A stretch of 64,000 nucleotides of DNA from Actinoallomurus bryophytorum (GTDB lineage Bacteria; Actinomycetota; Actinomycetes; Streptosporangiales; Streptosporangiaceae). Location of the stretch: NCBI RefSeq assembly GCF_006716425.1, contig NZ_VFOZ01000001.1, forward strand, positions 4,898,001 through 4,962,000. The letters run 5' to 3'. Positions 1-64,000 of the stretch are shown here, piece by piece (the first letter of the stretch is position 1; every line of letters starts with the position of its first letter). Position numbers and translations under genes: made by a program. The notes beneath the pieces are model-generated. The model was not told the origin of the DNA, did not search any database, and worked only from the letters and a program-made list of their open reading frames with translations.

Positions 1-819
1 GTTGGGTGCCGCGGTGAAGACCTCCTCGTTGCGGTGGACGGAGATCATCGCCAGCCAGCGGGAGGGGTTGCGGATGAACGACATCGGGTCGGTGAACCGC
101 GCCTGCACGCCGTGCACGATCGGCGCCGCGAGGGTGGCGACCAGGCCCATGTCGTGGAAGAGCGGCAGCCAGCTGACGATCGCCACCGGGCGCCGCGCGC
201 CGACCCCGAAGTGCGCCCACAGCTGGCGCGCGTTGACCGTGATGTTGCGATGGCTGATCTGCACACCGGCCGGGTCGCGGGTCGAGCCGGAGGTGTACTG
301 GAGGTAGGCGAGCTCGTCGGGCGGCACCGGCTCCGGCTCCCAGTCCGTCGGCTCGATCGTGTCGGCCGTCACCAGGTCGCGCGGCGGCGGGGCGCCGTCG
401 AGGAAGGCCTGGACGGCGGGCAGCGCCTCGGTGACGGTCACCACGATCGCCGGGTCGGCGTCGGTGTACGCGCGGATCAGGCGTTCGTGCTGGCCGGGCA
501 GCTCGGGGGAGAACAGCGGGACCGCGATGACACGTGCGTAGAAGGCGCCGAGCATCGTGGTCAGGTAGTCCAGGCCCGACGGCAGCAGCAGCGCCACGCG
601 GTCGCCGGGATTCGCCGACCGGCGCAGCCGCGCCGCCGTCCAGCACGCTCGGCGGTGCACCTCGGACCAGGTCAGCGTCGTGCTCCGCCCCTCGCGAACG
701 GTGCCGTAGTCCACGAAGGTGTAGGCGGGTGTGTCCGGCTTTCGCTCGGCCCACCGGGTGACTCGCTCGATCAGGGTCTCCCCGTCCGAGAATTCGCCAC
801 AACGATCCTCCAGCGCCAT
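1..819 (-). CDS. Fatty-acyl-AMP ligase (FAAL/FadD-like), N-terminal part, cut by window edge
   Basis: The first 273 residues of an ANL-superfamily adenylating enzyme. It would activate an acyl chain as acyl-AMP, typically for transfer to an acyl carrier protein. The P-loop-like core motif YTSGSTRDPAGV lies near residue 190. It is followed by the LPLFHDMGL stretch (about residues 230-240), which is typical of the FAAL/long-chain FadD group rather than of amino-acid-activating domains. The ATG at 819 is preceded by GGGGG five bases upstream. The C-terminal half and any fused carrier domain lie to the left of the window. FAALs commonly start lipopeptide or polyketide chains. Whether this one serves the NRPS operon 19 kb away is unknown. 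Confidence 0.85.
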   Translation of the reverse strand, partial: MALEDRCGEFSDGETLIERVTRWAERKPDTPAYTFVDYGTVREGRSTTLTWSEVHRRACWTAARLRRSANPGDRVALLLPSGLDYLTTMLGAFYARVIAVPLFSPELPGQHERLIRAYTDADPAIVVTVTEALPAVQAFLDGAPPPRDLVTADTIEPTDWEPEPVPPDELAYLQYTSGSTRDPAGVQISHRNITVNARQLWAHFGVGARRPVAIVSWLPLFHDMGLVATLAAPIVHGVQARFTDPMSFIRNPSRWLAMISVHRNEEVFTAAPN

Positions 820-1101
820 GCACACCCCCGTGTTACTTGCGCGACTTCGCTATGAAATGACGATCAGTATCTGGCCTCTGATTTTGTGTCGCGGCTGATG
901 GCCCTCCGAGGATAAGCGGGCGGTGACGTCCCCGGAAGATACATTCCTCATCCTCGTTGTTGGGTACCTAATTGTCCGTTCATTATTCCGATTAACTGTG
1001 GCAAAACACACCTATTCGGTCTGGCCGGTTCTGTGGTTTCGCCATTTCACGATACGGTTCTCTGCCTTGTGGTGAAACTGACTAAGGTAATGGAGTCGAA
1101 T

Positions 1102-2133
1102 GTGCGTGCCTTGTGTGGCCGGTTTTTCATGCGCGGATTCGCAAGTGTGGGTGTCGTTATCATCGTGATGGCCGTGGTCTCCGGCGCCGCGGGCCGTGCG
1201 CTCGCCGCCGTACCGGCCGCCACGGCCGACGGCGCGAGGGTCACGGGGGAGCGGTGGCTCGGCGGTCGCGAGGTCGACCTGACGGTGTCCTCGCCCGCAC
1301 TGGGCACGACGGCGCCGGTCCGCGTGCTCCTGCCGCGCGGCTGGTCACGGTCGGCGACCCGCACCTGGCCGGTCGTCTACGCCTACCACGGAGGCCGCGA
1401 CACATACGTCTCCTGGACACGAAGTACGGACATCGCCAGCCTCGCCGCCGAATACGGGGTCATGGTCGTCATGCCCGACACCGGCTATTCCGGCTGGTTC
1501 ACCGATTGGCGCAACCACGGCGCTTTCGGCCCCCCGAAATGGGAGACATTCCATACGCGCGAGCTGACGCGGCTGATGGAACGCGACTATCACGCGAGCA
1601 CCGCGCGCGCCGCGATGGGCATCTCCTCGAGTGGTTACGGCGCGATCAAGTATGCGGCCCGCCATCCGGGCATGTTCCGGTACGCGGTCTCACTCAGCGG
1701 AATACTCCACCTCACCCAGACGGGTATCCCGCCCTTGATCCTGCTGGAGGCGAGCGAACGCTACGACCCCTTCCGTATCTGGGGCGACCCGACTCTCGAC
1801 CGCGCGAACTGGGAGGCGAACGACCCTTATGTCCAGGCCCCTCATCTCCGCGGGACGGGGATGTACATCGCCAGCGGCCTGACGGGCCGCCCGGGCCCGT
1901 ACGACCACCCGGCGCCGGGCAACGACGGCATCGAGGCCCAGGAGATCCTCTGCGGCGCCACGACGGTGTCCTTCGTCAAGCGGCTGAAGCGGCTGGGCAT
2001 CCCGGCGACCACCCACATCTACGGGGACGGCTACCACGACTGGACGACCTGGCAGCCGGAGCTCCACCGGGCATGGCCGTTGATGATGGCCGCGGTCGGC
2101 GCGGTGCGGACGAGCGCTGCCCAGACCACGTGA
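1102..2133 (+). CDS. Secreted esterase of the antigen 85/esterase D type
   Basis: A 343-residue alpha/beta-hydrolase of the putative-esterase (PF00756-like) family. It begins with a basic stretch, a hydrophobic core (VGVVIIVMAVVSGAAG) and an Ala-rich cleavage region, so it is probably exported. The nucleophile elbow is GISSSGYGA (middle Ser), and a late GDGYHDW holds the probable catalytic His. The start is uncertain. I chose GTG 1102 because GGAG sits six bases upstream; ATG 1090 and ATG 1129 are in frame, and GTG 1033 would put extra residues before the signal peptide. The family includes mycolyltransferases and feruloyl or formylglutathione esterases; the substrate here is unknown. It is divergent from the FAAL gene across a ~280-bp spacer. 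Confidence 0.8.
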   Translation: MRALCGRFFMRGFASVGVVIIVMAVVSGAAGRALAAVPAATADGARVTGERWLGGREVDLTVSSPALGTTAPVRVLLPRGWSRSATRTWPVVYAYHGGRDTYVSWTRSTDIASLAAEYGVMVVMPDTGYSGWFTDWRNHGAFGPPKWETFHTRELTRLMERDYHASTARAAMGISSSGYGAIKYAARHPGMFRYAVSLSGILHLTQTGIPPLILLEASERYDPFRIWGDPTLDRANWEANDPYVQAPHLRGTGMYIASGLTGRPGPYDHPAPGNDGIEAQEILCGATTVSFVKRLKRLGIPATTHIYGDGYHDWTTWQPELHRAWPLMMAAVGAVRTSAAQTT

Positions 2134-2328
2134 CCCGGCCGGCGCCCCGCGTACCGGCGGTCGCCGAGGTCGGCGTGGAGGTGCCTTGGCAGGGAGAGCT
2201 GCAGCGGGCGTGGTCATGGTCGGCGGGGGCCCGCGGGCAGGGTGGGGCGGGTGCGGACCCTTCGTCGCGATCCGGCCGCGAGTGCTCCGGCCGTCCGCCG
2301 GCCACCTGACGGCCGGCGCAAGGGGGCG

Positions 2329-2490
2329 GTGAACGACACGACGAGCGTCACGGAGGCCGCCGGGGGTTCTCCGGATCGCACGTCGCTGTCGTTCACCGAG
2401 GAGATGAAGGGGTTCTGCACCGACGGAGAGAACGCTCCGGGACCGGGAGAGGAAGCACACGCGAGCCGGCGTGAGGAGGCCACTCCATGA
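2329..2490 (+). pseudogene. Possible remnant of a GMC-oxidoreductase N-terminus
   Basis: A 53-codon frame starting at GTG 2329. Its segment LSFTEEMKGFCTDGE resembles the extreme N-terminus of one actinobacterial GMC/cholesterol-oxidase-like group, from memory of that family only. The reading frame then stops where the family would continue for hundreds of residues. AGGGGG lies only two bases before the GTG, poorly spaced. Its TGA overlaps the ATG of the next small ORF. It could equally be an unrelated small ORF. Confidence 0.25.
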
Positions 2491-2642
2491 CGGGCGCGAA
2501 GGCGGCGTTGGCGGCAGGCACGAGGACGCGCCTGGCGGCCGGGCCGGGCGGATGGTGCGGCGTCGCGGGGTGTGGGTGGTCGCTGTGGTGTGAGTCGGTC
2601 GGCGGAGCGGGTGCAGGGTGTGCCGGGGAGTACGCCTCGTAG
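2487..2642 (+). CDS. Small ORF of 51 residues, unknown
   Basis: Starts at ATG 2487, seven bases after a strong GAGGAGG, and overlaps the preceding stop as ATGA, so translational coupling is possible. The peptide is Gly/Ala-rich with four Cys and three Trp and resembles no family I know. The ribosome-binding site is the only real argument for coding. Confidence 0.2.
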   Translation: MTGAKAALAAGTRTRLAAGPGGWCGVAGCGWSLWCESVGGAGAGCAGEYAS

Positions 2643-2686
2643 CGCCGGCGTGTGTGGGTGCGGTGGCGTAGGCCGGCCGCGTCGAG

Positions 2687-2782
2687 CCGGTACGCGGGAT
2701 CGGGTGTGAGCTCGATGAGCCCCTGCTGGGCCTGCCGGTCGGCGGGATTCGGTGTGAGCTCGTCGAGCCCCTGGCGGGCCAG
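2687..2782. repeat. 48-bp tandem duplication (two copies)
   Basis: Copies 2687-2734 and 2735-2782 match at about 39 of 48 positions. On the minus strand they encode two 16-residue units, each containing a GL-x-ELTP-x-PA-x-R pattern. The period is a multiple of three, so the duplication kept an open frame, but no complete gene surrounds it. Confidence 0.7.
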
Positions 2783-3135
2783 CCGGTCGACGAGCCGGCC
2801 GGGCGTGGCCGGGTGCGGCACGAGCCGCCCGCAGACGCGTCGGGGCCGTGCTCGGCGACGATGCGCAGAATGGCCGGCTTAGCACCCGCCGCTCCGGCAT
2901 CCGTCCGAGCTCCGTGCGAGCGCTCTCCACACGAATCCACGCATGGATCGGCGCGAGCGCCTACCCGGGGGAGAGGCCGGCCCCTGGTACATCAAGCCCC
3001 GCGTCGACATGAGCGCCGCGGTGGCGGAGAGGCACCCCACCGGCGGCGTCACGCCACCGGGTCCCGCGCATTTTTGGTCGCGTCCCTATTGGCGGCCGCG
3101 GCTGGGAAGCGGGGCGGCGGAGTCGGGCCGCCGAT

Positions 3136-3272
3136 CTTCCGCCGGTCACGATGGCCATTCCAGCGTGGGGGCTGGGCAGTCAGTTCGTGAGGTTCGCGTG
3201 GGTGCCCTGGGGTGCTTCCGGCGGTCACGGTGGTCATTCGCGCGTAGGGGTTCGGGGGTCCGTTCGTTAAGG
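3136..3272. repeat. Diverged direct repeat, ~57 bp, two copies
   Basis: Copies at about 3136-3192 and 3215-3272 begin with CTTCCG[CG]CGGTCACG and stay alignable to the TTCGT[TG]A[AG]G region. About 25 of the first 30 bases are identical; the rest is looser. No gene overlaps them convincingly. Confidence 0.55.
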
Positions 3273-3407
3273 CCGTAGTCGGCGTCGGCACCCCGGGCGA
3301 CCGGCCCAAGGCCGCCTGATGATCTTCCCGTGGGCCCTATCCCGCCGGACTGAACGCGGGAATCGGGCTTATTAGAGCGCCCGAAAATCGGCCCTATACG
3401 GCGCGTT

Positions 3408-3444
3408 ACAGTGTTGACACTGTTGAGTTTGGGACTTCTATACT
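3408..3444 (+). promoter_or_regulatory. Promoter with palindromic operator over the -35 box
   Basis: A consensus -35 TTGACA (3414-3419) and a near-consensus -10 TATACT (3439-3444) lie 19 bp apart, upstream of the methyltransferase start at 3479. A perfect palindrome, ACAGTGT-TG-ACACTGT (3408-3423), contains the -35 hexamer. Such placement is expected of a repressor site. The cognate regulator is unknown. Confidence 0.65.
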
Positions 3445-3478
3445 CTTCCGTAATCCATGTGGACCCGGAGGTCAAGGT

Positions 3479-4276
3479 ATCACCGACCGTGACCGAACGC
3501 CGAAACGTTTCGATACGACCGTGCCGAACGAGGCGCGGATGTTCGATTATGCGCTCGGTGGCAAGGACAATTACTCCGTTGACCGGGAAGCCTCAGAGAA
3601 GATTCGCGAGGCCATCCCCACCGTATTGGTGGCCGTGGAGGAGAACCGCCGCTTCATGCGCCGGGCCGTACGCCATCTGCTCTCCGTCGGGATCCGGCAG
3701 TTCCTGGACCTCGGCGCCGGGATGCCCGGACGCGGCAACGTGCACGATCTCGCCCATGCGGTCGACCCGGCCGCCAGGGTCGTCTACGTCGACAACGATC
3801 AGGTCATCGTCAACCACTACCAGGCGCTGCTGTCCAGTTCCGACGTGGCGGCCGCGCTGCTGGCCGACATCCGCTCGCCGCGCGACATCCTCTCCGCGCC
3901 CGCGGTGACGGCGCGGATCGATTTCGGGCGGCCCGTGGCGATACTCATGACCGCGCTCCTGCACTACCTGAGCGACGACGAAGATCCGGGTGGGATCGCG
4001 GACGCGTTCGTCTCCGCCGTGCCGCCGGGCAGTCACCTGGTGCTGTCCCACTACCACCCCGGCGGAGTGTCCGAAGAGGAGCACGCGATAGCCGCCGGGT
4101 TCGCCGAGTCGATGGGGATAACGATGGCGGCGCGTACGTCCAAGGAGATCGAGGGGTTCTTCGGCGAGCTCGTCCTAGTGGACCCGGGCCTCGTACCCCC
4201 CACGCTGTGGCGTCCCGACCGGATACAGAAGCAGCCGACCGGATGGCAGCTCGCCGGCGTGGGCCGGAAGGCCTGA
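3479..4276 (+). CDS. DUF574-family SAM-dependent methyltransferase, ATC start
   Basis: A 265-residue member of the actinobacterial S-adenosyl-methyltransferase family (PF04672-like). It has the hallmark N-terminus TVPNEARMFDYALGGKDNY, a glycine-rich SAM loop FLDLGAGMPG, and the acidic VYVDNDQVIV strand that would hold SAM ribose. The substrate of this family is not known to me. No ATG, GTG or TTG lies at a suitable distance from a ribosome-binding site: GGAGGT (3467-3472) ends six bases before an ATC codon at 3479. Reading from there gives ITDRDRTPKRFDTT before the conserved block, a normal-looking N-terminus. The only in-frame conventional alternative nearby is GTG 3521, which lacks a Shine-Dalgarno and deletes part of the conserved motif. 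It converges on the Hsp70-like gene with a 20-base gap. Confidence 0.85.
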   Translation: MTDRDRTPKRFDTTVPNEARMFDYALGGKDNYSVDREASEKIREAIPTVLVAVEENRRFMRRAVRHLLSVGIRQFLDLGAGMPGRGNVHDLAHAVDPAARVVYVDNDQVIVNHYQALLSSSDVAAALLADIRSPRDILSAPAVTARIDFGRPVAILMTALLHYLSDDEDPGGIADAFVSAVPPGSHLVLSHYHPGGVSEEEHAIAAGFAESMGITMAARTSKEIEGFFGELVLVDPGLVPPTLWRPDRIQKQPTGWQLAGVGRKA

Positions 4277-4296
4277 GAAGAAACAGCGGGCGGCGG

Positions 4297-5391
4297 TCAC
4301 GTCCTGGATCCGGCTTGCGACGTCGGTGTGCGGGGCGACCCGGTCTCCAGGTCGGCCAGAATCGCCGCTCCCAGCGCGACCGCCTCGTCCGGATCGACGC
4401 TCGTGTCGGGACTCCGGCGCGACAGGCGTTCGACCATCCGCCGGACCATCGGCATCCTCGTCGCACCGCCGACGAGCAGGATGCGGTCGATCTGGGCCCA
4501 GGAGAGGCCGGCGTCGTGGAGGACGTCTTCGGCGATCCGCGCCGTACGCCGTACGAGGTCCTCCACCATCAGCTCGAACCGCAGGCGGGTGACCTCGACG
4601 GTGTAGCTGTTCCGCGTGTCACTGAAGAAGAGCCGGGTCTGGTGGGTACGGCTGAGCGCGTACTTGGCCTGCTCGCACTTCTCCCGCAGCTCGGCCTCGC
4701 GCCGGCCGCCGTCGAACAGGTCCGGACCCGACTGTGCCCGCACCTCGGCGGCCACGTGACTCATCAGGACGTTGTCGAAGTCGAAGCCGCCCAGGCCGCG
4801 GTCGCCGGAGGTGGCGATGACACGTAGGGAGTGTTCCTCGGCGCGCATCACGGTCACGTCGAACGCTCCGCCGCCGAGGTCGTACACCATCAGCGTGCCG
4901 GGCTCCACGCCCGTGGCGCCGAAGGCGATCCCCGCCGCCGCCGGTTCGCTGACCAGCTTGAGCACGTTGAGCCCCGCGATCTCGCCGGCCTCCCTGGTCG
5001 CCTTGCGGCAGGCGTCGTCGAACGAGGCGGGCACGCTGATCACGACATCGCTGACCTCCTCCCCGAGTACCTCGGCGGCGTCATCGGCAAGCCGCCGCAG
5101 GATCAGGCCGGAGACCTTCTCGGCGCCGTGGGCTCCGCCATGGGAGTCGACGAAGGCCCAGTCGGGGTTGCCCAGCTGACGCTTGACGAACTCCGCGCAG
5201 TCGGCGGGGATGTCACGGGTCGCGTGCTTGGCGGTCTTGCCCACGAGCACCTGACCGCGCCCGTGGAAGAGGACGACGGCCGGCGTCAGGTGGTCGCCCT
5301 CGCGGTTCCACAGCACCTCCGGCCGGCCCGATCGTACGGCCGCCGTGACGCAGTACGTGGTGCCCAGGTCGATGCCGATCGCCCGTCCCAT
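4297..5391 (-). CDS. Hsp70/DnaK-type ATPase domain protein lacking the substrate-binding domain
   Basis: A 364-residue protein consisting of an Hsp70 nucleotide-binding domain. The phosphate-1 motif GIDLGTTYC is at residues 5-13, the phosphate-2 motif VYDLGGGAFDVTV near 190, and the adenosine motif ILLVGGATRMPMV near 320. It ends directly after the ATPase fold, so the beta-sandwich peptide-binding domain and lid of DnaK (~600 residues) are absent. Start ATG 5391 has AAGGAGG four bases upstream; an upstream extension overlaps the response regulator and is not conserved-looking. It is the last gene of an HK-RR-Hsp70 operon (31-base gap to the RR). An actin-like ATPase signalling role is more likely than classic chaperoning, which is inference. 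Confidence 0.88.
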   Translation of the reverse strand: MGRAIGIDLGTTYCVTAAVRSGRPEVLWNREGDHLTPAVVLFHGRGQVLVGKTAKHATRDIPADCAEFVKRQLGNPDWAFVDSHGGAHGAEKVSGLILRRLADDAAEVLGEEVSDVVISVPASFDDACRKATREAGEIAGLNVLKLVSEPAAAGIAFGATGVEPGTLMVYDLGGGAFDVTVMRAEEHSLRVIATSGDRGLGGFDFDNVLMSHVAAEVRAQSGPDLFDGGRREAELREKCEQAKYALSRTHQTRLFFSDTRNSYTVEVTRLRFELMVEDLVRRTARIAEDVLHDAGLSWAQIDRILLVGGATRMPMVRRMVERLSRRSPDTSVDPDEAVALGAAILADLETGSPRTPTSQAGSRT

Positions 5392-5422
5392 CAGGCCTCC
5401 TTGGCCGAACTCCAGACGTCCG

Positions 5423-6121
5423 TCAGGGCTGGTCAGTGTGCGTGCCGAAGGGGCCCGCTCCCGCGCTGCGCAGCCAGGCCAGGACGGCCAGCACACGTTT
5501 GTGGTCATCGGATGAGACGGGGATGTCGAGGGTCTTGAAGACCTCGCTGAGGTACGCCTCGACGGTCGGGACCGCGACGTTCATCTGCTCGGCGATCGCC
5601 TTGTTCGTGCGTCCCTGGGCGAGGAGCTCCAGGGCCTGTCTCTGCCGCGCCGTCAGTCGCGCGATCGGATCCTGGACGCGTCGGGTCCGCAGCATCTGCT
5701 CGGCGAGCGCGGTGTCGATGACCGTCTCACCGGCGGTGACGCGGGTCAGGGCGTCGACGATCGTGTGCGCGTCCTTGATGCGCTCCTTGCCCAGGTAGCC
5801 GATGTGCGTGCCGTCGCCGATCTCGGTGATGCGGCGCAGATAGGCGGGGGTCATGTGGACGGAGAACATCACGATGCCCAGCAGCGGGTCGTCGGCGCGC
5901 AGCCGCTTGGCCGCGTGCAGGCCGTCATCGTCTCGGGGGCGGCCCAGGTGGCCGCCGAAGTTGATGTCCACGAGGACCGCGTCGGGACGGTGGCTGCGGA
6001 CGAGGACCAGCAGCTCGGCGATGGTGGCCGCCTCGGCGACCACGTCCACGCCGAGGGACTGGATGCTCTGCCGGTACAGGTCACGGAGCATGGGCACGTC
6101 ATCGGCGATGATCACACGCAT
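5423..6121 (-). CDS. NarL/LuxR-family response regulator
   Basis: A 232-residue two-component regulator. The receiver domain starts RVIIADDVPMLRDL with the acidic pair, carries the phosphoacceptor Asp in AVLVDINFGG (about residue 51), and has the conserved Lys in GYLGKERI. The C-terminal LuxR helix-turn-helix is LTARQRQALELLAQGRTNK with VEAYLSEVFKTL following. The ATG overlaps the upstream kinase stop by 10 bases, so the two are translationally coupled and almost certainly cognate. Confidence 0.92.
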   Translation of the reverse strand: MRVIIADDVPMLRDLYRQSIQSLGVDVVAEAATIAELLVLVRSHRPDAVLVDINFGGHLGRPRDDDGLHAAKRLRADDPLLGIVMFSVHMTPAYLRRITEIGDGTHIGYLGKERIKDAHTIVDALTRVTAGETVIDTALAEQMLRTRRVQDPIARLTARQRQALELLAQGRTNKAIAEQMNVAVPTVEAYLSEVFKTLDIPVSSDDHKRVLAVLAWLRSAGAGPFGTHTDQP

Positions 6122-7848
6122 GGGATCCTCGCCACGACATGGGTTCCGGTACCGCGCGGGCTGGAGATCTGCAGGCGGCCGCCGTGGGCCTCGATGCGGT
6201 CGCGTAGCCGCGCGAGTCCGGGGCCGTTCCCGTCCGCTCCTCCGGTGCCGTCGTCGCGCACCTCGGCGATGACGACGCCTCCGGACTGCCTGACCTCCAC
6301 CTGGAGCCGGATCGTGCCGGCGTGCTTGTGCGCGTTGGTCAGTGCTTCGTTGACGAAGAAGTAGACGGTCTTCTCCACCGTGGCGGGCAGCCGGTGCTCC
6401 GGTGCGGTGAGGTGGACGATGAGGTCGAGCTCGTCCGCGGTCTCTTCGATGGCCGCCGCGAGTCCGGCGTGGGTCAGGGTGTGCGGGTAGACGCCATGAG
6501 CCAGGTCACGCAGCTCACGAAGCGCGTTGACGACGAGCCTGTCGGCCGTCTCCACGAGGCCCGGCAGGGCCTCGGGTTCCGCGCAGCCGAGCTTGGACAA
6601 CGCCACGCGCAGCGCGCACAGATCCTTCTGTGCTCCGTCGTGCAGGTCGGCGACGATGACCTGACGCGCGTCGTAGTCCGCGGTCAGGAGACGACGCGAC
6701 AGCAGGAGGTTCTCAAGAGCGAGCCTGCTGATCGCCACCGCGGCGTCGACCAGGTCGGCGTCGCCGGCCGCGTCGGACTCGGTGACCACGACCGCCAGCG
6801 GCCGGCCGCCGTGCCCCATCACCGGTATGGCCTGGCGGCCGGCCAGGGAGGATCCGATGTCGGCCGGCCCGCCGTCCACGGTCAGGTAGGTCTGGTCGGC
6901 GTCCGACCAGACCAGCAGGTCGAGTTTGGGGTCGCGCAGGTTGTGACGCAGCACCTGACGCAGTAGGTGGGTGGTCGGGTTGGTGTTGTCGAACACCGTC
7001 ACCATCGTCGACAACCTCGTCATCCGCTGCTGCGCGAACGAGACCAGGAACCCGATCGGCACCCCCAGCTGAGCCATGCCCTCGATCGCGAACACCTCCT
7101 CGTGCGGTCCGGCGACCGAGGTCACGACGACGACGACGCCCGCGACGACGGCCGCGAGCATGCCCGCGGCGGCCACCGGCAGCCGTACCGCTCGCTCGCG
7201 CCGGCCCCCCACGCGCAGCTGGCGCAGCATCAGCGCGAGGAATCCGATGGCCAGGAGCGCGGAGCCGACCATCAGCGCGTTGGAGATGACGTCGAAGGCG
7301 GGCCGGCTCGTCCAGAGGTAGGGCCACCACGTCGAGGAGGTGGCGTTCTCGTCCCCGAGCCACTGCGGCCGGGCGACGCACACCTCGATCACCGGCACCC
7401 CGATCAGCCAGGCGGCCAGGACCGCCATGAACCGCCGCCGGATGAAGCCCAGCCCTCGTGCGGGATAGCGCAGGAGCGCCCACGCACTGAGGGTGATGGA
7501 CAGATACCCGAACACCGCCGCGTACAGCGGTCCCGGGCCCGACACCCACTCATCCGCCCAACCAAGCGGACGCGCCACCCCTGAGGCGATCAACACGTAT
7601 CCCGTGACTCGCTGGTCCCCGTCCGTTGCCAGGAGCGCCCCTGCTCCGACAGCCCCCGCGGCTACCAGTAAGTTCACAACGGTTGTGAGTGGGTGCCGGA
7701 CCCAGAGACCACCCTCGGCCACCGCGGGCGCCAGCACCGCCAACACCAACGCCGCCTGCACCGTCAGGGGGCGCAGCCGCTTTTTGCCCTCGGACCAGAC
7801 AGCCAACTGTGACTGTCCTGGCCCGGTGGACGAAGCCGCGGCCGTCAT
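6112..7848 (-). CDS. Membrane sensor histidine kinase (HisKA_3 type)
   Basis: A 578-residue kinase. About eight hydrophobic segments occupy residues 25-290, followed by a GAF-like cytoplasmic region (FDNTNPTTHLLRQVL onward). The dimerisation/phosphoacceptor motif is VADLHDGAQKDL (His) and the ATPase domain has NEALTNAHKHAG, DDGTGGA and GLARLRDRI. Start ATG 7848 has AAAGGGGA upstream; the longer in-frame extension lacks a ribosome-binding site. It would phosphorylate the overlapping downstream LuxR-type regulator. The input signal is unknown; the polytopic input domain suggests a membrane or lipid cue. Confidence 0.9.
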   Translation of the reverse strand: MTAAASSTGPGQSQLAVWSEGKKRLRPLTVQAALVLAVLAPAVAEGGLWVRHPLTTVVNLLVAAGAVGAGALLATDGDQRVTGYVLIASGVARPLGWADEWVSGPGPLYAAVFGYLSITLSAWALLRYPARGLGFIRRRFMAVLAAWLIGVPVIEVCVARPQWLGDENATSSTWWPYLWTSRPAFDVISNALMVGSALLAIGFLALMLRQLRVGGRRERAVRLPVAAAGMLAAVVAGVVVVVTSVAGPHEEVFAIEGMAQLGVPIGFLVSFAQQRMTRLSTMVTVFDNTNPTTHLLRQVLRHNLRDPKLDLLVWSDADQTYLTVDGGPADIGSSLAGRQAIPVMGHGGRPLAVVVTESDAAGDADLVDAAVAISRLALENLLLSRRLLTADYDARQVIVADLHDGAQKDLCALRVALSKLGCAEPEALPGLVETADRLVVNALRELRDLAHGVYPHTLTHAGLAAAIEETADELDLIVHLTAPEHRLPATVEKTVYFFVNEALTNAHKHAGTIRLQVEVRQSGGVVIAEVRDDGTGGADGNGPGLARLRDRIEAHGGRLQISSPRGTGTHVVARIPCV

Positions 7849-8084
7849 GGCGTCCCCTTTCTGCCGCCCCACCGGCTTTCGGCCGGCCAACGATCTCCGG
7901 TGACCTGACACCAGCTTGCAGCCACGCCAAAGCCACCGGTACCGGGCTAGCTCGGTAGAAGTACCACGAACGATGGGCTAACACTCAGTTGTTGCACCGT
8001 CACACAGGAGTTCGTGCCGGTGGGTGCCATATGCCACAGCCCCCGGCGGGCGTCCGTGCGGGCCACGCGTTCGAGGATGGCGGG

Positions 8085-8930
8085 TCACCGGCCGTCCGGG
8101 CGCCAGATCCAGTTTCGGCGTTCGTACAGGACGTCGAAGCCGGTACGGAACATGTTGTGCAGGGAGGAGTTGTGCTCGCCCGGCTGCTCCGCTCCCGTCT
8201 CGGCGACCAGCCAGCGGCAGCCCGCGGCGTGTGCGGCTTCGGCCCGTGCGGCCATCAGGGCCGTCTGGGCGCCTCGCCGGCGTGCGCTCGGCAAGGTCGC
8301 GCCGCCGAAGAACTGGGCGGCGTCCTCGTAGACGTGCATGGTGGCGGTGGCGACGATCTCCTCGCCCTGCCAGACGGCGTACGGGTGCCAGCCCGGGCGG
8401 AGGGCGGACTCGGCTGTCATCTCCGCCAGATGCCGCCCCTGCATGTCGAAGACGCGCATCATGACCGACGCCCACGCGGACGAATCGGCGGGGGTCACCG
8501 GGCCGACCCGTAGCTCCGGTGCGAGCGGCGTGCGCCGGGCGATGTGGGCGAGGGCCGTCTCGACGTCGGTGACGCACTTGACCCAGGCCGACCCGGCGGT
8601 GATGTTCTCCTTCGCGCAGATCTCGTCCCAGTCCGCCGGCAGTACCGAAGGGGCGAGCTGGAGTACGGCCACCGGGGGCCGCTGTGACCGATAGAAGTCG
8701 CAGATCCGTCCCATCAGCTCGGCGGTGACCGGCTCATCGAAGCCGAATCCCAGTCCTTTGCTCCAGAACTGCGTGGTGTCCTCGCGCATCGACAGCGCGA
8801 CCCCGCCGCCGACGCGGAGCGTCTCCATGCCCAGGGCGGCACGTACACCCGCGGGCGCGCCGGTCTCGAAGTCGTACAACGCCTCGGCCTCTGAACGTTC
8901 GGCCAGGACGGCCGGGATTCCGGCGGTCAT
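8085..8930 (-). CDS. GNAT-family N-acetyltransferase
   Basis: A 281-residue protein whose C-terminal half is a GNAT domain: TATMHVYEDAAQFFGGATLP forms the central strands, then the acetyl-CoA loop SARRRGAQTALMAARAEAA, and a late C-terminal strand GFDVLYERRNWIW. The N-terminal ~130 residues are less conserved and may be a degenerate second GNAT fold. Start ATG 8930 is preceded by an AGGGGGG tract; ATG 8960 is an alternative. It is divergent from the alpha/beta-hydrolase at 9003. The acceptor is unknown. Confidence 0.82.
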   Translation of the reverse strand: MTAGIPAVLAERSEAEALYDFETGAPAGVRAALGMETLRVGGGVALSMREDTTQFWSKGLGFGFDEPVTAELMGRICDFYRSQRPPVAVLQLAPSVLPADWDEICAKENITAGSAWVKCVTDVETALAHIARRTPLAPELRVGPVTPADSSAWASVMMRVFDMQGRHLAEMTAESALRPGWHPYAVWQGEEIVATATMHVYEDAAQFFGGATLPSARRRGAQTALMAARAEAAHAAGCRWLVAETGAEQPGEHNSSLHNMFRTGFDVLYERRNWIWRPDGR

Positions 8931-9002
8931 GGTCCCCCCTTGTGTCACGCTGCTGGTCATCGGCACATTACCGGTGAAAGCGGCACACGTACGATCGTCG
9001 GC

Positions 9003-9875
9003 ATGTCGACAGCGGAACTCACCACCGGGTGGCACACGGTCGAGATCGAGGGCGTTCGCCAGGCATATGAGGTGGCCGGCAGCGGCCCGATCTGTGTGGT
9101 CCACTCCGGCGGGCCCGGCATGCACGCCGACTATCTGCGGATGCCGCCGCTGGAGCAGCACCTGACGATGGTCTATCTCGATCCGGTCGGCACGGGAAGA
9201 AGCGGTCTGCTCCCCGGCGGGGACTACGGCGTGCCGGAGTACGCGCGCCGCGCCGCTCTGCTGCTCGAACGGCTCGACGTCACCGACGTGATCTTCCTCG
9301 GCCACTCACATGGCGGCTTCGTGGCCCTCCAGTACGGGATCACCTTTCCGCTACGGGTTCGCGGCCTGGTCGTGTACGACGGCGCACCGGTCTCCTCCTC
9401 GCTGCTGAGGGACGAGGCGGACCGCCAGATGACCGCGTTCGTCGAGCGCTGGCCGGAGCGGCCGGAGGCCGTCGAGGCGGGCCGGATGTGGAGCGCGCGG
9501 AGGGCCGGCGAGTACGTCGTCCACGACCGCGACTCCCACCGGCACTACCTGGATGCGGTCTGGCCCGCCTACTTCGCGGACTTCCGCAGGACGGTCGGGG
9601 ACCTGGGCGCCCGCCCGGCGGTGGAGGTCACCTACGACCCGGCACGTAAGCCCGAACAGTGGGACGTACGCGACCGGCTCGGCGCCATCGAGGTGCCCAC
9701 CCTGGTGATCGTCGGAGATCACGACTTCGTCTGCCCGCCGGTGTGGTCTCACGAGCTGTCCGCGGGGATACCGCACGCGAGGCTGCTCGAACTCAAGGAC
9801 AGCGGCCACTTCGGCCACATCGAGCAGCCGGCCGAGTTCCAGCGGGGCGTGCTCGCGTTCGCCGAGGCCGTCTAG
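9003..9875 (+). CDS. Alpha/beta-hydrolase, proline-iminopeptidase-like
   Basis: A 290-residue hydrolase of the alpha/beta superfamily, similar to proline iminopeptidases. The oxyanion motif is HSGGPG (Ser replaces the usual second Gly of HGGPG) and the nucleophile elbow is GHSHGG. The acid is probably the Asp in VGDHDFVCPP, and the His is in SGHFGHIEQP. ATG 9003 starts the conserved fold, although no strong Shine-Dalgarno precedes it, so it may be leaderless. The gene converges with the citryl-CoA-lyase-like gene: both stop codons lie within the palindrome CTAG at 9872-9875. True peptidase activity is unproven. Confidence 0.83.
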   Translation: MSTAELTTGWHTVEIEGVRQAYEVAGSGPICVVHSGGPGMHADYLRMPPLEQHLTMVYLDPVGTGRSGLLPGGDYGVPEYARRAALLLERLDVTDVIFLGHSHGGFVALQYGITFPLRVRGLVVYDGAPVSSSLLRDEADRQMTAFVERWPERPEAVEAGRMWSARRAGEYVVHDRDSHRHYLDAVWPAYFADFRRTVGDLGARPAVEVTYDPARKPEQWDVRDRLGAIEVPTLVIVGDHDFVCPPVWSHELSAGIPHARLLELKDSGHFGHIEQPAEFQRGVLAFAEAV

Positions 9876-10660
9876 TCGGAGGGGGCCACGTACTCCGCGC
9901 CCCGGTCGACGGTGCGGTAGACCGAGTCGGCGATCGGGCGGCGGATCTCCTCGGCGATGTGACCGAGCAGCCCGGCGCAGCGCGCGAGGAGTGCGGCGCC
10001 GCGGAGCAGCTCGATCGGCAGGCCGAGGTCGGCGAGGGCGGCACCGCTGACACCCGCGCCGTTGAGGGAAAGGGTCCGGCCGAGGATCGCCGGATGGACG
10101 CGGCCGATCGCCTCGAACAGGGCCAGGTGCGGGCCGTACAACGACTCTTCCCGCGCGACGCGGATGATGACCGGAGTACGCGGATCGCCCTCCTTGTGGA
10201 CCGGATGGCCCAGCCCCGGTACGAAGCCGCCGCCCGCCTTCCGCTCGGTCACGGCGCGCGTCGCCAGGGCGTCCCAGCCGGCCTCGTCGGACGGCGGTGA
10301 ATCGGCCGAGGCCAGGACGTCCGCGAGGAAGCGGCCCGTGTCCTCGGTCACGCCCAGGTACCGGGAACCGCCGCCGAGGAGGCCGGCGGCCACCGCGCCC
10401 TGGATCGCGTCCGGCGCGCTGAGGTAGGTCAGGCGGGCGGCGATCGCGGTCGGGGTGAAGCCGTGGTCGGCCAGGCCGAGCAGCACCGTCTCGAAGAGCC
10501 GTGACTGCTGGGGCGTCGGGCGCTGCAGGGTGATGAGCCAGTACGCCAGCTCACCGAAGCTCACCTTCCCCATCAGGTCGGCCGCCAGGTCCTGGCCGAG
10601 CAGCGTGATGGTGGTCGGTGTCGAGGTGCCGAGCGAGGTGGGGAACGCGGGCGTGGTCAC
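9872..10660 (-). CDS. Citrate-synthase-fold lyase (citryl-CoA lyase-like)
   Basis: A 262-residue protein with the small-citrate-synthase fold used by citryl-CoA lyases. It contains the active-site stretch GGGFVPGLGHPVHKEGDPRT (His of GLGHP) and a C-terminal AGLLGHIAEEIRRP. It is much shorter than true citrate synthases (~370-430 residues), matching the lyase-type group. GTG 10660 overlaps the CaiB stop (GTGA), with AAAGGA upstream, so it is coupled to the CoA-transferase. The pair would attach CoA to a carboxylate and cleave the resulting hydroxyacyl-CoA. Citrate, citramalate or a ring-cleavage tricarboxylate are all possible substrates. Confidence 0.82.
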   Translation of the reverse strand: MTTPAFPTSLGTSTPTTITLLGQDLAADLMGKVSFGELAYWLITLQRPTPQQSRLFETVLLGLADHGFTPTAIAARLTYLSAPDAIQGAVAAGLLGGGSRYLGVTEDTGRFLADVLASADSPPSDEAGWDALATRAVTERKAGGGFVPGLGHPVHKEGDPRTPVIIRVAREESLYGPHLALFEAIGRVHPAILGRTLSLNGAGVSGAALADLGLPIELLRGAALLARCAGLLGHIAEEIRRPIADSVYRTVDRGAEYVAPSD

Positions 10661-11868
10661 GCGGTGGGTCCTTTCGCAGAATCGTTCGTGCCGGCGTCGT
10701 CGGTCGTGGCGGCGTCGTCGCCGGAGAGTCCCAGCCAGGCGCGTATCTCGTCGCCGTGGGCGTCCAGGGCCGGCGGGGGCAGCTCGTAGCGTGCCGGGGT
10801 GGCGGACATGCGGACCGGGTTGCGCACCGTGGGCACGTCGCCGGCCGGTACGACCGGTTCGAGGCCGAGCCGCTCGGCGAGCTCCACACCGCCGCGTACG
10901 TCGTTGATCGGCCCGCACGGGATGCCCGCCGCGGACAGCACGTCGAACCACTCCTGCGCGGACCGCGTCGCCAGCCGCTCCAGCAGCAGCGGCCGCAACT
11001 GCTCGCGGTTGTCGTTGCGCCCCTCCACCGTGGCGAACCGCACGTCGTCGGCCAGGCCGGGCACCTCCAGCGCCGCGCACAGCCGCCGGAACTGCCCGTC
11101 GTTGCCCGCGACCACGATGAGGTCGCCGTCGCCGGTCGGCAGCGGTTCGTACGGGAAGAGGCTCAGGTGCGCGTTGCCCATCCGGTGGGGGACCACGTCG
11201 CCGGCGATGTAGGCCGACACCTGGTTGACCATCGTCGAGAGCGCGGTGGACAGCAGGTTGGTCTCGATGTGCTGGCCTTCGCCGGTCGCGTCGCGGTGGT
11301 GGAGCGCCGCGAGGATGCCCAGCGCGGAGTGCAGCCCGGTCATGACGTCGAAGACGGAGATGCCGGACCGGTACGGCGACCCGTCCGGGCTGCCGGTCAG
11401 GCTCATGAGCCCCGACATGCCCTGGACGAGCAGGTCGTAGCCGGGCAGTGACGCACCCTCGGCCGAGCCGAACCCGCTGATCGAGCAGTAGATGACACCG
11501 GGGTTGCGCGCGGCCACCGACGAGTAGTCGAGACCGAACCTCGCGAGACCGCCGGGCTTGAAGTTGTGGATGAACACGTCGCCGCGCGCGGACAGGGCGT
11601 GCGCCACCTCCGCGTCGGCGGGATCGGCCAGGTCGAGCGCGATGGAGCGCTTGTTGCGGTTCACCGCGAGGAAGTAGGTGCCCATGTCACCGCGCCGGGG
11701 CGGCACCCAGTGCCGGGTGTCGTCCCCGGCCGGGCTCTCCACCTTGATCACTTCGGCGCCCAGGTCGGCGAGCAGCATCGTGCAGTACGGGCCGGCCAGC
11801 ACCCGGGAGAAGTCGGCGACCACGAGGCCGGACAGCGGACCGGAGTTTCCGGATCCGGGTGCGGACAT
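10657..11868 (-). CDS. CaiB/BaiF family III CoA-transferase
   Basis: A 403-residue family III CoA-transferase. The N-terminal motif is GLVVADFSRVLAGPYCTMLLADLGAEVIKVE (residues 14-44). The catalytic Asp lies in PGYDLLVQGMSG (about residue 165), and GISVFDVMTGLHSALGILAAL forms the interlocked-dimer core. Start ATG 11868 has GGGAG six bases upstream. It is the first gene of a two-gene operon with the lyase and has a perfect palindromic operator 20 bases upstream of its start (11888-11905), like that of ligB. Confidence 0.92.
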   Translation of the reverse strand: MSAPGSGNSGPLSGLVVADFSRVLAGPYCTMLLADLGAEVIKVESPAGDDTRHWVPPRRGDMGTYFLAVNRNKRSIALDLADPADAEVAHALSARGDVFIHNFKPGGLARFGLDYSSVAARNPGVIYCSISGFGSAEGASLPGYDLLVQGMSGLMSLTGSPDGSPYRSGISVFDVMTGLHSALGILAALHHRDATGEGQHIETNLLSTALSTMVNQVSAYIAGDVVPHRMGNAHLSLFPYEPLPTGDGDLIVVAGNDGQFRRLCAALEVPGLADDVRFATVEGRNDNREQLRPLLLERLATRSAQEWFDVLSAAGIPCGPINDVRGGVELAERLGLEPVVPAGDVPTVRNPVRMSATPARYELPPPALDAHGDEIRAWLGLSGDDAATTDDAGTNDSAKGPTA

Positions 11869-11887
11869 GACAGGCTCCCAACCGCTA

Positions 11888-11905
11888 TACGGACGAGTGT
11901 CCGTA
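11888..11905. promoter_or_regulatory. Palindromic operator upstream of the CoA-transferase gene
   Basis: Perfect inverted repeat TACGGAC-GAGT-GTCCGTA. The core CGGAC-GANT-GTCCG is repeated upstream of ligB (15060-15073). I infer a shared regulator, most plausibly the IclR-family protein encoded at 14083-14901. Confidence 0.65.
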
Positions 11906-11970
11906 ACTGTCGTCGTGCCGGGCGTGATCTGTCAAACCGTGCACCGGGATATCAGGACGGCCGCGCCCGA

Positions 11971-12936
11971 TCAGGCGGGCTTCGCGCTGTGAAACGAGCG
12001 CCGGTAGCTGTCAGGCGGGACGCCGACGATCCGTTTGAACTGGCGCCGAAGTGTGGTGGCGGTACCCATGCCGGTGGCGAGGGCGACCGCCTCGATGCTC
12101 TCGTCGGTGGCCTCCAGCAGCTCCTGGGCGCGGCGTACGCGCTGGGTCAGGAGCCACTGAATCGGGGTCTGCCCGGTCACCGCACGGAACTGCCGTCCGA
12201 GATTGCGGGGGCTCGTGTTCACCCTCCGGGCCATGTCCGGGACCGTCAGCGGCTGGTCCAGCCGTTGCTGGACCCAGGCGAGCAGGTCGGCAAGCACGTG
12301 GTCACCCGTGACCTGCATCGGCGTGGCCACGAACTGAGCCTGGCCGCCGGGCCGATGTGGCGGCGTGACGAGGCGACGGGCGACCGTGTTGGCGATGGTG
12401 GCGCCGTGGTCGAGATGGATCAGGTGGAGGCACAGATCGACGGCGGCGGCCTTCCCCGCGGCGGTGAGCACGCTGCCGTTGTCCGTGTACAGCACGTCCG
12501 GGTCGACCACGGCCCGCGGATGGCGGGCACTCAGCTCCGCGGTGTGAGCCCAGTGTGTGGTGGCTCGCCGGCCGTCCAGCAGGCCCGCGGCGCCGAGCGC
12601 GAACGCCCCGGTGCAGAGGGAGGCGACCCGGGCACCCGACTCGTGGGCCGCGCGTACGGCTTCGATCAGCTCTGGTGGCGGCGGGTCGTCGATGTCAGCA
12701 TACGCGGGCACGATCACGGTGTCGGCGCTGACCAAGCGCTCCAGCCCGTGGTCGGGCTCGACCACGAACGGGCCGACCCGCACCGGTACGGGCCCGCAGA
12801 GCAGTACGTCGTACCAGCCTCCCGTGGCTTCGCGCGGGGGCGTGCCGAAGATCTCGTACGCCACTGCCAGCTCGAAGTGCAGCAGGCGACCGGCGGTCGC
12901 CAGTGCGACAGTGTGCATGTCCGAAAGTGTACGCAT
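11971..12936 (-). CDS. GlxA-type AraC regulator with DJ-1/PfpI domain
   Basis: A 321-residue regulator. The N-terminal ~180 residues form a DJ-1/PfpI-like (glutamine-amidotransferase class I) domain, with VASLCTGAFALGAAGLLDGR carrying the Cys nucleophile-elbow position. The C-terminal ~110 residues hold the two AraC helix-turn-helices (VPDMARRVNTSPRNLGRQF; ATGMGTATTLRRQFKRIVG). Start is ambiguous between ATG 12936, ATG 12918 and GTG 12957; none has a clear Shine-Dalgarno. It is divergent from the NAD-binding oxidoreductase at 13016, its likely target. Confidence 0.88.
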   Translation of the reverse strand: MRTLSDMHTVALATAGRLLHFELAVAYEIFGTPPREATGGWYDVLLCGPVPVRVGPFVVEPDHGLERLVSADTVIVPAYADIDDPPPPELIEAVRAAHESGARVASLCTGAFALGAAGLLDGRRATTHWAHTAELSARHPRAVVDPDVLYTDNGSVLTAAGKAAAVDLCLHLIHLDHGATIANTVARRLVTPPHRPGGQAQFVATPMQVTGDHVLADLLAWVQQRLDQPLTVPDMARRVNTSPRNLGRQFRAVTGQTPIQWLLTQRVRRAQELLEATDESIEAVALATGMGTATTLRRQFKRIVGVPPDSYRRSFHSAKPA

Positions 12937-13015
12937 GATGTCGTTCCGGACCCTCACGATCCGGTCCCTCGCCCGGCGAGAGTGGACTCCTCAGAACATC
13001 GAGAGCGGGGGAACC

Positions 13016-14038
13016 ATGGATGCGGTGGTGGTCTACGGAGCGACGGGGCACACCGGACGCTTCGTCGTCGCCGAACTGCTCGAGCGCGGCTTCGCCCCTG
13101 TCGTCTCCGGCCGTGACGCGGCCCGGTTGGAGGTGCTGGCGAAGGAGTGGGGCCAGGTGGCGGTGCGGCCGGCCACGGTGGCCGACCCGGGCTCCTTGGA
13201 CCGGGCCCTCGCCGGCGCGGCGGCCGTCGTCAACTGTGCAGGACCGTTCGCGGTGACGGGAGGCCCCGTGGTCGAGGCGGCACTGCGCGCGGGGATCCCG
13301 TACGTGGACGTCGCGGCGGAGATCGAGGCGAACGCCTCGATGTTCGCCGACTACGCGGAGGCAGCGCGAAGGACCGGCACGCCCGTGGTGCCGGCGATGG
13401 CCTTCTACGGTGGGCTGGGCGACCTGCTGGTGACCGCGGCCATGGGGGAGTGGACCGCCGCGGACGTGGCGCACATCGCGTACGGGTTGAGCAGCTGGCA
13501 TCCCACGGCGGGCACCCGGGCGGCGGGTCAGGTGTCCCATCAGCGCCGCTCGGGGCGCCGGGTGCGGTTCACCGGCGGCGCGCTGGAGTACCACGACGAC
13601 CAGGCATCAGAGCAGGACTGGCTCTTTCCGGAGCCGCTGGGCCGGCGAGCGGTGATCGCGGAGTTCACGATGGCCGACGTCGTCACCGTTCCCAGCCACC
13701 TGGCCGTGCCCGAAGTCCGCACCTACATGGCCGTCGAGGCCGCGAGGGACCTGGCCAGGGAGGACACGCCGGCGCCGGAGGCGGTCGACGCATCGGGGCG
13801 TTCGGACCAGATCTTCGTCGTCGACGTCGTGGTCCGCGCGGGTGGCGTCGAGCGACGTGCCACGGCCCGTGGCCAGGACATCTACGCGGTCACCGCACCA
13901 CTGGTGGTGGAGGCCGTCCGGCGGATCCTGGCCGGGCACACGCGGACGGTGGGCGTGGCCTCGGCGGGAGCCATGTTCGACGCGGCGGACTTCCTCCGGG
14001 CGCTGACTCCGCACCTGTCGGTCGAGCTTCCGCACTGA
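13016..14038 (+). CDS. Saccharopine-dehydrogenase-like NAD(P)-binding oxidoreductase
   Basis: A 340-residue protein with an N-terminal Rossmann fold (VVVYGATGHTGRFVVAELL, residues 4-22). It continues with the VVNCAGPFAVTGGPVVEAAL and YVDVAAEI segments typical of saccharopine-dehydrogenase-related and trans-enoyl-reductase-like proteins. Start ATG 13016 follows a GGGGGA stretch. Its substrate is not evident. Divergent expression from the GlxA-type regulator suggests direct control. Confidence 0.8.
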   Translation: MDAVVVYGATGHTGRFVVAELLERGFAPVVSGRDAARLEVLAKEWGQVAVRPATVADPGSLDRALAGAAAVVNCAGPFAVTGGPVVEAALRAGIPYVDVAAEIEANASMFADYAEAARRTGTPVVPAMAFYGGLGDLLVTAAMGEWTAADVAHIAYGLSSWHPTAGTRAAGQVSHQRRSGRRVRFTGGALEYHDDQASEQDWLFPEPLGRRAVIAEFTMADVVTVPSHLAVPEVRTYMAVEAARDLAREDTPAPEAVDASGRSDQIFVVDVVVRAGGVERRATARGQDIYAVTAPLVVEAVRRILAGHTRTVGVASAGAMFDAADFLRALTPHLSVELPH

Positions 14039-14082
14039 CCGACCCCGGACTCACCACCGTCAGGCCCGGCACACGGCTCCGG

Positions 14083-14901
14083 CTACCCGGCGCTCCGGTC
14101 CACGGCGACCTCGGCGTGCGGCCGTGACTGCCAGAGCGCCCACTCCGCCGAGACGTCGCCGGCCGTGCGCAGCAGCCGCGGCAGGTGCTCGCCGACCAGC
14201 ACGTCGAGGCTGGTCTCCGCCGCGTGGACCGTGACGTTCATCGCGGCGCGCACCGTCCCGTTCCCGTCGCGTACGGGGGCCGCCACCGAGCGGATGCCCG
14301 GCGCCAGCTCCTCGTCCGCCAGGGCCCACCCGCGCGCCCGTACCGCGAGCAGCTCCTCCTCGATCCGGGCGGCGTCGCGGGGCAGGAAGGGTGGCAGGCC
14401 CGACCGGCTCGGCTCGGCGAGCACGCGGTGCAGCGAGTCGGCGTCGAGCGCCCCCAGCAGGACCTTGCCCTGCGAGGTCGGCAGCGCGGGGAAGCGCGTG
14501 CCGATCTCCACCCGCAACGTAATTATCTTGGGTACGGAGACGCGGGCCACGTAGACGATGTCCGACCCGTCGAGCTGGGACATCGAGGATGACTCCCCGG
14601 TCCGGGTGACGAGGTCCTCCAGGTGCGGCCGTGCGATGTCCCACAGCCCGAGCGCGCTCACGTACGACGTGCCGAGGCGCAGCACCTGCGGCGTGAGGGT
14701 GAACAGGTTGCCGTCGGTGCGCACGTAGCCCAGCTCTCGTAGCGTGAGCAGGAGGCGGCGTGCGGTCGGGCGTGCCAGGCCGGCCGCTGCGGCGACCTCG
14801 GTCAGTGTCATGCGCGGATGCCGCGCGTCGAAACAGGACAGGACGTCCAGTCCGCGTGCGAGCGCCTCGACGAAGTCGGGGCCGGTGCCGCGTCCTGCCA
14901 T
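14083..14901 (-). CDS. IclR-family transcriptional regulator
   Basis: A 272-residue regulator. The N-terminal winged helix-turn-helix is MTLTEVAAAAGLARPTARRLL with GYVRTDGNLFTLTPQVLRLG as the wing. The C-terminal effector-binding (GAF-like) domain includes SQGKVLLGALD and GIRSVAAPVRDGNGTVRAAM. Start ATG 14901 has GGGAGG upstream. It is divergent from ligB. The two CGGAC-N4-GTCCG palindromes (15060 and 11888) are the best candidates for its operators. IclR proteins often control aromatic catabolism in response to a pathway acid. Confidence 0.9.
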   Translation of the reverse strand: MAGRGTGPDFVEALARGLDVLSCFDARHPRMTLTEVAAAAGLARPTARRLLLTLRELGYVRTDGNLFTLTPQVLRLGTSYVSALGLWDIARPHLEDLVTRTGESSSMSQLDGSDIVYVARVSVPKIITLRVEIGTRFPALPTSQGKVLLGALDADSLHRVLAEPSRSGLPPFLPRDAARIEEELLAVRARGWALADEELAPGIRSVAAPVRDGNGTVRAAMNVTVHAAETSLDVLVGEHLPRLLRTAGDVSAEWALWQSRPHAEVAVDRSAG

Positions 14902-15012
14902 CACGGGCCTCCCTGGGGCCGGCACCTCACGGGGACGAGGTGCACACTCGGGAGCATGGTCGCACAGCGGCCGCCCGGCCGCTCGGGGGTGGTGGGAGCC
15001 CGGCCATGCCTC

Positions 15013-15073
15013 TTGACACGGTTCGGGTCGAGAGGACATCGTTCCGGTACGCCGCTGACCGGACGAATGTCCG
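15013..15073 (+). promoter_or_regulatory. ligB promoter region with palindromic operator
   Basis: A -35-like TTGACA lies at 15013-15018, though a matching -10 is not clear. The palindrome CGGAC-GAAT-GTCCG occupies 15060-15073, with a looser copy (GGAC-ATCG-TTCC) at about 15034-15045. The site sits 35 bases before the ligB start, in the spacer shared with the IclR gene. Confidence 0.6.
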
Positions 15074-15107
15074 CATTGGGGATGAGCGGCGTGAGGAGGA
15101 AGGATCG

Positions 15108-15968
15108 ATGGCCGAGCTCGTCGCGATTCTGGCTACGACGCACCATCCGTTCTACTACCGGACGAGCCGGTTGCCCGCCGAGGAGGCGCCGCCGTTCGCC
15201 GCGGAATGGATCCGCAAGGTCGAGGCCTACCGGGAGACGCTGACGCGCGCACGCCCGGACGTACTGGTGATGGTCGGTTCGGACCACTTTCACCAGCTGT
15301 GGCTGGACAACATGCCACAGTTCCTGATCGGCAAGGCGCCCTTCTACGACGCGAACTACTACAACGAGGAACGCGAGTTCGGCCTCCCCAAGCTCCTGCT
15401 GAAGGGGCACGAGGAGCTGTCGGGCTACCTCCTGCGCGAGGGCATCGACCGCGGCTTCGACCTGGCGTTCAGCAACGAGCTGCGGGTGGACCACTCCATC
15501 ACGTGCCCGATCTTCACGGTGCGGCCGCAGAACGACCTGCCGATCGTGCCGGTCTACACCAACATCTTCGCCCCGCCGCTGCCGCGCCCGGAACGCTTCG
15601 TGCAGCTCGGCCGCACGATCCGCGAGCTCATCGACGCCTGGCCGAGCGACCTGCGCGTCGCCGTGATCGGCACCGGGCATCTGTCGCTGGAGCTGGGCGG
15701 GCCGCGGCAGTTCGGCCCGCACGGGCCCGATCCGGAGTTCGACGCGAAGGCGGTCGAGTGGATCGCCAACGGTGACCTCGAAGGTTGCCTGGCCGAGGTG
15801 ACCCTCGACAGCCTGCACGCTCCGGGCAACGCCACGCACGGGTTCATGGACTTCATGCTGATGATGGGCATCGCCGAGGGGAAGAAGGCCGACTACGCCG
15901 ACAACCTCGACCTGTTCCACACCATGGAGGCGTACTTCACCTGGTATCCGAACGGGGTGAAAGCATGA
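15108..15968 (+). CDS. ligB: Class III extradiol ring-cleavage dioxygenase, catalytic (LigB) subunit
   Basis: A 286-residue LigB-fold dioxygenase, which cleaves catechol-type rings using non-haem Fe(II). The metal His of LigB is matched in ATTHHP (His12), with a second in GSDHFH (residues 58-62). In classical LigB the acid-base His lies in a GTGGMSHQL motif; here the equivalent is GTGHLSLEL, so that His is shifted or missing. Start ATG 15108 follows GAGGAGGAAGG. It overlaps ligA by four bases, as expected for the LigAB heteromer. Protocatechuate, gallate or a relative could be the substrate. Confidence 0.87.
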   Translation: MAELVAILATTHHPFYYRTSRLPAEEAPPFAAEWIRKVEAYRETLTRARPDVLVMVGSDHFHQLWLDNMPQFLIGKAPFYDANYYNEEREFGLPKLLLKGHEELSGYLLREGIDRGFDLAFSNELRVDHSITCPIFTVRPQNDLPIVPVYTNIFAPPLPRPERFVQLGRTIRELIDAWPSDLRVAVIGTGHLSLELGGPRQFGPHGPDPEFDAKAVEWIANGDLEGCLAEVTLDSLHAPGNATHGFMDFMLMMGIAEGKKADYADNLDLFHTMEAYFTWYPNGVKA

Positions 15969-16327
15969 GTAAGTACCTGGTGAACAAGTTCCTTTACTCG
16001 ATCGACCGGGATCCCGAGCTGGTCGAGCGCTACCGGGACGATCCCGCCGGGACCGTCGCCTGGTGGGAGGCCGAGAAGGCCGGTGAGATCCTCAACCTGC
16101 CGAGCGGCGAGCGCACGACCTGGCTGGCGTTCACCGACGACGAGCGGCAGGCACTGCGTACGCACGACCACGTGGCGCTGTTCGGGATGGGCGCGCACTG
16201 CTTCCTCACTCTGACGCTGTGGATCGCGATGTTCGAACGCGACTTCGACGAGCCGCTGGGCATGCAGCTGGACTACGCCGCCAAGCTCGCGCACTTCAGC
16301 CTCCCCTATCCCGACATCTCCACCTGA
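15965..16327 (+). CDS. ligA: Class III extradiol dioxygenase, small (LigA) subunit
   Basis: A 120-residue helical subunit of LigAB-type dioxygenases; the family's alpha subunit is about 120-140 residues and closes the active site. Characteristic segments are VNKFLYSIDRDPELVERYRD and a downstream HDHVALFGMGAHCFLTL. It starts at ATG 15965 in an ATGA overlap with ligB, so the subunits are made stoichiometrically. Confidence 0.87.
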   Translation: MSKYLVNKFLYSIDRDPELVERYRDDPAGTVAWWEAEKAGEILNLPSGERTTWLAFTDDERQALRTHDHVALFGMGAHCFLTLTLWIAMFERDFDEPLGMQLDYAAKLAHFSLPYPDIST

Positions 16328-16340
16328 ATGCGGGCCTGAC

Positions 16341-17804
16341 ATGAACCCAGACCAGATCGCCGCCGTCAACGACGGCCGGCCGGTCGTCTTCCGCAACGCC
16401 ACCGTGCTCACGATGGACGAGGCCGGCCTCATCGACGGCGGTGACGTGCTGGTCGTCGGGGAGACCATCGCCGAGGTGGGACGTGACATCGCGGCGCCCG
16501 ACGGTGCCGTCGAGATCGACGCGGCCGGGGGCATCGTGATGCCCGGCATGGTCGACACGCACCGGCACATGTGGCAGACGGCGCTGCGCGGCCTCGGCGC
16601 GGACTGGACGCTGAGCCAGTACTTCGTCTTCTACTACCTGACCTGGGGAAAGATCTTCCGCCCCGAGGACGTCCACGCCGGGAACGTGCTGTCGGCCATC
16701 GAGGCGGTCGACTCAGGCGTCACGACCACGCTCGACTGGTCGCACGGGCTGCAGACGATCGAGCACGGTGAGGCCGCCGCCGACGCGCTGCGCGCTTCGC
16801 CCGGCCGGTTCGTCCTCGCGTACGGGAACCTGCTCGGCGCCCCCTGGGAGTGGGCGAACAGCCCGGAGTTCCGCCGCTTCGCGGGCGGCTTCGACTCCTC
16901 GGGCGGCAAGCTGGGACTGCAGCTGGCCTTCGACGTCACCGCCGATCCGGAGTTCCCGGAGAAGGCGGCGTTCGAGGCCGCGCGCGAGCTGGGCCTGCGG
17001 GTCACCACCCACGCCGGTGTCTGGGGCGCCACCAACGACCAGAGCATCGCGCTGATGTGGGAGAACGGCTTCATGACGCCGGACGTCACCTACGTCCACG
17101 CGGCCACCCTCAGCCAGGACTCCTACCAGCGCATCGCCGCGACCGGCGGAGCCGTGTCGGTCTCGACCGAGAGCGAGCAGAGCGCCGGTCAGGGCTATCC
17201 GCCCACCTGGGAGATCCGCCGGCACGGCATCCCGGTGTCGTTGTCGATGGACACCAGCGTCTGGTGGAGCGCCGATCTGTTCTCGGCGATGCGCGCGACG
17301 CTGTCCGCCGACCGCTCGCGTGAGCACCTGGAGGCCCACGCGCGCGGCGAGACCGTCGTCCACAACCAGCTGCGCGCCGAGGAGGTCGTCCGCTGGGCCA
17401 CGATCGGTGGCGCGAAGGTGCTGGGCCTGGACTCGGCGATCGGCAGCCTCACCCCGGGCAAGAAGGCCGACATCGTCCTCATCAAGAACGACGACTCCCC
17501 GGCGATGTACCCCCTGCTCCACCCGTACGGCAGCGTCGTCTACCAGGCCGGCCGCGGCGACGTGCACACGGTGCTCGTGAACGGCCGCGTGGTCAAGCAC
17601 GACCACCGGCTCGTCGGCGTCGACCTGACCGCGGCCAAGGAGGCCGTCGGCCGGACCGTGGAGTACGCGCGCTCCACCATGGGCGAGGACGCCTGGCAGG
17701 AGAGCCTCACCCCCGAGCTCCCCACCGCCGAGCGCGTCCCCAACCCCTACACCTACACCGACTACGACGGCGGCGAGGACCGGCACCGCGCCCAGCAGGA
17801 CTGA
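16341..17804 (+). CDS. Amidohydrolase-superfamily enzyme (TRZ/ATZ/cytosine-deaminase-like)
   Basis: A 487-residue metal-dependent hydrolase. The N-terminal beta-sandwich leads to the metal motif MVDTHRHMW (HxH, about residues 72-76), a later metal His in VTTHAGVWG (about 222) and another in YVHAATLS. SMDTSVWWSAD carries the Asp position, and the C-terminal TPGKKADIVLI closes the composite domain. It begins 13 bases after ligA and belongs to the lig operon. It might hydrolyse an amide, ester, or deaminate an aromatic precursor before or after ring cleavage; the sequence does not decide. Confidence 0.85.
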   Translation: MNPDQIAAVNDGRPVVFRNATVLTMDEAGLIDGGDVLVVGETIAEVGRDIAAPDGAVEIDAAGGIVMPGMVDTHRHMWQTALRGLGADWTLSQYFVFYYLTWGKIFRPEDVHAGNVLSAIEAVDSGVTTTLDWSHGLQTIEHGEAAADALRASPGRFVLAYGNLLGAPWEWANSPEFRRFAGGFDSSGGKLGLQLAFDVTADPEFPEKAAFEAARELGLRVTTHAGVWGATNDQSIALMWENGFMTPDVTYVHAATLSQDSYQRIAATGGAVSVSTESEQSAGQGYPPTWEIRRHGIPVSLSMDTSVWWSADLFSAMRATLSADRSREHLEAHARGETVVHNQLRAEEVVRWATIGGAKVLGLDSAIGSLTPGKKADIVLIKNDDSPAMYPLLHPYGSVVYQAGRGDVHTVLVNGRVVKHDHRLVGVDLTAAKEAVGRTVEYARSTMGEDAWQESLTPELPTAERVPNPYTYTDYDGGEDRHRAQQD

Positions 17805-17822
17805 GCCGCCGAGCTGCGACGA

Positions 17823-17855
17823 TCCGCCCCGCGTACGGCATGTGCGCGGGGCGGA
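17823..17855. terminator. Bidirectional hairpin terminator
   Basis: A perfect 11-bp stem (TCCGCCCCGCG / CGCGGGGCGGA) with an 11-base loop lies between the convergent amidohydrolase and carboxymuconolactone-decarboxylase genes. There is no U-tract, as is common in high-GC actinobacteria. Confidence 0.6.
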
Positions 17856-17879
17856 CCCCTTCGCGCGGCGGGGCGACGC

Positions 17880-18335
17880 CTAGCGGGCCGCGCCCGCGAT
17901 CTGCCGGGTGGCGGCGTTCAGCCGGTTCCACAGGTTGATGGTGGCGATCGTCATCAGCAGAGCGGCGAGCGCGGACTCGGAGTAGTGGCCGACGGCATCG
18001 TCCCAGACCTCGTCCGGCACCGCGTCGGCCTTGTCGGCCAGGCGGGTGGCCGCCTCGGTCAGCGCGAGAGCCGCGCGTTCGGCGTCGGTGAAGTACGACG
18101 ACTCCCGCCAGGCGGCCACCGCGAACAGCCGGTCGTCGCTCTCGCCCTCCTTGCGCAGGTCCTTGGCGTGCATGTCGACGCAGACGCTGCACCCGTTGAT
18201 CTGGCTCGCCCGCAGCGCCACCAGGTCCGCGGTGGCCTTCGGCAGCCCCGCCTGCTCGGTGGACTTGCTCAGGCTCATGAGCGCCGGCATCGCGTCGGGC
18301 AGGACGAGGGCCGGATGCTTCATGCGTGCTTCCAC
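17880..18335 (-). CDS. Carboxymuconolactone decarboxylase/AhpD-like protein, ECF41 partner
   Basis: A 151-residue alkylhydroperoxidase-D-like protein. It has the redox motif GCSVCVDMHAKDL (CxxC with downstream His), the signature of the AhpD core, preceded by LVALRASQIN. The GTG start at 18335 has AAGGAG seven bases upstream; ATG 18323 is an alternative. ECF41 sigma factors are typically encoded beside such carboxymuconolactone-decarboxylase, oxidoreductase or epimerase genes, which are their regulatory targets. An ECF41-like promoter precedes it, separate from the sigma-gene promoter. Confidence 0.9.
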   Translation of the reverse strand: MEARMKHPALVLPDAMPALMSLSKSTEQAGLPKATADLVALRASQINGCSVCVDMHAKDLRKEGESDDRLFAVAAWRESSYFTDAERAALALTEAATRLADKADAVPDEVWDDAVGHYSESALAALLMTIATINLWNRLNAATRQIAGAAR

Positions 18336-18376
18336 GGTCTGTCTCCTTGAGAGCGTCTGTTCGTTGTCACTCCTCT

Positions 18377-18403
18377 GACGACGGTGAGCGGGAGGAGGTG
18401 ACC
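18377..18403 (-). promoter_or_regulatory. ECF41-type promoter of the carboxymuconolactone-decarboxylase gene
   Basis: On the minus strand GGTCACC (18397-18403) is followed by 16 bases and CGTC (18377-18380), 41 bases before the start codon. The ECF41 consensus as I recall it is TGTCACA-N16-CGTC; the core GTCAC, spacing and CGTC match. Confidence 0.55.
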
Positions 18404-18422
18404 GCCGCGCCGTACGACCTGG

Positions 18423-19310
18423 TCAGCCGGTGAGGCCGGCCAGGTCGAGGCGGGACAGACGGTCGGGGTCGGACAGGATGTCGATCGCGGCGATCCTGCC
18501 GTCGACGACGGTGAAGCTCATCACGGAGATCGGTTCACCGTCGACGGTGTTGGCCAGGCCGGCGACTCCGTTGACCAGCAGCGGATGCGAGACCACCGCG
18601 GTGACCGCGCGCCGGAAGGCCGCGGCGTGTCCGGCCACGGTCGAGGCACCTCGGGTGATCTTCATGCCGCCGGTGAGAGCGCCGCCGTCGGCGCGCAGCA
18701 CCACGTCGGGATCGAGGATGGCGAGCAGCGCGTCGAGGTCGCCACCGCGTGCGGCGGTCACGAACGCGTCCACCACGCGACGCTGACCGGCCAGATCGGG
18801 GTCGGGGCTCGGGGCCGCCCCGCGGACCCGCAGACGCGCCCGGCTGGCGAGCTTCTTGGCCGCCGCGGGCGTGCGGTCCACGATGGGCGCGATCTGCTCG
18901 AACGGCAGGCCGAACATGTCGTGCAGCACGAACGCCAGCCGTTCCGCCGGAGTCAGCGACTCCAGCACCACCTGCAGTGCCAGCCCCACCGAGTCGGCCA
19001 GGAGCACCTCCTGCTCCGGGTCCACGGCGTCTTCACGGCTGATCACCGGATCCGGCAGACGCGTCTCCAGCGACTCTTCACTCCGCCTTTTCCGTGCGCG
19101 CAGCATGTCCAGGCAGACCCGGCCGACCACCGTGGTCAGCCAGCCGCCCAGGTTGCCGATATCGCCCGCGTCTGTGCGGGCCAGCCGCAGCCACGCCTCC
19201 TGAACGGCGTCTTCGGCCTCCGTCAGCGAACCGAGCATGCGGTAGGCGACCGCGTTCAGGTGGTGGCGGTGACCCTCGAACTCGACGGCCAGAAAGTCCT
19301 CGGGCGTCAC
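18423..19310 (-). CDS. ECF41-family sigma factor with fused SnoaL-like regulatory domain
   Basis: A 295-residue sigma-70 family factor. Region 2 (HHLNAVAYRMLGSLTEAEDAVQEAWLR) is followed by region 4 (LTPAERLAFVLHDMFGLPFEQIA). After that comes a ~120-residue C-terminal SnoaL/NTF2-like extension instead of an anti-sigma partner. The linker RLPDPVIS resembles the ECF41 WLPEP motif. LRADGGA and SDPDRLSRL resemble the family's DGGGK and NPDKL motifs, through which the extension controls activity. GTG 19310 has AAGGGA upstream. Its own promoter matches the ECF41 consensus closely, implying autoregulation. Confidence 0.92.
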   Translation of the reverse strand: MTPEDFLAVEFEGHRHHLNAVAYRMLGSLTEAEDAVQEAWLRLARTDAGDIGNLGGWLTTVVGRVCLDMLRARKRRSEESLETRLPDPVISREDAVDPEQEVLLADSVGLALQVVLESLTPAERLAFVLHDMFGLPFEQIAPIVDRTPAAAKKLASRARLRVRGAAPSPDPDLAGQRRVVDAFVTAARGGDLDALLAILDPDVVLRADGGALTGGMKITRGASTVAGHAAAFRRAVTAVVSHPLLVNGVAGLANTVDGEPISVMSFTVVDGRIAAIDILSDPDRLSRLDLAGLTG

Positions 19311-19343
19311 GTCGCATCCCTTCCCCAGATGACTCTCAACGCT

Positions 19344-19370
19344 GACGCATCAGACCCGGAAAAGGTGACA
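19344..19370 (-). promoter_or_regulatory. ECF41-type autoregulatory promoter of the sigma gene
   Basis: On the minus strand TGTCACC (19364-19370), then exactly 16 bases, then CGTC (19344-19347). This matches the ECF41 consensus (TGTCACA-N16-CGTC, from memory) at 10 of 11 specified positions and lies 34 bases before the GTG start. Confidence 0.7.
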
Positions 19371-19485
19371 GGAAGCGCGGCGGGACCTGCGGAGCGGCGC
19401 CTCGGTGAACCGGATCGGCCGCCGCCCTCGTGGAAGAGACGTGACCGCCGCCGTCCGGCCAGGGCGCATACCGACTCAAATCAAT

Positions 19486-19537
19486 CAGTTGAAGTCCACC
19501 GGTTGACTGTTAGACAACTGGTATGCATAACATGCAT
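19486..19537 (+). promoter_or_regulatory. AT-rich promoter/operator region of the NRPS operon
   Basis: A locally AT-rich island in GC-rich surroundings. TTGACT (19503-19508) and TAACAT (19528-19533) could be -35/-10 boxes with a 19-bp spacer. CAGTTG (19486) and CAACTG (19515) form an interrupted inverted repeat, and ATGCAT-AAC-ATGCAT spans 19523-19537. These suggest tight regulation by an unidentified factor; the GAGGAGG of the first NRPS gene follows about 55 bases later. Confidence 0.45.
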
Positions 19538-19601
19538 GCACGGTACTCCTGAAACGATCATCGCTCGCGGTGCCACGGCCCGTGACGAGGAGGCGATCGT
19601 C

Positions 19602-22600
19602 TTGACGGACGGTGCTCACGTGTCCGAGTCCGGGACGCACACGCGGACCGCCACGCGTACGGCCGGGTCCGGCACTGTCCCGGCGCTGCTGACGGCACGC
19701 GCCGCGGTCGACCCTGACCGGGTGGCGCTTCAGCTCGCCGACGGCGACCGGCTGACGTACCGGGAGTGGGACCGGCGCTCGGACGCCGTGGCCTGGGGCA
19801 TGCGCGACCGCGGCCTGCGTAACGGCGACCCGGTCGGGCTCGTCTTCGAGGCCGACGGCTGGATCGACTACGCGGTCGCGTACTGCGGGGTGCAGAAGGC
19901 GGGCGGCGTCGCCGTCCCGCTCGGCGCCCATCTCGGTGCCGCCACCATCGCGGAGCTGCTCGTACGGTGCGGCGTCGCGGGCACGGTGCACGGCCGGTCC
20001 GGTCCCGTGCCGGCCACCCCCGGCTGGCTCGCCGGCATCGGCGAGCTGGACCGGAACGGCGGCCCGATCGACGTGACGGTACGCACGGGCGACCCGGCGC
20101 AGATCCTCCACACGTCCGGGACCACCGGGATCCCCAAGGGCGTCGCCGCCACGCACGCGAACCTGACGTACGGACTCGATCCGGCGCCACGGCGCCGGCC
20201 GCTGGCGCATTCGCGGCACTGCCTGCACGCGTTCGCCCTCGGCTCCAACGCCGCCCAGACGATGCTGGTCAACGCGCTCGTGGCGGCCCCGACGACGGTG
20301 ATCGCGCCCGGCTTCGACGCGGAGGAGTTCGGGGCGCTGGTCGAGCGGTACCGGATCGGCAGCGTCTTCGTCGTCCCGTCGATGGCCATCGAGCTGGTCA
20401 ACCGGAGGATCCCCGAGCGTCATGACCTCTCCAGCGTCCTGCTCCTGGGGTCCACCGCGGCCGCGCTGCCGCCGGCGGTGGCGCTCGCGCTGACCGGCGC
20501 GCTGCCCGGCGCCACGCTCACCAACAGCTACACCTCCACCGAGGCCGCTCCCGCCCAGCTGACGATGGTCTTCGACCCGGACCGGCCGGGCGCACTGGGC
20601 CGGCCCGAGCGGCCCGGCGACGTCCGGATCACCGACGAGGACGGCTGGCACGTACGGGCCGGCCGTACCGGTGCCGTCTGGCTCCGCTCCGCCGCACCGC
20701 CGCGCGGGTACCACGACGACCTGGCGGCCGGGACGCGGGTGTTCGCCGACGGCTGGGTGGCGATGGGCGACCTGGGATACCAGGACGCGGACGGCTACCT
20801 GCACCTGGTCGACCGTGCCGATGACGTCGTGAAGTCCGGTGCCCTCGCGGTGTCCACGCTCCGTGTGGAGGCCGCGTTGCACGAACATCCCGCGGTCGCC
20901 GAGACGGCGGTGGTCGGCGTCCCCCATCCGGTGCTGGGCCAGGTCCTCGCCGCCGCGGTCGTACCCGCCGGCGACGTGACCGAGGCGGACCTGCGCGCCT
21001 TCCTCGCGGACCGGCTGGGCCGGCATGAGCTGCCCGCACGGATCCGGTTCACCGAGTCGCTGCCCTACAACGCCGCCGGAAAGGTGGTCAAGGGAGAGCT
21101 GCGCGCGATGCTGGCCCTGGGCGCCCGCCGCGACGGACCGGTGCCGGAGTCGCCGACCGAGACCACGCTGGCGCGGCTGTGGACCCGCCTCCTCGGCGGT
21201 GGCCGTGTCAGCACCGCCGACGACTTCTTCGCCCTCGGCGGCGACTCGATGCGCGCGGCGCAGCTCGCCACCCTGGCGGGGGAGGCGTTCGGCCTGAGCA
21301 TTCCCTCCGCGCTCGTCTTCGACCGCCCCGACTTGGCCGGTCAGGCCGCGTGGATCGACGAGGCGCGGCCCGCGGCCGGCACCGGGATGACGCCGGGCGA
21401 CGATCGCGGCGAGAACCCTGTCGGCTCCCTTCAGGAACACCTGCTGAACTGGATGCACGAGCTCGAACCGCCACGCGACGTCGGCCCGATGCAGGTGGCC
21501 GTGCGCATCCACGAGGAGGTCGACGCGGCCGTTCTGGCCGACGCCCTGGACGCGCTGGTACGCCGGCACGACGCCCTGCGCACGCGATTCGGCCGCGGCC
21601 CCGACGGCTGGACCGCCACCGTCCTGGACGAGCTGCCACCCGAGCTCGTCACCCGTACGGCCACCGGCACGACGGCGGCCGACCGTCGCCACGAGGCGGC
21701 CAAGCTGGTGTCCGCCGAGGTGGCGCGGTCCTTCGACTGGAAGCAGGGGCCGCTGGTCCGCGCGGTCCTGGTACGCGTCGACGCCGAGGACCACATCGCC
21801 GCGCTGGCCGTCCACCACCTCGTGGTGGACGGCTGGTCGATGGGCATCCTCCTGCGCGAGCTCGGGCTGCTCTACTCCGCGCTGCGGACCGGCCACGCGC
21901 CATGGCTGCCGCCCGCGACGCAGAGCGGTGAGGTGCTCGACTGGAACCGCCGGCAGTGGCCGCGGACCCGGCCGCTCTGGCGGGCGGAGCTCGACGGCGC
22001 ACCGCCCGCGGTCGAGCGCTTCCCCGGCCGCCGCCCGGCACGCACCTACCGTGCGGCCTCGCATCTGTTCCACCTCGACCAGGCCGCCGAGCTGCGCGCC
22101 GCAGCCGAGCGGTACCGGACGAGCCCGTTCGTGCTGGTCGCCGCCTGCTGGCTCGCGGTGCTGGCGCGGCACACCGGCGAGACCGAGTTCGTCGCCCTGA
22201 CGCCGGTCACCGGCCGCGCCCGGCCGGAGTTCGAGACCGCCGTCGGCTGCCTGGCCCAGTCGCTGCTCGTACGGGTCGGGGTCGGCGACGACCCGCCGCT
22301 GGGCCTGCTGGTCGAGCGGCTGCGCGACGGGCTGCTGACCGCGACCGACCGGCAGGCGTACCCGTTCGCCGAGTTCGGCGCCGGCGTCCCGTACCCGGTG
22401 GAGATCCCGTTCAGCCGGTGGCCCGGCGCGCCGCACTTCCCCGGCCTGATCTCCGAGGCGTTCGAGCTGCCGCACGGTCTGGTGTGGACCTGGACGCTGC
22501 CCGGCGAGGACCGGGGCGTGCCAAAGCTGGAGCTGGCCGAACTGGCCGGCGGCAGGATCGAGGGGCGGCTGACCTACAACCGCCACGCGTTCGCCGCCGG

Positions 22601-22724
22601 CATCGTCGGGCGTCTCGCCGACGACCTCATGACGGCGGTCGCCCACGCGACCGCCCAGGACGATCCGGACCGGTCCGAGCCGACCGGCGGGTCCCCCCTC
22701 ACTCCGGCAGGGAGCAGCCGATGA
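19602..22724 (+). CDS. NRPS initiation protein, A-T-C
   Basis: A 1040-residue nonribosomal peptide synthetase. The adenylation domain (about 25-500) has HTSGTTGIPKG at ~170, SYTSTEAAPAQ at ~308, MGDLGYQDADGY at ~387 and the A10 Lys in PYNAAGKVVKG at ~488. The A4 region reads FALGSNAAQ, without the Asp that binds an alpha-amino group, so it probably loads a carboxylic acid lacking that group. The T domain has LGGDSMRAA (Ser ~548). The condensation domain (~600-1035) has HHLVVDGWSMG at ~738. TTG 19602 follows GAGGAGG; ATG 19536 lacks a ribosome-binding site. Its stop overlaps the next gene (ATGA). Confidence 0.88.
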   Translation: MTDGAHVSESGTHTRTATRTAGSGTVPALLTARAAVDPDRVALQLADGDRLTYREWDRRSDAVAWGMRDRGLRNGDPVGLVFEADGWIDYAVAYCGVQKAGGVAVPLGAHLGAATIAELLVRCGVAGTVHGRSGPVPATPGWLAGIGELDRNGGPIDVTVRTGDPAQILHTSGTTGIPKGVAATHANLTYGLDPAPRRRPLAHSRHCLHAFALGSNAAQTMLVNALVAAPTTVIAPGFDAEEFGALVERYRIGSVFVVPSMAIELVNRRIPERHDLSSVLLLGSTAAALPPAVALALTGALPGATLTNSYTSTEAAPAQLTMVFDPDRPGALGRPERPGDVRITDEDGWHVRAGRTGAVWLRSAAPPRGYHDDLAAGTRVFADGWVAMGDLGYQDADGYLHLVDRADDVVKSGALAVSTLRVEAALHEHPAVAETAVVGVPHPVLGQVLAAAVVPAGDVTEADLRAFLADRLGRHELPARIRFTESLPYNAAGKVVKGELRAMLALGARRDGPVPESPTETTLARLWTRLLGGGRVSTADDFFALGGDSMRAAQLATLAGEAFGLSIPSALVFDRPDLAGQAAWIDEARPAAGTGMTPGDDRGENPVGSLQEHLLNWMHELEPPRDVGPMQVAVRIHEEVDAAVLADALDALVRRHDALRTRFGRGPDGWTATVLDELPPELVTRTATGTTAADRRHEAAKLVSAEVARSFDWKQGPLVRAVLVRVDAEDHIAALAVHHLVVDGWSMGILLRELGLLYSALRTGHAPWLPPATQSGEVLDWNRRQWPRTRPLWRAELDGAPPAVERFPGRRPARTYRAASHLFHLDQAAELRAAAERYRTSPFVLVAACWLAVLARHTGETEFVALTPVTGRARPEFETAVGCLAQSLLVRVGVGDDPPLGLLVERLRDGLLTATDRQAYPFAEFGAGVPYPVEIPFSRWPGAPHFPGLISEAFELPHGLVWTWTLPGEDRGVPKLELAELAGGRIEGRLTYNRHAFAAGIVGRLADDLMTAVAHATAQDDPDRSEPTGGSPLTPAGSSR

Positions 22725-25700
22725 GCGAAGCCACCGCGATGTCGCCGGAACAGGCCGGAGTCTGGTTCACCGAGGAGTTCGGGCAGACGGGCACCGCCTA
22801 CCACCTTCCGCTGACCATCGAGTTCGAGGGCGAGCTGGATGTCGAGGCGCTGCGGTCCGCCTGTGCGGCGGTGGTGCGCCGCCATCCGGTGCTGGCGACG
22901 ACGGTACGGGTGAGCGACGGCGTGCCCTACCTGGCGCCCTCGCCGGAGCCGGCGCTGGACGTGGTCGACCTGTCCGCGCTGCCCGAGGACCGGCGGTCCG
23001 AGGCGGCGTGGCGGCGCGTCGACGAGGAGACGGTCCGCCCGTTCGTACGGGACGGGGGTCCGCTGTGCCGGTTGACGCTCGTGACCTTGGACGCCGTGCG
23101 CCACGTGCTCGTCGTGGTCGCCCATCACCTGGTGTTCGACGGCGGCTCCAAGGACATCCTGGTCGCCGAGCTCGCGGCCGGCTACCGGGCGGCCTGTGAC
23201 GGCGTCGCGCCGGACCTGCCGCCATTGCCGGAACAACCCCTCGGGCGGCCGGACGAGACCGGGGCGCGGGAGTTCTGGGCGGGCCGGTGGAGCCCCGCGG
23301 GCGATGTCGTCCTGCCGGGCACGGACGCGGCGGACGGGGGAGACGGTGCGGAGTCGGTCGACGTCGGCATCGACGCCGGGCTGTCCCGCGCGATCGGTGA
23401 GGCGGCGACGCGGATCGGGGTGACCCGCTTCGAGCTGTTCCTCACCGGCCTGCGTGCGGTGCTGCTGCGGTACGGCAACGACCCGGTGACCGTGGCGGTG
23501 GACCTGGGCACGCGCACCGAGCCGGCACGGCACCGGATCGGCATGTTCGTCAACCAGCTGCCGGTCACCGGGGACCTGGACGCCCATGCCGCCTTCGGCG
23601 ACGCCGCGCGCGCGACACGGGACACTCTGCGCGAGCTCTACGCGGTGCGCGCCGTCCCGCTCGGCCGGGCGGCGGGCGGCGTGCCGGCCGGTCTCGCGCT
23701 CGCGCCCGTCTCGGTCAGCTACCGCCGGCGCGCGGAGGCGCCGCGATGGCACGGAGCGCTGACCGCGAGGGTCGACTGGACGCGTTTCAACCATGCCGCT
23801 CGCGAGACGCTGCACCTGCAGATCGTGGACGCGCCGGACGGCACGACCGCCTCGCTGCAGTTCCGGCCCGGCACCGTGAGCACGGACGGCGTACGGCGGA
23901 TCGCCGGACATCTGCGCACCCTCCTGCGTGCCGCCGCCGAGAACCCGGACCAGTCGCTGGCCGGGCTCCCGCTCCTCACCGCCGCTGAATGGCGGCAGGT
24001 GGTCGTGGACGCGAACGACACCGGCGCGGACTATCCCGACACGACCACCGTGGACCGGCTGATCGCCGCCCAGGCGCGGCGCACGCCGGACGCGACGGCC
24101 GTCGAGTCCGGCGACGAGCGTGTCACCTACGCCGGGCTGAACGCGCGGGCGAACCGGCTCGCGCACCTCCTGCGTGAGGAGGGCGTGCGCCCCGGCGGGG
24201 TCGTCGGGGTGCTGGCCCGCCGCTCGGCCGACCTCGTCATCGGCCTGCTCGCCGTGCTGAAGGCCGGAGCGGCGTACCTGCCGCTGGACCCGGACCAGCC
24301 CGACGAGCGGCTGGCGTTCATGCTGACGGACGCCGGCGCGAAGCTCGTGCTGACCGCGAGCCTGCTGGCCCCGAGGCTGGGCGGCGCGGACGTACGCGCC
24401 GTGCTGCTCGAACACGCGCCGGACGGACGGTCCGCCGAGGACCTCGAGCCCGCGGCGGGGCCGGGCGATCCCGCGTACCTCATCTACACCTCCGGGTCGA
24501 CCGGGACGCCGAAGGGCGTGCTGAACAGCCACCGTGGGCTGTGCAACCGGCTCGACTGGATGCAGCGGGCCTTCCCGCTGGGCGCCGACGACACGGTGCT
24601 CCAGAAGACGCCGATCGGCTTCGACGTCTCGGTCTGGGAGTTGTTCTGGCCGCTGATGACCGGCGCCAGGCTCGTGATGGCGAGCCCGGGCGGGCACCGC
24701 GACCCGGCGTACCTGCGCGAGGTCATCACCGAACGGCGCGTCACGACCGTGCACTTCGTGCCCTCGATGCTCGGCGTCTTCCTCGAACAGCCGGACGCCG
24801 AGTCGTGCGCGAGCCTGCGCCGCACCATCTGCAGCGGCGAGGAGCTCACGACGGCACTCGCCGCCGAGTTCCTGCGGCGGATGCCGGGTGAGCTGCACAA
24901 CCTGTACGGCCCGACCGAGGCGGCCATCGACGTCAGCTCCTGGCGCTGCGAACCCGGGCTCGTGGCCGGCCGGCGGCGGCTGCCGATCGGGCGCCCGATT
25001 CAGAACATGCGTCTGTACGTGGTGGACCGATGGGGAAACCCGGTGCCTGCCGGGGTCCCGGGCGAGCTGCTGATCGGCGGCCCCGGCGTGGCCCTGGGCT
25101 ACCTGGGCCGGGAGGAGCTGACCGCCGAACGTTTCGTCCCCGACCGGTTCGTGCCCGGGGCGCGGCTCTACCGCACCGGGGACCTGGCACGCCTGCGCGA
25201 GGACGGCGACCTGGACTACCTCGGCCGGATCGACCGGCAGGTCAAGCTGCGCGGCAACCGGATCGAGCCGGGGGAGGTCGAGGCGGCCCTCCTGGCCCAC
25301 CCCGACGTCGCCCAGGCCGCCGTGGTCGTCGCCGGTGCCGAGGACGACAGGCGCCTCGTCGCCTACGTGGTCTCCGGCCCGGAGGACGACGTGCGGCCCG
25401 GCCCGCTCCGCACCTTCCTCGCCGCCCGCCTGCCCGACTACATGATCCCGGCCACGTTCGTCGTGGTGGACGGCCTGCCGGTGACCGCGAACGGCAAGCT
25501 CGACCACGCCGCGCTGGCCGGGCGGCCGGTACCGCGCGCCGCCGGCGCCGCGTCCGCCGCACCCGCCGACGACAAGCTGGTCGAGGACGTGCGCGCCATC
25601 TGGGCCGAGGTGCTGGGCGTCGAGGGTCTCGGGCCCGACGACGACCTGTTCGACCTCGGTGGCCACTCGCTGACCATCACGCAGATCGCCACCCGGATGC

Positions 25701-25795
25701 GCCGCCGGCTGCGGCTCGATCTGCCGCTGCAGGTGTTCTACGACACGCCGACCGTCTCGGGCGTGGTGGCGGCCGCGAGCCGGCTCCAGGCCTGA
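22721..25795 (+). CDS. NRPS elongation protein, C-A-T, predicted serine-activating
   Basis: A 1024-residue module. The condensation domain (1-430) has AHHLVFDGGS at ~134. The adenylation domain (~450-930) has YTSGSTGTPKGV at ~588, NLYGPTEAAID at ~726, YRTGDLARLREDG at ~816 and the A10 Lys in PVTANGKLDH. The T domain has LGGHSLTIT (Ser ~983). Aligned by eye to EntF, the specificity positions read D-V-W-H-I-S-L-I-D, which is the serine code. Because the preceding protein ends in a C domain, two C domains occur in tandem across the protein junction; one may be non-catalytic or act as a docking or esterifying domain. Confidence 0.92.
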   Translation: MSEATAMSPEQAGVWFTEEFGQTGTAYHLPLTIEFEGELDVEALRSACAAVVRRHPVLATTVRVSDGVPYLAPSPEPALDVVDLSALPEDRRSEAAWRRVDEETVRPFVRDGGPLCRLTLVTLDAVRHVLVVVAHHLVFDGGSKDILVAELAAGYRAACDGVAPDLPPLPEQPLGRPDETGAREFWAGRWSPAGDVVLPGTDAADGGDGAESVDVGIDAGLSRAIGEAATRIGVTRFELFLTGLRAVLLRYGNDPVTVAVDLGTRTEPARHRIGMFVNQLPVTGDLDAHAAFGDAARATRDTLRELYAVRAVPLGRAAGGVPAGLALAPVSVSYRRRAEAPRWHGALTARVDWTRFNHAARETLHLQIVDAPDGTTASLQFRPGTVSTDGVRRIAGHLRTLLRAAAENPDQSLAGLPLLTAAEWRQVVVDANDTGADYPDTTTVDRLIAAQARRTPDATAVESGDERVTYAGLNARANRLAHLLREEGVRPGGVVGVLARRSADLVIGLLAVLKAGAAYLPLDPDQPDERLAFMLTDAGAKLVLTASLLAPRLGGADVRAVLLEHAPDGRSAEDLEPAAGPGDPAYLIYTSGSTGTPKGVLNSHRGLCNRLDWMQRAFPLGADDTVLQKTPIGFDVSVWELFWPLMTGARLVMASPGGHRDPAYLREVITERRVTTVHFVPSMLGVFLEQPDAESCASLRRTICSGEELTTALAAEFLRRMPGELHNLYGPTEAAIDVSSWRCEPGLVAGRRRLPIGRPIQNMRLYVVDRWGNPVPAGVPGELLIGGPGVALGYLGREELTAERFVPDRFVPGARLYRTGDLARLREDGDLDYLGRIDRQVKLRGNRIEPGEVEAALLAHPDVAQAAVVVAGAEDDRRLVAYVVSGPEDDVRPGPLRTFLAARLPDYMIPATFVVVDGLPVTANGKLDHAALAGRPVPRAAGAASAAPADDKLVEDVRAIWAEVLGVEGLGPDDDLFDLGGHSLTITQIATRMRRRLRLDLPLQVFYDTPTVSGVVAAASRLQA

Positions 25796-25826
25796 CCGGG
25801 GCCCATCCGATGAACAGGAGACCGAC

Positions 25827-28800
25827 ATGACGGCCGGCATGCTGCCCGACGCGCCCGTCATCGCGCCGCGTCCTCCCGGCGAGCGGGACCTGCCACTGTC
25901 GTGGGGACAGGAACGGCTGTGGTTCCTGCACCAGCTCGACCCCTCCGACACCGCGTACCACGTGTTCGTCGCCCGGCGCATCCACGGCCCGCTGGCCACG
26001 GACCTGCTCGCCCACGCGCTGTCGGACCTGGTCGCGCGGCACGAGAGCCTGCGCACCCGGTTTCCCGCCACGGACGGCGTCCCGGTCCAGGTGATCGACC
26101 CGCCCGCGCCGGTGGCCCTGCCTGTCGAGCACCGCGAAGAAGGACGGGTCCGCGACCTGCTCGTCGAGCGGATCGAGACGCCGTTCGACCTGGCGCGGGG
26201 GCCGCTGCTGCGGGCCACCCTGGTGCGCCTCGGCGACGGCGAGCACGTGCTGTGCCTGGTCGTCCACCACATCGTGGCCGACGGCTGGTCGCTCGGGCTC
26301 ATGTGCGACGAGCTGAGCGCCCTCTACCGGGCCGCGAGCGAGCCGGGGCTGCCGGCACTGCCGATCCAGTACGCCGACTACGCGCTGTGGCAGCGCCGCG
26401 ATGCCGGCGGTCCGGACACCGCGCTCGGCTACTGGCGCGGTCAGCTGGCGGGAGTGCCGGCGCTGGACCTGCGCGGCGCACGGCCACGGCCCCCGGTACG
26501 CACGTCGCGGGGCGCCACGGTGCGACACCGTCTTCCGGCCGGACTGTGCGAGCAGGTGACGCGGTTCGCCAGGACGCGGCGCGTGACGCTGTTCATGACC
26601 GTCCTGGCCGCCTACCAGGCGGTGCTGGCACGCCACAGCGGCCTGGACGACATCTGTGTGGGCACGCCCGTCTCGGTACGCGACGAGGTCGAGCTGGAAC
26701 CCCTCATCGGCCTGTTCGTCAACACGCTCGCGCTGCGGGGCGACCTTTCCGGCGACCCGTCCTTCGGCGACCTGGTCGCGCGCACACGCGCCACCGCGCT
26801 GGCGGCCTATTCGAGCGCCGGTGCGCCCTTCGACCGGCTGGTCGGCGAGCTCGACCTGCCCCGCGACCTGAGCCGTACGCCGGTGTTCCAGGCGATGTTC
26901 CGGCTGGACCCGGCGAGCGTGGCCGACCTTGCCCTCGAAGGCATGGAAGTCGGCCCGTACGAGCTGGACCACCGCACGGCTCAGGTGGACCTGGCGCTCG
27001 AGGTCACCTGGGGGCGGGACGGAGCGCAGGCGGAGTTCGTCTACAACGCCGACCTGTTCGAGGCCGCGACCGTACGTGAGCTGGCCACGGACCTGGAGCA
27101 GGTGCTGACCGCGGGCTGCGCCGACCCGGACACGCTGCTGTCCGAGCTCGGCGTCGCCCCGACTCCGGCGCGCGCAGTGGCACGGCCACATGCGGCCGAA
27201 CGCCCGGAGCCGCCGGACTCACCCGATCCCGAAGGGCCGGTGGAGGTCGCGCTGGCGGAGATCTGGAGAGAGGCCCTCGGCGTCGCGCGGGTGGGCGCCA
27301 CGGACGACTTCTTCGACCTCGGCGGTCACTCGCTGCTGGCCGCACGCGTGGTCGCCCGCCAGCGCGGCGTGCTGCCGCCGGACGCCCGGCCGATCAGCGT
27401 CATGGACCTGTTCCAGCACCGGACGGTCCGGCGCCTCGCCGGGCTCGCGGAGGGTACGGCCGAAGCGCCGGAGCACGCGGGGCTGCTGCACGAGCTGACC
27501 CCGCCGGCGAGCACGAGCCGGATGTCCCTGGTCTGCGTCCCTTACGGGGGCGGCAGCGCGATCGTGTACCGGCCGCTGGCGGAGGCGATCGGCCCGGACT
27601 GCTCGCTGTACTCGGTCGCGATACCCGGCCATGACCTGGGCCGGCTGGAGGAGACGCGGCCGCTGGCCGAGGTCGCCGCCGCGTGCGTCGCCGAGATCCA
27701 GGAGCGTGTACCCGGACCGGTGGTGCTGTACGGGCACTGCGGCGTCGGCGGCGCGCTGGCGGTGGAGATCGCGCTGCGGCTCCAGGAGGCCGGCCGGGAG
27801 CCGGCCGCGCTCTACCTGGGCGCCACCTATCCGTTCGCGCGCCCGCGCGGCCGGGTACTCGACCGGCTCATCCGGATCGCCGGCCGGGAGTCGCTGCGCA
27901 GCGACCGGGCCACCGTGAACTGGCTGACCTCGATGGGCGCGGACCTCGGCGGCCTCGACGCCGACCAGATCGCCTTCATCGCCCGCAACATCCGGCACGA
28001 CGGGGACGCCGCCGAGGCCTACTACAGCACCTGGCAGGACGGCGGGCGCGCCCGGCTGCGCTGCCCGGTCATCTCGGTCGTCGGCGAACGCGACCCGGTC
28101 ACCGAGTTCGCCGAGGAGCGCTACCGCGAGTGGCACTTCCTTGCCGACCGTGCGGCTCTGGTGGTGCTGCCGGAGGCCGGTCACTTCTTCCTCAAGCACC
28201 GGGCCGGCGAGCTCGCCGAGATCATCGCCGGCACCCACACGGCACTGGCCGGCGGCACCCTGAGCCCGAGCCCGTCCGCGCACACCCGGTGGTGGGTCGC
28301 GGGCGTGTCCGACGGCGCTCCGGTGACGGCGCCGGAAGCAGCCGAGCCGGAATCCGGTGTTCAGCCCGGCATGGCGCGGTTCCTGGCGATCTCGCTCGGC
28401 CAGCTGGTCTCGATCGCGGGCTCGGCGGTGACGGAGTTCGCCATCCCGCTGTGGACCTATCTGAAGGTCGGCTCGCTGACCCAGTACGCCATCCTGTCCG
28501 TCCTGGCCATCATGCCCGGGGTACTGGCCGCGCCGCTGGCAGGCGCCGTCGTCGACCGGTCACGGCGGCGGCTCGTCATGCTCGCCGGCGACGCGTCGTC
28601 CGGCGCCGCCGTGGGCACCGTGGCCCTGCTGTACGGGACCGGCTCGCTGCGCATCGGTTTCGTGTACGCCCTGGTCGCCTGGCTGTCGGTGGCGCTGACC
28701 TTCCAGCGGCTCGCGTACGCCTCGGCGGTGCCGCAGCTCGTGCCCAAGCGCTATCTCGGGCACGCCAACGGCGTGGTGGAGATGTTCACCGGCATCGCCC

Positions 28801-29717
28801 AGTTCGCCGCCCCGCTGTTCGCCGTCGGCCTGATGGCCGCGGTCGGCCTGGGCGGGATACTCGCGATCGACCTGGTGAGCTTCGCCGTGGCCGTCGTCGT
28901 GGTGCTGGCCGTGCGCTTCCCGGGAGCGCTGCCCCTGCGGCGGCGTGAGCCCCTCGGCACCGAGATCCTCGGTGGCCTGCGCTACGCGCTGGACCGACCG
29001 GGCTTCCGCGCGATGCTCGCCTACTTCGCGGCGCAGACGCTCTTCCTGTCCGCCATGCTCGTCGCCGTCTCCCCCCTGGTGCTCTCCTTCGCCGGCCTGT
29101 CCTCGGTCGGCCCGGTCATCGTCTCGGGCGGTGCGGGCGCGGCGCTCGGCGGGCTGGCCATGGTGATCTGGGGTGGGCCGGTACGCCGCCGGATGCGGGT
29201 GGTCGTGCTCGGCACCGCGGTCCAGGGCGGCTTCGGCGTGCTGATGGGGCTGCGTCCCTCGCTGGTCGTCGTCGCCATCGGCCTCGCCGGGATGCTGTTC
29301 TGCCTGGCGATCGTGCGCGGCACGTACTCCACGATCGTCCAGGTCAAGGTGGCGCAGCGGTTCCAGGGCCGGGTCTTCGCGGTCAACCAGGTGATCTCGT
29401 GGTCGACGATCCCGATCGGTTTCGCCGTGCTGGTCCCGCTGTGGGCCCACCTCTTCGGGCCGTGGCTCGCCCCCGACGGCCGGCTGGCCGGTACCGCCGG
29501 CGCGGTGGTCGGCACCGGCCAGGGACGGGGCCTCGGGTTCATGTACGTCGCGTTCGGCCTGGTGATGGCGGTGTCCAGTCTGCTGGCAGCCCGGTATGGG
29601 CGCGTGTCCCGTTTCGACGATGAGGTGCCGGATGCCGTCGCGGACGACCTCATCGGCCTTCAGGAGCATCGATCCCGCCGCGAGTCCGGCGGAGACCAGA
29701 GGATGGACAGCGCATGA
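25827..29717 (+). CDS. NRPS termination protein C-T-TE fused to an MFS exporter
   Basis: A 1296-residue fusion. The condensation domain (~20-450) has VHHIVADGWS at ~146. The T domain has LGGHSLLAA (~500) with no adenylation domain before it. The thioesterase (~560-810) has the elbow LYGHCGVGGAL, so the nucleophile is Cys638 rather than Ser; GERDPV and EAGHFFLKH supply the candidate Asp and His. From ~848 to ~1265 about ten to twelve hydrophobic segments form a major-facilitator transporter (MARFLAISLGQLVSIAGS onward). ATG 25827 has AGGAG six bases upstream. The T domain must be charged in trans or used without an amino acid. Release and export are physically joined. Confidence 0.9.
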   Translation: MTAGMLPDAPVIAPRPPGERDLPLSWGQERLWFLHQLDPSDTAYHVFVARRIHGPLATDLLAHALSDLVARHESLRTRFPATDGVPVQVIDPPAPVALPVEHREEGRVRDLLVERIETPFDLARGPLLRATLVRLGDGEHVLCLVVHHIVADGWSLGLMCDELSALYRAASEPGLPALPIQYADYALWQRRDAGGPDTALGYWRGQLAGVPALDLRGARPRPPVRTSRGATVRHRLPAGLCEQVTRFARTRRVTLFMTVLAAYQAVLARHSGLDDICVGTPVSVRDEVELEPLIGLFVNTLALRGDLSGDPSFGDLVARTRATALAAYSSAGAPFDRLVGELDLPRDLSRTPVFQAMFRLDPASVADLALEGMEVGPYELDHRTAQVDLALEVTWGRDGAQAEFVYNADLFEAATVRELATDLEQVLTAGCADPDTLLSELGVAPTPARAVARPHAAERPEPPDSPDPEGPVEVALAEIWREALGVARVGATDDFFDLGGHSLLAARVVARQRGVLPPDARPISVMDLFQHRTVRRLAGLAEGTAEAPEHAGLLHELTPPASTSRMSLVCVPYGGGSAIVYRPLAEAIGPDCSLYSVAIPGHDLGRLEETRPLAEVAAACVAEIQERVPGPVVLYGHCGVGGALAVEIALRLQEAGREPAALYLGATYPFARPRGRVLDRLIRIAGRESLRSDRATVNWLTSMGADLGGLDADQIAFIARNIRHDGDAAEAYYSTWQDGGRARLRCPVISVVGERDPVTEFAEERYREWHFLADRAALVVLPEAGHFFLKHRAGELAEIIAGTHTALAGGTLSPSPSAHTRWWVAGVSDGAPVTAPEAAEPESGVQPGMARFLAISLGQLVSIAGSAVTEFAIPLWTYLKVGSLTQYAILSVLAIMPGVLAAPLAGAVVDRSRRRLVMLAGDASSGAAVGTVALLYGTGSLRIGFVYALVAWLSVALTFQRLAYASAVPQLVPKRYLGHANGVVEMFTGIAQFAAPLFAVGLMAAVGLGGILAIDLVSFAVAVVVVLAVRFPGALPLRRREPLGTEILGGLRYALDRPGFRAMLAYFAAQTLFLSAMLVAVSPLVLSFAGLSSVGPVIVSGGAGAALGGLAMVIWGGPVRRRMRVVVLGTAVQGGFGVLMGLRPSLVVVAIGLAGMLFCLAIVRGTYSTIVQVKVAQRFQGRVFAVNQVISWSTIPIGFAVLVPLWAHLFGPWLAPDGRLAGTAGAVVGTGQGRGLGFMYVAFGLVMAVSSLLAARYGRVSRFDDEVPDAVADDLIGLQEHRSRRESGGDQRMDSA

Positions 29718-31129
29718 GATTGATCATTTGCAGCAACAGCGCGCCCCGGTGGCAGGACGGAGTCGGCCTGCTGCCGCGCTCGCCCGGTGGGCTGGTTCCG
29801 CTGCTGGTCACGCTGCTTGGCGAGAACGGGGGCGACTGGGTGTGCACCGCCCCCACGTATGGTGCGCCGGACGACCGCGCCGCGGATGCCGGCGAGCCGG
29901 TCGAGGTGACCTCGCTGCCCGATGGGGTACGGCTGCACCAGGTGCGCCAGCCCAAGCCGGTGATCGAGCAGCACTACACCGAGATCGGCATCCGGCTGAT
30001 GCTGTGGCTGTTCCACTACCTGTTCGACACCGTGCGCGAGCCGATGTTCGACCGGCGGTTCGCGGCGGCATGGGACGGCTACGAGACGGTGAACCGTGCC
30101 TACGCCGACCGGCTGGCGACCCTGATGACGCACTCGCCGGACGAGCTCGTCCTGATCAACGACTACCACCTGTTCCTGGTCCCGGAGATGCTGGGCCCAC
30201 GCCCGGAGGGCGGCGGGCAGGTCGCCTTCTTCCACGGGCTGCCGTGGTGCGACCCCGACTACTTCGGCCTGCTGCCCGCGCGCATCCGCGACCGGATCCT
30301 CACCTCCCTGCTGCGCTGTGACGTGGCCGGCTTCCACAGCACCCGGTGGGCACGGGCGTTCCAGGCCTGCTGCGCGCGGTTCCTGCCCGGCTGCGAGGTC
30401 GAGGACCATCGTGTGGTCTTCGAAGGGCACGAGACCCGGATCGCCGTCGCGCCGTTCCCCCTCGACATCGCGACCGTGGAGCGGATACGCGGCGAACCGG
30501 ACACCGCCCTGTGGCGGGAGCACCTGCACGGGCTCTCGGAGGGCCGCCAGATGATCGTCCGGGCCGACCGCATCGACCTGTGGAAGAACCTGCCGCGCGG
30601 CTTCGCCGCGTACGAGAGCCTGCTGGAGCGCAAGCCCGGACTGGCCGACGAGTGGTGGTTCTGTGCGGTGGCGACCCCGCCCAGCCGTACCACCGAGCGC
30701 AGCCGGGACCTGCAGCGCAAGTGCGAGAAGATCGTGAACCGCATCAACGACAGGTTCGGCCTGCCCGCCAGACCGGCCGTCTCGCTCGTCTATCCCGACC
30801 TCGCGACCACCCGCAACTGCGTCGTGGCCGCGCTGTCCGGCGCGGACCTGACCCTCGTCAACCCCACGCTGGACGGGATGAACCTGGTCGCCAAGGAGGC
30901 GCTCTACCTCGGCGAACAGGCGCCGCTGCTGCTGTCGGTGAACGCCGGCGCGTACGAGGAGCTGGCCGGGCACGTGACGCCCGTCGAGCCCTTCGACGTC
31001 GAGGGCACCGCCCAGACCATGCTCGACGCGATGAACGGCGCCGGGGTGTCGGCCGAACAGGTCGCGGGGCGCGAGTCGCTGCTCGGCCAGAACGCGACCG
31101 GCTGGCTGGCACGGCTGACCGCCCTCTGA
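29714..31129 (+). CDS. GT20 glycosyltransferase, trehalose-6-phosphate-synthase-like
   Basis: A 471-residue GT-B enzyme related to OtsA, which joins a nucleotide-sugar to a sugar phosphate. Diagnostic OtsA-like segments are INDYHLFLVPEML (~148), FFHGLPWCDPDYF (~172), RADRIDLWKNLP (~281, Arg and Lys that bind the donor phosphates) and LVNPTLDGMNLVAKEALY (~380). Several motif residues differ from housekeeping OtsA (for example HGLPW for HIPFP), suggesting altered substrates, as in the pseudoglycosyltransferase ValL of validamycin. It starts in an ATGA overlap with the NRPS-MFS gene, so it belongs to the same operon. Confidence 0.87.
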   Translation: MRLIICSNSAPRWQDGVGLLPRSPGGLVPLLVTLLGENGGDWVCTAPTYGAPDDRAADAGEPVEVTSLPDGVRLHQVRQPKPVIEQHYTEIGIRLMLWLFHYLFDTVREPMFDRRFAAAWDGYETVNRAYADRLATLMTHSPDELVLINDYHLFLVPEMLGPRPEGGGQVAFFHGLPWCDPDYFGLLPARIRDRILTSLLRCDVAGFHSTRWARAFQACCARFLPGCEVEDHRVVFEGHETRIAVAPFPLDIATVERIRGEPDTALWREHLHGLSEGRQMIVRADRIDLWKNLPRGFAAYESLLERKPGLADEWWFCAVATPPSRTTERSRDLQRKCEKIVNRINDRFGLPARPAVSLVYPDLATTRNCVVAALSGADLTLVNPTLDGMNLVAKEALYLGEQAPLLLSVNAGAYEELAGHVTPVEPFDVEGTAQTMLDAMNGAGVSAEQVAGRESLLGQNATGWLARLTAL

Positions 31130-31136
31130 GCCCGCC

Positions 31137-32129
31137 ATGGAGACCATGACCGCTCATCGGCGATCGATGACACAGCTGGTACGCCGGCACCTGCGTCAAC
31201 GCGAGATCATCGGCGCCGCCGGTGGCGAGGTGACCGGCGGTGGCCCGCTGGCGCTGGGCGTTCCCGGCATCACGACGGGACCCGGCGGCGAGGTGGCGGT
31301 CGACGGCGAGCGGTGCGCCCCGGCGTACCGCAGCCTGTCGGACCTGCTGGGTACCGACGCCTACTTCGCCGACGTCGCGGCGGTGACCGCGCGGCACGGC
31401 CAGGGGTACGACCCGGTGCTCTATCACGCCTTCCGCGACTTCCTGCCGCCCAGGCGGAAGAACAGCGGGCGCTGCGTCACCGCGGGCACGCCCGCCCATG
31501 ACCGGGCGCAGAGCCGTGACCATCTGTTCGCCGACCTCGTCGTGTACCAGCCGGGAATCCTGCCCGGCGGCGAGCCGTTCCGCTCGACCGGGCACTGGAA
31601 CCTCCCCGGGCAGCTGGAGATATTCCAGACGCTGACCGGCCGGGTGCTCATGCTGGTGGGCGGCCGCACCGGTGACGGACGCGCGTTCCTGTACGAACAG
31701 ATCTGCGGGCCGGGCGACGTCATGGTCGTGCCGTTCGACATCTGGCACGTGACCTACGTGCTGGACGGCCCCGCCGTGGTGTTCAACCTGACCACCGAGG
31801 TCTCCGGGACGCACGGCCGTGTGGACGCGCATCCGGGGGAGGAGAAGTACCACCGCGCCTCACCGATCGCGATCACCGCTCGCCGCGACGAGGAACGGCA
31901 CGAGTTCGTCGGCTCGCCGGAGGACTGGTGCACCTGGGGCCGGCCTGCGGAACCACCGCGTACCGACTGGCTGCGGACGTTTCTCGCCCCGGGTGAGTCC
32001 CTGGCCGACCTGCACCTTTACGCGTCCCCGGACCGGCTGGCCGCCCTCGAACGGATGGCGCGGCACGCGTACCGGCTGAACTGGCCCTACGACGGTGGCC
32101 CCACGAAGCCGGCCGGCATCCACCACTAG
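31137..32129 (+). CDS. Cupin-fold protein, phosphoglucose-isomerase-like
   Basis: A 330-residue protein whose middle (about 150-225) resembles the cupin-type glucose-6-phosphate isomerase fold. It reads STGHWNLPGQLEIFQTLTG, then VLMLVGG, then GPGDVMVVPFDIWHVTYVLD; His, Gln/Glu and the second His are in metal-ligand positions. The N- and C-terminal ~130 residues are unfamiliar. It lies seven bases after the GT20 gene. ATG 31137 is the longest start; ATG 31146 and 31167 are possible. Inferred role: isomerising or binding a sugar phosphate for the glycosyltransferase step. Confidence 0.65.
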   Translation: METMTAHRRSMTQLVRRHLRQREIIGAAGGEVTGGGPLALGVPGITTGPGGEVAVDGERCAPAYRSLSDLLGTDAYFADVAAVTARHGQGYDPVLYHAFRDFLPPRRKNSGRCVTAGTPAHDRAQSRDHLFADLVVYQPGILPGGEPFRSTGHWNLPGQLEIFQTLTGRVLMLVGGRTGDGRAFLYEQICGPGDVMVVPFDIWHVTYVLDGPAVVFNLTTEVSGTHGRVDAHPGEEKYHRASPIAITARRDEERHEFVGSPEDWCTWGRPAEPPRTDWLRTFLAPGESLADLHLYASPDRLAALERMARHAYRLNWPYDGGPTKPAGIHH

Positions 32130-32137
32130 GAGACGAC

Positions 32138-32821
32138 ATGCCGCACGCCGATCCCGCCACGATCACCGGCATCATCGACGAGGCGATCGCCGCTGCGACG
32201 TCCTGGGGATCGGATCAGCTGGAGCTGATCCTCATCCGGCACGGCCAGCCCCTGCCGGAGGGCGAGCGCCGCCCGGAGGAGTCGCTGGACCCGCCGCTCA
32301 GCCCGCTCGGCCGCCGGCAGGCCGAGGCCGTGGCGGAAGCGCTGGACGGGGTCGACGCGATCTACGGCAGCGACCTGGTACGCGCCGAGGAGACCGCGCG
32401 GATCCTCGGCGGCATGCTCGGCGCCCCGGTGCGGACCGTACGCGACCTGCGAGAGGTCGCGGTGTACCGGGAGGCCGACGGCACGTCCGAGGAGCGGGCC
32501 TGGCGGGCCGCCGCCGCCCGGTTCGCCTGCGACGGCCGGTGGGAGTCCCTGGTCCAGCCCGGACTCGACCCGGCCTTCCGCGCCCGCGTGCGCCGCGCGA
32601 TCGGCGAGGTCACCGCCGGGCGGACCGGCGGCACGGTGGCCGTCGTTTGCCACAGCGGCGTCATCAACGCCCACCTGGCCGACACCCTCGCGCTCGACCG
32701 GGACTATTTCGTCCGGCCCGCGCACGCGTCCATCACCCGGGTGCGCCTTTCGGCCGGCCGCTGGAGCCTGCAGAGCGTCAACGAGACCGCCCACCTGCGC
32801 CCGAGCCTGCTGACCGCCTAG
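32138..32821 (+). CDS. Histidine phosphatase (phosphoglycerate-mutase-like)
   Basis: A 227-residue branch-1 histidine phosphatase. The phospho-His motif is LILIRHGQPLPEG, followed by LSPLGRRQAEAVAEAL, IYGSDLVRAEETARIL, a catalytic acid region DLREVAVYRE, and the second His in VAVVCHSGVINAHL. ATG 32138 follows AGGAG. In this operon a phosphatase after a GT20 enzyme parallels the OtsA/OtsB and ValL-type two-step logic: condensation with a sugar phosphate, then dephosphorylation. Confidence 0.88.
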   Translation: MPHADPATITGIIDEAIAAATSWGSDQLELILIRHGQPLPEGERRPEESLDPPLSPLGRRQAEAVAEALDGVDAIYGSDLVRAEETARILGGMLGAPVRTVRDLREVAVYREADGTSEERAWRAAAARFACDGRWESLVQPGLDPAFRARVRRAIGEVTAGRTGGTVAVVCHSGVINAHLADTLALDRDYFVRPAHASITRVRLSAGRWSLQSVNETAHLRPSLLTA

Positions 32822-32905
32822 CCGAACCCGCCGTCTAGGCTGGTGGATGCGCCTCCCTTTCGTCACTTCAGCGTTGCTGAACAGTGCACACGAAAGGAGC
32901 CGATG

Positions 32906-33445
32906 ATGCCTTTCCTTCGCATCACCCATCCCGCAGGTGCGTTCACCGCCGACCAGAAGGAAAAGCTGGCCGCGTCGCTCGCCTATGGCGTGATGGCGCA
33001 GGAGCTCGATCCGGTGACCGAGAACAGCATCGACGCCACACCGGTCGTGTTCGACGAGATCGCCCTGCACAACTGCTTCCCCGGCGGCAGGCCCCTGACC
33101 CGGCATCCGGACAAGGTCTTCTGGATCGTCGAGGCCCTGGTGGCCGCCGCCTTCTTCGACCAGGCACACCGCGACGCCCTGCAGGCCGCGGTCGCCCGGT
33201 CCTTCGTCGAGGTACTCGGCGACGACGGCTCGGAGGTCATGCGAGGCGACCTGCGGATCTCGCCCGCGTACCTGCTGCGGCTCTACACCGTGATCGTCGA
33301 GATCCCGGAGGGGAGCTGGGGCGCCGGCGGCAGGACCATCGAGGTCGACCAGATCGGCCAGATCCTCGGCGCCGGCGCCGGCGCGGAACGCCTCGCCGAG
33401 GCCCAGGAGAACGCCGCAAAACTCAAGGCGGCGCGCGTCTCCTGA
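32906..33445 (+). CDS. Tautomerase-superfamily-like protein with N-terminal proline
   Basis: A 179-residue protein beginning Met-Pro-Phe-Leu-Arg-Ile, followed by FTADQKEKLAASLAYGV. This is the pattern of 4-oxalocrotonate-tautomerase relatives, whose Pro-1 becomes the N-terminus after Met removal and acts as general base. That argues for ATG 32906 rather than the adjacent ATG 32903. AAAGGAG then sits six bases upstream. It is about three times longer than 4-oxalocrotonate tautomerase (62 residues), with a C-terminal Gly/Ala-rich helix. It is separated from the phosphatase by 84 bases and may be independent of the NRPS operon. Confidence 0.55.
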   Translation: MPFLRITHPAGAFTADQKEKLAASLAYGVMAQELDPVTENSIDATPVVFDEIALHNCFPGGRPLTRHPDKVFWIVEALVAAAFFDQAHRDALQAAVARSFVEVLGDDGSEVMRGDLRISPAYLLRLYTVIVEIPEGSWGAGGRTIEVDQIGQILGAGAGAERLAEAQENAAKLKAARVS

Positions 33446-33515
33446 CCTCGGGCCCATGCGGCCAATGTGACAAATGGCGTCTCGCCTCGTCAGGATTTGA
33501 TGACAGACTCCGGAT

Positions 33516-34058
33516 ATGCCAGAGGTCTCCGTGGCGGCCAGTCTCGTCACCACGCTGGGTTCGGTGCTGGCCGCTCTCGGCGGAATCGGCATGACGCAGG
33601 GGATCGGCGCGCGCAACGAACGCCGGAAGAACGAACGCCTGATGGCCGAGGAGCGCGTGCGCGCACACGACCGCACGTGCGCCGATCTCATGGCCGCGGC
33701 GAGAAAACTGCGACTGCAGATCGTGGTCACCGCGAAGATCGGCCGGTGCACGGACATGGACGTCCGGCTGTCGGCCATCCAGGAACAGGCCGCGATCGTC
33801 AACCAGCACGCCTCTGAGCTGGCGCTGCTGGCAGGCGACGCGCTCGTGACCGCCGGCCGTGACCTTGCCCGAGAGGCGGACGAACTGGCCGGGTTCGTCG
33901 CGGAGACCGCCTTGATGGACCGCGACGACACCTCGCGTGGCGTGCTCCAGGAAAAGCCCGACCTGGCGGAGTTCGAAAAGGCCCTGGACGGGTTCGAGGC
34001 CCAGGCCCGTACGGCTCAGCCCGGCGGGGCGTCCGGGTCGGGACGCAGCAGGCGCTGA
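33516..34058 (+). CDS. Hypothetical protein with N-terminal hydrophobic segment and helices
   Basis: A 180-residue protein of unknown function. Residues 5-28 are hydrophobic (VAASLVTTLGSVLAALGGIG), then a basic, charged helical stretch (ARNERRKNERLMAEERVRAH) suggests a membrane-anchored coiled coil facing the cytoplasm. It ends Gly/Arg-rich. The start ATG 33516 has no clear Shine-Dalgarno. Its last 43 bases overlap the 3' end of the convergent TPR nSTAND gene. Confidence 0.6.
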   Translation: MPEVSVAASLVTTLGSVLAALGGIGMTQGIGARNERRKNERLMAEERVRAHDRTCADLMAAARKLRLQIVVTAKIGRCTDMDVRLSAIQEQAAIVNQHASELALLAGDALVTAGRDLAREADELAGFVAETALMDRDDTSRGVLQEKPDLAEFEKALDGFEAQARTAQPGGASGSGRSRR

Positions 34059-35938
34059 ACCTCGGCCCGCTGCGGGCGCGAGAGTGGCGGGTCGGTGGCC
34101 GCACCGGCCCGGTGCGCGAGCTCGGTCGCGGCGGCGCGGTCGCCCTCCAACTCCAGGGCACGCGCGGCGTACAACAGCACCGGCCCGTTGCCGGGCGCGT
34201 CGGCGAGGGCGGCGTCGATCTCGGCATGCGCCGCGGAGTGGTCCCGCAGCGTCGCGAGCGCCAGGGCACGGGCGGCGCGGGCGACCGGCCGCCCGGAGGA
34301 CCGTACGCGGTCGAGGTCGCGCAGGGCCTCGGTGGCCTGGCCGAGATCGGCGAACAGCTCGCCGCGCGCCTGCAGCGCGTCGGGCGTGTCGCCGTTGACG
34401 GCGAGTACGTCGCTGAGCACGGCCACCGCGGTGCGCAGTTGCCCGCTGCGCGACAGGGCACGGCCGAGCTCGATCTGGAAGGTCAGGTCGCCGGGTTGCC
34501 GTCGTACCGCGGCCCGGAGGCGGTTCACCGCCTCGGCCTCGCGTTCCTGGGCCAGCAGGGTGCGGCCGACGGCCGTCAGCAGTCTGCTGACGACCTGCGG
34601 GTCGGCGAAGGTCTCGGAGAACTCCGCGGCCGTCTCGTAGTGGGACTCGGCGGCCTCGTGGTCGCCGCGCAGGAAGGCGATGTCGCCGAGGGCCGACTCC
34701 GCCTGGGCACGGGCCCGCAGGTCGTCGCCGCTGAGCCGCAGGGCTTCTTCGGCATGGCGCCGTGCCTGGTCGAAGTCGTCGTCGCCGAGCGCCTGCGTGG
34801 TCAGCATGAGCTGCTCGGCCCCGGTCGTGGCGAGTGGCGGGCCGAGGTCGGAGACGCGAAGTCCGCGGAGCGGGCCCGCCAGCCGTTCGTGCTGGAGCCG
34901 GTAGCCGTCGTCCCCGGCCTTCAGGACGTGGCGGTCCTCCAGAGCGCGCAACGCCCTCGCGGGGATGCCGGCGTCGAGGGCGGACCGCAGGGTGAGGCCG
35001 GACGTACGCCGCAGCCAGGAGATGAGGAGCCCGGCATCGACGTCGTGGTCCATGGCGGTCCGCGCCACCGCCGCACCACAGAAGTCGGCCAGCCAGCGGT
35101 CGAAGTCGGCATACCTCGTCACGTCGTCGCGGCCGATGAGCGGTGTCGCACGGGGGAGTGAGGACCACAGGCGCGAGCAGCCGACCTGCAGGAGGACGGG
35201 CTCGACGGCGGTCGCCGTGGCACCGTTCACCCCCGAGACGACCACGTCGGCGGCGCCGGCCTCGAAGGGCCGCCCGGCCGCCAGCGCGGGCCGCCGTATC
35301 GCCTCGGTCGCGGACTCACGGTCGAACGGCCGCAGGGTGAAGACGGCGGGGTCCGCCAGGCGGTATCCGTCGGCGTGCCCGTCCCGCACCGCGACCAGCA
35401 GCCGCAGGCCGGGGAGCCGGTTCAGCGCCTCGGTCAGCTCCGCGAGGAACGCCGAGCGTTCGGCCTGCCGGGCGACCGCGTCGAACAGCTGCTCGGCCTG
35501 GTCGACCACGGCGAACGCGGGCCGTCCGCCGGACTGGGCCGTCTGGGGATAGCGGCGCCGGACGAGGTCGGCGAGCGTACGGCCCGCGAGCGTGCTGACG
35601 TATTCGGCCGGGAACCACGACGCGAGGAGCGCGAGGGAGTACGGGTTGTGCGCGGGCAGAGCCGCGATCGGCCCGGACGTGGGCCGCACGAGACGCCCGA
35701 TGGGCAGGACCTCTCCGACGGATCCGGCACGCGTCAGCAGATCGGCGCTGATCAAGGACGTTTTGCCGGTGCCGGCCGCGCCGGTGAGCAGAGTCAGCGG
35801 ATTACCGCGCCATAGGGCCGCGACTTCGGAGCCCTCGCGATCGCGGCCGTGGAATTGGGCGTTCTCTTCCGCTCTAAAAGGACGAACGCCGACATACGGA
35901 ACTCGGTCCACGCCATTGGTCAGGGTGGTGACCGTCAT
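34016..35938 (-). CDS. nSTAND ATPase with C-terminal TPR array
   Basis: A 640-residue protein. The N-terminus reads YVGVRPFRAEENAQFHGRD, the usual entry to the novel-STAND NTPase group. Walker A is LTGAAGTGKTSL (~50) and Walker B AFAVVDQAEQLFD (~140). A winged-helix-like RALEDRHVLKAGDDGYRLQHERLAG follows at ~330. The C-terminal ~270 residues are TPR-like repeats (DFDQARRHAEEALRLSGDD, DHEAAESHYETAAEF and others). ATG 35938 has GGGA upstream; an 18-codon upstream extension is less likely. Proteins of this build usually sense a ligand through the repeats and switch by nucleotide-dependent oligomerisation. Confidence 0.85.
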   Translation of the reverse strand: MTVTTLTNGVDRVPYVGVRPFRAEENAQFHGRDREGSEVAALWRGNPLTLLTGAAGTGKTSLISADLLTRAGSVGEVLPIGRLVRPTSGPIAALPAHNPYSLALLASWFPAEYVSTLAGRTLADLVRRRYPQTAQSGGRPAFAVVDQAEQLFDAVARQAERSAFLAELTEALNRLPGLRLLVAVRDGHADGYRLADPAVFTLRPFDRESATEAIRRPALAAGRPFEAGAADVVVSGVNGATATAVEPVLLQVGCSRLWSSLPRATPLIGRDDVTRYADFDRWLADFCGAAVARTAMDHDVDAGLLISWLRRTSGLTLRSALDAGIPARALRALEDRHVLKAGDDGYRLQHERLAGPLRGLRVSDLGPPLATTGAEQLMLTTQALGDDDFDQARRHAEEALRLSGDDLRARAQAESALGDIAFLRGDHEAAESHYETAAEFSETFADPQVVSRLLTAVGRTLLAQEREAEAVNRLRAAVRRQPGDLTFQIELGRALSRSGQLRTAVAVLSDVLAVNGDTPDALQARGELFADLGQATEALRDLDRVRSSGRPVARAARALALATLRDHSAAHAEIDAALADAPGNGPVLLYAARALELEGDRAAATELAHRAGAATDPPLSRPQRAEVQRLLRPDPDAPPG

Positions 35939-36307
35939 GAGGGCGATCCCGTCCGATGTCGCGAGCGAGTGTGGGAGCCGGGGTCGGAACAAGCGTATTC
36001 ACCGGCTGGCGAGCCGTCGGCCGACGCTTCATGGGTATCAGGGCGGCCAGCAAGGTGGCTCGCCCTGAGAATATGGTCGGAGAAATCCACGTATAGGGCC
36101 CAGGCTCGGCGGTGACGACCGGCAAATCCTAGCCAGCTTTCGGCGGATGCCGCGACCGTTGCGGCGGACTGCCGCCACCTTGCCAGCTCCCCCCGCCCCA
36201 TCTGGCGGACGGACCCGGTGTATGCCTTGCGACGAGACGCCCCCCCGCTATCCCGTCGTATCGAATCTGATTCGGTGGACGTCGCATCGTGGTACCCGCA
36301 TCGCGGA
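35939..36307. other. Intergenic gap of ~370 bases
   Basis: Lies upstream of the TPR nSTAND gene and downstream of the fxsA-like gene. Base composition is visibly less GC-rich than flanking genes. A long minus-strand open frame crosses it but has no start with a ribosome-binding site and no recognisable motif. I see no RNA gene or clear hairpin. Confidence 0.4.
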
Positions 36308-36478
36308 TCAGATCCGGTTCTGGAACCCAGCCTGAGCGTCTCCAAGCTCGTCCTCAAGTATGCGTTCGACCGCATGCTTGAGGACGGGGCGGAGCGAGGG
36401 GTCGCGGGCAACTTCGCGAAGGGACACTTTGGCCAGATTCGCCAACCAGCCCTCGAGTGCGTCAGGGTCCTTGTACAT
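36308..36478 (-). CDS. fxsA: FxsA-like RiPP precursor peptide, C-terminus F-x-N-x-x
   Basis: A 56-residue peptide with a leader-like helical region (LAKVSLREVARDPSLRPVLK, residues 16-35, then AVERILEDELG) and a C-terminus AGFQNRI. FxS-type precursors end in Phe-x-Ser-x-x-COOH after an Ala-Gly-Phe-like stretch; here the Ser position is Asn. The radical SAM enzyme FxsB would join the Phe ring to the third residue as a cyclophane, and Asn is a known partner in related triceptide families. ATG 36478 has AGAGGAAG five bases upstream. It lies near fxsT (divergent), fxsB and the hydroxylase. Too short for routine gene callers. Confidence 0.72.
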   Translation of the reverse strand: MYKDPDALEGWLANLAKVSLREVARDPSLRPVLKHAVERILEDELGDAQAGFQNRI

Positions 36479-36836
36479 GTGCTTCCTCTGACCGTGTGTG
36501 GTGCACCCATCCAATACCTTCCCCTCTGTACGACGGGGGAACCTGGCCGGATCAGGCCGAGGCCGCTGGCGATCCATCTGCACAGCATCGCCTGTCGGAC
36601 CGTGCCAATGCATACCTGCGCAGGTAAAACTCCGTTCGTTAGGTGATGGTGATCCTTCCTTCGGTGCCCAGCGAACCGGGCCAGGTGGAGTTATTGACGC
36701 ATTAGTGGTTGCACGTGCTGTTTCAGGGATTTATGTGGCACGTGGCGGTTTGGTGGGAGGTTTGTCGGTCGTCGCGGTGGCAAGGAAACATCCCTAGGAT
36801 GTTCGCTAAAATTGTTGGCCCGGTGGAAGGCGCGCG
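36479..36836. promoter_or_regulatory. Divergent fxsA/fxsT control region with two palindromes
   Basis: A 358-base spacer of lower GC content between the divergent precursor and fxsT genes. TACCTGCGCAGGTA (36613-36626) is a perfect 14-bp palindrome. AACATCC-CTA-GGATGTT (36787-36803) is a perfect 7-3-7 inverted repeat ending 33 bases before the fxsT start. The first is placed to act on fxsA, the second on fxsT. I do not recognise either operator. Plus-strand open frames here look non-coding. Confidence 0.5.
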
Positions 36837-39437
36837 GTGACGAGTTCGCAAGAGCCCGGTTGGGGAGCGGCTCCTGAGGTCTGGGGTCGCAAGGTGCCGG
36901 GCCGTAACATCAACTTCACCGGCCGGGACGACCTGCTCAGGCAACTCCATGACAGGATCCGGACGAAGACGGCGGTTCTACCCCTTCTTGGCGACGTGGC
37001 TCCTCGCGACCCCGACGCTGGGAACTCGCTGAAGATCACCTCTCACGCGCTCCAGGGCATGGGCGGCGTTGGAAAGACTCAGCTGGTCACCGAGTACGCC
37101 CATCGTTACCAGTCGGAGTACCAGCTCGTGTGGTGGGTGCCAGCCGATCAGCCGATGCTGGTACGGCCTTCCCTAGCGGGTCTGGCGCCTTACCTCGACC
37201 TTCCGTCCGCCACAGCTACCGGCATCGGCGAGGCAGCCGACGCGGTGCTGGAAGCTCTGCGTAAGGGCGAGCCATTCGACCGCTGGTTGCTGATCTATGA
37301 CAACGTCGGTGAGCCGGAGGACCTTGAGGGATTGCTGCCGGAGGGCGATCCCGACGTCACTGGTCATGTGCTGATCACCTCACGAAACCACTTGTGGCAG
37401 GGCGTGGTCGACACGCTCCAGGTCGACGTGTTCAGGCGCGAAGAGAGCGTCGCGTTCCTGCAGCGCCGGGTGTCGGCGACGATGAGCGATACGGACGCTC
37501 ATCGTCTGGCCACCGAACTCGGCGATCTTCCGCTGGCGCTCGAGCAGGCCGGCGCGCTGCAGGCGGAGACCGGTGTCTCGGTCGATGACTACCTCGACCT
37601 GCTGAGGAAGCGCACAGCGGAGCTGATGGCCGAAAGCAAGCCGTCGGAGTACCCCCATTCGATGACGGCGGCGTGGTCGCTCTCGGTGTCCGCGTTGGGA
37701 GACAAGCTTCCAGAGGCCGTCGAGCTGCTGCGTTGTTGTGCCTTCTTCGGAGCGGAGCCGATCCCCCGCGACATGTTCCGGCGTTTCGGGCAGGGGACCA
37801 GACCATTGCTCGGCACCGTTCTTGCGGATCCGATTCTGCTCATGCGGGCCATCCGGGAGCTCGGCCGGTTCGCGCTTGCGCGAGTCGACCTGCCCAGCCG
37901 CACCATCCAGGTACACCGGCTGGTGCAGGCACTCCTTCGTGAGGGGCTTGAGGAGGCGGAGGGGGACCTCTTCCGCCGAGAAGTGCAGATGCTGCTCGCC
38001 AAGAACGCCCCCGAGGACCCGAACGACGAGGCCCATTGGTTGGGGTTCAACGAGTTGATCGCCCACGTGCTTCCGGCACGCGTGGCGGAGAGCACCGATC
38101 CAGAGGTGAGGGACTTCGCCCTCAACATGGTTCGCTACCTCTATCGGTCCGGCAACTGGGACTATGCCCGGACGTTTGTCGAGACGTTCATCGAACAGTG
38201 GAAGCGCGAGCCGGGTGCGGACCACGACCTCCGTGTTCTACAGGCACAGCGGTTCCTCGCCGACGTGCTCCGCGATGTGGGGCAGTACAACGAGGCCGCC
38301 GAGATCGACAGGTCGGTGCTCGACCGCGCTCGGCAGGCGTTCGGTAACGACGACCCCAATGTTCTGACCTTCCTGGGTGGCCTCGGCGGCGATCTCCGCG
38401 CGCTCGGCAGATTCGCCGAGGCCAGGGACCACGACGAGCTGGCACGAGACCAGCACGTGGCGCGGCTCGGCGAGGACGACCCGCGCACGTTGCGCATGGT
38501 CAACAACCTCGCTCTCGACTACGGCCTGCTCAGCAAGTATGAGGAGTCCCGCCAGCTCCACCTGGTGGCCTTCAACCAGCAGCGCCAGGCGCCTAGCACC
38601 AGTGGCGTCAACAAGACCGACGAACTGGCGTCGTGGTGTGGCCTGGCCCGGGTGGTCCGCCAGAGTGGTGCGTACGCGACGGCCCGTGACCTGGGCGAGG
38701 AGGCACTGGAGTTCGGCCGCCAGGAGCTGGGAGTCGAGAACCACTGGACGCTACGCACCAGCAAGGACCTCGCCATCGCGATGCGCCGCACGGCGGCCTA
38801 CGACGAGGCGCTGGAGATGGCGCGGGACGTGTTCGAGCGCTGCACCCGGCTGTTCGGCCGTAACAACCCGGACACGCTCGCCGCGGCCATGGGGCTGTCC
38901 AACGTCTATCGCGTGCTCGCGAGGTTCGACGAGGCGCTCGCCCTCGCGGACGACACGATGAGGCGCTACCCGGACGTGTACGGCGAGCAGCACCCCTTCT
39001 ACCTGTGCTGCATGGGCAACCTCGCGCTGCTCTACCGGGTCACCGGTGAGGCCGAACGCGCGCACGAGCTGAACACCACGTGCCTCACCGGCCTCGACGC
39101 GAAGCTCACCCGTGACCACCACTACGCGCTGACCGTCGCCACCAACCTCGCGAGCGACCGGGCCGCGCTGGGCAAGTTCGAAGAGGCACGCGAGCTCGGC
39201 GAGGACACGCTGACCCGCACCCGCACGGTCCTGGGCGAACGGCACCCCCTCACCCTGGGGTGCGCGGCCAACCTCATCATCGACCTGCGTGCCGTCGGCG
39301 CGGCGGCCGAGGCCGCGGACCTGGCCGACAAGACCTACCCCGCGTACGACGACGTGCTCGGTGACGACCACCCCGACACCAAGGTCGCGCGGGAAGGCCG
39401 GCACCTCGACTTCGACTTCGACCCTCCGCCGATCTGA
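36837..39437 (+). CDS. fxsT: FxsT-type NB-ARC/TPR protein
   Basis: An 866-residue STAND protein of the kind encoded beside FxS peptides. The N-terminus EVWGRKVPGRNINFTGRDDLL leads into an NB-ARC ATPase with Walker A GMGGVGKTQLV (~74) and WLLIYDNVGEPEDL (Walker B). The GxP motif region DLPLALEQAGAL and winged-helix segments follow. From ~430 to the end are about ten TPR units of the kinesin-light-chain-like type (HPFYLCCMGNLALLYRVTGEAERA and similar). GTG 36837 has GGAAGG upstream. The role of FxsT in the FxS system is unproven; regulation or sensing is the usual suggestion. It converges with the hydroxylase gene (6-base gap). Confidence 0.88.
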   Translation: MTSSQEPGWGAAPEVWGRKVPGRNINFTGRDDLLRQLHDRIRTKTAVLPLLGDVAPRDPDAGNSLKITSHALQGMGGVGKTQLVTEYAHRYQSEYQLVWWVPADQPMLVRPSLAGLAPYLDLPSATATGIGEAADAVLEALRKGEPFDRWLLIYDNVGEPEDLEGLLPEGDPDVTGHVLITSRNHLWQGVVDTLQVDVFRREESVAFLQRRVSATMSDTDAHRLATELGDLPLALEQAGALQAETGVSVDDYLDLLRKRTAELMAESKPSEYPHSMTAAWSLSVSALGDKLPEAVELLRCCAFFGAEPIPRDMFRRFGQGTRPLLGTVLADPILLMRAIRELGRFALARVDLPSRTIQVHRLVQALLREGLEEAEGDLFRREVQMLLAKNAPEDPNDEAHWLGFNELIAHVLPARVAESTDPEVRDFALNMVRYLYRSGNWDYARTFVETFIEQWKREPGADHDLRVLQAQRFLADVLRDVGQYNEAAEIDRSVLDRARQAFGNDDPNVLTFLGGLGGDLRALGRFAEARDHDELARDQHVARLGEDDPRTLRMVNNLALDYGLLSKYEESRQLHLVAFNQQRQAPSTSGVNKTDELASWCGLARVVRQSGAYATARDLGEEALEFGRQELGVENHWTLRTSKDLAIAMRRTAAYDEALEMARDVFERCTRLFGRNNPDTLAAAMGLSNVYRVLARFDEALALADDTMRRYPDVYGEQHPFYLCCMGNLALLYRVTGEAERAHELNTTCLTGLDAKLTRDHHYALTVATNLASDRAALGKFEEARELGEDTLTRTRTVLGERHPLTLGCAANLIIDLRAVGAAAEAADLADKTYPAYDDVLGDDHPDTKVAREGRHLDFDFDPPPI

Positions 39438-39443
39438 CCGGGC

Positions 39444-40790
39444 TCAGGGCAGCCCGGCGGCGAAGGGCAGCCGGATCTCGCCGTTGCGGTGCCGCCAGCG
39501 CGCGCGGTGGTCCTCCTCGTCCCGCCGGGCGAGCGCCGTCGCGGCCGCGGGCACCTGTTCGTCCGCCCAGCCGCGCAAGGTGCGCCGCATCCCGGTGACG
39601 AAGTCCGTCCCCTCCTCCGTCAGCCGTCCGCAGCTCAGCAACGTGCGGGTGACCAGATGCGCGGCCGCCCGCCATCGGGCGAACTCGGCGTGGGCCTCCA
39701 TCGCCGCCGTGCCGGTCTCGTGTGCGCGCTGGTGCAGCCAGAAGCCCGTCACGCCGACGTAGGCGTACGCACCCTGGAGCAGGCCGCTCGCTGGGCGGGG
39801 ATCGTCCCGCCACGACGTGTAGTAGCGGCTGCCGTCGTCGGGCCTGGTCAGGTCGACCAGCTCCAGGAGCATCGCGAGCTTGCCATGCTGGATCTCGTGC
39901 GCGAGGGTCACCGCCATCGCACGGGCGCTGGGCGGAGTGGACATCGCCGCGCAACCGATCGTGTCGCGTGCGGAGGCGCTGACCTGGCCGTGGCCGGGGG
40001 GTGCCAGGGGCGTCAGCACGCGCAGTCCGGCGCCGATCTCTCCGGCGGCCGTCGCGTGGTTCCGGACCAGCATCTCCCAAGCCGGCCCGAACGCCCCGGC
40101 CCACGCGCGTATCTCCCGCGCGTCGAGGCGGTCCGTGACGTTGTCCATCGTCGGCATGCGGTAGGGATCGAGGTCGTCGATGAGCAGGTCGAGCCGCCGG
40201 CCGCAGGACCGGGCGGTCAGCCGCCGCAGACCGCGCCAGCCCGGTGCGTCGGTGTGAGGGTCCGCCGGGACCCGCACCGTCCGTGCCCCGGTGGTGATCT
40301 CGGCGCCGTCGCCGCCCACGTGGACCACCGCGCGGCCGGGCGGGAGATCCGCGGTGCCGAGGGACGGCAGTGACAGAGGGCCGTCCTCGATGGTCACCCC
40401 GACCGCGATCCGTACGCCCGCGCGAATCGCCGCCGCGGCGGCCAGGGCCTCCAGCCGGCCGGGCGTGGCTCCCGGTGAACGGGTCTCCCCGTGGGAGAGC
40501 AGGCCGCGGACCGTACGCTGCGCCCACGCGCCGGTGGACGGGTAACGGAGCACCGTGTCGACCGCGGCGGGAGCCTTCTCCTGGAGGTCGCTGAGTACCT
40601 GGAAGCCGCGGGCCGCCTCGGCCGCCGCCGGATGCCCGGAGCGCGCGGACCGTTCCACGACACCGCGCAACAGCAGCAGCCGCTTGCTGTACTCCACGTC
40701 CGCCAACGCGGCGACGGCGGACTTCCCCCCTCCACCCGCGGCCAGCGCGGCGAACATCTCACGAGACAGCCGATGCGGTCGGAGGTTCAT
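39444..40790 (-). CDS. Putative alpha-KG HExxH-type peptide beta-hydroxylase
   Basis: A 448-residue protein with the motif TLAHEIQHGKLAMLLEL (HEIQH, ~296-300). It begins LRPHRLSREMFAALAAGGGG and carries a long helical N-terminus (EYSKRLLLLRGVVERSA). This matches the HExxH proteins linked to FxsB radical SAM enzymes, which have been classed as alpha-ketoglutarate-dependent peptide beta-hydroxylases rather than metalloproteases. The HExxH motif is intact, unlike the inactivated versions fused to some FxsB proteins. ATG 40790 overlaps the fxsB stop (ATGA). It may hydroxylate the FxsA-like peptide before or after cyclophane formation. Confidence 0.78.
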   Translation of the reverse strand: MNLRPHRLSREMFAALAAGGGGKSAVAALADVEYSKRLLLLRGVVERSARSGHPAAAEAARGFQVLSDLQEKAPAAVDTVLRYPSTGAWAQRTVRGLLSHGETRSPGATPGRLEALAAAAAIRAGVRIAVGVTIEDGPLSLPSLGTADLPPGRAVVHVGGDGAEITTGARTVRVPADPHTDAPGWRGLRRLTARSCGRRLDLLIDDLDPYRMPTMDNVTDRLDAREIRAWAGAFGPAWEMLVRNHATAAGEIGAGLRVLTPLAPPGHGQVSASARDTIGCAAMSTPPSARAMAVTLAHEIQHGKLAMLLELVDLTRPDDGSRYYTSWRDDPRPASGLLQGAYAYVGVTGFWLHQRAHETGTAAMEAHAEFARWRAAAHLVTRTLLSCGRLTEEGTDFVTGMRRTLRGWADEQVPAAATALARRDEEDHRARWRHRNGEIRLPFAAGLP

Positions 40791-42025
40791 CGCCGCCCTT
40801 CTGGGGACACGGTGTCGCGGCGGCCTTCGAGGTCGGCGGCGATCTCATGCCGGATATGGGTGATGAGACGGAACAGGTCGGGGCAGTAGACCGAGGGGTT
40901 GGCGAAGCCGTCGCCGGCGCGGTACCGATGCGGATAGAGCCCGCCGCCGCAGACGCGGCGTAACCCGCAGGCGCGGCACTCGGAGGAAAGGGCGAGCTCG
41001 CCCATCTGGCGCGCCGCGATCGACGGCAGGGCCAGTGCGTCGTCGAAGGAGTTCCGCAGGACGTGCAGGCCGGTCACTGACGCGCCGTCGTAGGCGGACT
41101 TCAGCATGTCGGACTGTTCGATGCCGCCGTCGGTCTCGACCACGACCACGCCGACCGGTGACAGGCCCACCGCCTCGCTGGACGACGTGCCGCCCAGCAG
41201 CAGCTGGATGATCTCGCTGAACAGCCGGATCTCGGTGTCCTGGCGCGGTGCGCGGTACCAGCGGTCGAAGACGGCGATCAGCCAGTCCGCGTACGGCGTC
41301 TCGGCCGAGCCCGGTTCGCGGTCCGGCGGCGGTGCGGACCAGTTGCCGTGGGGGAGGAGAAAGTCGATCTTCGGCGGGGCGTGGCTCAGCAGGGCCTCGT
41401 ACGTGGCGACCGGCGGGTTGGCGACGTCGACCGTGCACAGCAGGCCGCCGAACAGGTGCCGATGGCGTGCCGACCCGAGCGCGTCGAGTGCCCGCGCGAC
41501 CGCGTCGTGGCTGCCGCGGCCGTTGGCGTGACGACGGTGCCGGTCGTGCGCCGAGACGTCGCCGTCGATGCTGACGCCGACCCGTACGTCGAGCGCGTCG
41601 AACAGGTCCAGATAGGCGCCGAGGCGTACCCCGTTCGTCTGGATGGAGACGCCGGTCTCGACGGCCGGTCCGGCGGCTCGCCGGACCGACCGCACCGCGT
41701 GAGCGATCAGGTCGGGACCGGCCAGCAGCGGCTCTCCGCCGTGCAGGACGAGCTCGACCGAGGGCAGGTCGTGGGCCTGTACGTGCTCACCGATCCGCGC
41801 GGCGACCCGGTCGACGATCTCCGGTGACATCCGATACGGCTGATCCCGCCACCGCTGGTCCGCCATCTCGTACATGTAGCAGTAGTCGCAGGCCAGGTCG
41901 CACCGGCTGTGGATCTTGACGACGAACTCACGGAACGGGGTCGGTCGCCATCCGGTCGCGAGGAGAGCGCCGACATCGAGAGTGGCCGGCCACTCTGTGC
42001 CGGACGGCCCTCGATTGACTGCCAC
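40787..42025 (-). CDS. fxsB: FxsB-family radical SAM/SPASM cyclophane synthase
   Basis: A 412-residue radical SAM enzyme. The [4Fe-4S] motif CDLACDYC (Cys42, Cys46, Cys49) is followed by YMYEMADQRW, as in FxsB-type proteins, and LVLHGGEPLLAGPDLI (SAM-binding GGEP). The C-terminal SPASM region has ECRACGLRRVCGGGLYPHRY with a further Cys in YCPDLF. FxsB-type enzymes form a C-C crosslink from an aromatic ring to a beta-carbon two residues away. GTG 42025 is the only plausible start but its GTGAGG is very close. A promoter is visible at 42080-42109. Confidence 0.88.
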   Translation of the reverse strand: MAVNRGPSGTEWPATLDVGALLATGWRPTPFREFVVKIHSRCDLACDYCYMYEMADQRWRDQPYRMSPEIVDRVAARIGEHVQAHDLPSVELVLHGGEPLLAGPDLIAHAVRSVRRAAGPAVETGVSIQTNGVRLGAYLDLFDALDVRVGVSIDGDVSAHDRHRRHANGRGSHDAVARALDALGSARHRHLFGGLLCTVDVANPPVATYEALLSHAPPKIDFLLPHGNWSAPPPDREPGSAETPYADWLIAVFDRWYRAPRQDTEIRLFSEIIQLLLGGTSSSEAVGLSPVGVVVVETDGGIEQSDMLKSAYDGASVTGLHVLRNSFDDALALPSIAARQMGELALSSECRACGLRRVCGGGLYPHRYRAGDGFANPSVYCPDLFRLITHIRHEIAADLEGRRDTVSPEGRR

Positions 42026-42079
42026 GCCTCACCAGCCCATAGGACACGGCGCGCCATGCGCATCTGACCGATCCAGCTA

Positions 42080-42109
42080 ACTATGTGCGCCTTGACTGTC
42101 CTTCGTCAA
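42080..42109 (-). promoter_or_regulatory. Promoter of the fxsB-hydroxylase operon
   Basis: On the minus strand TTGACG (42104-42109) and CATAGT (42080-42085) are separated by 18 bases, about 55 bases before the fxsB start. TTGAC and GTCAA half-sites form a small inverted repeat over the -35 region. It lies just after the cyclase-like gene's stop, so fxsB can be expressed apart from the STAND pair. Confidence 0.5.
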
Positions 42110-42120
42110 ACCTTGTAGTG

Positions 42121-42948
42121 CTATGTCCGGTTCACTGGTGGCCGGGCGCGGTCGACGAACTTGGTGCCGATGACGAAGTCGCCGTCGACGTTGACCTGGT
42201 CGTGGAAGTGGGTGATGGGAGACGGCGGGCGGCCGGTGTCCGGTGGCGGGGCGGCCTCGGCGACGGCCGTGCCGGGGCGTGAGCCTGCCACGTGCATCCA
42301 GGCGGTGATCTGGGACTCCTTCACCCGGAAGCTCACCTGGGTGAACGTCGCCGGGTCGAGCAGGCCCGCGTCGCTTCTGAGGGCGGTTTCGTACACGTGG
42401 GCCGAGGCCATGAACGCAAGGTCGGCCTCCGCGGCTCGCAGGGCCTCGCGCAGTGGGGGTGCGTCCAGCATGCGGGCCGTGTGGATGATGGCGTCTCCGT
42501 TCAGGCCCTCCGCGTCGCGGGACACCGGGCCCACGTGCAGGGCGGCGCGGAGCTGGATCCGTACCGGTGCGGCGGCCCGCCGGTTGTGGCGGCGCAGCTC
42601 GGCCGCCAGCAGCGCGAGCAGGGGGTCGGCCACCGCCCGTGTCGGGACCTCCGGGGGGACGATCACCAGGGCGCCGTCGCCCCGGTCCTCGTGGTAGCAG
42701 GCGGCCCACGACACGCCCGAGTCCGCGAAAGCGCCGCGTAGCAGGTCATAGAGGCGGTCGCGGACCACCTGCCGGTCGGCCTCGGTCCGTACGGGGGCGC
42801 TGAAGCCCGCCACGTCGGTGTAGAGGACCGAGCAGTTCAGCGAGGACCAGGCCGGCCGGTGCAGGGTGTCCAGCGGCCGTACCCGGGTGATGGTCAGATC
42901 GTGGCGGGCCGTGGGGACCACGCCGCGCCGTCGCCAGTTGTCGAGCAC
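42121..42948 (-). CDS. Nucleotide-cyclase-like protein with C-terminal BASS-like motif
   Basis: A 275-residue protein resembling class III nucleotidyl cyclases. LYTDVAGFSAPV carries the first metal Asp, HEDRGDGALVIVP the second (GDG), and LNGDAIIHTARML the transition-state Arg; the usual Asn of N-x-A-A-R is replaced by His. The last ~30 residues hold THFHDQVNVDGDFVIGTK (42145-42210 region), which is repeated at the N-terminus of the adjacent STAND protein. GTG 42948 has GGAGG eight bases upstream and lies five bases after the STAND stop, so the two are co-expressed. I infer a catalytic effector recruited by its STAND partner; activity is unproven. Confidence 0.72.
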   Translation of the reverse strand: MLDNWRRRGVVPTARHDLTITRVRPLDTLHRPAWSSLNCSVLYTDVAGFSAPVRTEADRQVVRDRLYDLLRGAFADSGVSWAACYHEDRGDGALVIVPPEVPTRAVADPLLALLAAELRRHNRRAAAPVRIQLRAALHVGPVSRDAEGLNGDAIIHTARMLDAPPLREALRAAEADLAFMASAHVYETALRSDAGLLDPATFTQVSFRVKESQITAWMHVAGSRPGTAVAEAAPPPDTGRPPSPITHFHDQVNVDGDFVIGTKFVDRARPPVNRT

Positions 42949-42953
42949 GTGGC

Positions 42954-45900
42954 TCACCTCCGTTGTCGTCGTTTTCGTGCGGGGAACTCGGCGGTACCGC
43001 CGGCACAGGTGGCCGTCCGCGGCGGCGTCACGCGGTCCGTCATGGAGGTCAGGCACTGCCGGGCCTCCGCCGCGCCCTCCCCGTTTCCGGTCCGCTCGCA
43101 GGCCGTCATCGCCTGGGCGAAGTACTCCCTCGCCGGGTCCCGCAGGGACAGCGCCCAGTGGATCCTCCCGAGCTGGAGCAGGCTCAGGCCCCGTCCCCAC
43201 TCGTCGCCGACGTCGGTCTGGATCTCCAGTGCGCCCAGTGCGTGGTGGCGGGCCTGCTCGTGTTCGCCGGCCTGGCCGTGGATGCGGGAGATGTTGTCGA
43301 GCGTGTCGGCGGTGCCGCGCCGGTCGCCGATCTCCTCGCGTACGGTGAGTGCCCGCCGAGCGTAGGAGCGTGCCTGGTCCAGGTCGCCGGTCCGTCGCAT
43401 CAGCCGTGCCATGGTGTTCAGGCAGTCGCCCTCGCCGTGCCGGTCGCCGATCTCGCGGCGCAGGGCCAGTGCCTCGGTGACGAGGTCCAGCGCGGAGCGG
43501 TAGCGCCGGTAGAACCGGTGGATCCGGGCCATGAGGTCCAGGACCTCGCCCTGGCCGTGCAGGTCGCCCGTCTCGCGCCGGATGCGCAGCGACTCCCGTG
43601 CGTTGGCCAAGGCCGTCTCCTGGTCGCCGAGCCGCCAGCGCGCGTGGGCGAGTGTGCACAGGCTCTCCGCCTCCCCACGCCGGTGGCCGATCTTCCGGTG
43701 CAGGGTCAGGGCCTGTTCGGCGAGGGCCACCGCGCGTTCGTTGCGGCCCAGCCGGCGGTGGCAGCGCGACAGGGTGTCCAGCGTCTCGGCCTGGCCGCGG
43801 CGGTCGCCGAGCTCGGTACGGATGCGCAGCGCCCGTTCGGCGTAGCCGAGTGCCTTCTCGCAGCGCCCGAGCAGGTAGTTGGTCCGCGCGAGGTTGTCCC
43901 ACGCGCCGCTCTCCGCGCCCCGGTCGCCGATCGTCTGCTGGATCTGGATCGCCTTGCGCGCGTGCCGGACGGCCTTCAGGTACGCCGCCTGGTAGCGGGA
44001 GACGGTCGCGAGCGCGTTGAGGGTACGGCCCTCGGCCGCGAGGTCGCCGATGCCGCGTTCGATGCGCAGCGCCGCCGTGAGCCGGTCCAGCGCGGTGGAG
44101 TAGCGGGCCGAGCCGCAGTGGATGAGCCCGATCGTGCGCAGAGTCTCCGCCTCGAAGTACGAGTCGCCGGCCGCCCGCTGGATGCCGAGGGCCAGGTCCA
44201 GGTCGCGCAGGGCGTCCTCGTGGTGGCCCAGGTGCCAGTGCACGCGCCCGATGAGCGCCAGTGACTCCGCCTCACCCGCCCGGTCGTCGATCTCCCGCTT
44301 GATGCGCAGAGCGTCCCGCGCGATCCGCAGCGCCTCGGAGTACCTGGCCTGCCTGCGGTTGATGTGGGCCAGAGTGAGCAGGTCGTCGCTCTCGCCGTAC
44401 CGGTCACCGGTGCGCCGGCAGATCGCGAGGGACTCCAGTGCGCAGGCACGCGCCCGGTCATAGCGCGCCGACCGGGAGAAGACGCGGGCGAGGACGTAGA
44501 GCGTGTGGCTGACCCCGCCGAGATCGCCGATCTCCCGCTGGATGGCCAGTGCCTCCTCCGCCCGTGCGCGTGCCTTGTCGTAGGAGCCCTGGTGCCAGAG
44601 GATCTGCGCCATCATCGCGGTGCTCTCCGCGATGCCGCGTCGGTCCCCCGTCTCCTGGCGGATCCACAGCGACTCCTCGACGTGCGCGGTGGCCTCGCGG
44701 TACTCCGCTCTGCGGATGTGGATCTGCGCCAGGACGTCCAGCGTCACCCCCTGCCCGGACCGGTCGCCGATGTCGCGCTGGCGGCGGAGCGCCGTCCTGG
44801 CGTTCTCCATCGCGCCCCGGTTGTCGCCGGTACGGCACTGGATCCGCGCGATGGTGCCGTGGCTCTCGCCGACGCCGAACCGGTCGCCGCTCTCGCCGCG
44901 GATGGCGAGCGCGGCACGCGCGTGGGCGAGGGCGGCGGCGTACTCGCCGGCGCTGCGCTCGATCTCGGCGAGGTTGTTCAGTGACTCGCTGAGCCCGTAC
45001 CGGTCTTTCATCTCTTTCTGCAGGTCGCGTGCGTGCTCGGCGTCGCGCCGTGCGTCGGCGTGCCGCCCGAGCCGGTGTTCGACCATGGCGATGGTGTTGA
45101 GCGCCGAGGCCACGCCGTACCTGTCGCCGATCCGCCGCCGGATCGCCAGGGCACGCTGCGCATGGCCGATCGCCTCGTCGTACTTTCCGGAGTCGTGCTG
45201 GATCGTGGCGATCGTCGCCAGTGACTCACCCTCCCGGTGCTCGTCGGAGATCTCCTGGCAGATCCGCAGCGCTTCGAAGGCGCTGCGGAGCGCGGCCGGG
45301 TAGTCGCCAAGCTTGCGCAGGATGTGCGCCCGGCTGCACAGGCTCATCGCCATCCCGGCGAGGTCGCCCACGTCCTCGCGGATGCGCAGGGCGTCTCCCG
45401 CGCAGCGGAGCGCGTCCGCCGAGCGGCCCAGCCGCCGGAGCACGCGGGACAGGGTGTCCAGCGCCTCTCCCTGCCCGCGGCGGTCGCCGATCCGTTCGCG
45501 TACGGCGAGCGCGCGCTCGGCGTACCGCAGCGCGGGGGCACAGCGGCCCAGCCGGCGCAGCGCGCGCGAGACCGTCTCCAGCGCGTCGGCCTCGCCGGGC
45601 ACGTTGGCGAGCGAACGGTGGATGCGCAGGGACTCGCGGGCATAGCCCAGCGCCACGCGGTAGCGCGACTGCCGCCAGTGGACCTGCGCGATCTTCTCCA
45701 GGCCCTCGGCGACGCCGTGCCGGTCGGCGGCCGCGAAGAATATCTTCAAGGCCTTGGTGCCGTGTTCGAGTGCCTTGTCGTAACGGCTGCGCGAGCGTTC
45801 GACCCGGGACATGGTGTTGAGCGCCCAGCCCGCCCGCAGGTGTTCGTCCAGCTCCGTGAAGATCTGGTACGCGGCCTGGGCGTCCTGTGATGCCTCGGCG

Positions 45901-47453
45901 TACCTTCCCAGGTCGCACCGTACGACGGCGAGATGGTCGAGCATCAGCGCCTCGGACCAGCGGTCACCGGCCGAACGCGCCGCCGCCAGGCCGAGCTCGT
46001 GGATCTCGATGTTGTCGCTGTTGTGCCTGCCGCGCCGCAGGAACGCGAACAGTGCGTCGGCCAGCCCCCAGGCCAGCGCCCATTCGCCCATCCGTGAGGC
46101 CTGCCGGGTCGTGGCGACCAGGCCGGCGCGTTCGGCGTCGAACCAGGCCAGGCACGCCTCGATGCCGCCCGCCGGGGCGAGCGCGGCCGGCACGTCGAGA
46201 GGGCTCGCCGGCTTCTCGCCCAGTGCCGCCGCGGCGGTGCGCGCGGAGGTCAGGTACCAGTTCTGCAGCCGCCGGATCGCCGCGTCGCTCTCTCCGCCGT
46301 CCTCGATGGCGAGCCGCTCACCGGCGTACTCCCTGAGCAGCTCGTGCAGTCGCAGGCGGCCGGGCGTGCGCTGCTCGACCAGGTGCTTGCGGACCAGCCG
46401 GTAGGCGAGCCGCCGTGCCGCCGGGACGGACAGGTCGAGCAGCGCGGCGACGCTCTCCACGCCGAAGTGCGGGCCCGGGATGAGGCTGAGCATCCGGAAG
46501 GCGCGGCGCTGCTGGAAGTCGAGGTTCTCGTAGGACACGGCGAAGGCGGAGCGGATCGCCAGGCTCGGGTCGCCGTCGATCTCCAGCGTGTCGAGCCTGG
46601 CGCCGGTCAGCTCCTCGACCAGCTCGGCCACCGAGCAGAAGGGCCCCGTCGCCAGCCCGGCGGCCGCGATCCTGATGGCCAGCGGCAGCCGCGCGCACGA
46701 CTCGGCCAGGTCGGCCGCGGCCTGCGGCTCGGCCTCACTGCGCTCGGCGCCGAGCAGATGCCTGGTGAGCTCACGTGAGTCCTCGAAGGAGAGCGGGTGG
46801 ACGGGCACCGAGATCGCGCCGTACCGGGCGACCAACCCCGCCAGGTGCGTGCGGCTGGTGACCACGACGAGGCAGCCCGCGCCCCCGGGCAGCAGCGGCG
46901 TGATCTGCTCGGCGCTCGCGGCGTTGTCGAGGACCACCAGGACCTTGCGGTCCGCGAGCAGGGACCGGTAGAGCGCGGCACGCGGCACCTCGTCGGCCGG
47001 AATGTCGACGGAGGCCATGCCGAGGCCCTGCAGTAGCCAGAACAGCATCCGGTTCGGCGGCAGCGCCCGCTGGGCCGAGGGGCCCTGCAGGTCGAGGAAG
47101 AGCTGGCCCCCGGGGAAGCTGCCCGCCGTCCGGTGCGCCCACTGGACGGCCAGTGAGGTCTTGCCGACCCCCGCCATGCCGTGGATCTCCACGACGGTGA
47201 CCGACGAGCGCGAGCCGGCCGAGCGCAGTGCGGCGTCCATCGCCGACAGCTCCGCCTCCCGGCCCACGAACGTGTCCGGCGCCATCGGCAGCTGCCAGAT
47301 CGGCGGCGCGATCCGTGGCGCGGCCTGATGGACCACCTTGACTCCGGCGATGAAGTCCCCCTGGGTCCTGACCGGACCGTGAAACCATGTGCCTCCTCGT
47401 TCCATCGCGTACCCGTCCCCGCCCGAACGCAGGTCTTCTTCGTCCCGCTTCAT
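42954..47453 (-). CDS. Giant NB-ARC STAND protein with long TPR array and N-terminal BASS-like motif
   Basis: A 1499-residue NLR-like protein. Residues ~22-44 contain TWFHGPVRTQGDFIAGVK, matching the C-terminus of the cyclase-like neighbour. The NB-ARC follows FVGREAELSAMD: Walker A EIHGMAGVGKTSLAVQWA (~90), VLVVLDNAASAEQITPLLPG (Walker B), VVTSRTHL and LPLAIRIAAAGL. A winged helix follows (VRKHLVEQRTPGRLRLHELL). The remaining ~1050 residues are about 26 TPR units of 40 residues with a strongly repeated IGDR-x-G core, visible as a 120-base period in DNA. ATG 47453 has GGGAG upstream. The array is the presumed ligand sensor. Confidence 0.88.
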   Translation of the reverse strand: MKRDEEDLRSGGDGYAMERGGTWFHGPVRTQGDFIAGVKVVHQAAPRIAPPIWQLPMAPDTFVGREAELSAMDAALRSAGSRSSVTVVEIHGMAGVGKTSLAVQWAHRTAGSFPGGQLFLDLQGPSAQRALPPNRMLFWLLQGLGMASVDIPADEVPRAALYRSLLADRKVLVVLDNAASAEQITPLLPGGAGCLVVVTSRTHLAGLVARYGAISVPVHPLSFEDSRELTRHLLGAERSEAEPQAAADLAESCARLPLAIRIAAAGLATGPFCSVAELVEELTGARLDTLEIDGDPSLAIRSAFAVSYENLDFQQRRAFRMLSLIPGPHFGVESVAALLDLSVPAARRLAYRLVRKHLVEQRTPGRLRLHELLREYAGERLAIEDGGESDAAIRRLQNWYLTSARTAAAALGEKPASPLDVPAALAPAGGIEACLAWFDAERAGLVATTRQASRMGEWALAWGLADALFAFLRRGRHNSDNIEIHELGLAAARSAGDRWSEALMLDHLAVVRCDLGRYAEASQDAQAAYQIFTELDEHLRAGWALNTMSRVERSRSRYDKALEHGTKALKIFFAAADRHGVAEGLEKIAQVHWRQSRYRVALGYARESLRIHRSLANVPGEADALETVSRALRRLGRCAPALRYAERALAVRERIGDRRGQGEALDTLSRVLRRLGRSADALRCAGDALRIREDVGDLAGMAMSLCSRAHILRKLGDYPAALRSAFEALRICQEISDEHREGESLATIATIQHDSGKYDEAIGHAQRALAIRRRIGDRYGVASALNTIAMVEHRLGRHADARRDAEHARDLQKEMKDRYGLSESLNNLAEIERSAGEYAAALAHARAALAIRGESGDRFGVGESHGTIARIQCRTGDNRGAMENARTALRRQRDIGDRSGQGVTLDVLAQIHIRRAEYREATAHVEESLWIRQETGDRRGIAESTAMMAQILWHQGSYDKARARAEEALAIQREIGDLGGVSHTLYVLARVFSRSARYDRARACALESLAICRRTGDRYGESDDLLTLAHINRRQARYSEALRIARDALRIKREIDDRAGEAESLALIGRVHWHLGHHEDALRDLDLALGIQRAAGDSYFEAETLRTIGLIHCGSARYSTALDRLTAALRIERGIGDLAAEGRTLNALATVSRYQAAYLKAVRHARKAIQIQQTIGDRGAESGAWDNLARTNYLLGRCEKALGYAERALRIRTELGDRRGQAETLDTLSRCHRRLGRNERAVALAEQALTLHRKIGHRRGEAESLCTLAHARWRLGDQETALANARESLRIRRETGDLHGQGEVLDLMARIHRFYRRYRSALDLVTEALALRREIGDRHGEGDCLNTMARLMRRTGDLDQARSYARRALTVREEIGDRRGTADTLDNISRIHGQAGEHEQARHHALGALEIQTDVGDEWGRGLSLLQLGRIHWALSLRDPAREYFAQAMTACERTGNGEGAAEARQCLTSMTDRVTPPRTATCAGGTAEFPARKRRQRR

Positions 47454-47742
47454 GGCCACTCCCGTCCGTGTGCCACTACTGCGACCGGAACAGGACAGAC
47501 CTCCGGCGCTGTGTCACTCGCCACGGAACCAAGTCGTGCGATGCGGTGGACTTGGTTGCGCCTCCGACAGGGCGCACCCCGCGCCGATGACGAGCTGGAA
47601 CTCCGACCCCCGTGTTCCGGTCCGATACAGGCAGGAGAACACGCATGAGTCCTCGAACCAGCGGGTGGCCCAATATCCGTACAAGGCCGTACACGCGTCT
47701 GCTCGGTCCGCGACCCGTTCGTCACCATGGGTGAGAGGGATC

Positions 47743-50700
47743 ATGACCGGCGAACCGCGATACGGAGCCGAGCCGCCCGATCCGTCAAGGATCGTCACCC
47801 GGCGTGACTTCGCGGGCGAGCTGACCCGATTACGGGAGCTGGCCGGGCTCACCGTACGCGACGTCGCCAAGGCGACGGGACTGCCCGTCGGCACCATGGG
47901 CGACTACTTCGCCGGCCGCCATCTGCCGCCGTTGAGACCTGCGCGGCTGCCCGGCATCCTGCGCGCCTGCGGGGTGACCGACTCTGAGTCCGTCGCGCGC
48001 TGGAGTGAGGCGCTGCGGCGCGTACGCCGCAGTCCCGGCCGGCGCACGGCGGAGACGCGTGCGCCGTACCTGGGGCTGGCGAGCTTCCAGCCGGAGGACG
48101 CCGAGTGGTTCTTCGGCCGCGACGCGCTGACCGCCACCCTGGTCGCGCGGGTGCTCGAAGGGCGGGCCGCCGACGGCATCCTCGCCGTGACCGGGCCCTC
48201 GGGCTCGGGAAAGTCGTCCCTGCTGCGGGCCGGGCTGATCCCCGCACTGCACGGGCCGTCGCTGCTCCTGACCCCGGGCGCGGACCCGCTCGGCGAGCTG
48301 GCGGCCAGGCTCGCGGACCTCGCCGGGCGTACGGACGAGGTGGTCGACGGGGTACGCGGCGACCCGGCGCGTGCCGCCGACCTCGCCGAGCAGGCGGTGT
48401 CCGCCTCGGCGACCGGCGAGGCCGGCGGGCGGCTCGTCGTCATCGTGGACCAGTTCGAGGAGGTGTTCACCGACGGCTGCACGGACACCGAGCGCGTCGC
48501 CTTCCTGACCGCGCTCCAGGCCGTCGCGCGGACGTCCGCCCTCGTCGTCATCGGGCTGCGCGCCGACTTCTACGCACGGGCGCTGCGCCACCGCGAGCTG
48601 GCCCGCATCCTGCAGACCGCGCAGGTGGTCGTGGGGCCGATGAGCGAGACCGAGCTCCGCCGGGCGATCGTGGGGCCGGCCCAGAAGGCCGGGCTGACGC
48701 TGGAGGACGGCCTCGCCGACCTCCTGCTCCAGGACCTTCGCGCGTCGGCCCACGACCAGGGGTCCGAGGCGGCCCATGACGCCGGCGCCCTGCCGCTGCT
48801 GTCACACGCGCTGCTGGCGACCTGGCTGCGCCGCCACCGGCGGGGGCTGACGATCGCCGACTACCAGGACAGCGGCGGCATCGCCGGAGCGGTGGCCCGC
48901 ACCGCCGAGTCGGCCTATGCCGGGCTGAGCTCCGCACAGCAGCGGATCGCCCGGCAGATCTTCCTGCGGCTGGTGCACATCGCCGATGACACCGGCGACA
49001 CGCGCCGCCGGGTCACGCTGGGCCAGCTGCCGCCGGGCGACGAGGTGATCGAGGTTCTCGACCACTTCATCGACCAGCGGCTCATCACCGTGGCCACCGA
49101 TGAGTTCGACCTCGTCCACGAGGCACTGCTGGCCGCCTGGCCGAGACTGCGCGCCTGGCTCGACGCCGATCGGGTCGGCCTGCGCACCCACCGCCGGCTG
49201 TCCTTCGCCGCCGAGGTGTGGCGCGAGTCCCGTCAGGATCCGAGCACCCTCCTGCGGACGGTGCGTCTCGCCGAGGCCGCCGAGTGGGCCGAGGACACGC
49301 GGCACGCCGCCGACCTCAACGCCCTGGAGCGGGAGTTCCTGGCGGCGAGCCTCGACCACGAACGCGCGGAGCAGCGGTCCGCCCGCAGCCGGAGCCGCCA
49401 CCGCCAGGAGCTGCTGGCCGTGCTGCTCGGGCTGTCCCTGGTGGCCAGCGTGCTCGCGGTCGTCGCGTTCCGCCAGCGCGTACACGCCGACGAGGAACGC
49501 GACGTGGCGATCTCCCGGCGGGTCGCGGTCGAGGCGGACAAGCTGCGCGCCAAGGACGTGGACCTGGCCGGGCAGCTCTCGCTGGCCGCCTACCGGGTCG
49601 CGCCGACGCGCGAGGCCCGGTCCAGCCTGCTGGAGTCCTCCTCGGGACCCTCGGTGACCCGGGTGCTCGGCTCGCCGGGCGTCCTGCAGACCGTCGCGTT
49701 CACCCGCGACGGGCATCGGATGGCCACCGGCGGCACCGACCGGACCGTACGCCTGTGGAACCTCGCCGACCGGAGCCGCCCCACCCCGGTCGGGCGCCCG
49801 CTGCAGGGGCCCGAGACCGTCTTCTCCGTGGCGTTCAGCCCTGACGGACGGCTGCTGGTCGGCGGAGGCGGCGGGGGCGTCGTACGCCTCTGGCGGCTCG
49901 ACGGCGACACCGTACGTGACGGTGGCCTGCTCGCCGGCGCCCGCGACACCGTGTACTCCGTGGCCTTCAGCCCGGACGGCCGTACCCTCGCCCTCGGCAG
50001 CGCGGACCGGACCGTCGGGCTCTGGGACCTGAGCGACCCGGCACGGCCCGTACCCCTCGGGCGGCGGCTCGCCGGGCCCGGCGGCGCCGTGCAGTCCGTC
50101 GCCTTCAGCCCGGACGGGCGCACCCTCGCGGCGGGATCGGCGGGTGGTTCTGTACGGCTGTGGCGGCTCGGCGCCCGTCCGCGTCCGCTCGGCGCCGCGC
50201 TCAAGGTCTCGGCCAAGTCGGTCTTCTCGGTGGCGTTCAGCCCGGACGGCCATACCCTCGCGGCCGGCGGCGCCGACGACACCGTACGGCTGTTGAACCT
50301 GACCGGCCGTCGTCCGGTGCCCCTCGGCAGGCCGTTCACCGGCCCCAAGGGCTGGGTCAACTCCGTCGCGTTCGCCCCTGGCGGCGCCACCCTGGCGGCG
50401 GCCGCCTCCGACGGCGAGCTGTGGATCTGGGACGTGGCCACCCACGCGCACGCCACCTCGCTGCCGCATCCGGGACCGGTGACCGCGGTGGTGTTCCTCG
50501 GCGCGGGGTCCCTGGCGACCAGCGCCGCCGACGGCGCCGCCCGGATCTGGGACCTGCCCGGACCGGTCGTCCAGGCGGAGAGCGGTGACATCTTCTCCAC
50601 CACCGTCAGCTCACGCGGCCACCTTCTGGCCACCGCCTCCTCCGTCGGCACCGCGCAGCTGTGGAGCTTGGCCGATCCGCGCCACCCCTTACCCCTCGGC

Positions 50701-51621
50701 CCGGCGATCCACGACGCGGTACGCGTCGGCCACGCCTCCGGCGCGAGCGGGCTCAGCCCGGACGGCAGGACGCTGGCGATCGGCGGCATCGAGGGGGGCT
50801 CCCAGCTGTGGAACGTCGCCGACCCCGCCCACCCCGCGCCGCTGCCGACGCGGCTGACCGGCCCGGCCGGGATCATCCAGGGATTCGCGTTCCGGCCGGA
50901 CGGCCGTCTCGTCGCCGCCGCCGGCAACGACAAGAAGGTGTGGCTCTGGGACATCAGCGACCCCCGCCATCCGGTCCGTACGGGACCGCCCCTGACCGGG
51001 CCCTCCAACTACGCCTACGCACCGGCCTTCAGCCCGGACGGCCGCACCCTCGCGGCCGGCAGCGCCGACTCCCACGTCTACCTGTGGGACGTCGCCGACC
51101 CGCGGCACCCGGCCCCGCTCGGGCGCCCGCTCACCGGCCACAGCCGTTACGTGTTCACGACCGCGTTCAGCCCCGACGGCCGGACGATGGCCACCGGGAG
51201 CGCGGACAACAAGGTGCTGCTGTGGGACGTCACCGACCGGCGCCACCCGCGCGCCCTCCCCGTGCAGCTGACCGGCCCCGACAACTACGTCTGGTCCGTC
51301 GTCTTCGACGGCACCGGCCGCCTCCTCGCGGCCACCGCGGGAGACGGGACCGCCTGGCTGTGGAACGTGAGCGACCCGCGCCACCCGCGGGCCCTCGCCA
51401 CCCTCAGCGGATCCGCCGACGCTCTCTACACGGACGTGTTCGACACCGGCAGGCCCATCCTCGTCACCGCGGGCGTCGGCGCGACCGTACACCTGTGGAA
51501 CACCGACGCCGGGCAGGCCGAGACCGAGCTCTGCGCGGTCGCCGGAACCCCGATCACCAGGGCCGAATGGCACCACTACCTGCCCGACCGCCCGTACCGC
51601 CCACCCTGCGGAACCCGCTGA
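47743..51621 (+). CDS. HTH-nSTAND-WD40 protein with transmembrane segment
   Basis: A 1292-residue multidomain protein. An Xre-like helix-turn-helix (LRELAGLTVRDVAKATGLP, ~28-46) is followed by a novel-STAND ATPase: FFGRDALTATLV, Walker A GPSGSGKSSLLRAG (~152) and Walker B VVIVDQFEEVF (~235). A single hydrophobic segment (ELLAVLLGLSLVASVLAVVAF, ~560) precedes about a dozen WD40 repeats with VAFSPDGRTLA and VRLWNL signatures to the C-terminus. ATG 47743 has AGAGG upstream. The predicted topology places the WD40 propeller outside or across the membrane from the ATPase. It is divergent from the NB-ARC/TPR gene. Confidence 0.88.
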   Translation: MTGEPRYGAEPPDPSRIVTRRDFAGELTRLRELAGLTVRDVAKATGLPVGTMGDYFAGRHLPPLRPARLPGILRACGVTDSESVARWSEALRRVRRSPGRRTAETRAPYLGLASFQPEDAEWFFGRDALTATLVARVLEGRAADGILAVTGPSGSGKSSLLRAGLIPALHGPSLLLTPGADPLGELAARLADLAGRTDEVVDGVRGDPARAADLAEQAVSASATGEAGGRLVVIVDQFEEVFTDGCTDTERVAFLTALQAVARTSALVVIGLRADFYARALRHRELARILQTAQVVVGPMSETELRRAIVGPAQKAGLTLEDGLADLLLQDLRASAHDQGSEAAHDAGALPLLSHALLATWLRRHRRGLTIADYQDSGGIAGAVARTAESAYAGLSSAQQRIARQIFLRLVHIADDTGDTRRRVTLGQLPPGDEVIEVLDHFIDQRLITVATDEFDLVHEALLAAWPRLRAWLDADRVGLRTHRRLSFAAEVWRESRQDPSTLLRTVRLAEAAEWAEDTRHAADLNALEREFLAASLDHERAEQRSARSRSRHRQELLAVLLGLSLVASVLAVVAFRQRVHADEERDVAISRRVAVEADKLRAKDVDLAGQLSLAAYRVAPTREARSSLLESSSGPSVTRVLGSPGVLQTVAFTRDGHRMATGGTDRTVRLWNLADRSRPTPVGRPLQGPETVFSVAFSPDGRLLVGGGGGGVVRLWRLDGDTVRDGGLLAGARDTVYSVAFSPDGRTLALGSADRTVGLWDLSDPARPVPLGRRLAGPGGAVQSVAFSPDGRTLAAGSAGGSVRLWRLGARPRPLGAALKVSAKSVFSVAFSPDGHTLAAGGADDTVRLLNLTGRRPVPLGRPFTGPKGWVNSVAFAPGGATLAAAASDGELWIWDVATHAHATSLPHPGPVTAVVFLGAGSLATSAADGAARIWDLPGPVVQAESGDIFSTTVSSRGHLLATASSVGTAQLWSLADPRHPLPLGPAIHDAVRVGHASGASGLSPDGRTLAIGGIEGGSQLWNVADPAHPAPLPTRLTGPAGIIQGFAFRPDGRLVAAAGNDKKVWLWDISDPRHPVRTGPPLTGPSNYAYAPAFSPDGRTLAAGSADSHVYLWDVADPRHPAPLGRPLTGHSRYVFTTAFSPDGRTMATGSADNKVLLWDVTDRRHPRALPVQLTGPDNYVWSVVFDGTGRLLAATAGDGTAWLWNVSDPRHPRALATLSGSADALYTDVFDTGRPILVTAGVGATVHLWNTDAGQAETELCAVAGTPITRAEWHHYLPDRPYRPPCGTR

Positions 51622-51631
51622 CCGCCGGGAC

Positions 51632-52294
51632 CTAACGCCGGCGCTCCGCGGCGAGCACCCACTCCAGCAGGGTGCGGGTGAACAGCTCGGGACGCTCGCG
51701 GTTCCAGACGTGCCCGACGCCAGCGATCACGCGGAGCTCCGCCCCGTCGATGCCGGCCGCCAGCTCCCGCGCGTCCGCGAGGTACGCGGTGTCCTTGGAC
51801 CCGCAGGTGACCAACGTGGGCGCGCCGACCTTCGGCGGGCAGCCGGACAGGTCCAGTCCGGCCAGCGCGAGGCACGACTGGAGCGTCACGGCCTTCCCCG
51901 CGCCCGTGCTCTCGCGCGTGAAGAAGCGTTCCGGCACGGCCCGCAGGGCCGCCCGCCGGACAGCCAGCCCGCGCGGCGCGCGCACGCCGCATCCGGACAG
52001 GAACAGGCTCGCCACCGCCGCCGGACGCTCGGCGGCGAACCTCAGCGCGACCCTGGCGCCGAGCGACACACCGCACAGGTGGACCGGGCCGGCCGCGGCC
52101 AGACCGGTCAGCTCGCGCACGGCGGTGTCGAAGGAGAAGGGCCCGGGAGTACGCCCGTATCCGGGCAGGTCCGGGGCGACCACGTGGAAGCGGTCGGCGA
52201 GCCGGGCGAACTGCGGATCCCACATGTCGTGGGCGAACCCCATCGCGTGCAGCAGCACCACGGTCGGCCCGTCGCCGGATTCCTCGACGTACAT
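51632..52294 (-). CDS. Alpha/beta-hydrolase
   Basis: A 220-residue alpha/beta-hydrolase-fold protein. It has the oxyanion motif LLHAMGFAHDMW, the nucleophile elbow CGVSLGARVAL (Ser), LVTCGSKDTAY (Asp) and GVGHVWNRERPE (His). ATG 52294 has AAAGGTGG upstream. It converges with the WD40 gene (10-base gap). The substrate is unknown; the overall form resembles 3-oxoadipate enol-lactonases and related small esterases. Confidence 0.83.
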   Translation of the reverse strand: MYVEESGDGPTVVLLHAMGFAHDMWDPQFARLADRFHVVAPDLPGYGRTPGPFSFDTAVRELTGLAAAGPVHLCGVSLGARVALRFAAERPAAVASLFLSGCGVRAPRGLAVRRAALRAVPERFFTRESTGAGKAVTLQSCLALAGLDLSGCPPKVGAPTLVTCGSKDTAYLADARELAAGIDGAELRVIAGVGHVWNRERPELFTRTLLEWVLAAERRR

Positions 52295-52349
52295 CGCAGC
52301 CGCCACCTTTCGGTCGCCGGTGCACAGAATCGCACAGATCTCGCGACGT

Positions 52350-53830
52350 TCAGGCGGTGTCGTCCAAGAGAGCGGCCGGCAGGACCATGCGGAAGACCGC
52401 GCCCTCACCCGGCGCCGTCCTCAGCTCGACCCGCCCGTCGTGCGCGGCCACCACCGAGGCCACGATGGCCAGACCCAGCCCGGCCCCGCCCTCGCCGGTC
52501 CTGGTCCGGGAGGCGTCGGCCCGGTAGAACCGCTCGAACACCATCGACGCCTGCTCGCCGGTCAGCCCCGGACCGTCGTCCTCCACGGTCAGGACCGCCT
52601 CGGTCCCCTCGGTGCCGACCGTGATGCGCACCGGAGTGCCGGGCGGAGTGTGGGTGACGGCGTTGCCCACCAGGTTGGTCACGGCCTGGCGCAGCCGGGA
52701 CTCGTCTCCCAGCACGGGCGCGGTCGTGGACGGGCCGCCGTCCAGGCCGGTCAGGCGCACGGGGCGGCCCGGATCCAAGGCGCGTACGTCGTGGAGCGCG
52801 TCGGCGGCCAGGGTCCGCATGTCCATCGGCGCCGGGTGCAGGGGCAGGTCGCCGCTGCCGTGGTGGCCGTCCAGCCGCGCCAGGAGCAGCAGGTCCTCCA
52901 CCAGCCGGGCCAGCCGGGTGGCCTCACTCTCGATCCGGAGCATGGTGCGGTCGACGTCGGAGCGTTCCGGCAGGCCGCCCATGCGGTAGAGCTCGGCGAA
53001 GCCCTTGATGCCGGACAGCGGGGTACGCAGCTCGTGGCTGGCGTCGGCGACGAAACGGCGCATCCTCGCCTCCGAGCCGGCGCGTGCGTCGAAGGCGGTT
53101 TCGAGCTGCGTCAGCATCCCGTTCAGCGCCGCCGACAGCCGGCCGACCTCGGTGCCGGGCGCGGCGAGGTCGGGGATCCGGTGCGACAGGTCCCCGCCGG
53201 CGATGGCGGCCGCCGTCGCCTCGATCCGGTGCAGCGGACGCAGCCCCGCGCGTACCGCGAACCAGCCCGCGGTCCCGAGCAGCACCAGCACGCCGACGCC
53301 GATGAGCGCGCAGTCGGCCCGCAGCCGCCCGATCGTGGCGTCGACGCCGTGCAGCGAGGCCGCCACGACCACACTGCCGCCCGAGGCATGCCGCAGGGCG
53401 ACCACGCGCCACCGGTCGCCGCCACCACGGCCCGCCACCTCGAACGGGCGGCCGTCGCGTGCCGCCACCGCCGCCGGGTCCAGCCGGGGGAGCCGCGGCC
53501 GTCCGGACTCGGTCGTGCGCAGAACGGCGTCGATCGTGCCGTCCTGGGTGAGGTGGGCGACGTAGAGGTCGGTGAGCAGGTCGCTGCGCCCGGTCAGGCC
53601 GCGCGAGAGAGTGCGATCCGGCGGCACCACCTGGGGAGGCAGGCGGGAGAACGCCGTCGCGAGCGGCCGCACCTGCTCGTCCACTCGCTTCTCCAGATGG
53701 CCGCGGAGCGCGCCGATGACGAGGAGGTTGCTCACCACGAGCCCCGCGACCAGCAGGACCATGGCGATCGCGAGGAGCCGGGCGCGCAGCGAGATCCGGG
53801 TCAGCCGCCGCGCCGTCCGTGCGACGGCCG

Positions 53831-53834
<4 letters not shown>
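52350..53834 (-). CDS. Sensor histidine kinase with HAMP domain
   Basis: A 494-residue EnvZ/BaeS-type kinase. Two transmembrane segments (ARLLAIAMVLLVAGLVVSNL; LIGVGVLVLLGTAGWFAV) flank a ~135-residue extracytoplasmic sensor. HAMP, then the phosphoacceptor VADASHELRTPLSGI, then the ATPase motifs NLVGNAVTHT, DDGPGL and GAGLGLAIV. ATG 53834 overlaps the regulator stop (ATGA), so both are coupled. It presumably controls the upstream permease/streptophobe genes in the same operon. Confidence 0.92.
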
Positions 53835-54553
<719 letters not shown>

Positions 54554-55723
54554 GCCGTCCTCACCCGGTCCGTCGTCGCCTGCCGGCCGAGGTCCAGCAG
54601 GAGGCATCCCGTGGTCCCGGCGACCGCGCCGGCGGCCGATCCGAGTGCCAGGGCCACCAGGATGTCACCGTCGCAGCGCAGGCCGAGGACGGTGACGGCG
54701 AAGCCGAAGACCGAGACGCCGAGGTGGGCCGACGCTCCGGCCGCCGCGGTCATGCCGGCGCTCAGCACCCCCAGGGGCAGGCCGAGCCGGGCCGCCCGCA
54801 CCCGCCGCCACGCCACGCCGGGCGGGACGGGAGTACGCGCGGCGGTGAGCACGCCGATGACAGCCAGGGTCGTCACCGCGAACGCGATCGGCGGCAGCCA
54901 TGCCTGGCCGTGCGCGATGCCCGTCATGGCGACCGGACCTCCGGGCGTCGAGCGCGCCGCGGACCACGGGACCCCGATGCCCATGCCGAACGCCGCGAAG
55001 GCCGCGTTGGGAGCCACGAGCACGACCGCGCCGGCCGCCTTCGGCCCGTGCACGAGCGCGACGAGCAGGCCCGCGGCCTCCACGGCCAGTGCCGCGCAGA
55101 GGATCACCGTCGCCGAGACCGAGACGGCCGGCCTCATCCAGGACAGGGCCGCGGGCAGGCGAAGGGCCCGCGCGTCCGGCCGGCACTGGAGGAGGGCCAC
55201 CAGGGCGAGCACCACGAGCACCCAGACCAGCCCGCCCAGCAGGGTCCGTCCCAGGTCGGGGTGGTAGTCCAGCGTGAGCCCGCCGGCCGGCGCGCGGTCG
55301 TCGGTCGCGCATCCCGACAGGCCGTACGGGCCGTGCACGCAGGGTCGGCCGAGCGCGAGCCGGCCGTGCCCGGCGGACGCCGACAGAGTGAGAACGGCGG
55401 GGAACGCCACCGCCGCGGTGCCCAGCCGGACCACCAGCGCGCGCGGGGACGCCGCCGGGCGCCGGAGCGCGACGACCAGCACGAGGACCCCGGCGAGCGA
55501 CACACCGAGCGGCATGACGTCGAGCCCGCCGTGCAGGCTCGCCCCCAGCCGCTGTGCCTGCGGCAGCTCGCCGGTCACGTCGATGCCGCCGCCGCCCGCC
55601 ATCGTCACCGTCGCCACGGCGAGCCGGGCCACGCCGTCGGCGCCGAGCAGCAGCAGTCCGGACATCGCGACCACGCCCATGGCGGCGTACGCGGCGGCGA
55701 CCGCGGACATCGCCCTGACGACC

Positions 55724-56548
55724 TCACGCATCGCGGGTCCCGAAGACGACGAGCGCGGCGCCGAGGACGACGCCCACGGCCGCGCACAGCAGCCCGAACC
55801 CCGCCCACGGCCCGAGCGCGTGCGCGCCGTGCCCGGCGGCCATGATCTGCTGGCCCGCCATGGTGGGCCAGAACCGTCCCACGACGCGGGACCAGGACTC
55901 GGGCAGCGCCGTCGCGAATATCGGCACGAGCAGCGTGACCGCGACCATGGTCGCGACCGCGCCCGCCGTGGCCCTCACGAGCGTTCCGACGGCCACGCCG
56001 AGCAGCCCGACGACGGCCAGGTAGAGGCCGGCGCCGATGACCGCCCGCAGGACGTGCGGCTCGCCCAGGCCGGCGTGGGGAACGCCCTGAGCGGCCAGCA
56101 CGGCCTGCCCGGTGAAGAACATGCCGAACCCGATCACCTCGCTCACGGCGAGCGCGACGACGGCGAGGACCATCGCCTTGGCGCCGAGCAGCCGGGCACG
56201 CCGGGGCACCGCCGTGAGGCTGGTACTGATCATGCCGGTCGCGTACTCGGAGGTGATGACGAGAATGCCCAGCACGGCGATGGCCTGCTGCGCCATGACG
56301 TGCCCGCTGAGGCTGGTCGCCGTGGGGTCGAAGCTCGCCTGGTCGGCCGGTGCGAGCGTCGTGTACTTCCGCCCGCCCGCGTAGCTCAGGAGCGCCCCGA
56401 ACCCCACTCCCAGGGCCGCCGCCACGAGGACGGTCCAGGCCGTCGACGGCAGCGTGCGGAGCTTGGTCCACTCCGAGCGGACGGCGCCCGCGAATCTGGC
56501 CGCGGGCGGCCTGGTGAGCCGGCTCGGCCGGTCGATCGTGGTCGGCAT
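55724..56548 (-). CDS. ABC-2-type permease
   Basis: A 274-residue integral membrane protein with six hydrophobic segments. It starts with the RSEWTKLRTLPSTAWTVLVAAA motif common to actinobacterial ABC-2 permeases and contains ITSEYATGMISTSLTAVPRR. ATG 56548 is preceded by GGAGGG ten bases upstream. No ATP-binding subunit is encoded next to it in this operon; the adjacent genes are streptophobe, RR and HK. The ATPase may be elsewhere or shared with another system. Confidence 0.85.
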   Translation of the reverse strand: MPTTIDRPSRLTRPPAARFAGAVRSEWTKLRTLPSTAWTVLVAAALGVGFGALLSYAGGRKYTTLAPADQASFDPTATSLSGHVMAQQAIAVLGILVITSEYATGMISTSLTAVPRRARLLGAKAMVLAVVALAVSEVIGFGMFFTGQAVLAAQGVPHAGLGEPHVLRAVIGAGLYLAVVGLLGVAVGTLVRATAGAVATMVAVTLLVPIFATALPESWSRVVGRFWPTMAGQQIMAAGHGAHALGPWAGFGLLCAAVGVVLGAALVVFGTRDA

Positions 56549-56723
56549 GGCGGTGGGTCCCTCCGGTCGGTGGAGGTCCTCAGACTGTTGCCGCAGGTTG
56601 ACCGCGCTCTGGGAAGACCTGGGCGATTCCTGGGAGCCCGGCGGCACGCGAACGCCGCCCACCAGGCTCGAAGGGAAGAGGCCGAGGGGAACGCCCGGCG
56701 GATTCACAGGGAATTGTCAGGGG

Positions 56724-59700
56724 TCACCCGGCGCATGCCGGACCGACGTGGATGTGCCGGTACGAGGCGCACGACCGCGCGCCGAACGTGATGGCCGCGA
56801 GATGGTTCGGGTCGCGGCCGAGCACCGTCGCGATCCCGGCCCGCGCCTCGTCCCGCCGCCCGCGCAGCTCCGCGGCCTGGGCTTCCAGGAAGGTGGCCGT
56901 CGTCTCGTGCCGCGCCTGGAGGTCGTCGGTGAACAGCAGCATCGTCGGCAGGGACGTGGCGAAGTAGTCGATACGGGCCGGGGTGGACCTCAGCTCCGCG
57001 ACATAGCTCTCCAGCCCGTCGACCAGGGCCTCGCCGTCCTTGCCCAGCCGGCGCCAGGCCAGAGCGGAGAAGTAGGTCATCTCGCTGTACGGCCGGGTGC
57101 TCATCTCCTGGAAGTCCCCGTCCGCGGTCGCCGCCGCGGTCCAGGCATCACGGGCCGCCTCGGGCCGGCCGGCCGCGGCGAGCGCGTCCCCGAGCATGAG
57201 GAGCAGGTCGGCGCAGTTCGCCAGCGGGTGGCGGGCCTCGCCCAGGGTCTCGGGCGGCTCCAGCGCGGCGCGCGCGTGGGTCTCGGCCCCATCGGCGTCG
57301 CCTGCCGTCAGCGCGGCGCGGGCCAGCGACAGCCGGGTCTGCTCCCAGGCGTACAGGACCTGTCCCTCGCCGCCCTCCCAGGGCTGGAAACGCCGGCCGG
57401 TCAGCACGTCGAGGGCACGGCCGGCCTGGCCGGTGGCCACGAGCAGGAGGACGTACTCGATGGTCAGGTCGTCGCGGGCCGCCACGGTGTCGCGGCGGTC
57501 CTCCAGCCGGGTCAGGCGTTCCCGCGGCGGAGTGCCGGTGCGCTTGGCCAGCTGGTCCGACTCGTACCAGAGCTTCGCATCGCCCGGCGCGAGGGCGAGA
57601 GCGCGGTCGTAGCAGGCCATGGCCGCGGGCGTGTCGCCGTGGACGTTGAAGGCGGCGACCCCGAGGTTGCGCCAGGCCACGACGTCGGACGGGTCGTGCT
57701 CGACGGCCCGCCGCCAGCAGGCGATGGCGTCGTCGTGGCGATGATGGTGGTGGAGCCAGTCGCCCAGCAGCGAGGCCGCGCGCGCGTCGGCCGGGTCGCG
57801 GTCGAGCGCGCGGGACAGCACGAGCGCGTCCTCGGGGCGGTTCGGGAAGCAGTATTCGAGCGTGCGTACGGCGGCCACCGCGGCGCGGGCACCGTCCTCG
57901 TCGCCCCGTCCGGCAAGCAGGTCGGCGCGGTGGTAGGCGAGCAGCGGCCCGGCCCCCGACCGCGGGTGCGGCCAGGCGCCCGTGACCTCGGACTCCTCGG
58001 CGAGGCGCTCCTCCGCTCGGTCCAGGACCCGCAGCGCATCGGCAGTGAACCCGGCGGCGGCGTACTCCAGGGCGATGTCGAGACAGGTCTGGGCGTCGCA
58101 GTCCAGCGGCAGGCCGGCCAGGTCGCGGGCCCACCAGTCGAGCGGGTCGAGCCGGCGTACCGCGGCCAGCCCGGCGTCCGCCTCCGTCGCACGCTCGAGC
58201 CGGCGCAGCACCAGGACCCGCAGGTCATGCGCCTGGAGCAGGCCCGCCTCGGCGGACAGCGCCGCGTCGAGATGGTCCAGGGCGGCGTCCCACCGCGCCT
58301 CCCGGCAGTCCAGCCGGGCCAGCGCCCAGTGCGCCGGGGCCCGCCAGGCGGAGTTCCAGGACGCCTTGGCCAGCGCGTCGTACGCCTCCGCGTGCCGGTC
58401 CAGCCGGATGAGGGCCAGCCCCAGGCGGTAGTACGCCTCGCCGTCGTAGGGGTTCGGGTTGCGCAGGGTCTGGCGGTCGACGGCCCGCCGCAGCAGGAGT
58501 TCCGCCTGGTCGTAGGCCCCGTCGCGGTGGCGGCGGGCGGCGAGCGCGATCGCGCAGCGGAAGTCGTGCGGGTCGCGGCGCAGCGCCTCCTCCCAGTACG
58601 GCTCCGGGGACCGCGTCGCGTGGCGGTACTGCTCCAGGTGCAGGCCGGTGACGTACAGTTCGTCGGCCGAGGCGATCTCGCCGGGCGCCGGCGGCTCGGT
58701 GGCGGGCTCGGGCGGTGTGACCCCGGCGGGGGCGGTACGGGGGCGCCACGCGATCAGAGTCGTGCCCTCGTGCTCGACCGTCAGCTCCAGGTCCGTGGCG
58801 TCGTACGCGCCGGTCAACGGGACGTCCGCCACGAGAGGTGAGCCGGGCGCCAGGTCCGTCGTCGTCTCCCACAGGAGGTCACCGCCGGTGCCTCGCAGCC
58901 GCAGCACGCAGCCGGGGCGTATGGCGGTGACCGCCGCGCCGACGCGTACGGAGCCGGAGCCGAGCGTCAGGCTGACCGCGGCGTGCAGGTTGGCCTGGTG
59001 TGCCGGGCCGATCCGCTGGATCGGGTACCAGTACTGGCTGAAGGTCCTCGTCTCGCCCGGGGCGAGGAAGGAGAAGTCCGGCTGGTTGTCGGTGAAGACC
59101 CCGGCCATCAGCTCGACGTACGGGCCGTCGCCGTCGGTGAGGTTGCGATCCCACGCCCAGCCGAACGGCGCGTTTCCCCAGGTCCACTGCTTCTTGCCCG
59201 GCGCGATGCGATGGTCGGCCCAGTGCACGAAGCCCGCCTGCGCGCCGTGGTCGTACCCGCCGAAGAAGTCGTCCTCACTGCCCAGGCACATGTACGAGGT
59301 CGGGACCGGGATGTTGCGGTACCAGTCCAGCCGGTCGCCGTCGCCGCCGTCCACGGCCCGCGCCGGATAGTCGATCCCGTAGTAACGCCCTTCGGCGCGC
59401 GGGAAGGTGGTCATCGCCCGTTTGGCGTGGTCGGCCACGAAACGCACGTCCGTGGGGAAGAACGACTGGTAGTCATCGTTCGCGTGCGCCGCGACGTTGG
59501 CCCACCACAGGAACGTCCGCACGTCCTCGGTCCGGTTGTACAGCCGCACCCGCAGCTCCACGACGGCGCTGCCGGGCCGCAGCCGTACGCCGTGCATGCC
59601 CTTCATCCGGGAAAGCGGGTCGTGGTCGGAGCACCACACGGTCACGGCGCCGTCCGGCTCGTGCTCGATCTCGACGTCGACGGGAAGGAACGTGCCCGGC

Positions 59701-60125
59701 CGGTGGTGCTGGGGCCAGTTGAACTCCACCCCGCCGGAGATCCACGGCCCGGCCAGCCCGACCAGCGCCGGCTTGATCACGTTGTTGCGGTAGAAGAAGT
59801 CATAGCCGGCGGTCTTGTCGTACCCGACGTGGATGCGGCCGCCGAGGGCGGGCAGGATCATCAGCCGCAGCCAGGCGTTCTCCAGGTGCACCGCGTCCCA
59901 GCGCATCGGCGCCTTGGTCTCGGAGATCCGCTCGTAGAACGGCAGCGGATAGACCCGGCCGGACGAGCCCTGGTACACCCTGGCCTCCAGGAACGCCGGG
60001 TAGGCGTCCGGGGCGGCCGGCTCGTACGTGTCGATCAGCACGTCCTCGCGCCAGACCGCCACCGACTCGCCGCGCTGCTCCTCGGGTACGGGCGGCAGGT
60101 CGAACCTGCTGTGGTCGGTCGGCAT
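56724..60125 (-). CDS. DUF5107/TPR protein with mutarotase-like sandwich
   Basis: An 1133-residue protein. The N-terminal ~450 residues match DUF5107: a beta-sandwich with LENAWLRLMILPALGGRIHVGYDK, SGGVEFNWPQHHRPGTF and WWANVAAHANDDYQSFFPTD, resembling galactose-mutarotase-like carbohydrate-binding enzymes. From ~470 onward are TPR-type repeats (EAYYRLGLALIRLDRHAEAYDAL and CWRRAVEHDPSDVVAWRNLG). No signal peptide is visible, so it probably acts in the cytosol on sugar. It is divergent from an AraC regulator, a usual arrangement for sugar-catabolic genes. Confidence 0.82.
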   Translation of the reverse strand: MPTDHSRFDLPPVPEEQRGESVAVWREDVLIDTYEPAAPDAYPAFLEARVYQGSSGRVYPLPFYERISETKAPMRWDAVHLENAWLRLMILPALGGRIHVGYDKTAGYDFFYRNNVIKPALVGLAGPWISGGVEFNWPQHHRPGTFLPVDVEIEHEPDGAVTVWCSDHDPLSRMKGMHGVRLRPGSAVVELRVRLYNRTEDVRTFLWWANVAAHANDDYQSFFPTDVRFVADHAKRAMTTFPRAEGRYYGIDYPARAVDGGDGDRLDWYRNIPVPTSYMCLGSEDDFFGGYDHGAQAGFVHWADHRIAPGKKQWTWGNAPFGWAWDRNLTDGDGPYVELMAGVFTDNQPDFSFLAPGETRTFSQYWYPIQRIGPAHQANLHAAVSLTLGSGSVRVGAAVTAIRPGCVLRLRGTGGDLLWETTTDLAPGSPLVADVPLTGAYDATDLELTVEHEGTTLIAWRPRTAPAGVTPPEPATEPPAPGEIASADELYVTGLHLEQYRHATRSPEPYWEEALRRDPHDFRCAIALAARRHRDGAYDQAELLLRRAVDRQTLRNPNPYDGEAYYRLGLALIRLDRHAEAYDALAKASWNSAWRAPAHWALARLDCREARWDAALDHLDAALSAEAGLLQAHDLRVLVLRRLERATEADAGLAAVRRLDPLDWWARDLAGLPLDCDAQTCLDIALEYAAAGFTADALRVLDRAEERLAEESEVTGAWPHPRSGAGPLLAYHRADLLAGRGDEDGARAAVAAVRTLEYCFPNRPEDALVLSRALDRDPADARAASLLGDWLHHHHRHDDAIACWRRAVEHDPSDVVAWRNLGVAAFNVHGDTPAAMACYDRALALAPGDAKLWYESDQLAKRTGTPPRERLTRLEDRRDTVAARDDLTIEYVLLLVATGQAGRALDVLTGRRFQPWEGGEGQVLYAWEQTRLSLARAALTAGDADGAETHARAALEPPETLGEARHPLANCADLLLMLGDALAAAGRPEAARDAWTAAATADGDFQEMSTRPYSEMTYFSALAWRRLGKDGEALVDGLESYVAELRSTPARIDYFATSLPTMLLFTDDLQARHETTATFLEAQAAELRGRRDEARAGIATVLGRDPNHLAAITFGARSCASYRHIHVGPACAG

Positions 60126-60217
60126 GGCCTGAGCCTACGAAGGTGCCCGGACACGCCGGAATGTGCGAAGGAACGGTTTCCCTGGACGAAACGACGATCG
60201 GCCGCGAACATGACGCC

Positions 60218-61087
60218 ATGCCACGGATCGAGGGTTTCGCCGGCGAGCGGATCAACGTGCTCGCGCGTCCGCTGATGCGTGAGGCGCTCGGGCTTCCGGT
60301 CACCTCGCGTCTCCTGGTCACCGACTGCGGCTACTTTCCCGCAGCAGCTGACCACCTGCGGAGCCGTACGGAGGGCAGCCCGCAGGCCATCGTGATCGTC
60401 TGCGCCGACGGCGCGGGATGGTGCCGGCTGCCCTCGGGGCGGTACGACGTGGAGACCGGTCAGGCTCTGGTCATCCCGGCCGGCGTGCCCCATTCGTACG
60501 GCGCCGCCGGCGACCTGCCCTGGACGATCTGGTGGCTGCATCTCGGCGGCGCCGACGTGGCGGAGCTGGTCGGCGCGGTGCTGGCCGGTACGGAAAGGCC
60601 GGTGGTACGCGTCGGGGACCTGTACCAGGCGGTCTCCCTGGTCGAGGACGCCCTCGGCCGCATGGAGCGCGACGACTCGGTCCGCAGCCGCCAGGCGGCG
60701 GCCGGCTCGGCGTGGCATCTGCTCGCCCTGCTGGCCGCCGACCGGACGGGCGCACCCGCGAGCAGGAGTGACGCGATCCAGCAGGCCCAGCAGTATCTCC
60801 GTGAGCACCTGGCCACGCGGATCAGCGTCGCCGAGCTCGCGGCCCTCGCGCAGTTGAGCCCGTCACACTTCGCGGCGCTGTTCCGCCGTGCGACCGGAAC
60901 CGGGGTCCTGCAGTACCAGACCCGCCTGCGGATGTCGCGCGCCCGCGAGCTGCTCGACACCACCGACCAGCCCATCGCGGAGATCGCCCGCGCGCTCGGC
61001 TACGCCGACCCGTTCTACTTCTCCCGGCAGTTCCGCTCGGTCCACGGCGTGAGCCCGAGCGACTACCGCGTACAGCACAAGGGCTGA
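60218..61087 (+). CDS. AraC-family regulator with cupin sensor domain
   Basis: A 289-residue regulator. The N-terminal cupin-like ligand domain contains YDVETGQALVIPAGVPHSYG (~78-97). The C-terminal double helix-turn-helix has SVAELAALAQLSPSHFAALF and IAEIARALGYADPFYFSRQF. ATG 60218 starts the conserved part; upstream ATG/GTG starts exist but no Shine-Dalgarno is convincing. A GGAA-CGGT-TTCC element lies ~45 bases upstream. It probably controls the divergent DUF5107 gene in response to a sugar. Confidence 0.88.
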   Translation: MPRIEGFAGERINVLARPLMREALGLPVTSRLLVTDCGYFPAAADHLRSRTEGSPQAIVIVCADGAGWCRLPSGRYDVETGQALVIPAGVPHSYGAAGDLPWTIWWLHLGGADVAELVGAVLAGTERPVVRVGDLYQAVSLVEDALGRMERDDSVRSRQAAAGSAWHLLALLAADRTGAPASRSDAIQQAQQYLREHLATRISVAELAALAQLSPSHFAALFRRATGTGVLQYQTRLRMSRARELLDTTDQPIAEIARALGYADPFYFSRQFRSVHGVSPSDYRVQHKG

Positions 61088-61108
61088 CCCCAGGGCGGGT
61101 GTCTCGTG

Positions 61109-61747
61109 TCACGATCGGAGGTGGTGCAGGACCGCCAGCACCCGGCGATTGTCGCCCTGCGAGGGCGGGAGGCCGAGTTTGGCGAAGATGCCGGCCACGT
61201 GCTTTTCCACCGACCCGGTGGAGATGAACAGGCTCGCGGCGATGCCGGCGTTGGACCGGCCCTCGGCCATCAGGGCGAGCACCTCACGCTCGCGGAGTGT
61301 CAGTGTGTCCAGGCCGGGCCGGCCGGCGCGGAGGAGCTGGCCGACGACCTCGGGATCGAGCGCGGTGCCGCCTTCGGCGACCCGGGTCAGCGCGTCGGTG
61401 AAGTCGGCCACGTCGGCGACCCGGTCCTTCAGCAGGTAGCCCACCTTCGCGGCACCGCCCTCGAGCAGCCGGGCGGCGTACCTGGGCTCGATGTACTGGG
61501 AGAAGACCAGCACCCCGGTCGCCGGATGGTCGCGACGGATGGCGATGGCGGCGCGCAGCCCTTCGTCGGTGTGGGTGGGCGGCATCCGGATGTCCACCAC
61601 CGCGACGTCGGGACCGTGCTCGGCCACGGCGGTGAGCAGCGCCTCGCCGTCGGCCACGGCGGCGCATACCTCGTGGCCACGGTCGGCGAGCAGCCGGATG
61701 AGGCCCTCCCGCATCATCGCGGCGTCTTCGGCGATCACGACACGCAT
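61109..61747 (-). CDS. NarL/LuxR-family response regulator
   Basis: A 212-residue regulator. The receiver has VVIAEDAAMMREGL, the phosphoacceptor Asp in VAVVDIRMPPTHTDEG and the Lys in GYLLKDRVAD. The LuxR helix-turn-helix is LTLREREVLALMAEGRSN with SVEKHVAGIFAKLGL. It lies 13 bases downstream of its histidine kinase. Together with the permease upstream this is a typical ABC/two-component operon. Confidence 0.93.
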   Translation of the reverse strand: MRVVIAEDAAMMREGLIRLLADRGHEVCAAVADGEALLTAVAEHGPDVAVVDIRMPPTHTDEGLRAAIAIRRDHPATGVLVFSQYIEPRYAARLLEGGAAKVGYLLKDRVADVADFTDALTRVAEGGTALDPEVVGQLLRAGRPGLDTLTLREREVLALMAEGRSNAGIAASLFISTGSVEKHVAGIFAKLGLPPSQGDNRRVLAVLHHLRS

Positions 61748-61760
61748 GTTCCGGATGCTT

Positions 61761-63125
61761 TCACGCGTGCGGCGGCAGCCGGATGCTGACGCGGGTCGGC
61801 CCGCCGGGCGGGCTGGCGATGTCCATGTGGCCGTCGACGGTACCGACGCGATGAGTGAGTCCGGACAGGCCGGTGCCGCGAGCCGGGTCGGCCCCGCCGA
61901 TGCCGTCGTCGGCCACGGTGAGCAGCAGCCACCCGTTCGGTTCGGCCAGGTGGATCGTGATCGTTTTGGCGTGGCTGTGCTTGACGGCGTTCGCGAGCAG
62001 CTCGGCCGCGCAGAAGTAGGCGATCGTCTCGATCGCGGGTGTGGGCCGGTCGGGGACGTCGGTGGTCACCTCGACCGGGATGGCGCTGCCGAGGGCGAGG
62101 CCGGCCAGCGCATCGGGCAGACCGGTGTCGAGGATCGCCGGGTGGATGCCCCTGGCCAGGTCGCGCAGCTCGCCGAGCGCGTCTTTGGCGCCCTGGTGGG
62201 CGGCCTCGACCAGCTCGCGGATCTGGGCGAGCTCGGGGCCGTCGTCGCCGAGCTTCTCCTTGGCCAGGCCGAGGTTCATCGCGAGCGCGGCCAGCCGGGC
62301 CTGCGCGCCGTCGTGGAGGTCGCGTTCGAGCCGGCGCAGCAGCGCGGCGGAATCGTCCACCGCCTGGGCCCGGGTCTGTTCCAGGTCGCGGACCCGCTGC
62401 GTGAGCCTGCCGGGCCCGAGCAGGTTGCGGGTCAGCCACCGGTCCGCCAGCACGACCGCCCTGCTCACCCAGGGCGCGACCAGCAGCGACGCCGCGCCTG
62501 CGGCACAGACGAGAAGCGTCCCCGGGTAGGTGGTGATGTGGAACGGACGGGTCCGAAGCGGCGTCAGGAACGGGACCGGACTCAGGTGGACACCGGGCGG
62601 GTGGTTGCGGAACAGCCCCCACCACAACGGGTAGCTCAGGTTGGCCAACCCGGTGACCCAGTACTCGAGGGCGTACAGCCCCAGCACCGCGACCGGCACT
62701 CTCAGCAGCAGGTACGCCACGGCGCGCCAGCCGGCGCCGTCGCGGAGCCTGGGGTCCAGCCGGCCGAGGACGCCCCGGCCGGGACGGAACGACGGTGGCT
62801 CCTCGACCCGCTCGCCGAGCAGCCGGGCCGTCAGACGGCGATGGAACGAGCCGAGCCGCCGCGCGAGGCGGGTCGCCAGAACGAGCAGCACCACCGCACC
62901 GACGGCCACGCCGGCGAACGAGACGTTCTCCGGCTTGGCCGGGCCGGGCGCGAGGAACCCCATGATCATGAGGAACGCGAGGGCGCCGACCGGCACGGCG
63001 ATGCCGATCGGCGCCACGACGACGAGGTAGGACAGCTCGGCCCGGGCACGGCGTGTGAAGGGCGCCGTCACGAACGCGGTGAGCGTTCTCCCGGCACTCG
63101 GCGGGTCCGTGGCCACTGCGCTCAT
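61761..63125 (-). CDS. Membrane histidine kinase (HisKA_3 type)
   Basis: A 454-residue kinase. Four or more hydrophobic segments in residues 30-240 include an RSPW-type sensor-like region. The phosphoacceptor motif is RRLERDLHDGAQARLAALAM (His ~266), and the ATPase has ELLANAVKHSHA, DDGIGGAD and GTGLSGLTHRVG. ATG 63125 starts 15 bases after the permease stop. It is the cognate kinase of the LuxR-type regulator downstream. Confidence 0.92.
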   Translation of the reverse strand: MSAVATDPPSAGRTLTAFVTAPFTRRARAELSYLVVVAPIGIAVPVGALAFLMIMGFLAPGPAKPENVSFAGVAVGAVVLLVLATRLARRLGSFHRRLTARLLGERVEEPPSFRPGRGVLGRLDPRLRDGAGWRAVAYLLLRVPVAVLGLYALEYWVTGLANLSYPLWWGLFRNHPPGVHLSPVPFLTPLRTRPFHITTYPGTLLVCAAGAASLLVAPWVSRAVVLADRWLTRNLLGPGRLTQRVRDLEQTRAQAVDDSAALLRRLERDLHDGAQARLAALAMNLGLAKEKLGDDGPELAQIRELVEAAHQGAKDALGELRDLARGIHPAILDTGLPDALAGLALGSAIPVEVTTDVPDRPTPAIETIAYFCAAELLANAVKHSHAKTITIHLAEPNGWLLLTVADDGIGGADPARGTGLSGLTHRVGTVDGHMDIASPPGGPTRVSIRLPPHA

Positions 63126-63140
63126 CCGTCCATTGTCCGC

Positions 63141-63929
63141 TCAGGCGTCCCGGCGGACCAGGAGCAATGCCCCGGTCCCCAGCACGACGGCGGCGTACAG
63201 GCAGAGCATGGCGAGCCCGGACCACGCCGACAGGAGGTGATGTTGCGCGTCGCTCTGTGGCGTGACCGCGCTGAGCGAGCCCCCGATGATCGAGATCGGA
63301 ACGTATCCGATCACCGGCCGGGCGATCATGGCGATGAACTGCGCCACCACGAACACCCCGCCGACGAGTACGGAGATGGCGGCGGCGGTGTGCCGGACGA
63401 TGGCGCCGATACCGAGACCGAGCAGCCCGATCAGGCACAGCCCGACACCGGTCAGCACGACCGCTCGCAGCACGCCCGGCTGGCCGAGTGAAGGAGCCGG
63501 CACCCTGGCCGGCAGGGCGGCCCCGCCGGCCAGGAACGCGATGAACGCCCCGGCCTCTCCGACCGCCAGCACCGAGACCCCGTACACCGCGGTCTTCGCG
63601 GCCAGCAGCAACCGCCGGTGGGGTACCACGGCCAGGGTGGACCTGATCGCGCCGGAGGAGTACTCACCGGTCATGACGAGCACGCCCAGGACGCCGATCG
63701 TGAGCATCCCGGGGATTACGCCGGCGAGCGCGTTGTTGGTCAGGTCACCGGACGCGTCCTTGGTCTTGGCTCCCACGACGACGGCGATGCCGACCGCGCC
63801 GGCGAAGGTGATCGCCAGGGTCCACCACGTCGAGCGCAGGCTCCACAGCTTGATCCACTCCATCCGCGCCACATGCCGGAACCGGTAGTGCCCGGCCGGT
63901 ACGCGTGACTCCCACGTCGCGGTGGTCAT
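63141..63929 (-). CDS. ABC-2-type permease
   Basis: A 262-residue membrane protein with about six transmembrane segments. It has the RMEWIKLWSLRSTWWTLAI start and VMTGEYSSGAIRSTLAVVPH motif, as in the permease at 55724. ATG 63929 has AAAAGGAGGG upstream and overlaps the preceding stop as ATGA. The product would pair with the ATPase presumably encoded by that upstream, truncated gene. Confidence 0.87.
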   Translation of the reverse strand: MTTATWESRVPAGHYRFRHVARMEWIKLWSLRSTWWTLAITFAGAVGIAVVVGAKTKDASGDLTNNALAGVIPGMLTIGVLGVLVMTGEYSSGAIRSTLAVVPHRRLLLAAKTAVYGVSVLAVGEAGAFIAFLAGGAALPARVPAPSLGQPGVLRAVVLTGVGLCLIGLLGLGIGAIVRHTAAAISVLVGGVFVVAQFIAMIARPVIGYVPISIIGGSLSAVTPQSDAQHHLLSAWSGLAMLCLYAAVVLGTGALLLVRRDA

Positions 63930-64000
63930 GACGTCCCTCCTTTTCTCGGCACGGCGAGGTCGCCGCCCCGTATCGCCGGATCGCCTCGGTACTCGGCGCT
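63926..64000 (-). CDS. C-terminal 24 residues of an upstream gene, probably an ABC ATPase
   Basis: The minus-strand frame entering from the right edge reads SAEYRGDPAIRGGDLAVPRK to its stop at 63926, overlapping the permease ATG. Position immediately before an ABC-2 permease and the ATGA coupling make an ABC ATP-binding subunit likely. Too little is visible to show any ATPase motif. Confidence 0.5.
   Translation of the reverse strand, partial: SAEYRGDPAIRGGDLAVPRKGGTS

What the first reader, a model, noticed from the sequence alone, without database searches (positions are those of the whole stretch)
36308..42025. FxS-type RiPP locus with an FxNxx precursor and a separate HExxH hydroxylase
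A 56-codon gene encodes a leader plus AGFQNRI-COOH, close to the F-x-S-x-x-COOH signature but with Asn in the Ser position. Nearby are fxsT, an FxsB-like radical SAM/SPASM enzyme (C42/C46/C49) and a stand-alone protein with an intact HEIQH. The predicted product is a Phe-Asn three-residue cyclophane, possibly beta-hydroxylated. Precursor and maturases are split around fxsT, so pipelines that expect adjacency may miss the peptide.
Basis: partly seen in the sequence, partly recalled or inferred. Interest (0 to 1): 0.85.

Follow-up and report, generated by a model that had tools for sequence, protein, structure and literature searches.

The report
Asparagine-variant cyclophane peptide gene cluster
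A soil actinomycete carries a small-peptide gene with its tailoring enzymes, where the residue expected to be stitched into a ring is asparagine instead of the textbook serine; this swap turns out to be a recurring natural variant of a known peptide system that sits among immune-like ATPase genes.

Summary
On the minus strand, 36308-36478 encodes a 56-residue peptide ending AGFQNRI; fxsT, a stand-alone HExxH gene and fxsB lie beside it. TIGR04268 misses the peptide, but an FxsA profile built without its close relatives picks it alone among 768 window ORFs (E 1.6e-7). A second genome of the genus has the same locus with AGFTNRV. So it is an FxsA-type precursor with Asn at the cross-link acceptor position, most likely made into a Phe-Asn three-residue cyclophane (inferred). 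It is not a singleton: among 117 FxsB rows with an assigned core the acceptor is Ser 60, Asn 27, Ala 19, Gln 6, Asp 3, Thr 2. The layout around fxsT (93 of 120) and the separate HExxH gene (106 of 112) are the norm in this sample. Asn does not depend on the hydroxylase: a paralog in the same genome (AGFQNRM) keeps only a HExxH remnant. Unexpected extra: fxsA is followed, same strand, by an nSTAND1-TPR gene in 85 of 120, with a SIR2-like gene in between in 43 of 120, pointing to a conflict or signalling role. Verdict: real, a variant of a known kind.

The parts
36308..36478 (-). FxsA-type precursor peptide, 56 aa, core AGF-Q-N-R-I
   Evidence: same gene in L013/L177 (AGFTNRV), paralog in L045 (AGFQNRM)
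36837..39437 (+). FxsT: NB-ARC NTPase with TPR repeats
   Evidence: NF040586 974.9 bits (cut-off 300); NB-ARC and TPR in Pfam
39444..40790 (-). Stand-alone alpha-ketoglutarate HExxH-type peptide beta-hydroxylase candidate (HEIQH)
   Evidence: TIGR04267 159.9 bits (cut-off 40); phmmer to solved chains 22nu_A E 2.2e-42 and ChlH 8s5f_A E 2.5e-4
40787..42025 (-). FxsB radical SAM/SPASM cyclophane-forming enzyme candidate; overlaps the HExxH gene by 4 nt
   Evidence: TIGR04269 477.8 bits (cut-off 370); phmmer to ChlB 9gm3_A E 9e-81
34016..35992 (-). nSTAND1-TPR NTPase gene directly downstream of the precursor (the conserved part begins near 35935)
   Evidence: Pfam nSTAND1 E 9.9e-28; 71% identical gene in the ortholog locus; co-directional neighbour of fxsA in 85 of 120

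Best explanation
An Fxs-type RiPP locus. The 56-residue precursor has a recognition leader (LANLAKVSLREVA...VL..AVERIL) and a C-terminal core F-Q-N-R-I. FxsB is recruited through the leader and joins the Phe ring to the beta-carbon of the residue two further on, here Asn, giving a three-residue cyclophane (-2 Da). The HExxH enzyme then probably adds a beta-hydroxyl (+16 Da) on a residue I cannot name. The product is probably tied to the STAND NTPases encoded around it (FxsT, and the nSTAND1-TPR gene in the precursor's own direction) as a signal or regulator in a conflict system. Shown by sequence: gene identities, homology of the precursor, Asn in the ortholog, layout. Inferred: cross-link, hydroxylation, function.
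For: FxsB, FxsT and HExxH pass curated cut-offs. The precursor is found by a profile without its close relatives and aligns along its length with the ortholog at the syntenic place. The Phe column is 90% or more invariant in 120 precursors; X1 is F in 112 of 117 rows. Precedent in PMC11002830 (passages): MscB (IPR026335, which I recall to be the FxsB family) links Phe C4 to Ser C-beta; XncB and OscB link Phe C4 to Asn C-beta; HaaB links His to Ala. Precedent for hydroxylation by a HExxH enzyme on a pre-formed cyclophane in PMC12636437 (passages).
Against: TIGR04268 does not recognise the peptide. Its leader has drifted from the usual IDLSG-like motif, and the first seed profile missed it. I found no experiment that shows an FxsB-family enzyme accepting Asn. 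Of the 8 best FxsB residue associations with the acceptor, none reached p 0.05 at the median of the independent-pairs test, mostly for want of pairs, so specificity cannot be read from sequence.
Confidence: 0.78

Rival explanations
1. The precursor is decaying: Asn replaces a needed Ser and the leader has lost its recognition motif, so the locus makes no product.
For: Leader drift and no TIGR04268 match. Loci of this genus do decay: L172 (Ser core) has its fxsB match in two frames, which may also be a sequencing error, and L045 has lost most of HExxH.
Against: The four genes are open in the window; the ortholog keeps Asn, Arg and the frame; 27 of 117 rows have Asn, with 19 changes at least on the tree.
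Confidence: 0.1
2. The HExxH protein is a zinc peptidase that frees the C-terminal peptide rather than a hydroxylase.
For: Zincin-like motif; Kaur et al. 2020 read the zincin-like gene of these systems as a metallopeptidase (PMC7159879, passages); PflC shows peptidase activity without the leader (PMC12636437, passages).
Against: Over the cut-off of TIGR04267, named a beta-hydroxylase; sequence match to ChlH (E 2.5e-4), which hydroxylates Asp and His per PMC12636437.
Confidence: 0.12
3. The 56-codon ORF is a chance ORF and the true precursor lies elsewhere.
For: Curated models do not call it.
Against: Sole significant hit of the profile without close relatives among 768 window ORFs; conserved in the ortholog, with paralogs in the same genome.
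Confidence: 0.02

Closest known systems
FxSxx-COOH / FxsB system (TIGR04268, TIGR04269, NF040586); MscB of IPR026335
   Same: FxsB, FxsT, HExxH, leader-type precursor with Phe-x-X3 near the C-terminus, same gene order as 93 of 120 precursors surveyed
   Different: X3 is Asn, not Ser; the precursor is missed by TIGR04268
XncB / OscB triceptides (Phe-Asn cyclophanes)
   Same: Predicted Phe-Asn three-residue cyclophane (chemistry from passages of PMC11002830)
   Different: The enzyme belongs to the FxsB family: XyeB model 112.9 bits (cut-off 450), GrrM/OscB model 80.5 bits (cut-off 310); that XncB is of the XyeB family is recalled
ChlB / ChlH
   Same: Radical SAM enzyme plus alpha-ketoglutarate HExxH enzyme acting on one peptide; sequence matches 9gm3 and 8s5f
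   Different: Described as a fusion (PMC12636437, passages); here two separate genes and a short single-motif core
Standalone actinobacterial peptide-processing systems with AP-ATPase-TPR (Kaur et al. 2020, PMC7159879, passages)
   Same: Zincin-like gene, FxSxx-type peptide, radical SAM/SPASM, NTPase with TPRs
   Different: Here the precursor is also paired with an nSTAND1-TPR gene, and in relatives with a SIR2-like gene; the term SIR2 has 0 occurrences in that paper's main text as held

Membership tests
FxsB maturase (TIGR04269) | Score over curated cut-off 370; CxxxCxxC | tested here: met
   477.8 bits; C42/C46/C49
FxsT (NF040586) | Score over cut-off 300 | tested here: met
   974.9 bits
aKG-HExxH beta-hydroxylase (TIGR04267) | Score over cut-off 40; intact HExxH | tested here: met
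   159.9 bits, HEIQH
FxSxx-COOH peptide (TIGR04268) | Score over cut-off 28 bits | tested here: not met
   no hit up to E 10 (subject to HMMER's filters); not in the genome list (150 of 659 candidates scored)
FxSxx-COOH peptide (TIGR04268) | Ser at the third core position | tested here: not met
   FQNRI; Asn also in ortholog L013/L177
FxsA-type precursor in the wider sense | Leader and core homologous to other FxsB-linked precursors | tested here: met
   profile without the window clade E 1.6e-7, next 0.39
Triceptide (three-residue cyclophane RiPP) | C-C bond between aromatic ring and C-beta of residue i+2 | not testable with these tools
   needs MS and NMR
Known anti-phage system (PADLOC-DB 2.0.0) | Match to a specific model of a described system | tested here: not met
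   at E 1e-5 only a general TPR model (FxsT and the NB-ARC-TPR protein) and a viperin model at 33.9 bits for FxsB

The most novel reading that the evidence does not exclude
FxsB-type enzymes tolerate, and evolution repeatedly exchanges, the cross-link acceptor (Ser, Asn, Ala, Gln), because the strained peptide is a variable internal ligand that arms or restrains the co-encoded STAND NTPase (and, in relatives, a SIR2-like NAD-cleaving enzyme): a RiPP used as the trigger or safety pin of an immune-like module.
Probability: 0.22. Interest if true: 0.8.

Novelty: new variant of a known kind. Interest (0 to 1): 0.45.

Why it matters
The family name fixes Ser, yet in this sample Ser holds 60 of 117 acceptor positions, and the standard model matches only 72 of 120 precursors at E 0.01. 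Near-matched natural pairs (L045 AGFQNRM and L054 AGFQSRI; window AGFQNRI and L172 AGFQSRV) give a ready test of FxsB tolerance. The co-directional nSTAND1-TPR and SIR2-like genes make the unknown role of these peptides testable.

Tried and rejected
Asn linked to loss of HExxH: 7 of 11 rows without HExxH have Asn against 20 of 106 with it, but the tree offers only 7 independent pairs on well-supported branches: on average 3.6 in favour, 0 against, 3.4 without difference, median p 0.125. A lead, not a result.

FxsB residues that predict the acceptor: best Fisher p 5e-6 among 2502 tests (A118 to Cys, with Asn), but of 13 independent pairs 1.8 on average went with it, none against and 11.2 did not differ. 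Of the 8 best associations that I put to this test none reached p 0.05 at the median. Undecided, not shown.

A palindrome upstream of the precursor (ACCTGCGCAGGT, 36614-36625): of 12 loci scanned, only the window has it and L177 has it with one changed base. Not pursued.

HExxH protein in phage records: no match. PADLOC models: nothing specific. The single genome-contig scan with the HExxH protein gave one locus, L013.

Papers: the main triceptide papers (Nguyen 2020, Sugiyama 2022, Morishita 2024) were not among the listings, some of them capped; I saw them only as citations. Whether FxN or FxA precursors of FxsB are already in print is therefore open. In PMC12281569 the passages shown were reference-list entries.

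Full report
Place. The window lies in a 9.47 Mb genome (G000, contig C1). The closest fxsB among the genomes searched (78% identity) is in G052:C90, same genus; the locus L013, on a contig of the same length titled Actinoallomurus sp. RYN_226, carries the identical peptide and is taken to be the same contig (L177). The host is therefore probably an Actinoallomurus.

The genes. Minus-strand 36308-36478 encodes MYKDPDALEGWLANLAKVSLREVARDPSLRPVLKHAVERILEDELGDAQAGFQNRI. fxsT, HExxH and fxsB pass their NCBIfam cut-offs. HExxH carries HEIQH and matches solved chains 22nu_A (E 2.2e-42) and ChlH 8s5f_A (E 2.5e-4); FxsB matches ChlB 9gm3_A (E 9e-81). fxsB and HExxH overlap by 4 nt, so they are probably coupled (sequence).

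Is the peptide real? TIGR04268 gives nothing, and a first profile of 16 FxS peptides missed it. A profile of 107 FxsA rows, without L177, L172, L045 and the window, finds it alone: E 1.6e-7, next 0.39, among 768 stop-to-stop ORFs of 30-220 aa. One caveat: the rows were gathered in rounds whose profiles had included that clade. The ortholog has the same layout and a peptide ending AGFTNRV; score 74 against a shuffle maximum of 25, leader alone 45, reached by 0 of 1000 shuffles. Against own-genome paralogs the leader alone is weaker: 1 of 1000 (L045) and 28 of 1000 (L044).

Own-genome paralogs. Three FxsB genes pass the cut-off. The one at C1:2.406 Mb (L044) pairs with AGFQSKI; the one at 4.883 Mb (L045) with AGFQNRM and only a C-terminal HExxH remnant (residues 326-442 aligned). 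So Asn does not need the hydroxylase.

Survey. FxsB was found in 122 of 200 genomes of the family draw (E 1e-60) and 9 of 296 of the phylum draw (E 1e-100), the window's own genome counted in each. I fetched 134 loci (120 from the best listed family hits, 8 phylum, 6 genus); with the window, 135. The sample leans to FxsB genes like this one and holds near-duplicates. Precursors came from an iterated profile plus nine added by eye. Core triplets were read by eye; 117 of 139 FxsB rows got one, 22 did not. X1: F 112, H 4, Y 1. X3: S 60, N 27, A 19, Q 6, D 3, T 2. Fewest changes on a FastTree tree: 41 for X3, 19 for Asn against the rest; in a count without L172, X1 3, X2 50, X3 39. No shuffle control was run on these change counts. 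Of 119 precursors with a placed core, 43 end exactly FxSxx and 12 exactly FxNxx; 76 have two residues after X3, 3 fewer and 40 more. TIGR04268 matches 72 of 120 at E 0.01, and 16 of the 28 with Asn.

Close natural swaps. L045 (FQN, HExxH remnant) and L054 (FQS, HExxH intact) are sisters with local support 100; the window (FQN) groups with L172 (FQS; only part of its fxsB used, frame broken) at 95, and these with L177 (FTN) at 97. Asn codons are AAC or AAT; 24 of 61 Ser codons are AGC or AGT, one transition away.

Layout. In 93 of 120 precursors fxsT lies between fxsA and fxsB on the opposite strand; 16 have no fxsT between and 11 have no fxsB on the same strand. HExxH is intact in 113 of 135 loci; of the 22 others at least three (L129, L140, L155) lie at contig ends. 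In 106 of 112 loci that could be judged HExxH and FxsB are in separate frames, in 6 in one.

Surroundings. Downstream of fxsA on the same strand lies an nSTAND1-TPR gene: in the window, in the ortholog at 71% identity, and within 3 kb in 85 of 120 precursors (117 of the 120 have over 1.5 kb held downstream); 3 matches lay on the opposite strand. In 43 of 120 a SIR2-like gene stands between (the L046 copy matches PF13289 at E 1.4e-28). Its TNYD Asn and HG His are invariant in 43 of 43; that these are the catalytic residues is recalled. Its aligned end lies -27 to 60 nt from the aligned NTPase start in 45 pairs; one locus with the SIR2-like gene, L115, had no nSTAND1-TPR match. The window has no SIR2-like match. 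Upstream of fxsB lies an NB-ARC-TPR gene (42954-47459) with a sub-cut-off match to HaaT, 594.7 bits against 1125. Kaur et al. 2020 (PMC7159879, passages) placed FxSxx peptides in NTPase-driven conflict systems and proposed a toxin or signal role. A search for papers with at least three of SIR2, STAND NTPase, RiPP and radical SAM found none.

Conclusion. A real FxsA-type precursor with an Asn acceptor, most likely made into a Phe-Asn cyclophane. Phe-Asn cyclophanes are known from XncB and OscB (PMC11002830, passages); in the passages I read, the FxsB-family enzyme tested (MscB; family membership recalled) used Ser. The finding is a variant within a known kind; the new value lies in the breadth of the acceptor position and in the SIR2/nSTAND1 linkage. 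Function, cross-link and hydroxylation site are untested.

Noticed in passing
window 34016-35992 (-); L046:13719-14600 as an example of the middle gene: fxsA is followed on the same strand by an nSTAND1-TPR gene in 85 of 120 precursors, and by a SIR2-like gene in between in 43 of 120, with invariant Asn and His.
   Followed up: partly
L051:3384-3593, L052:3310-3519, L110:2903-3157, L134:7184-7585: FxsA-like precursors with His in place of Phe (AGHQSSV, LGHDSSI, VGHQDST) beside FxsB-like enzymes.
   Followed up: no
L045:7982-9609: HExxH reduced to a C-terminal remnant beside fxsB and an Asn-type precursor in the window's own genome; Asn is frequent among rows without HExxH (7 of 11) but not significant on the tree.
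   Followed up: partly
L093:13366-15176: Three FxsA-like precursors in a row (endings FNSSI, YSSSI, FGSSI).
   Followed up: no
L167:8948-9187: Precursor with a repeated GNFNSFI core, possibly two cyclophanes.
   Followed up: no
window 42954-47459 (-) and 42121-42909 (-): A 1501-aa NB-ARC-TPR protein with a sub-cut-off match to HaaT, and a small protein without a Pfam or NCBIfam match; both have close relatives at L172 (73% and 67%), the small one weaker relatives at L131 and L160.
   Followed up: partly
window 36614-36625: Palindrome ACCTGCGCAGGT upstream of the precursor; L177 has it with one changed base.
   Followed up: partly
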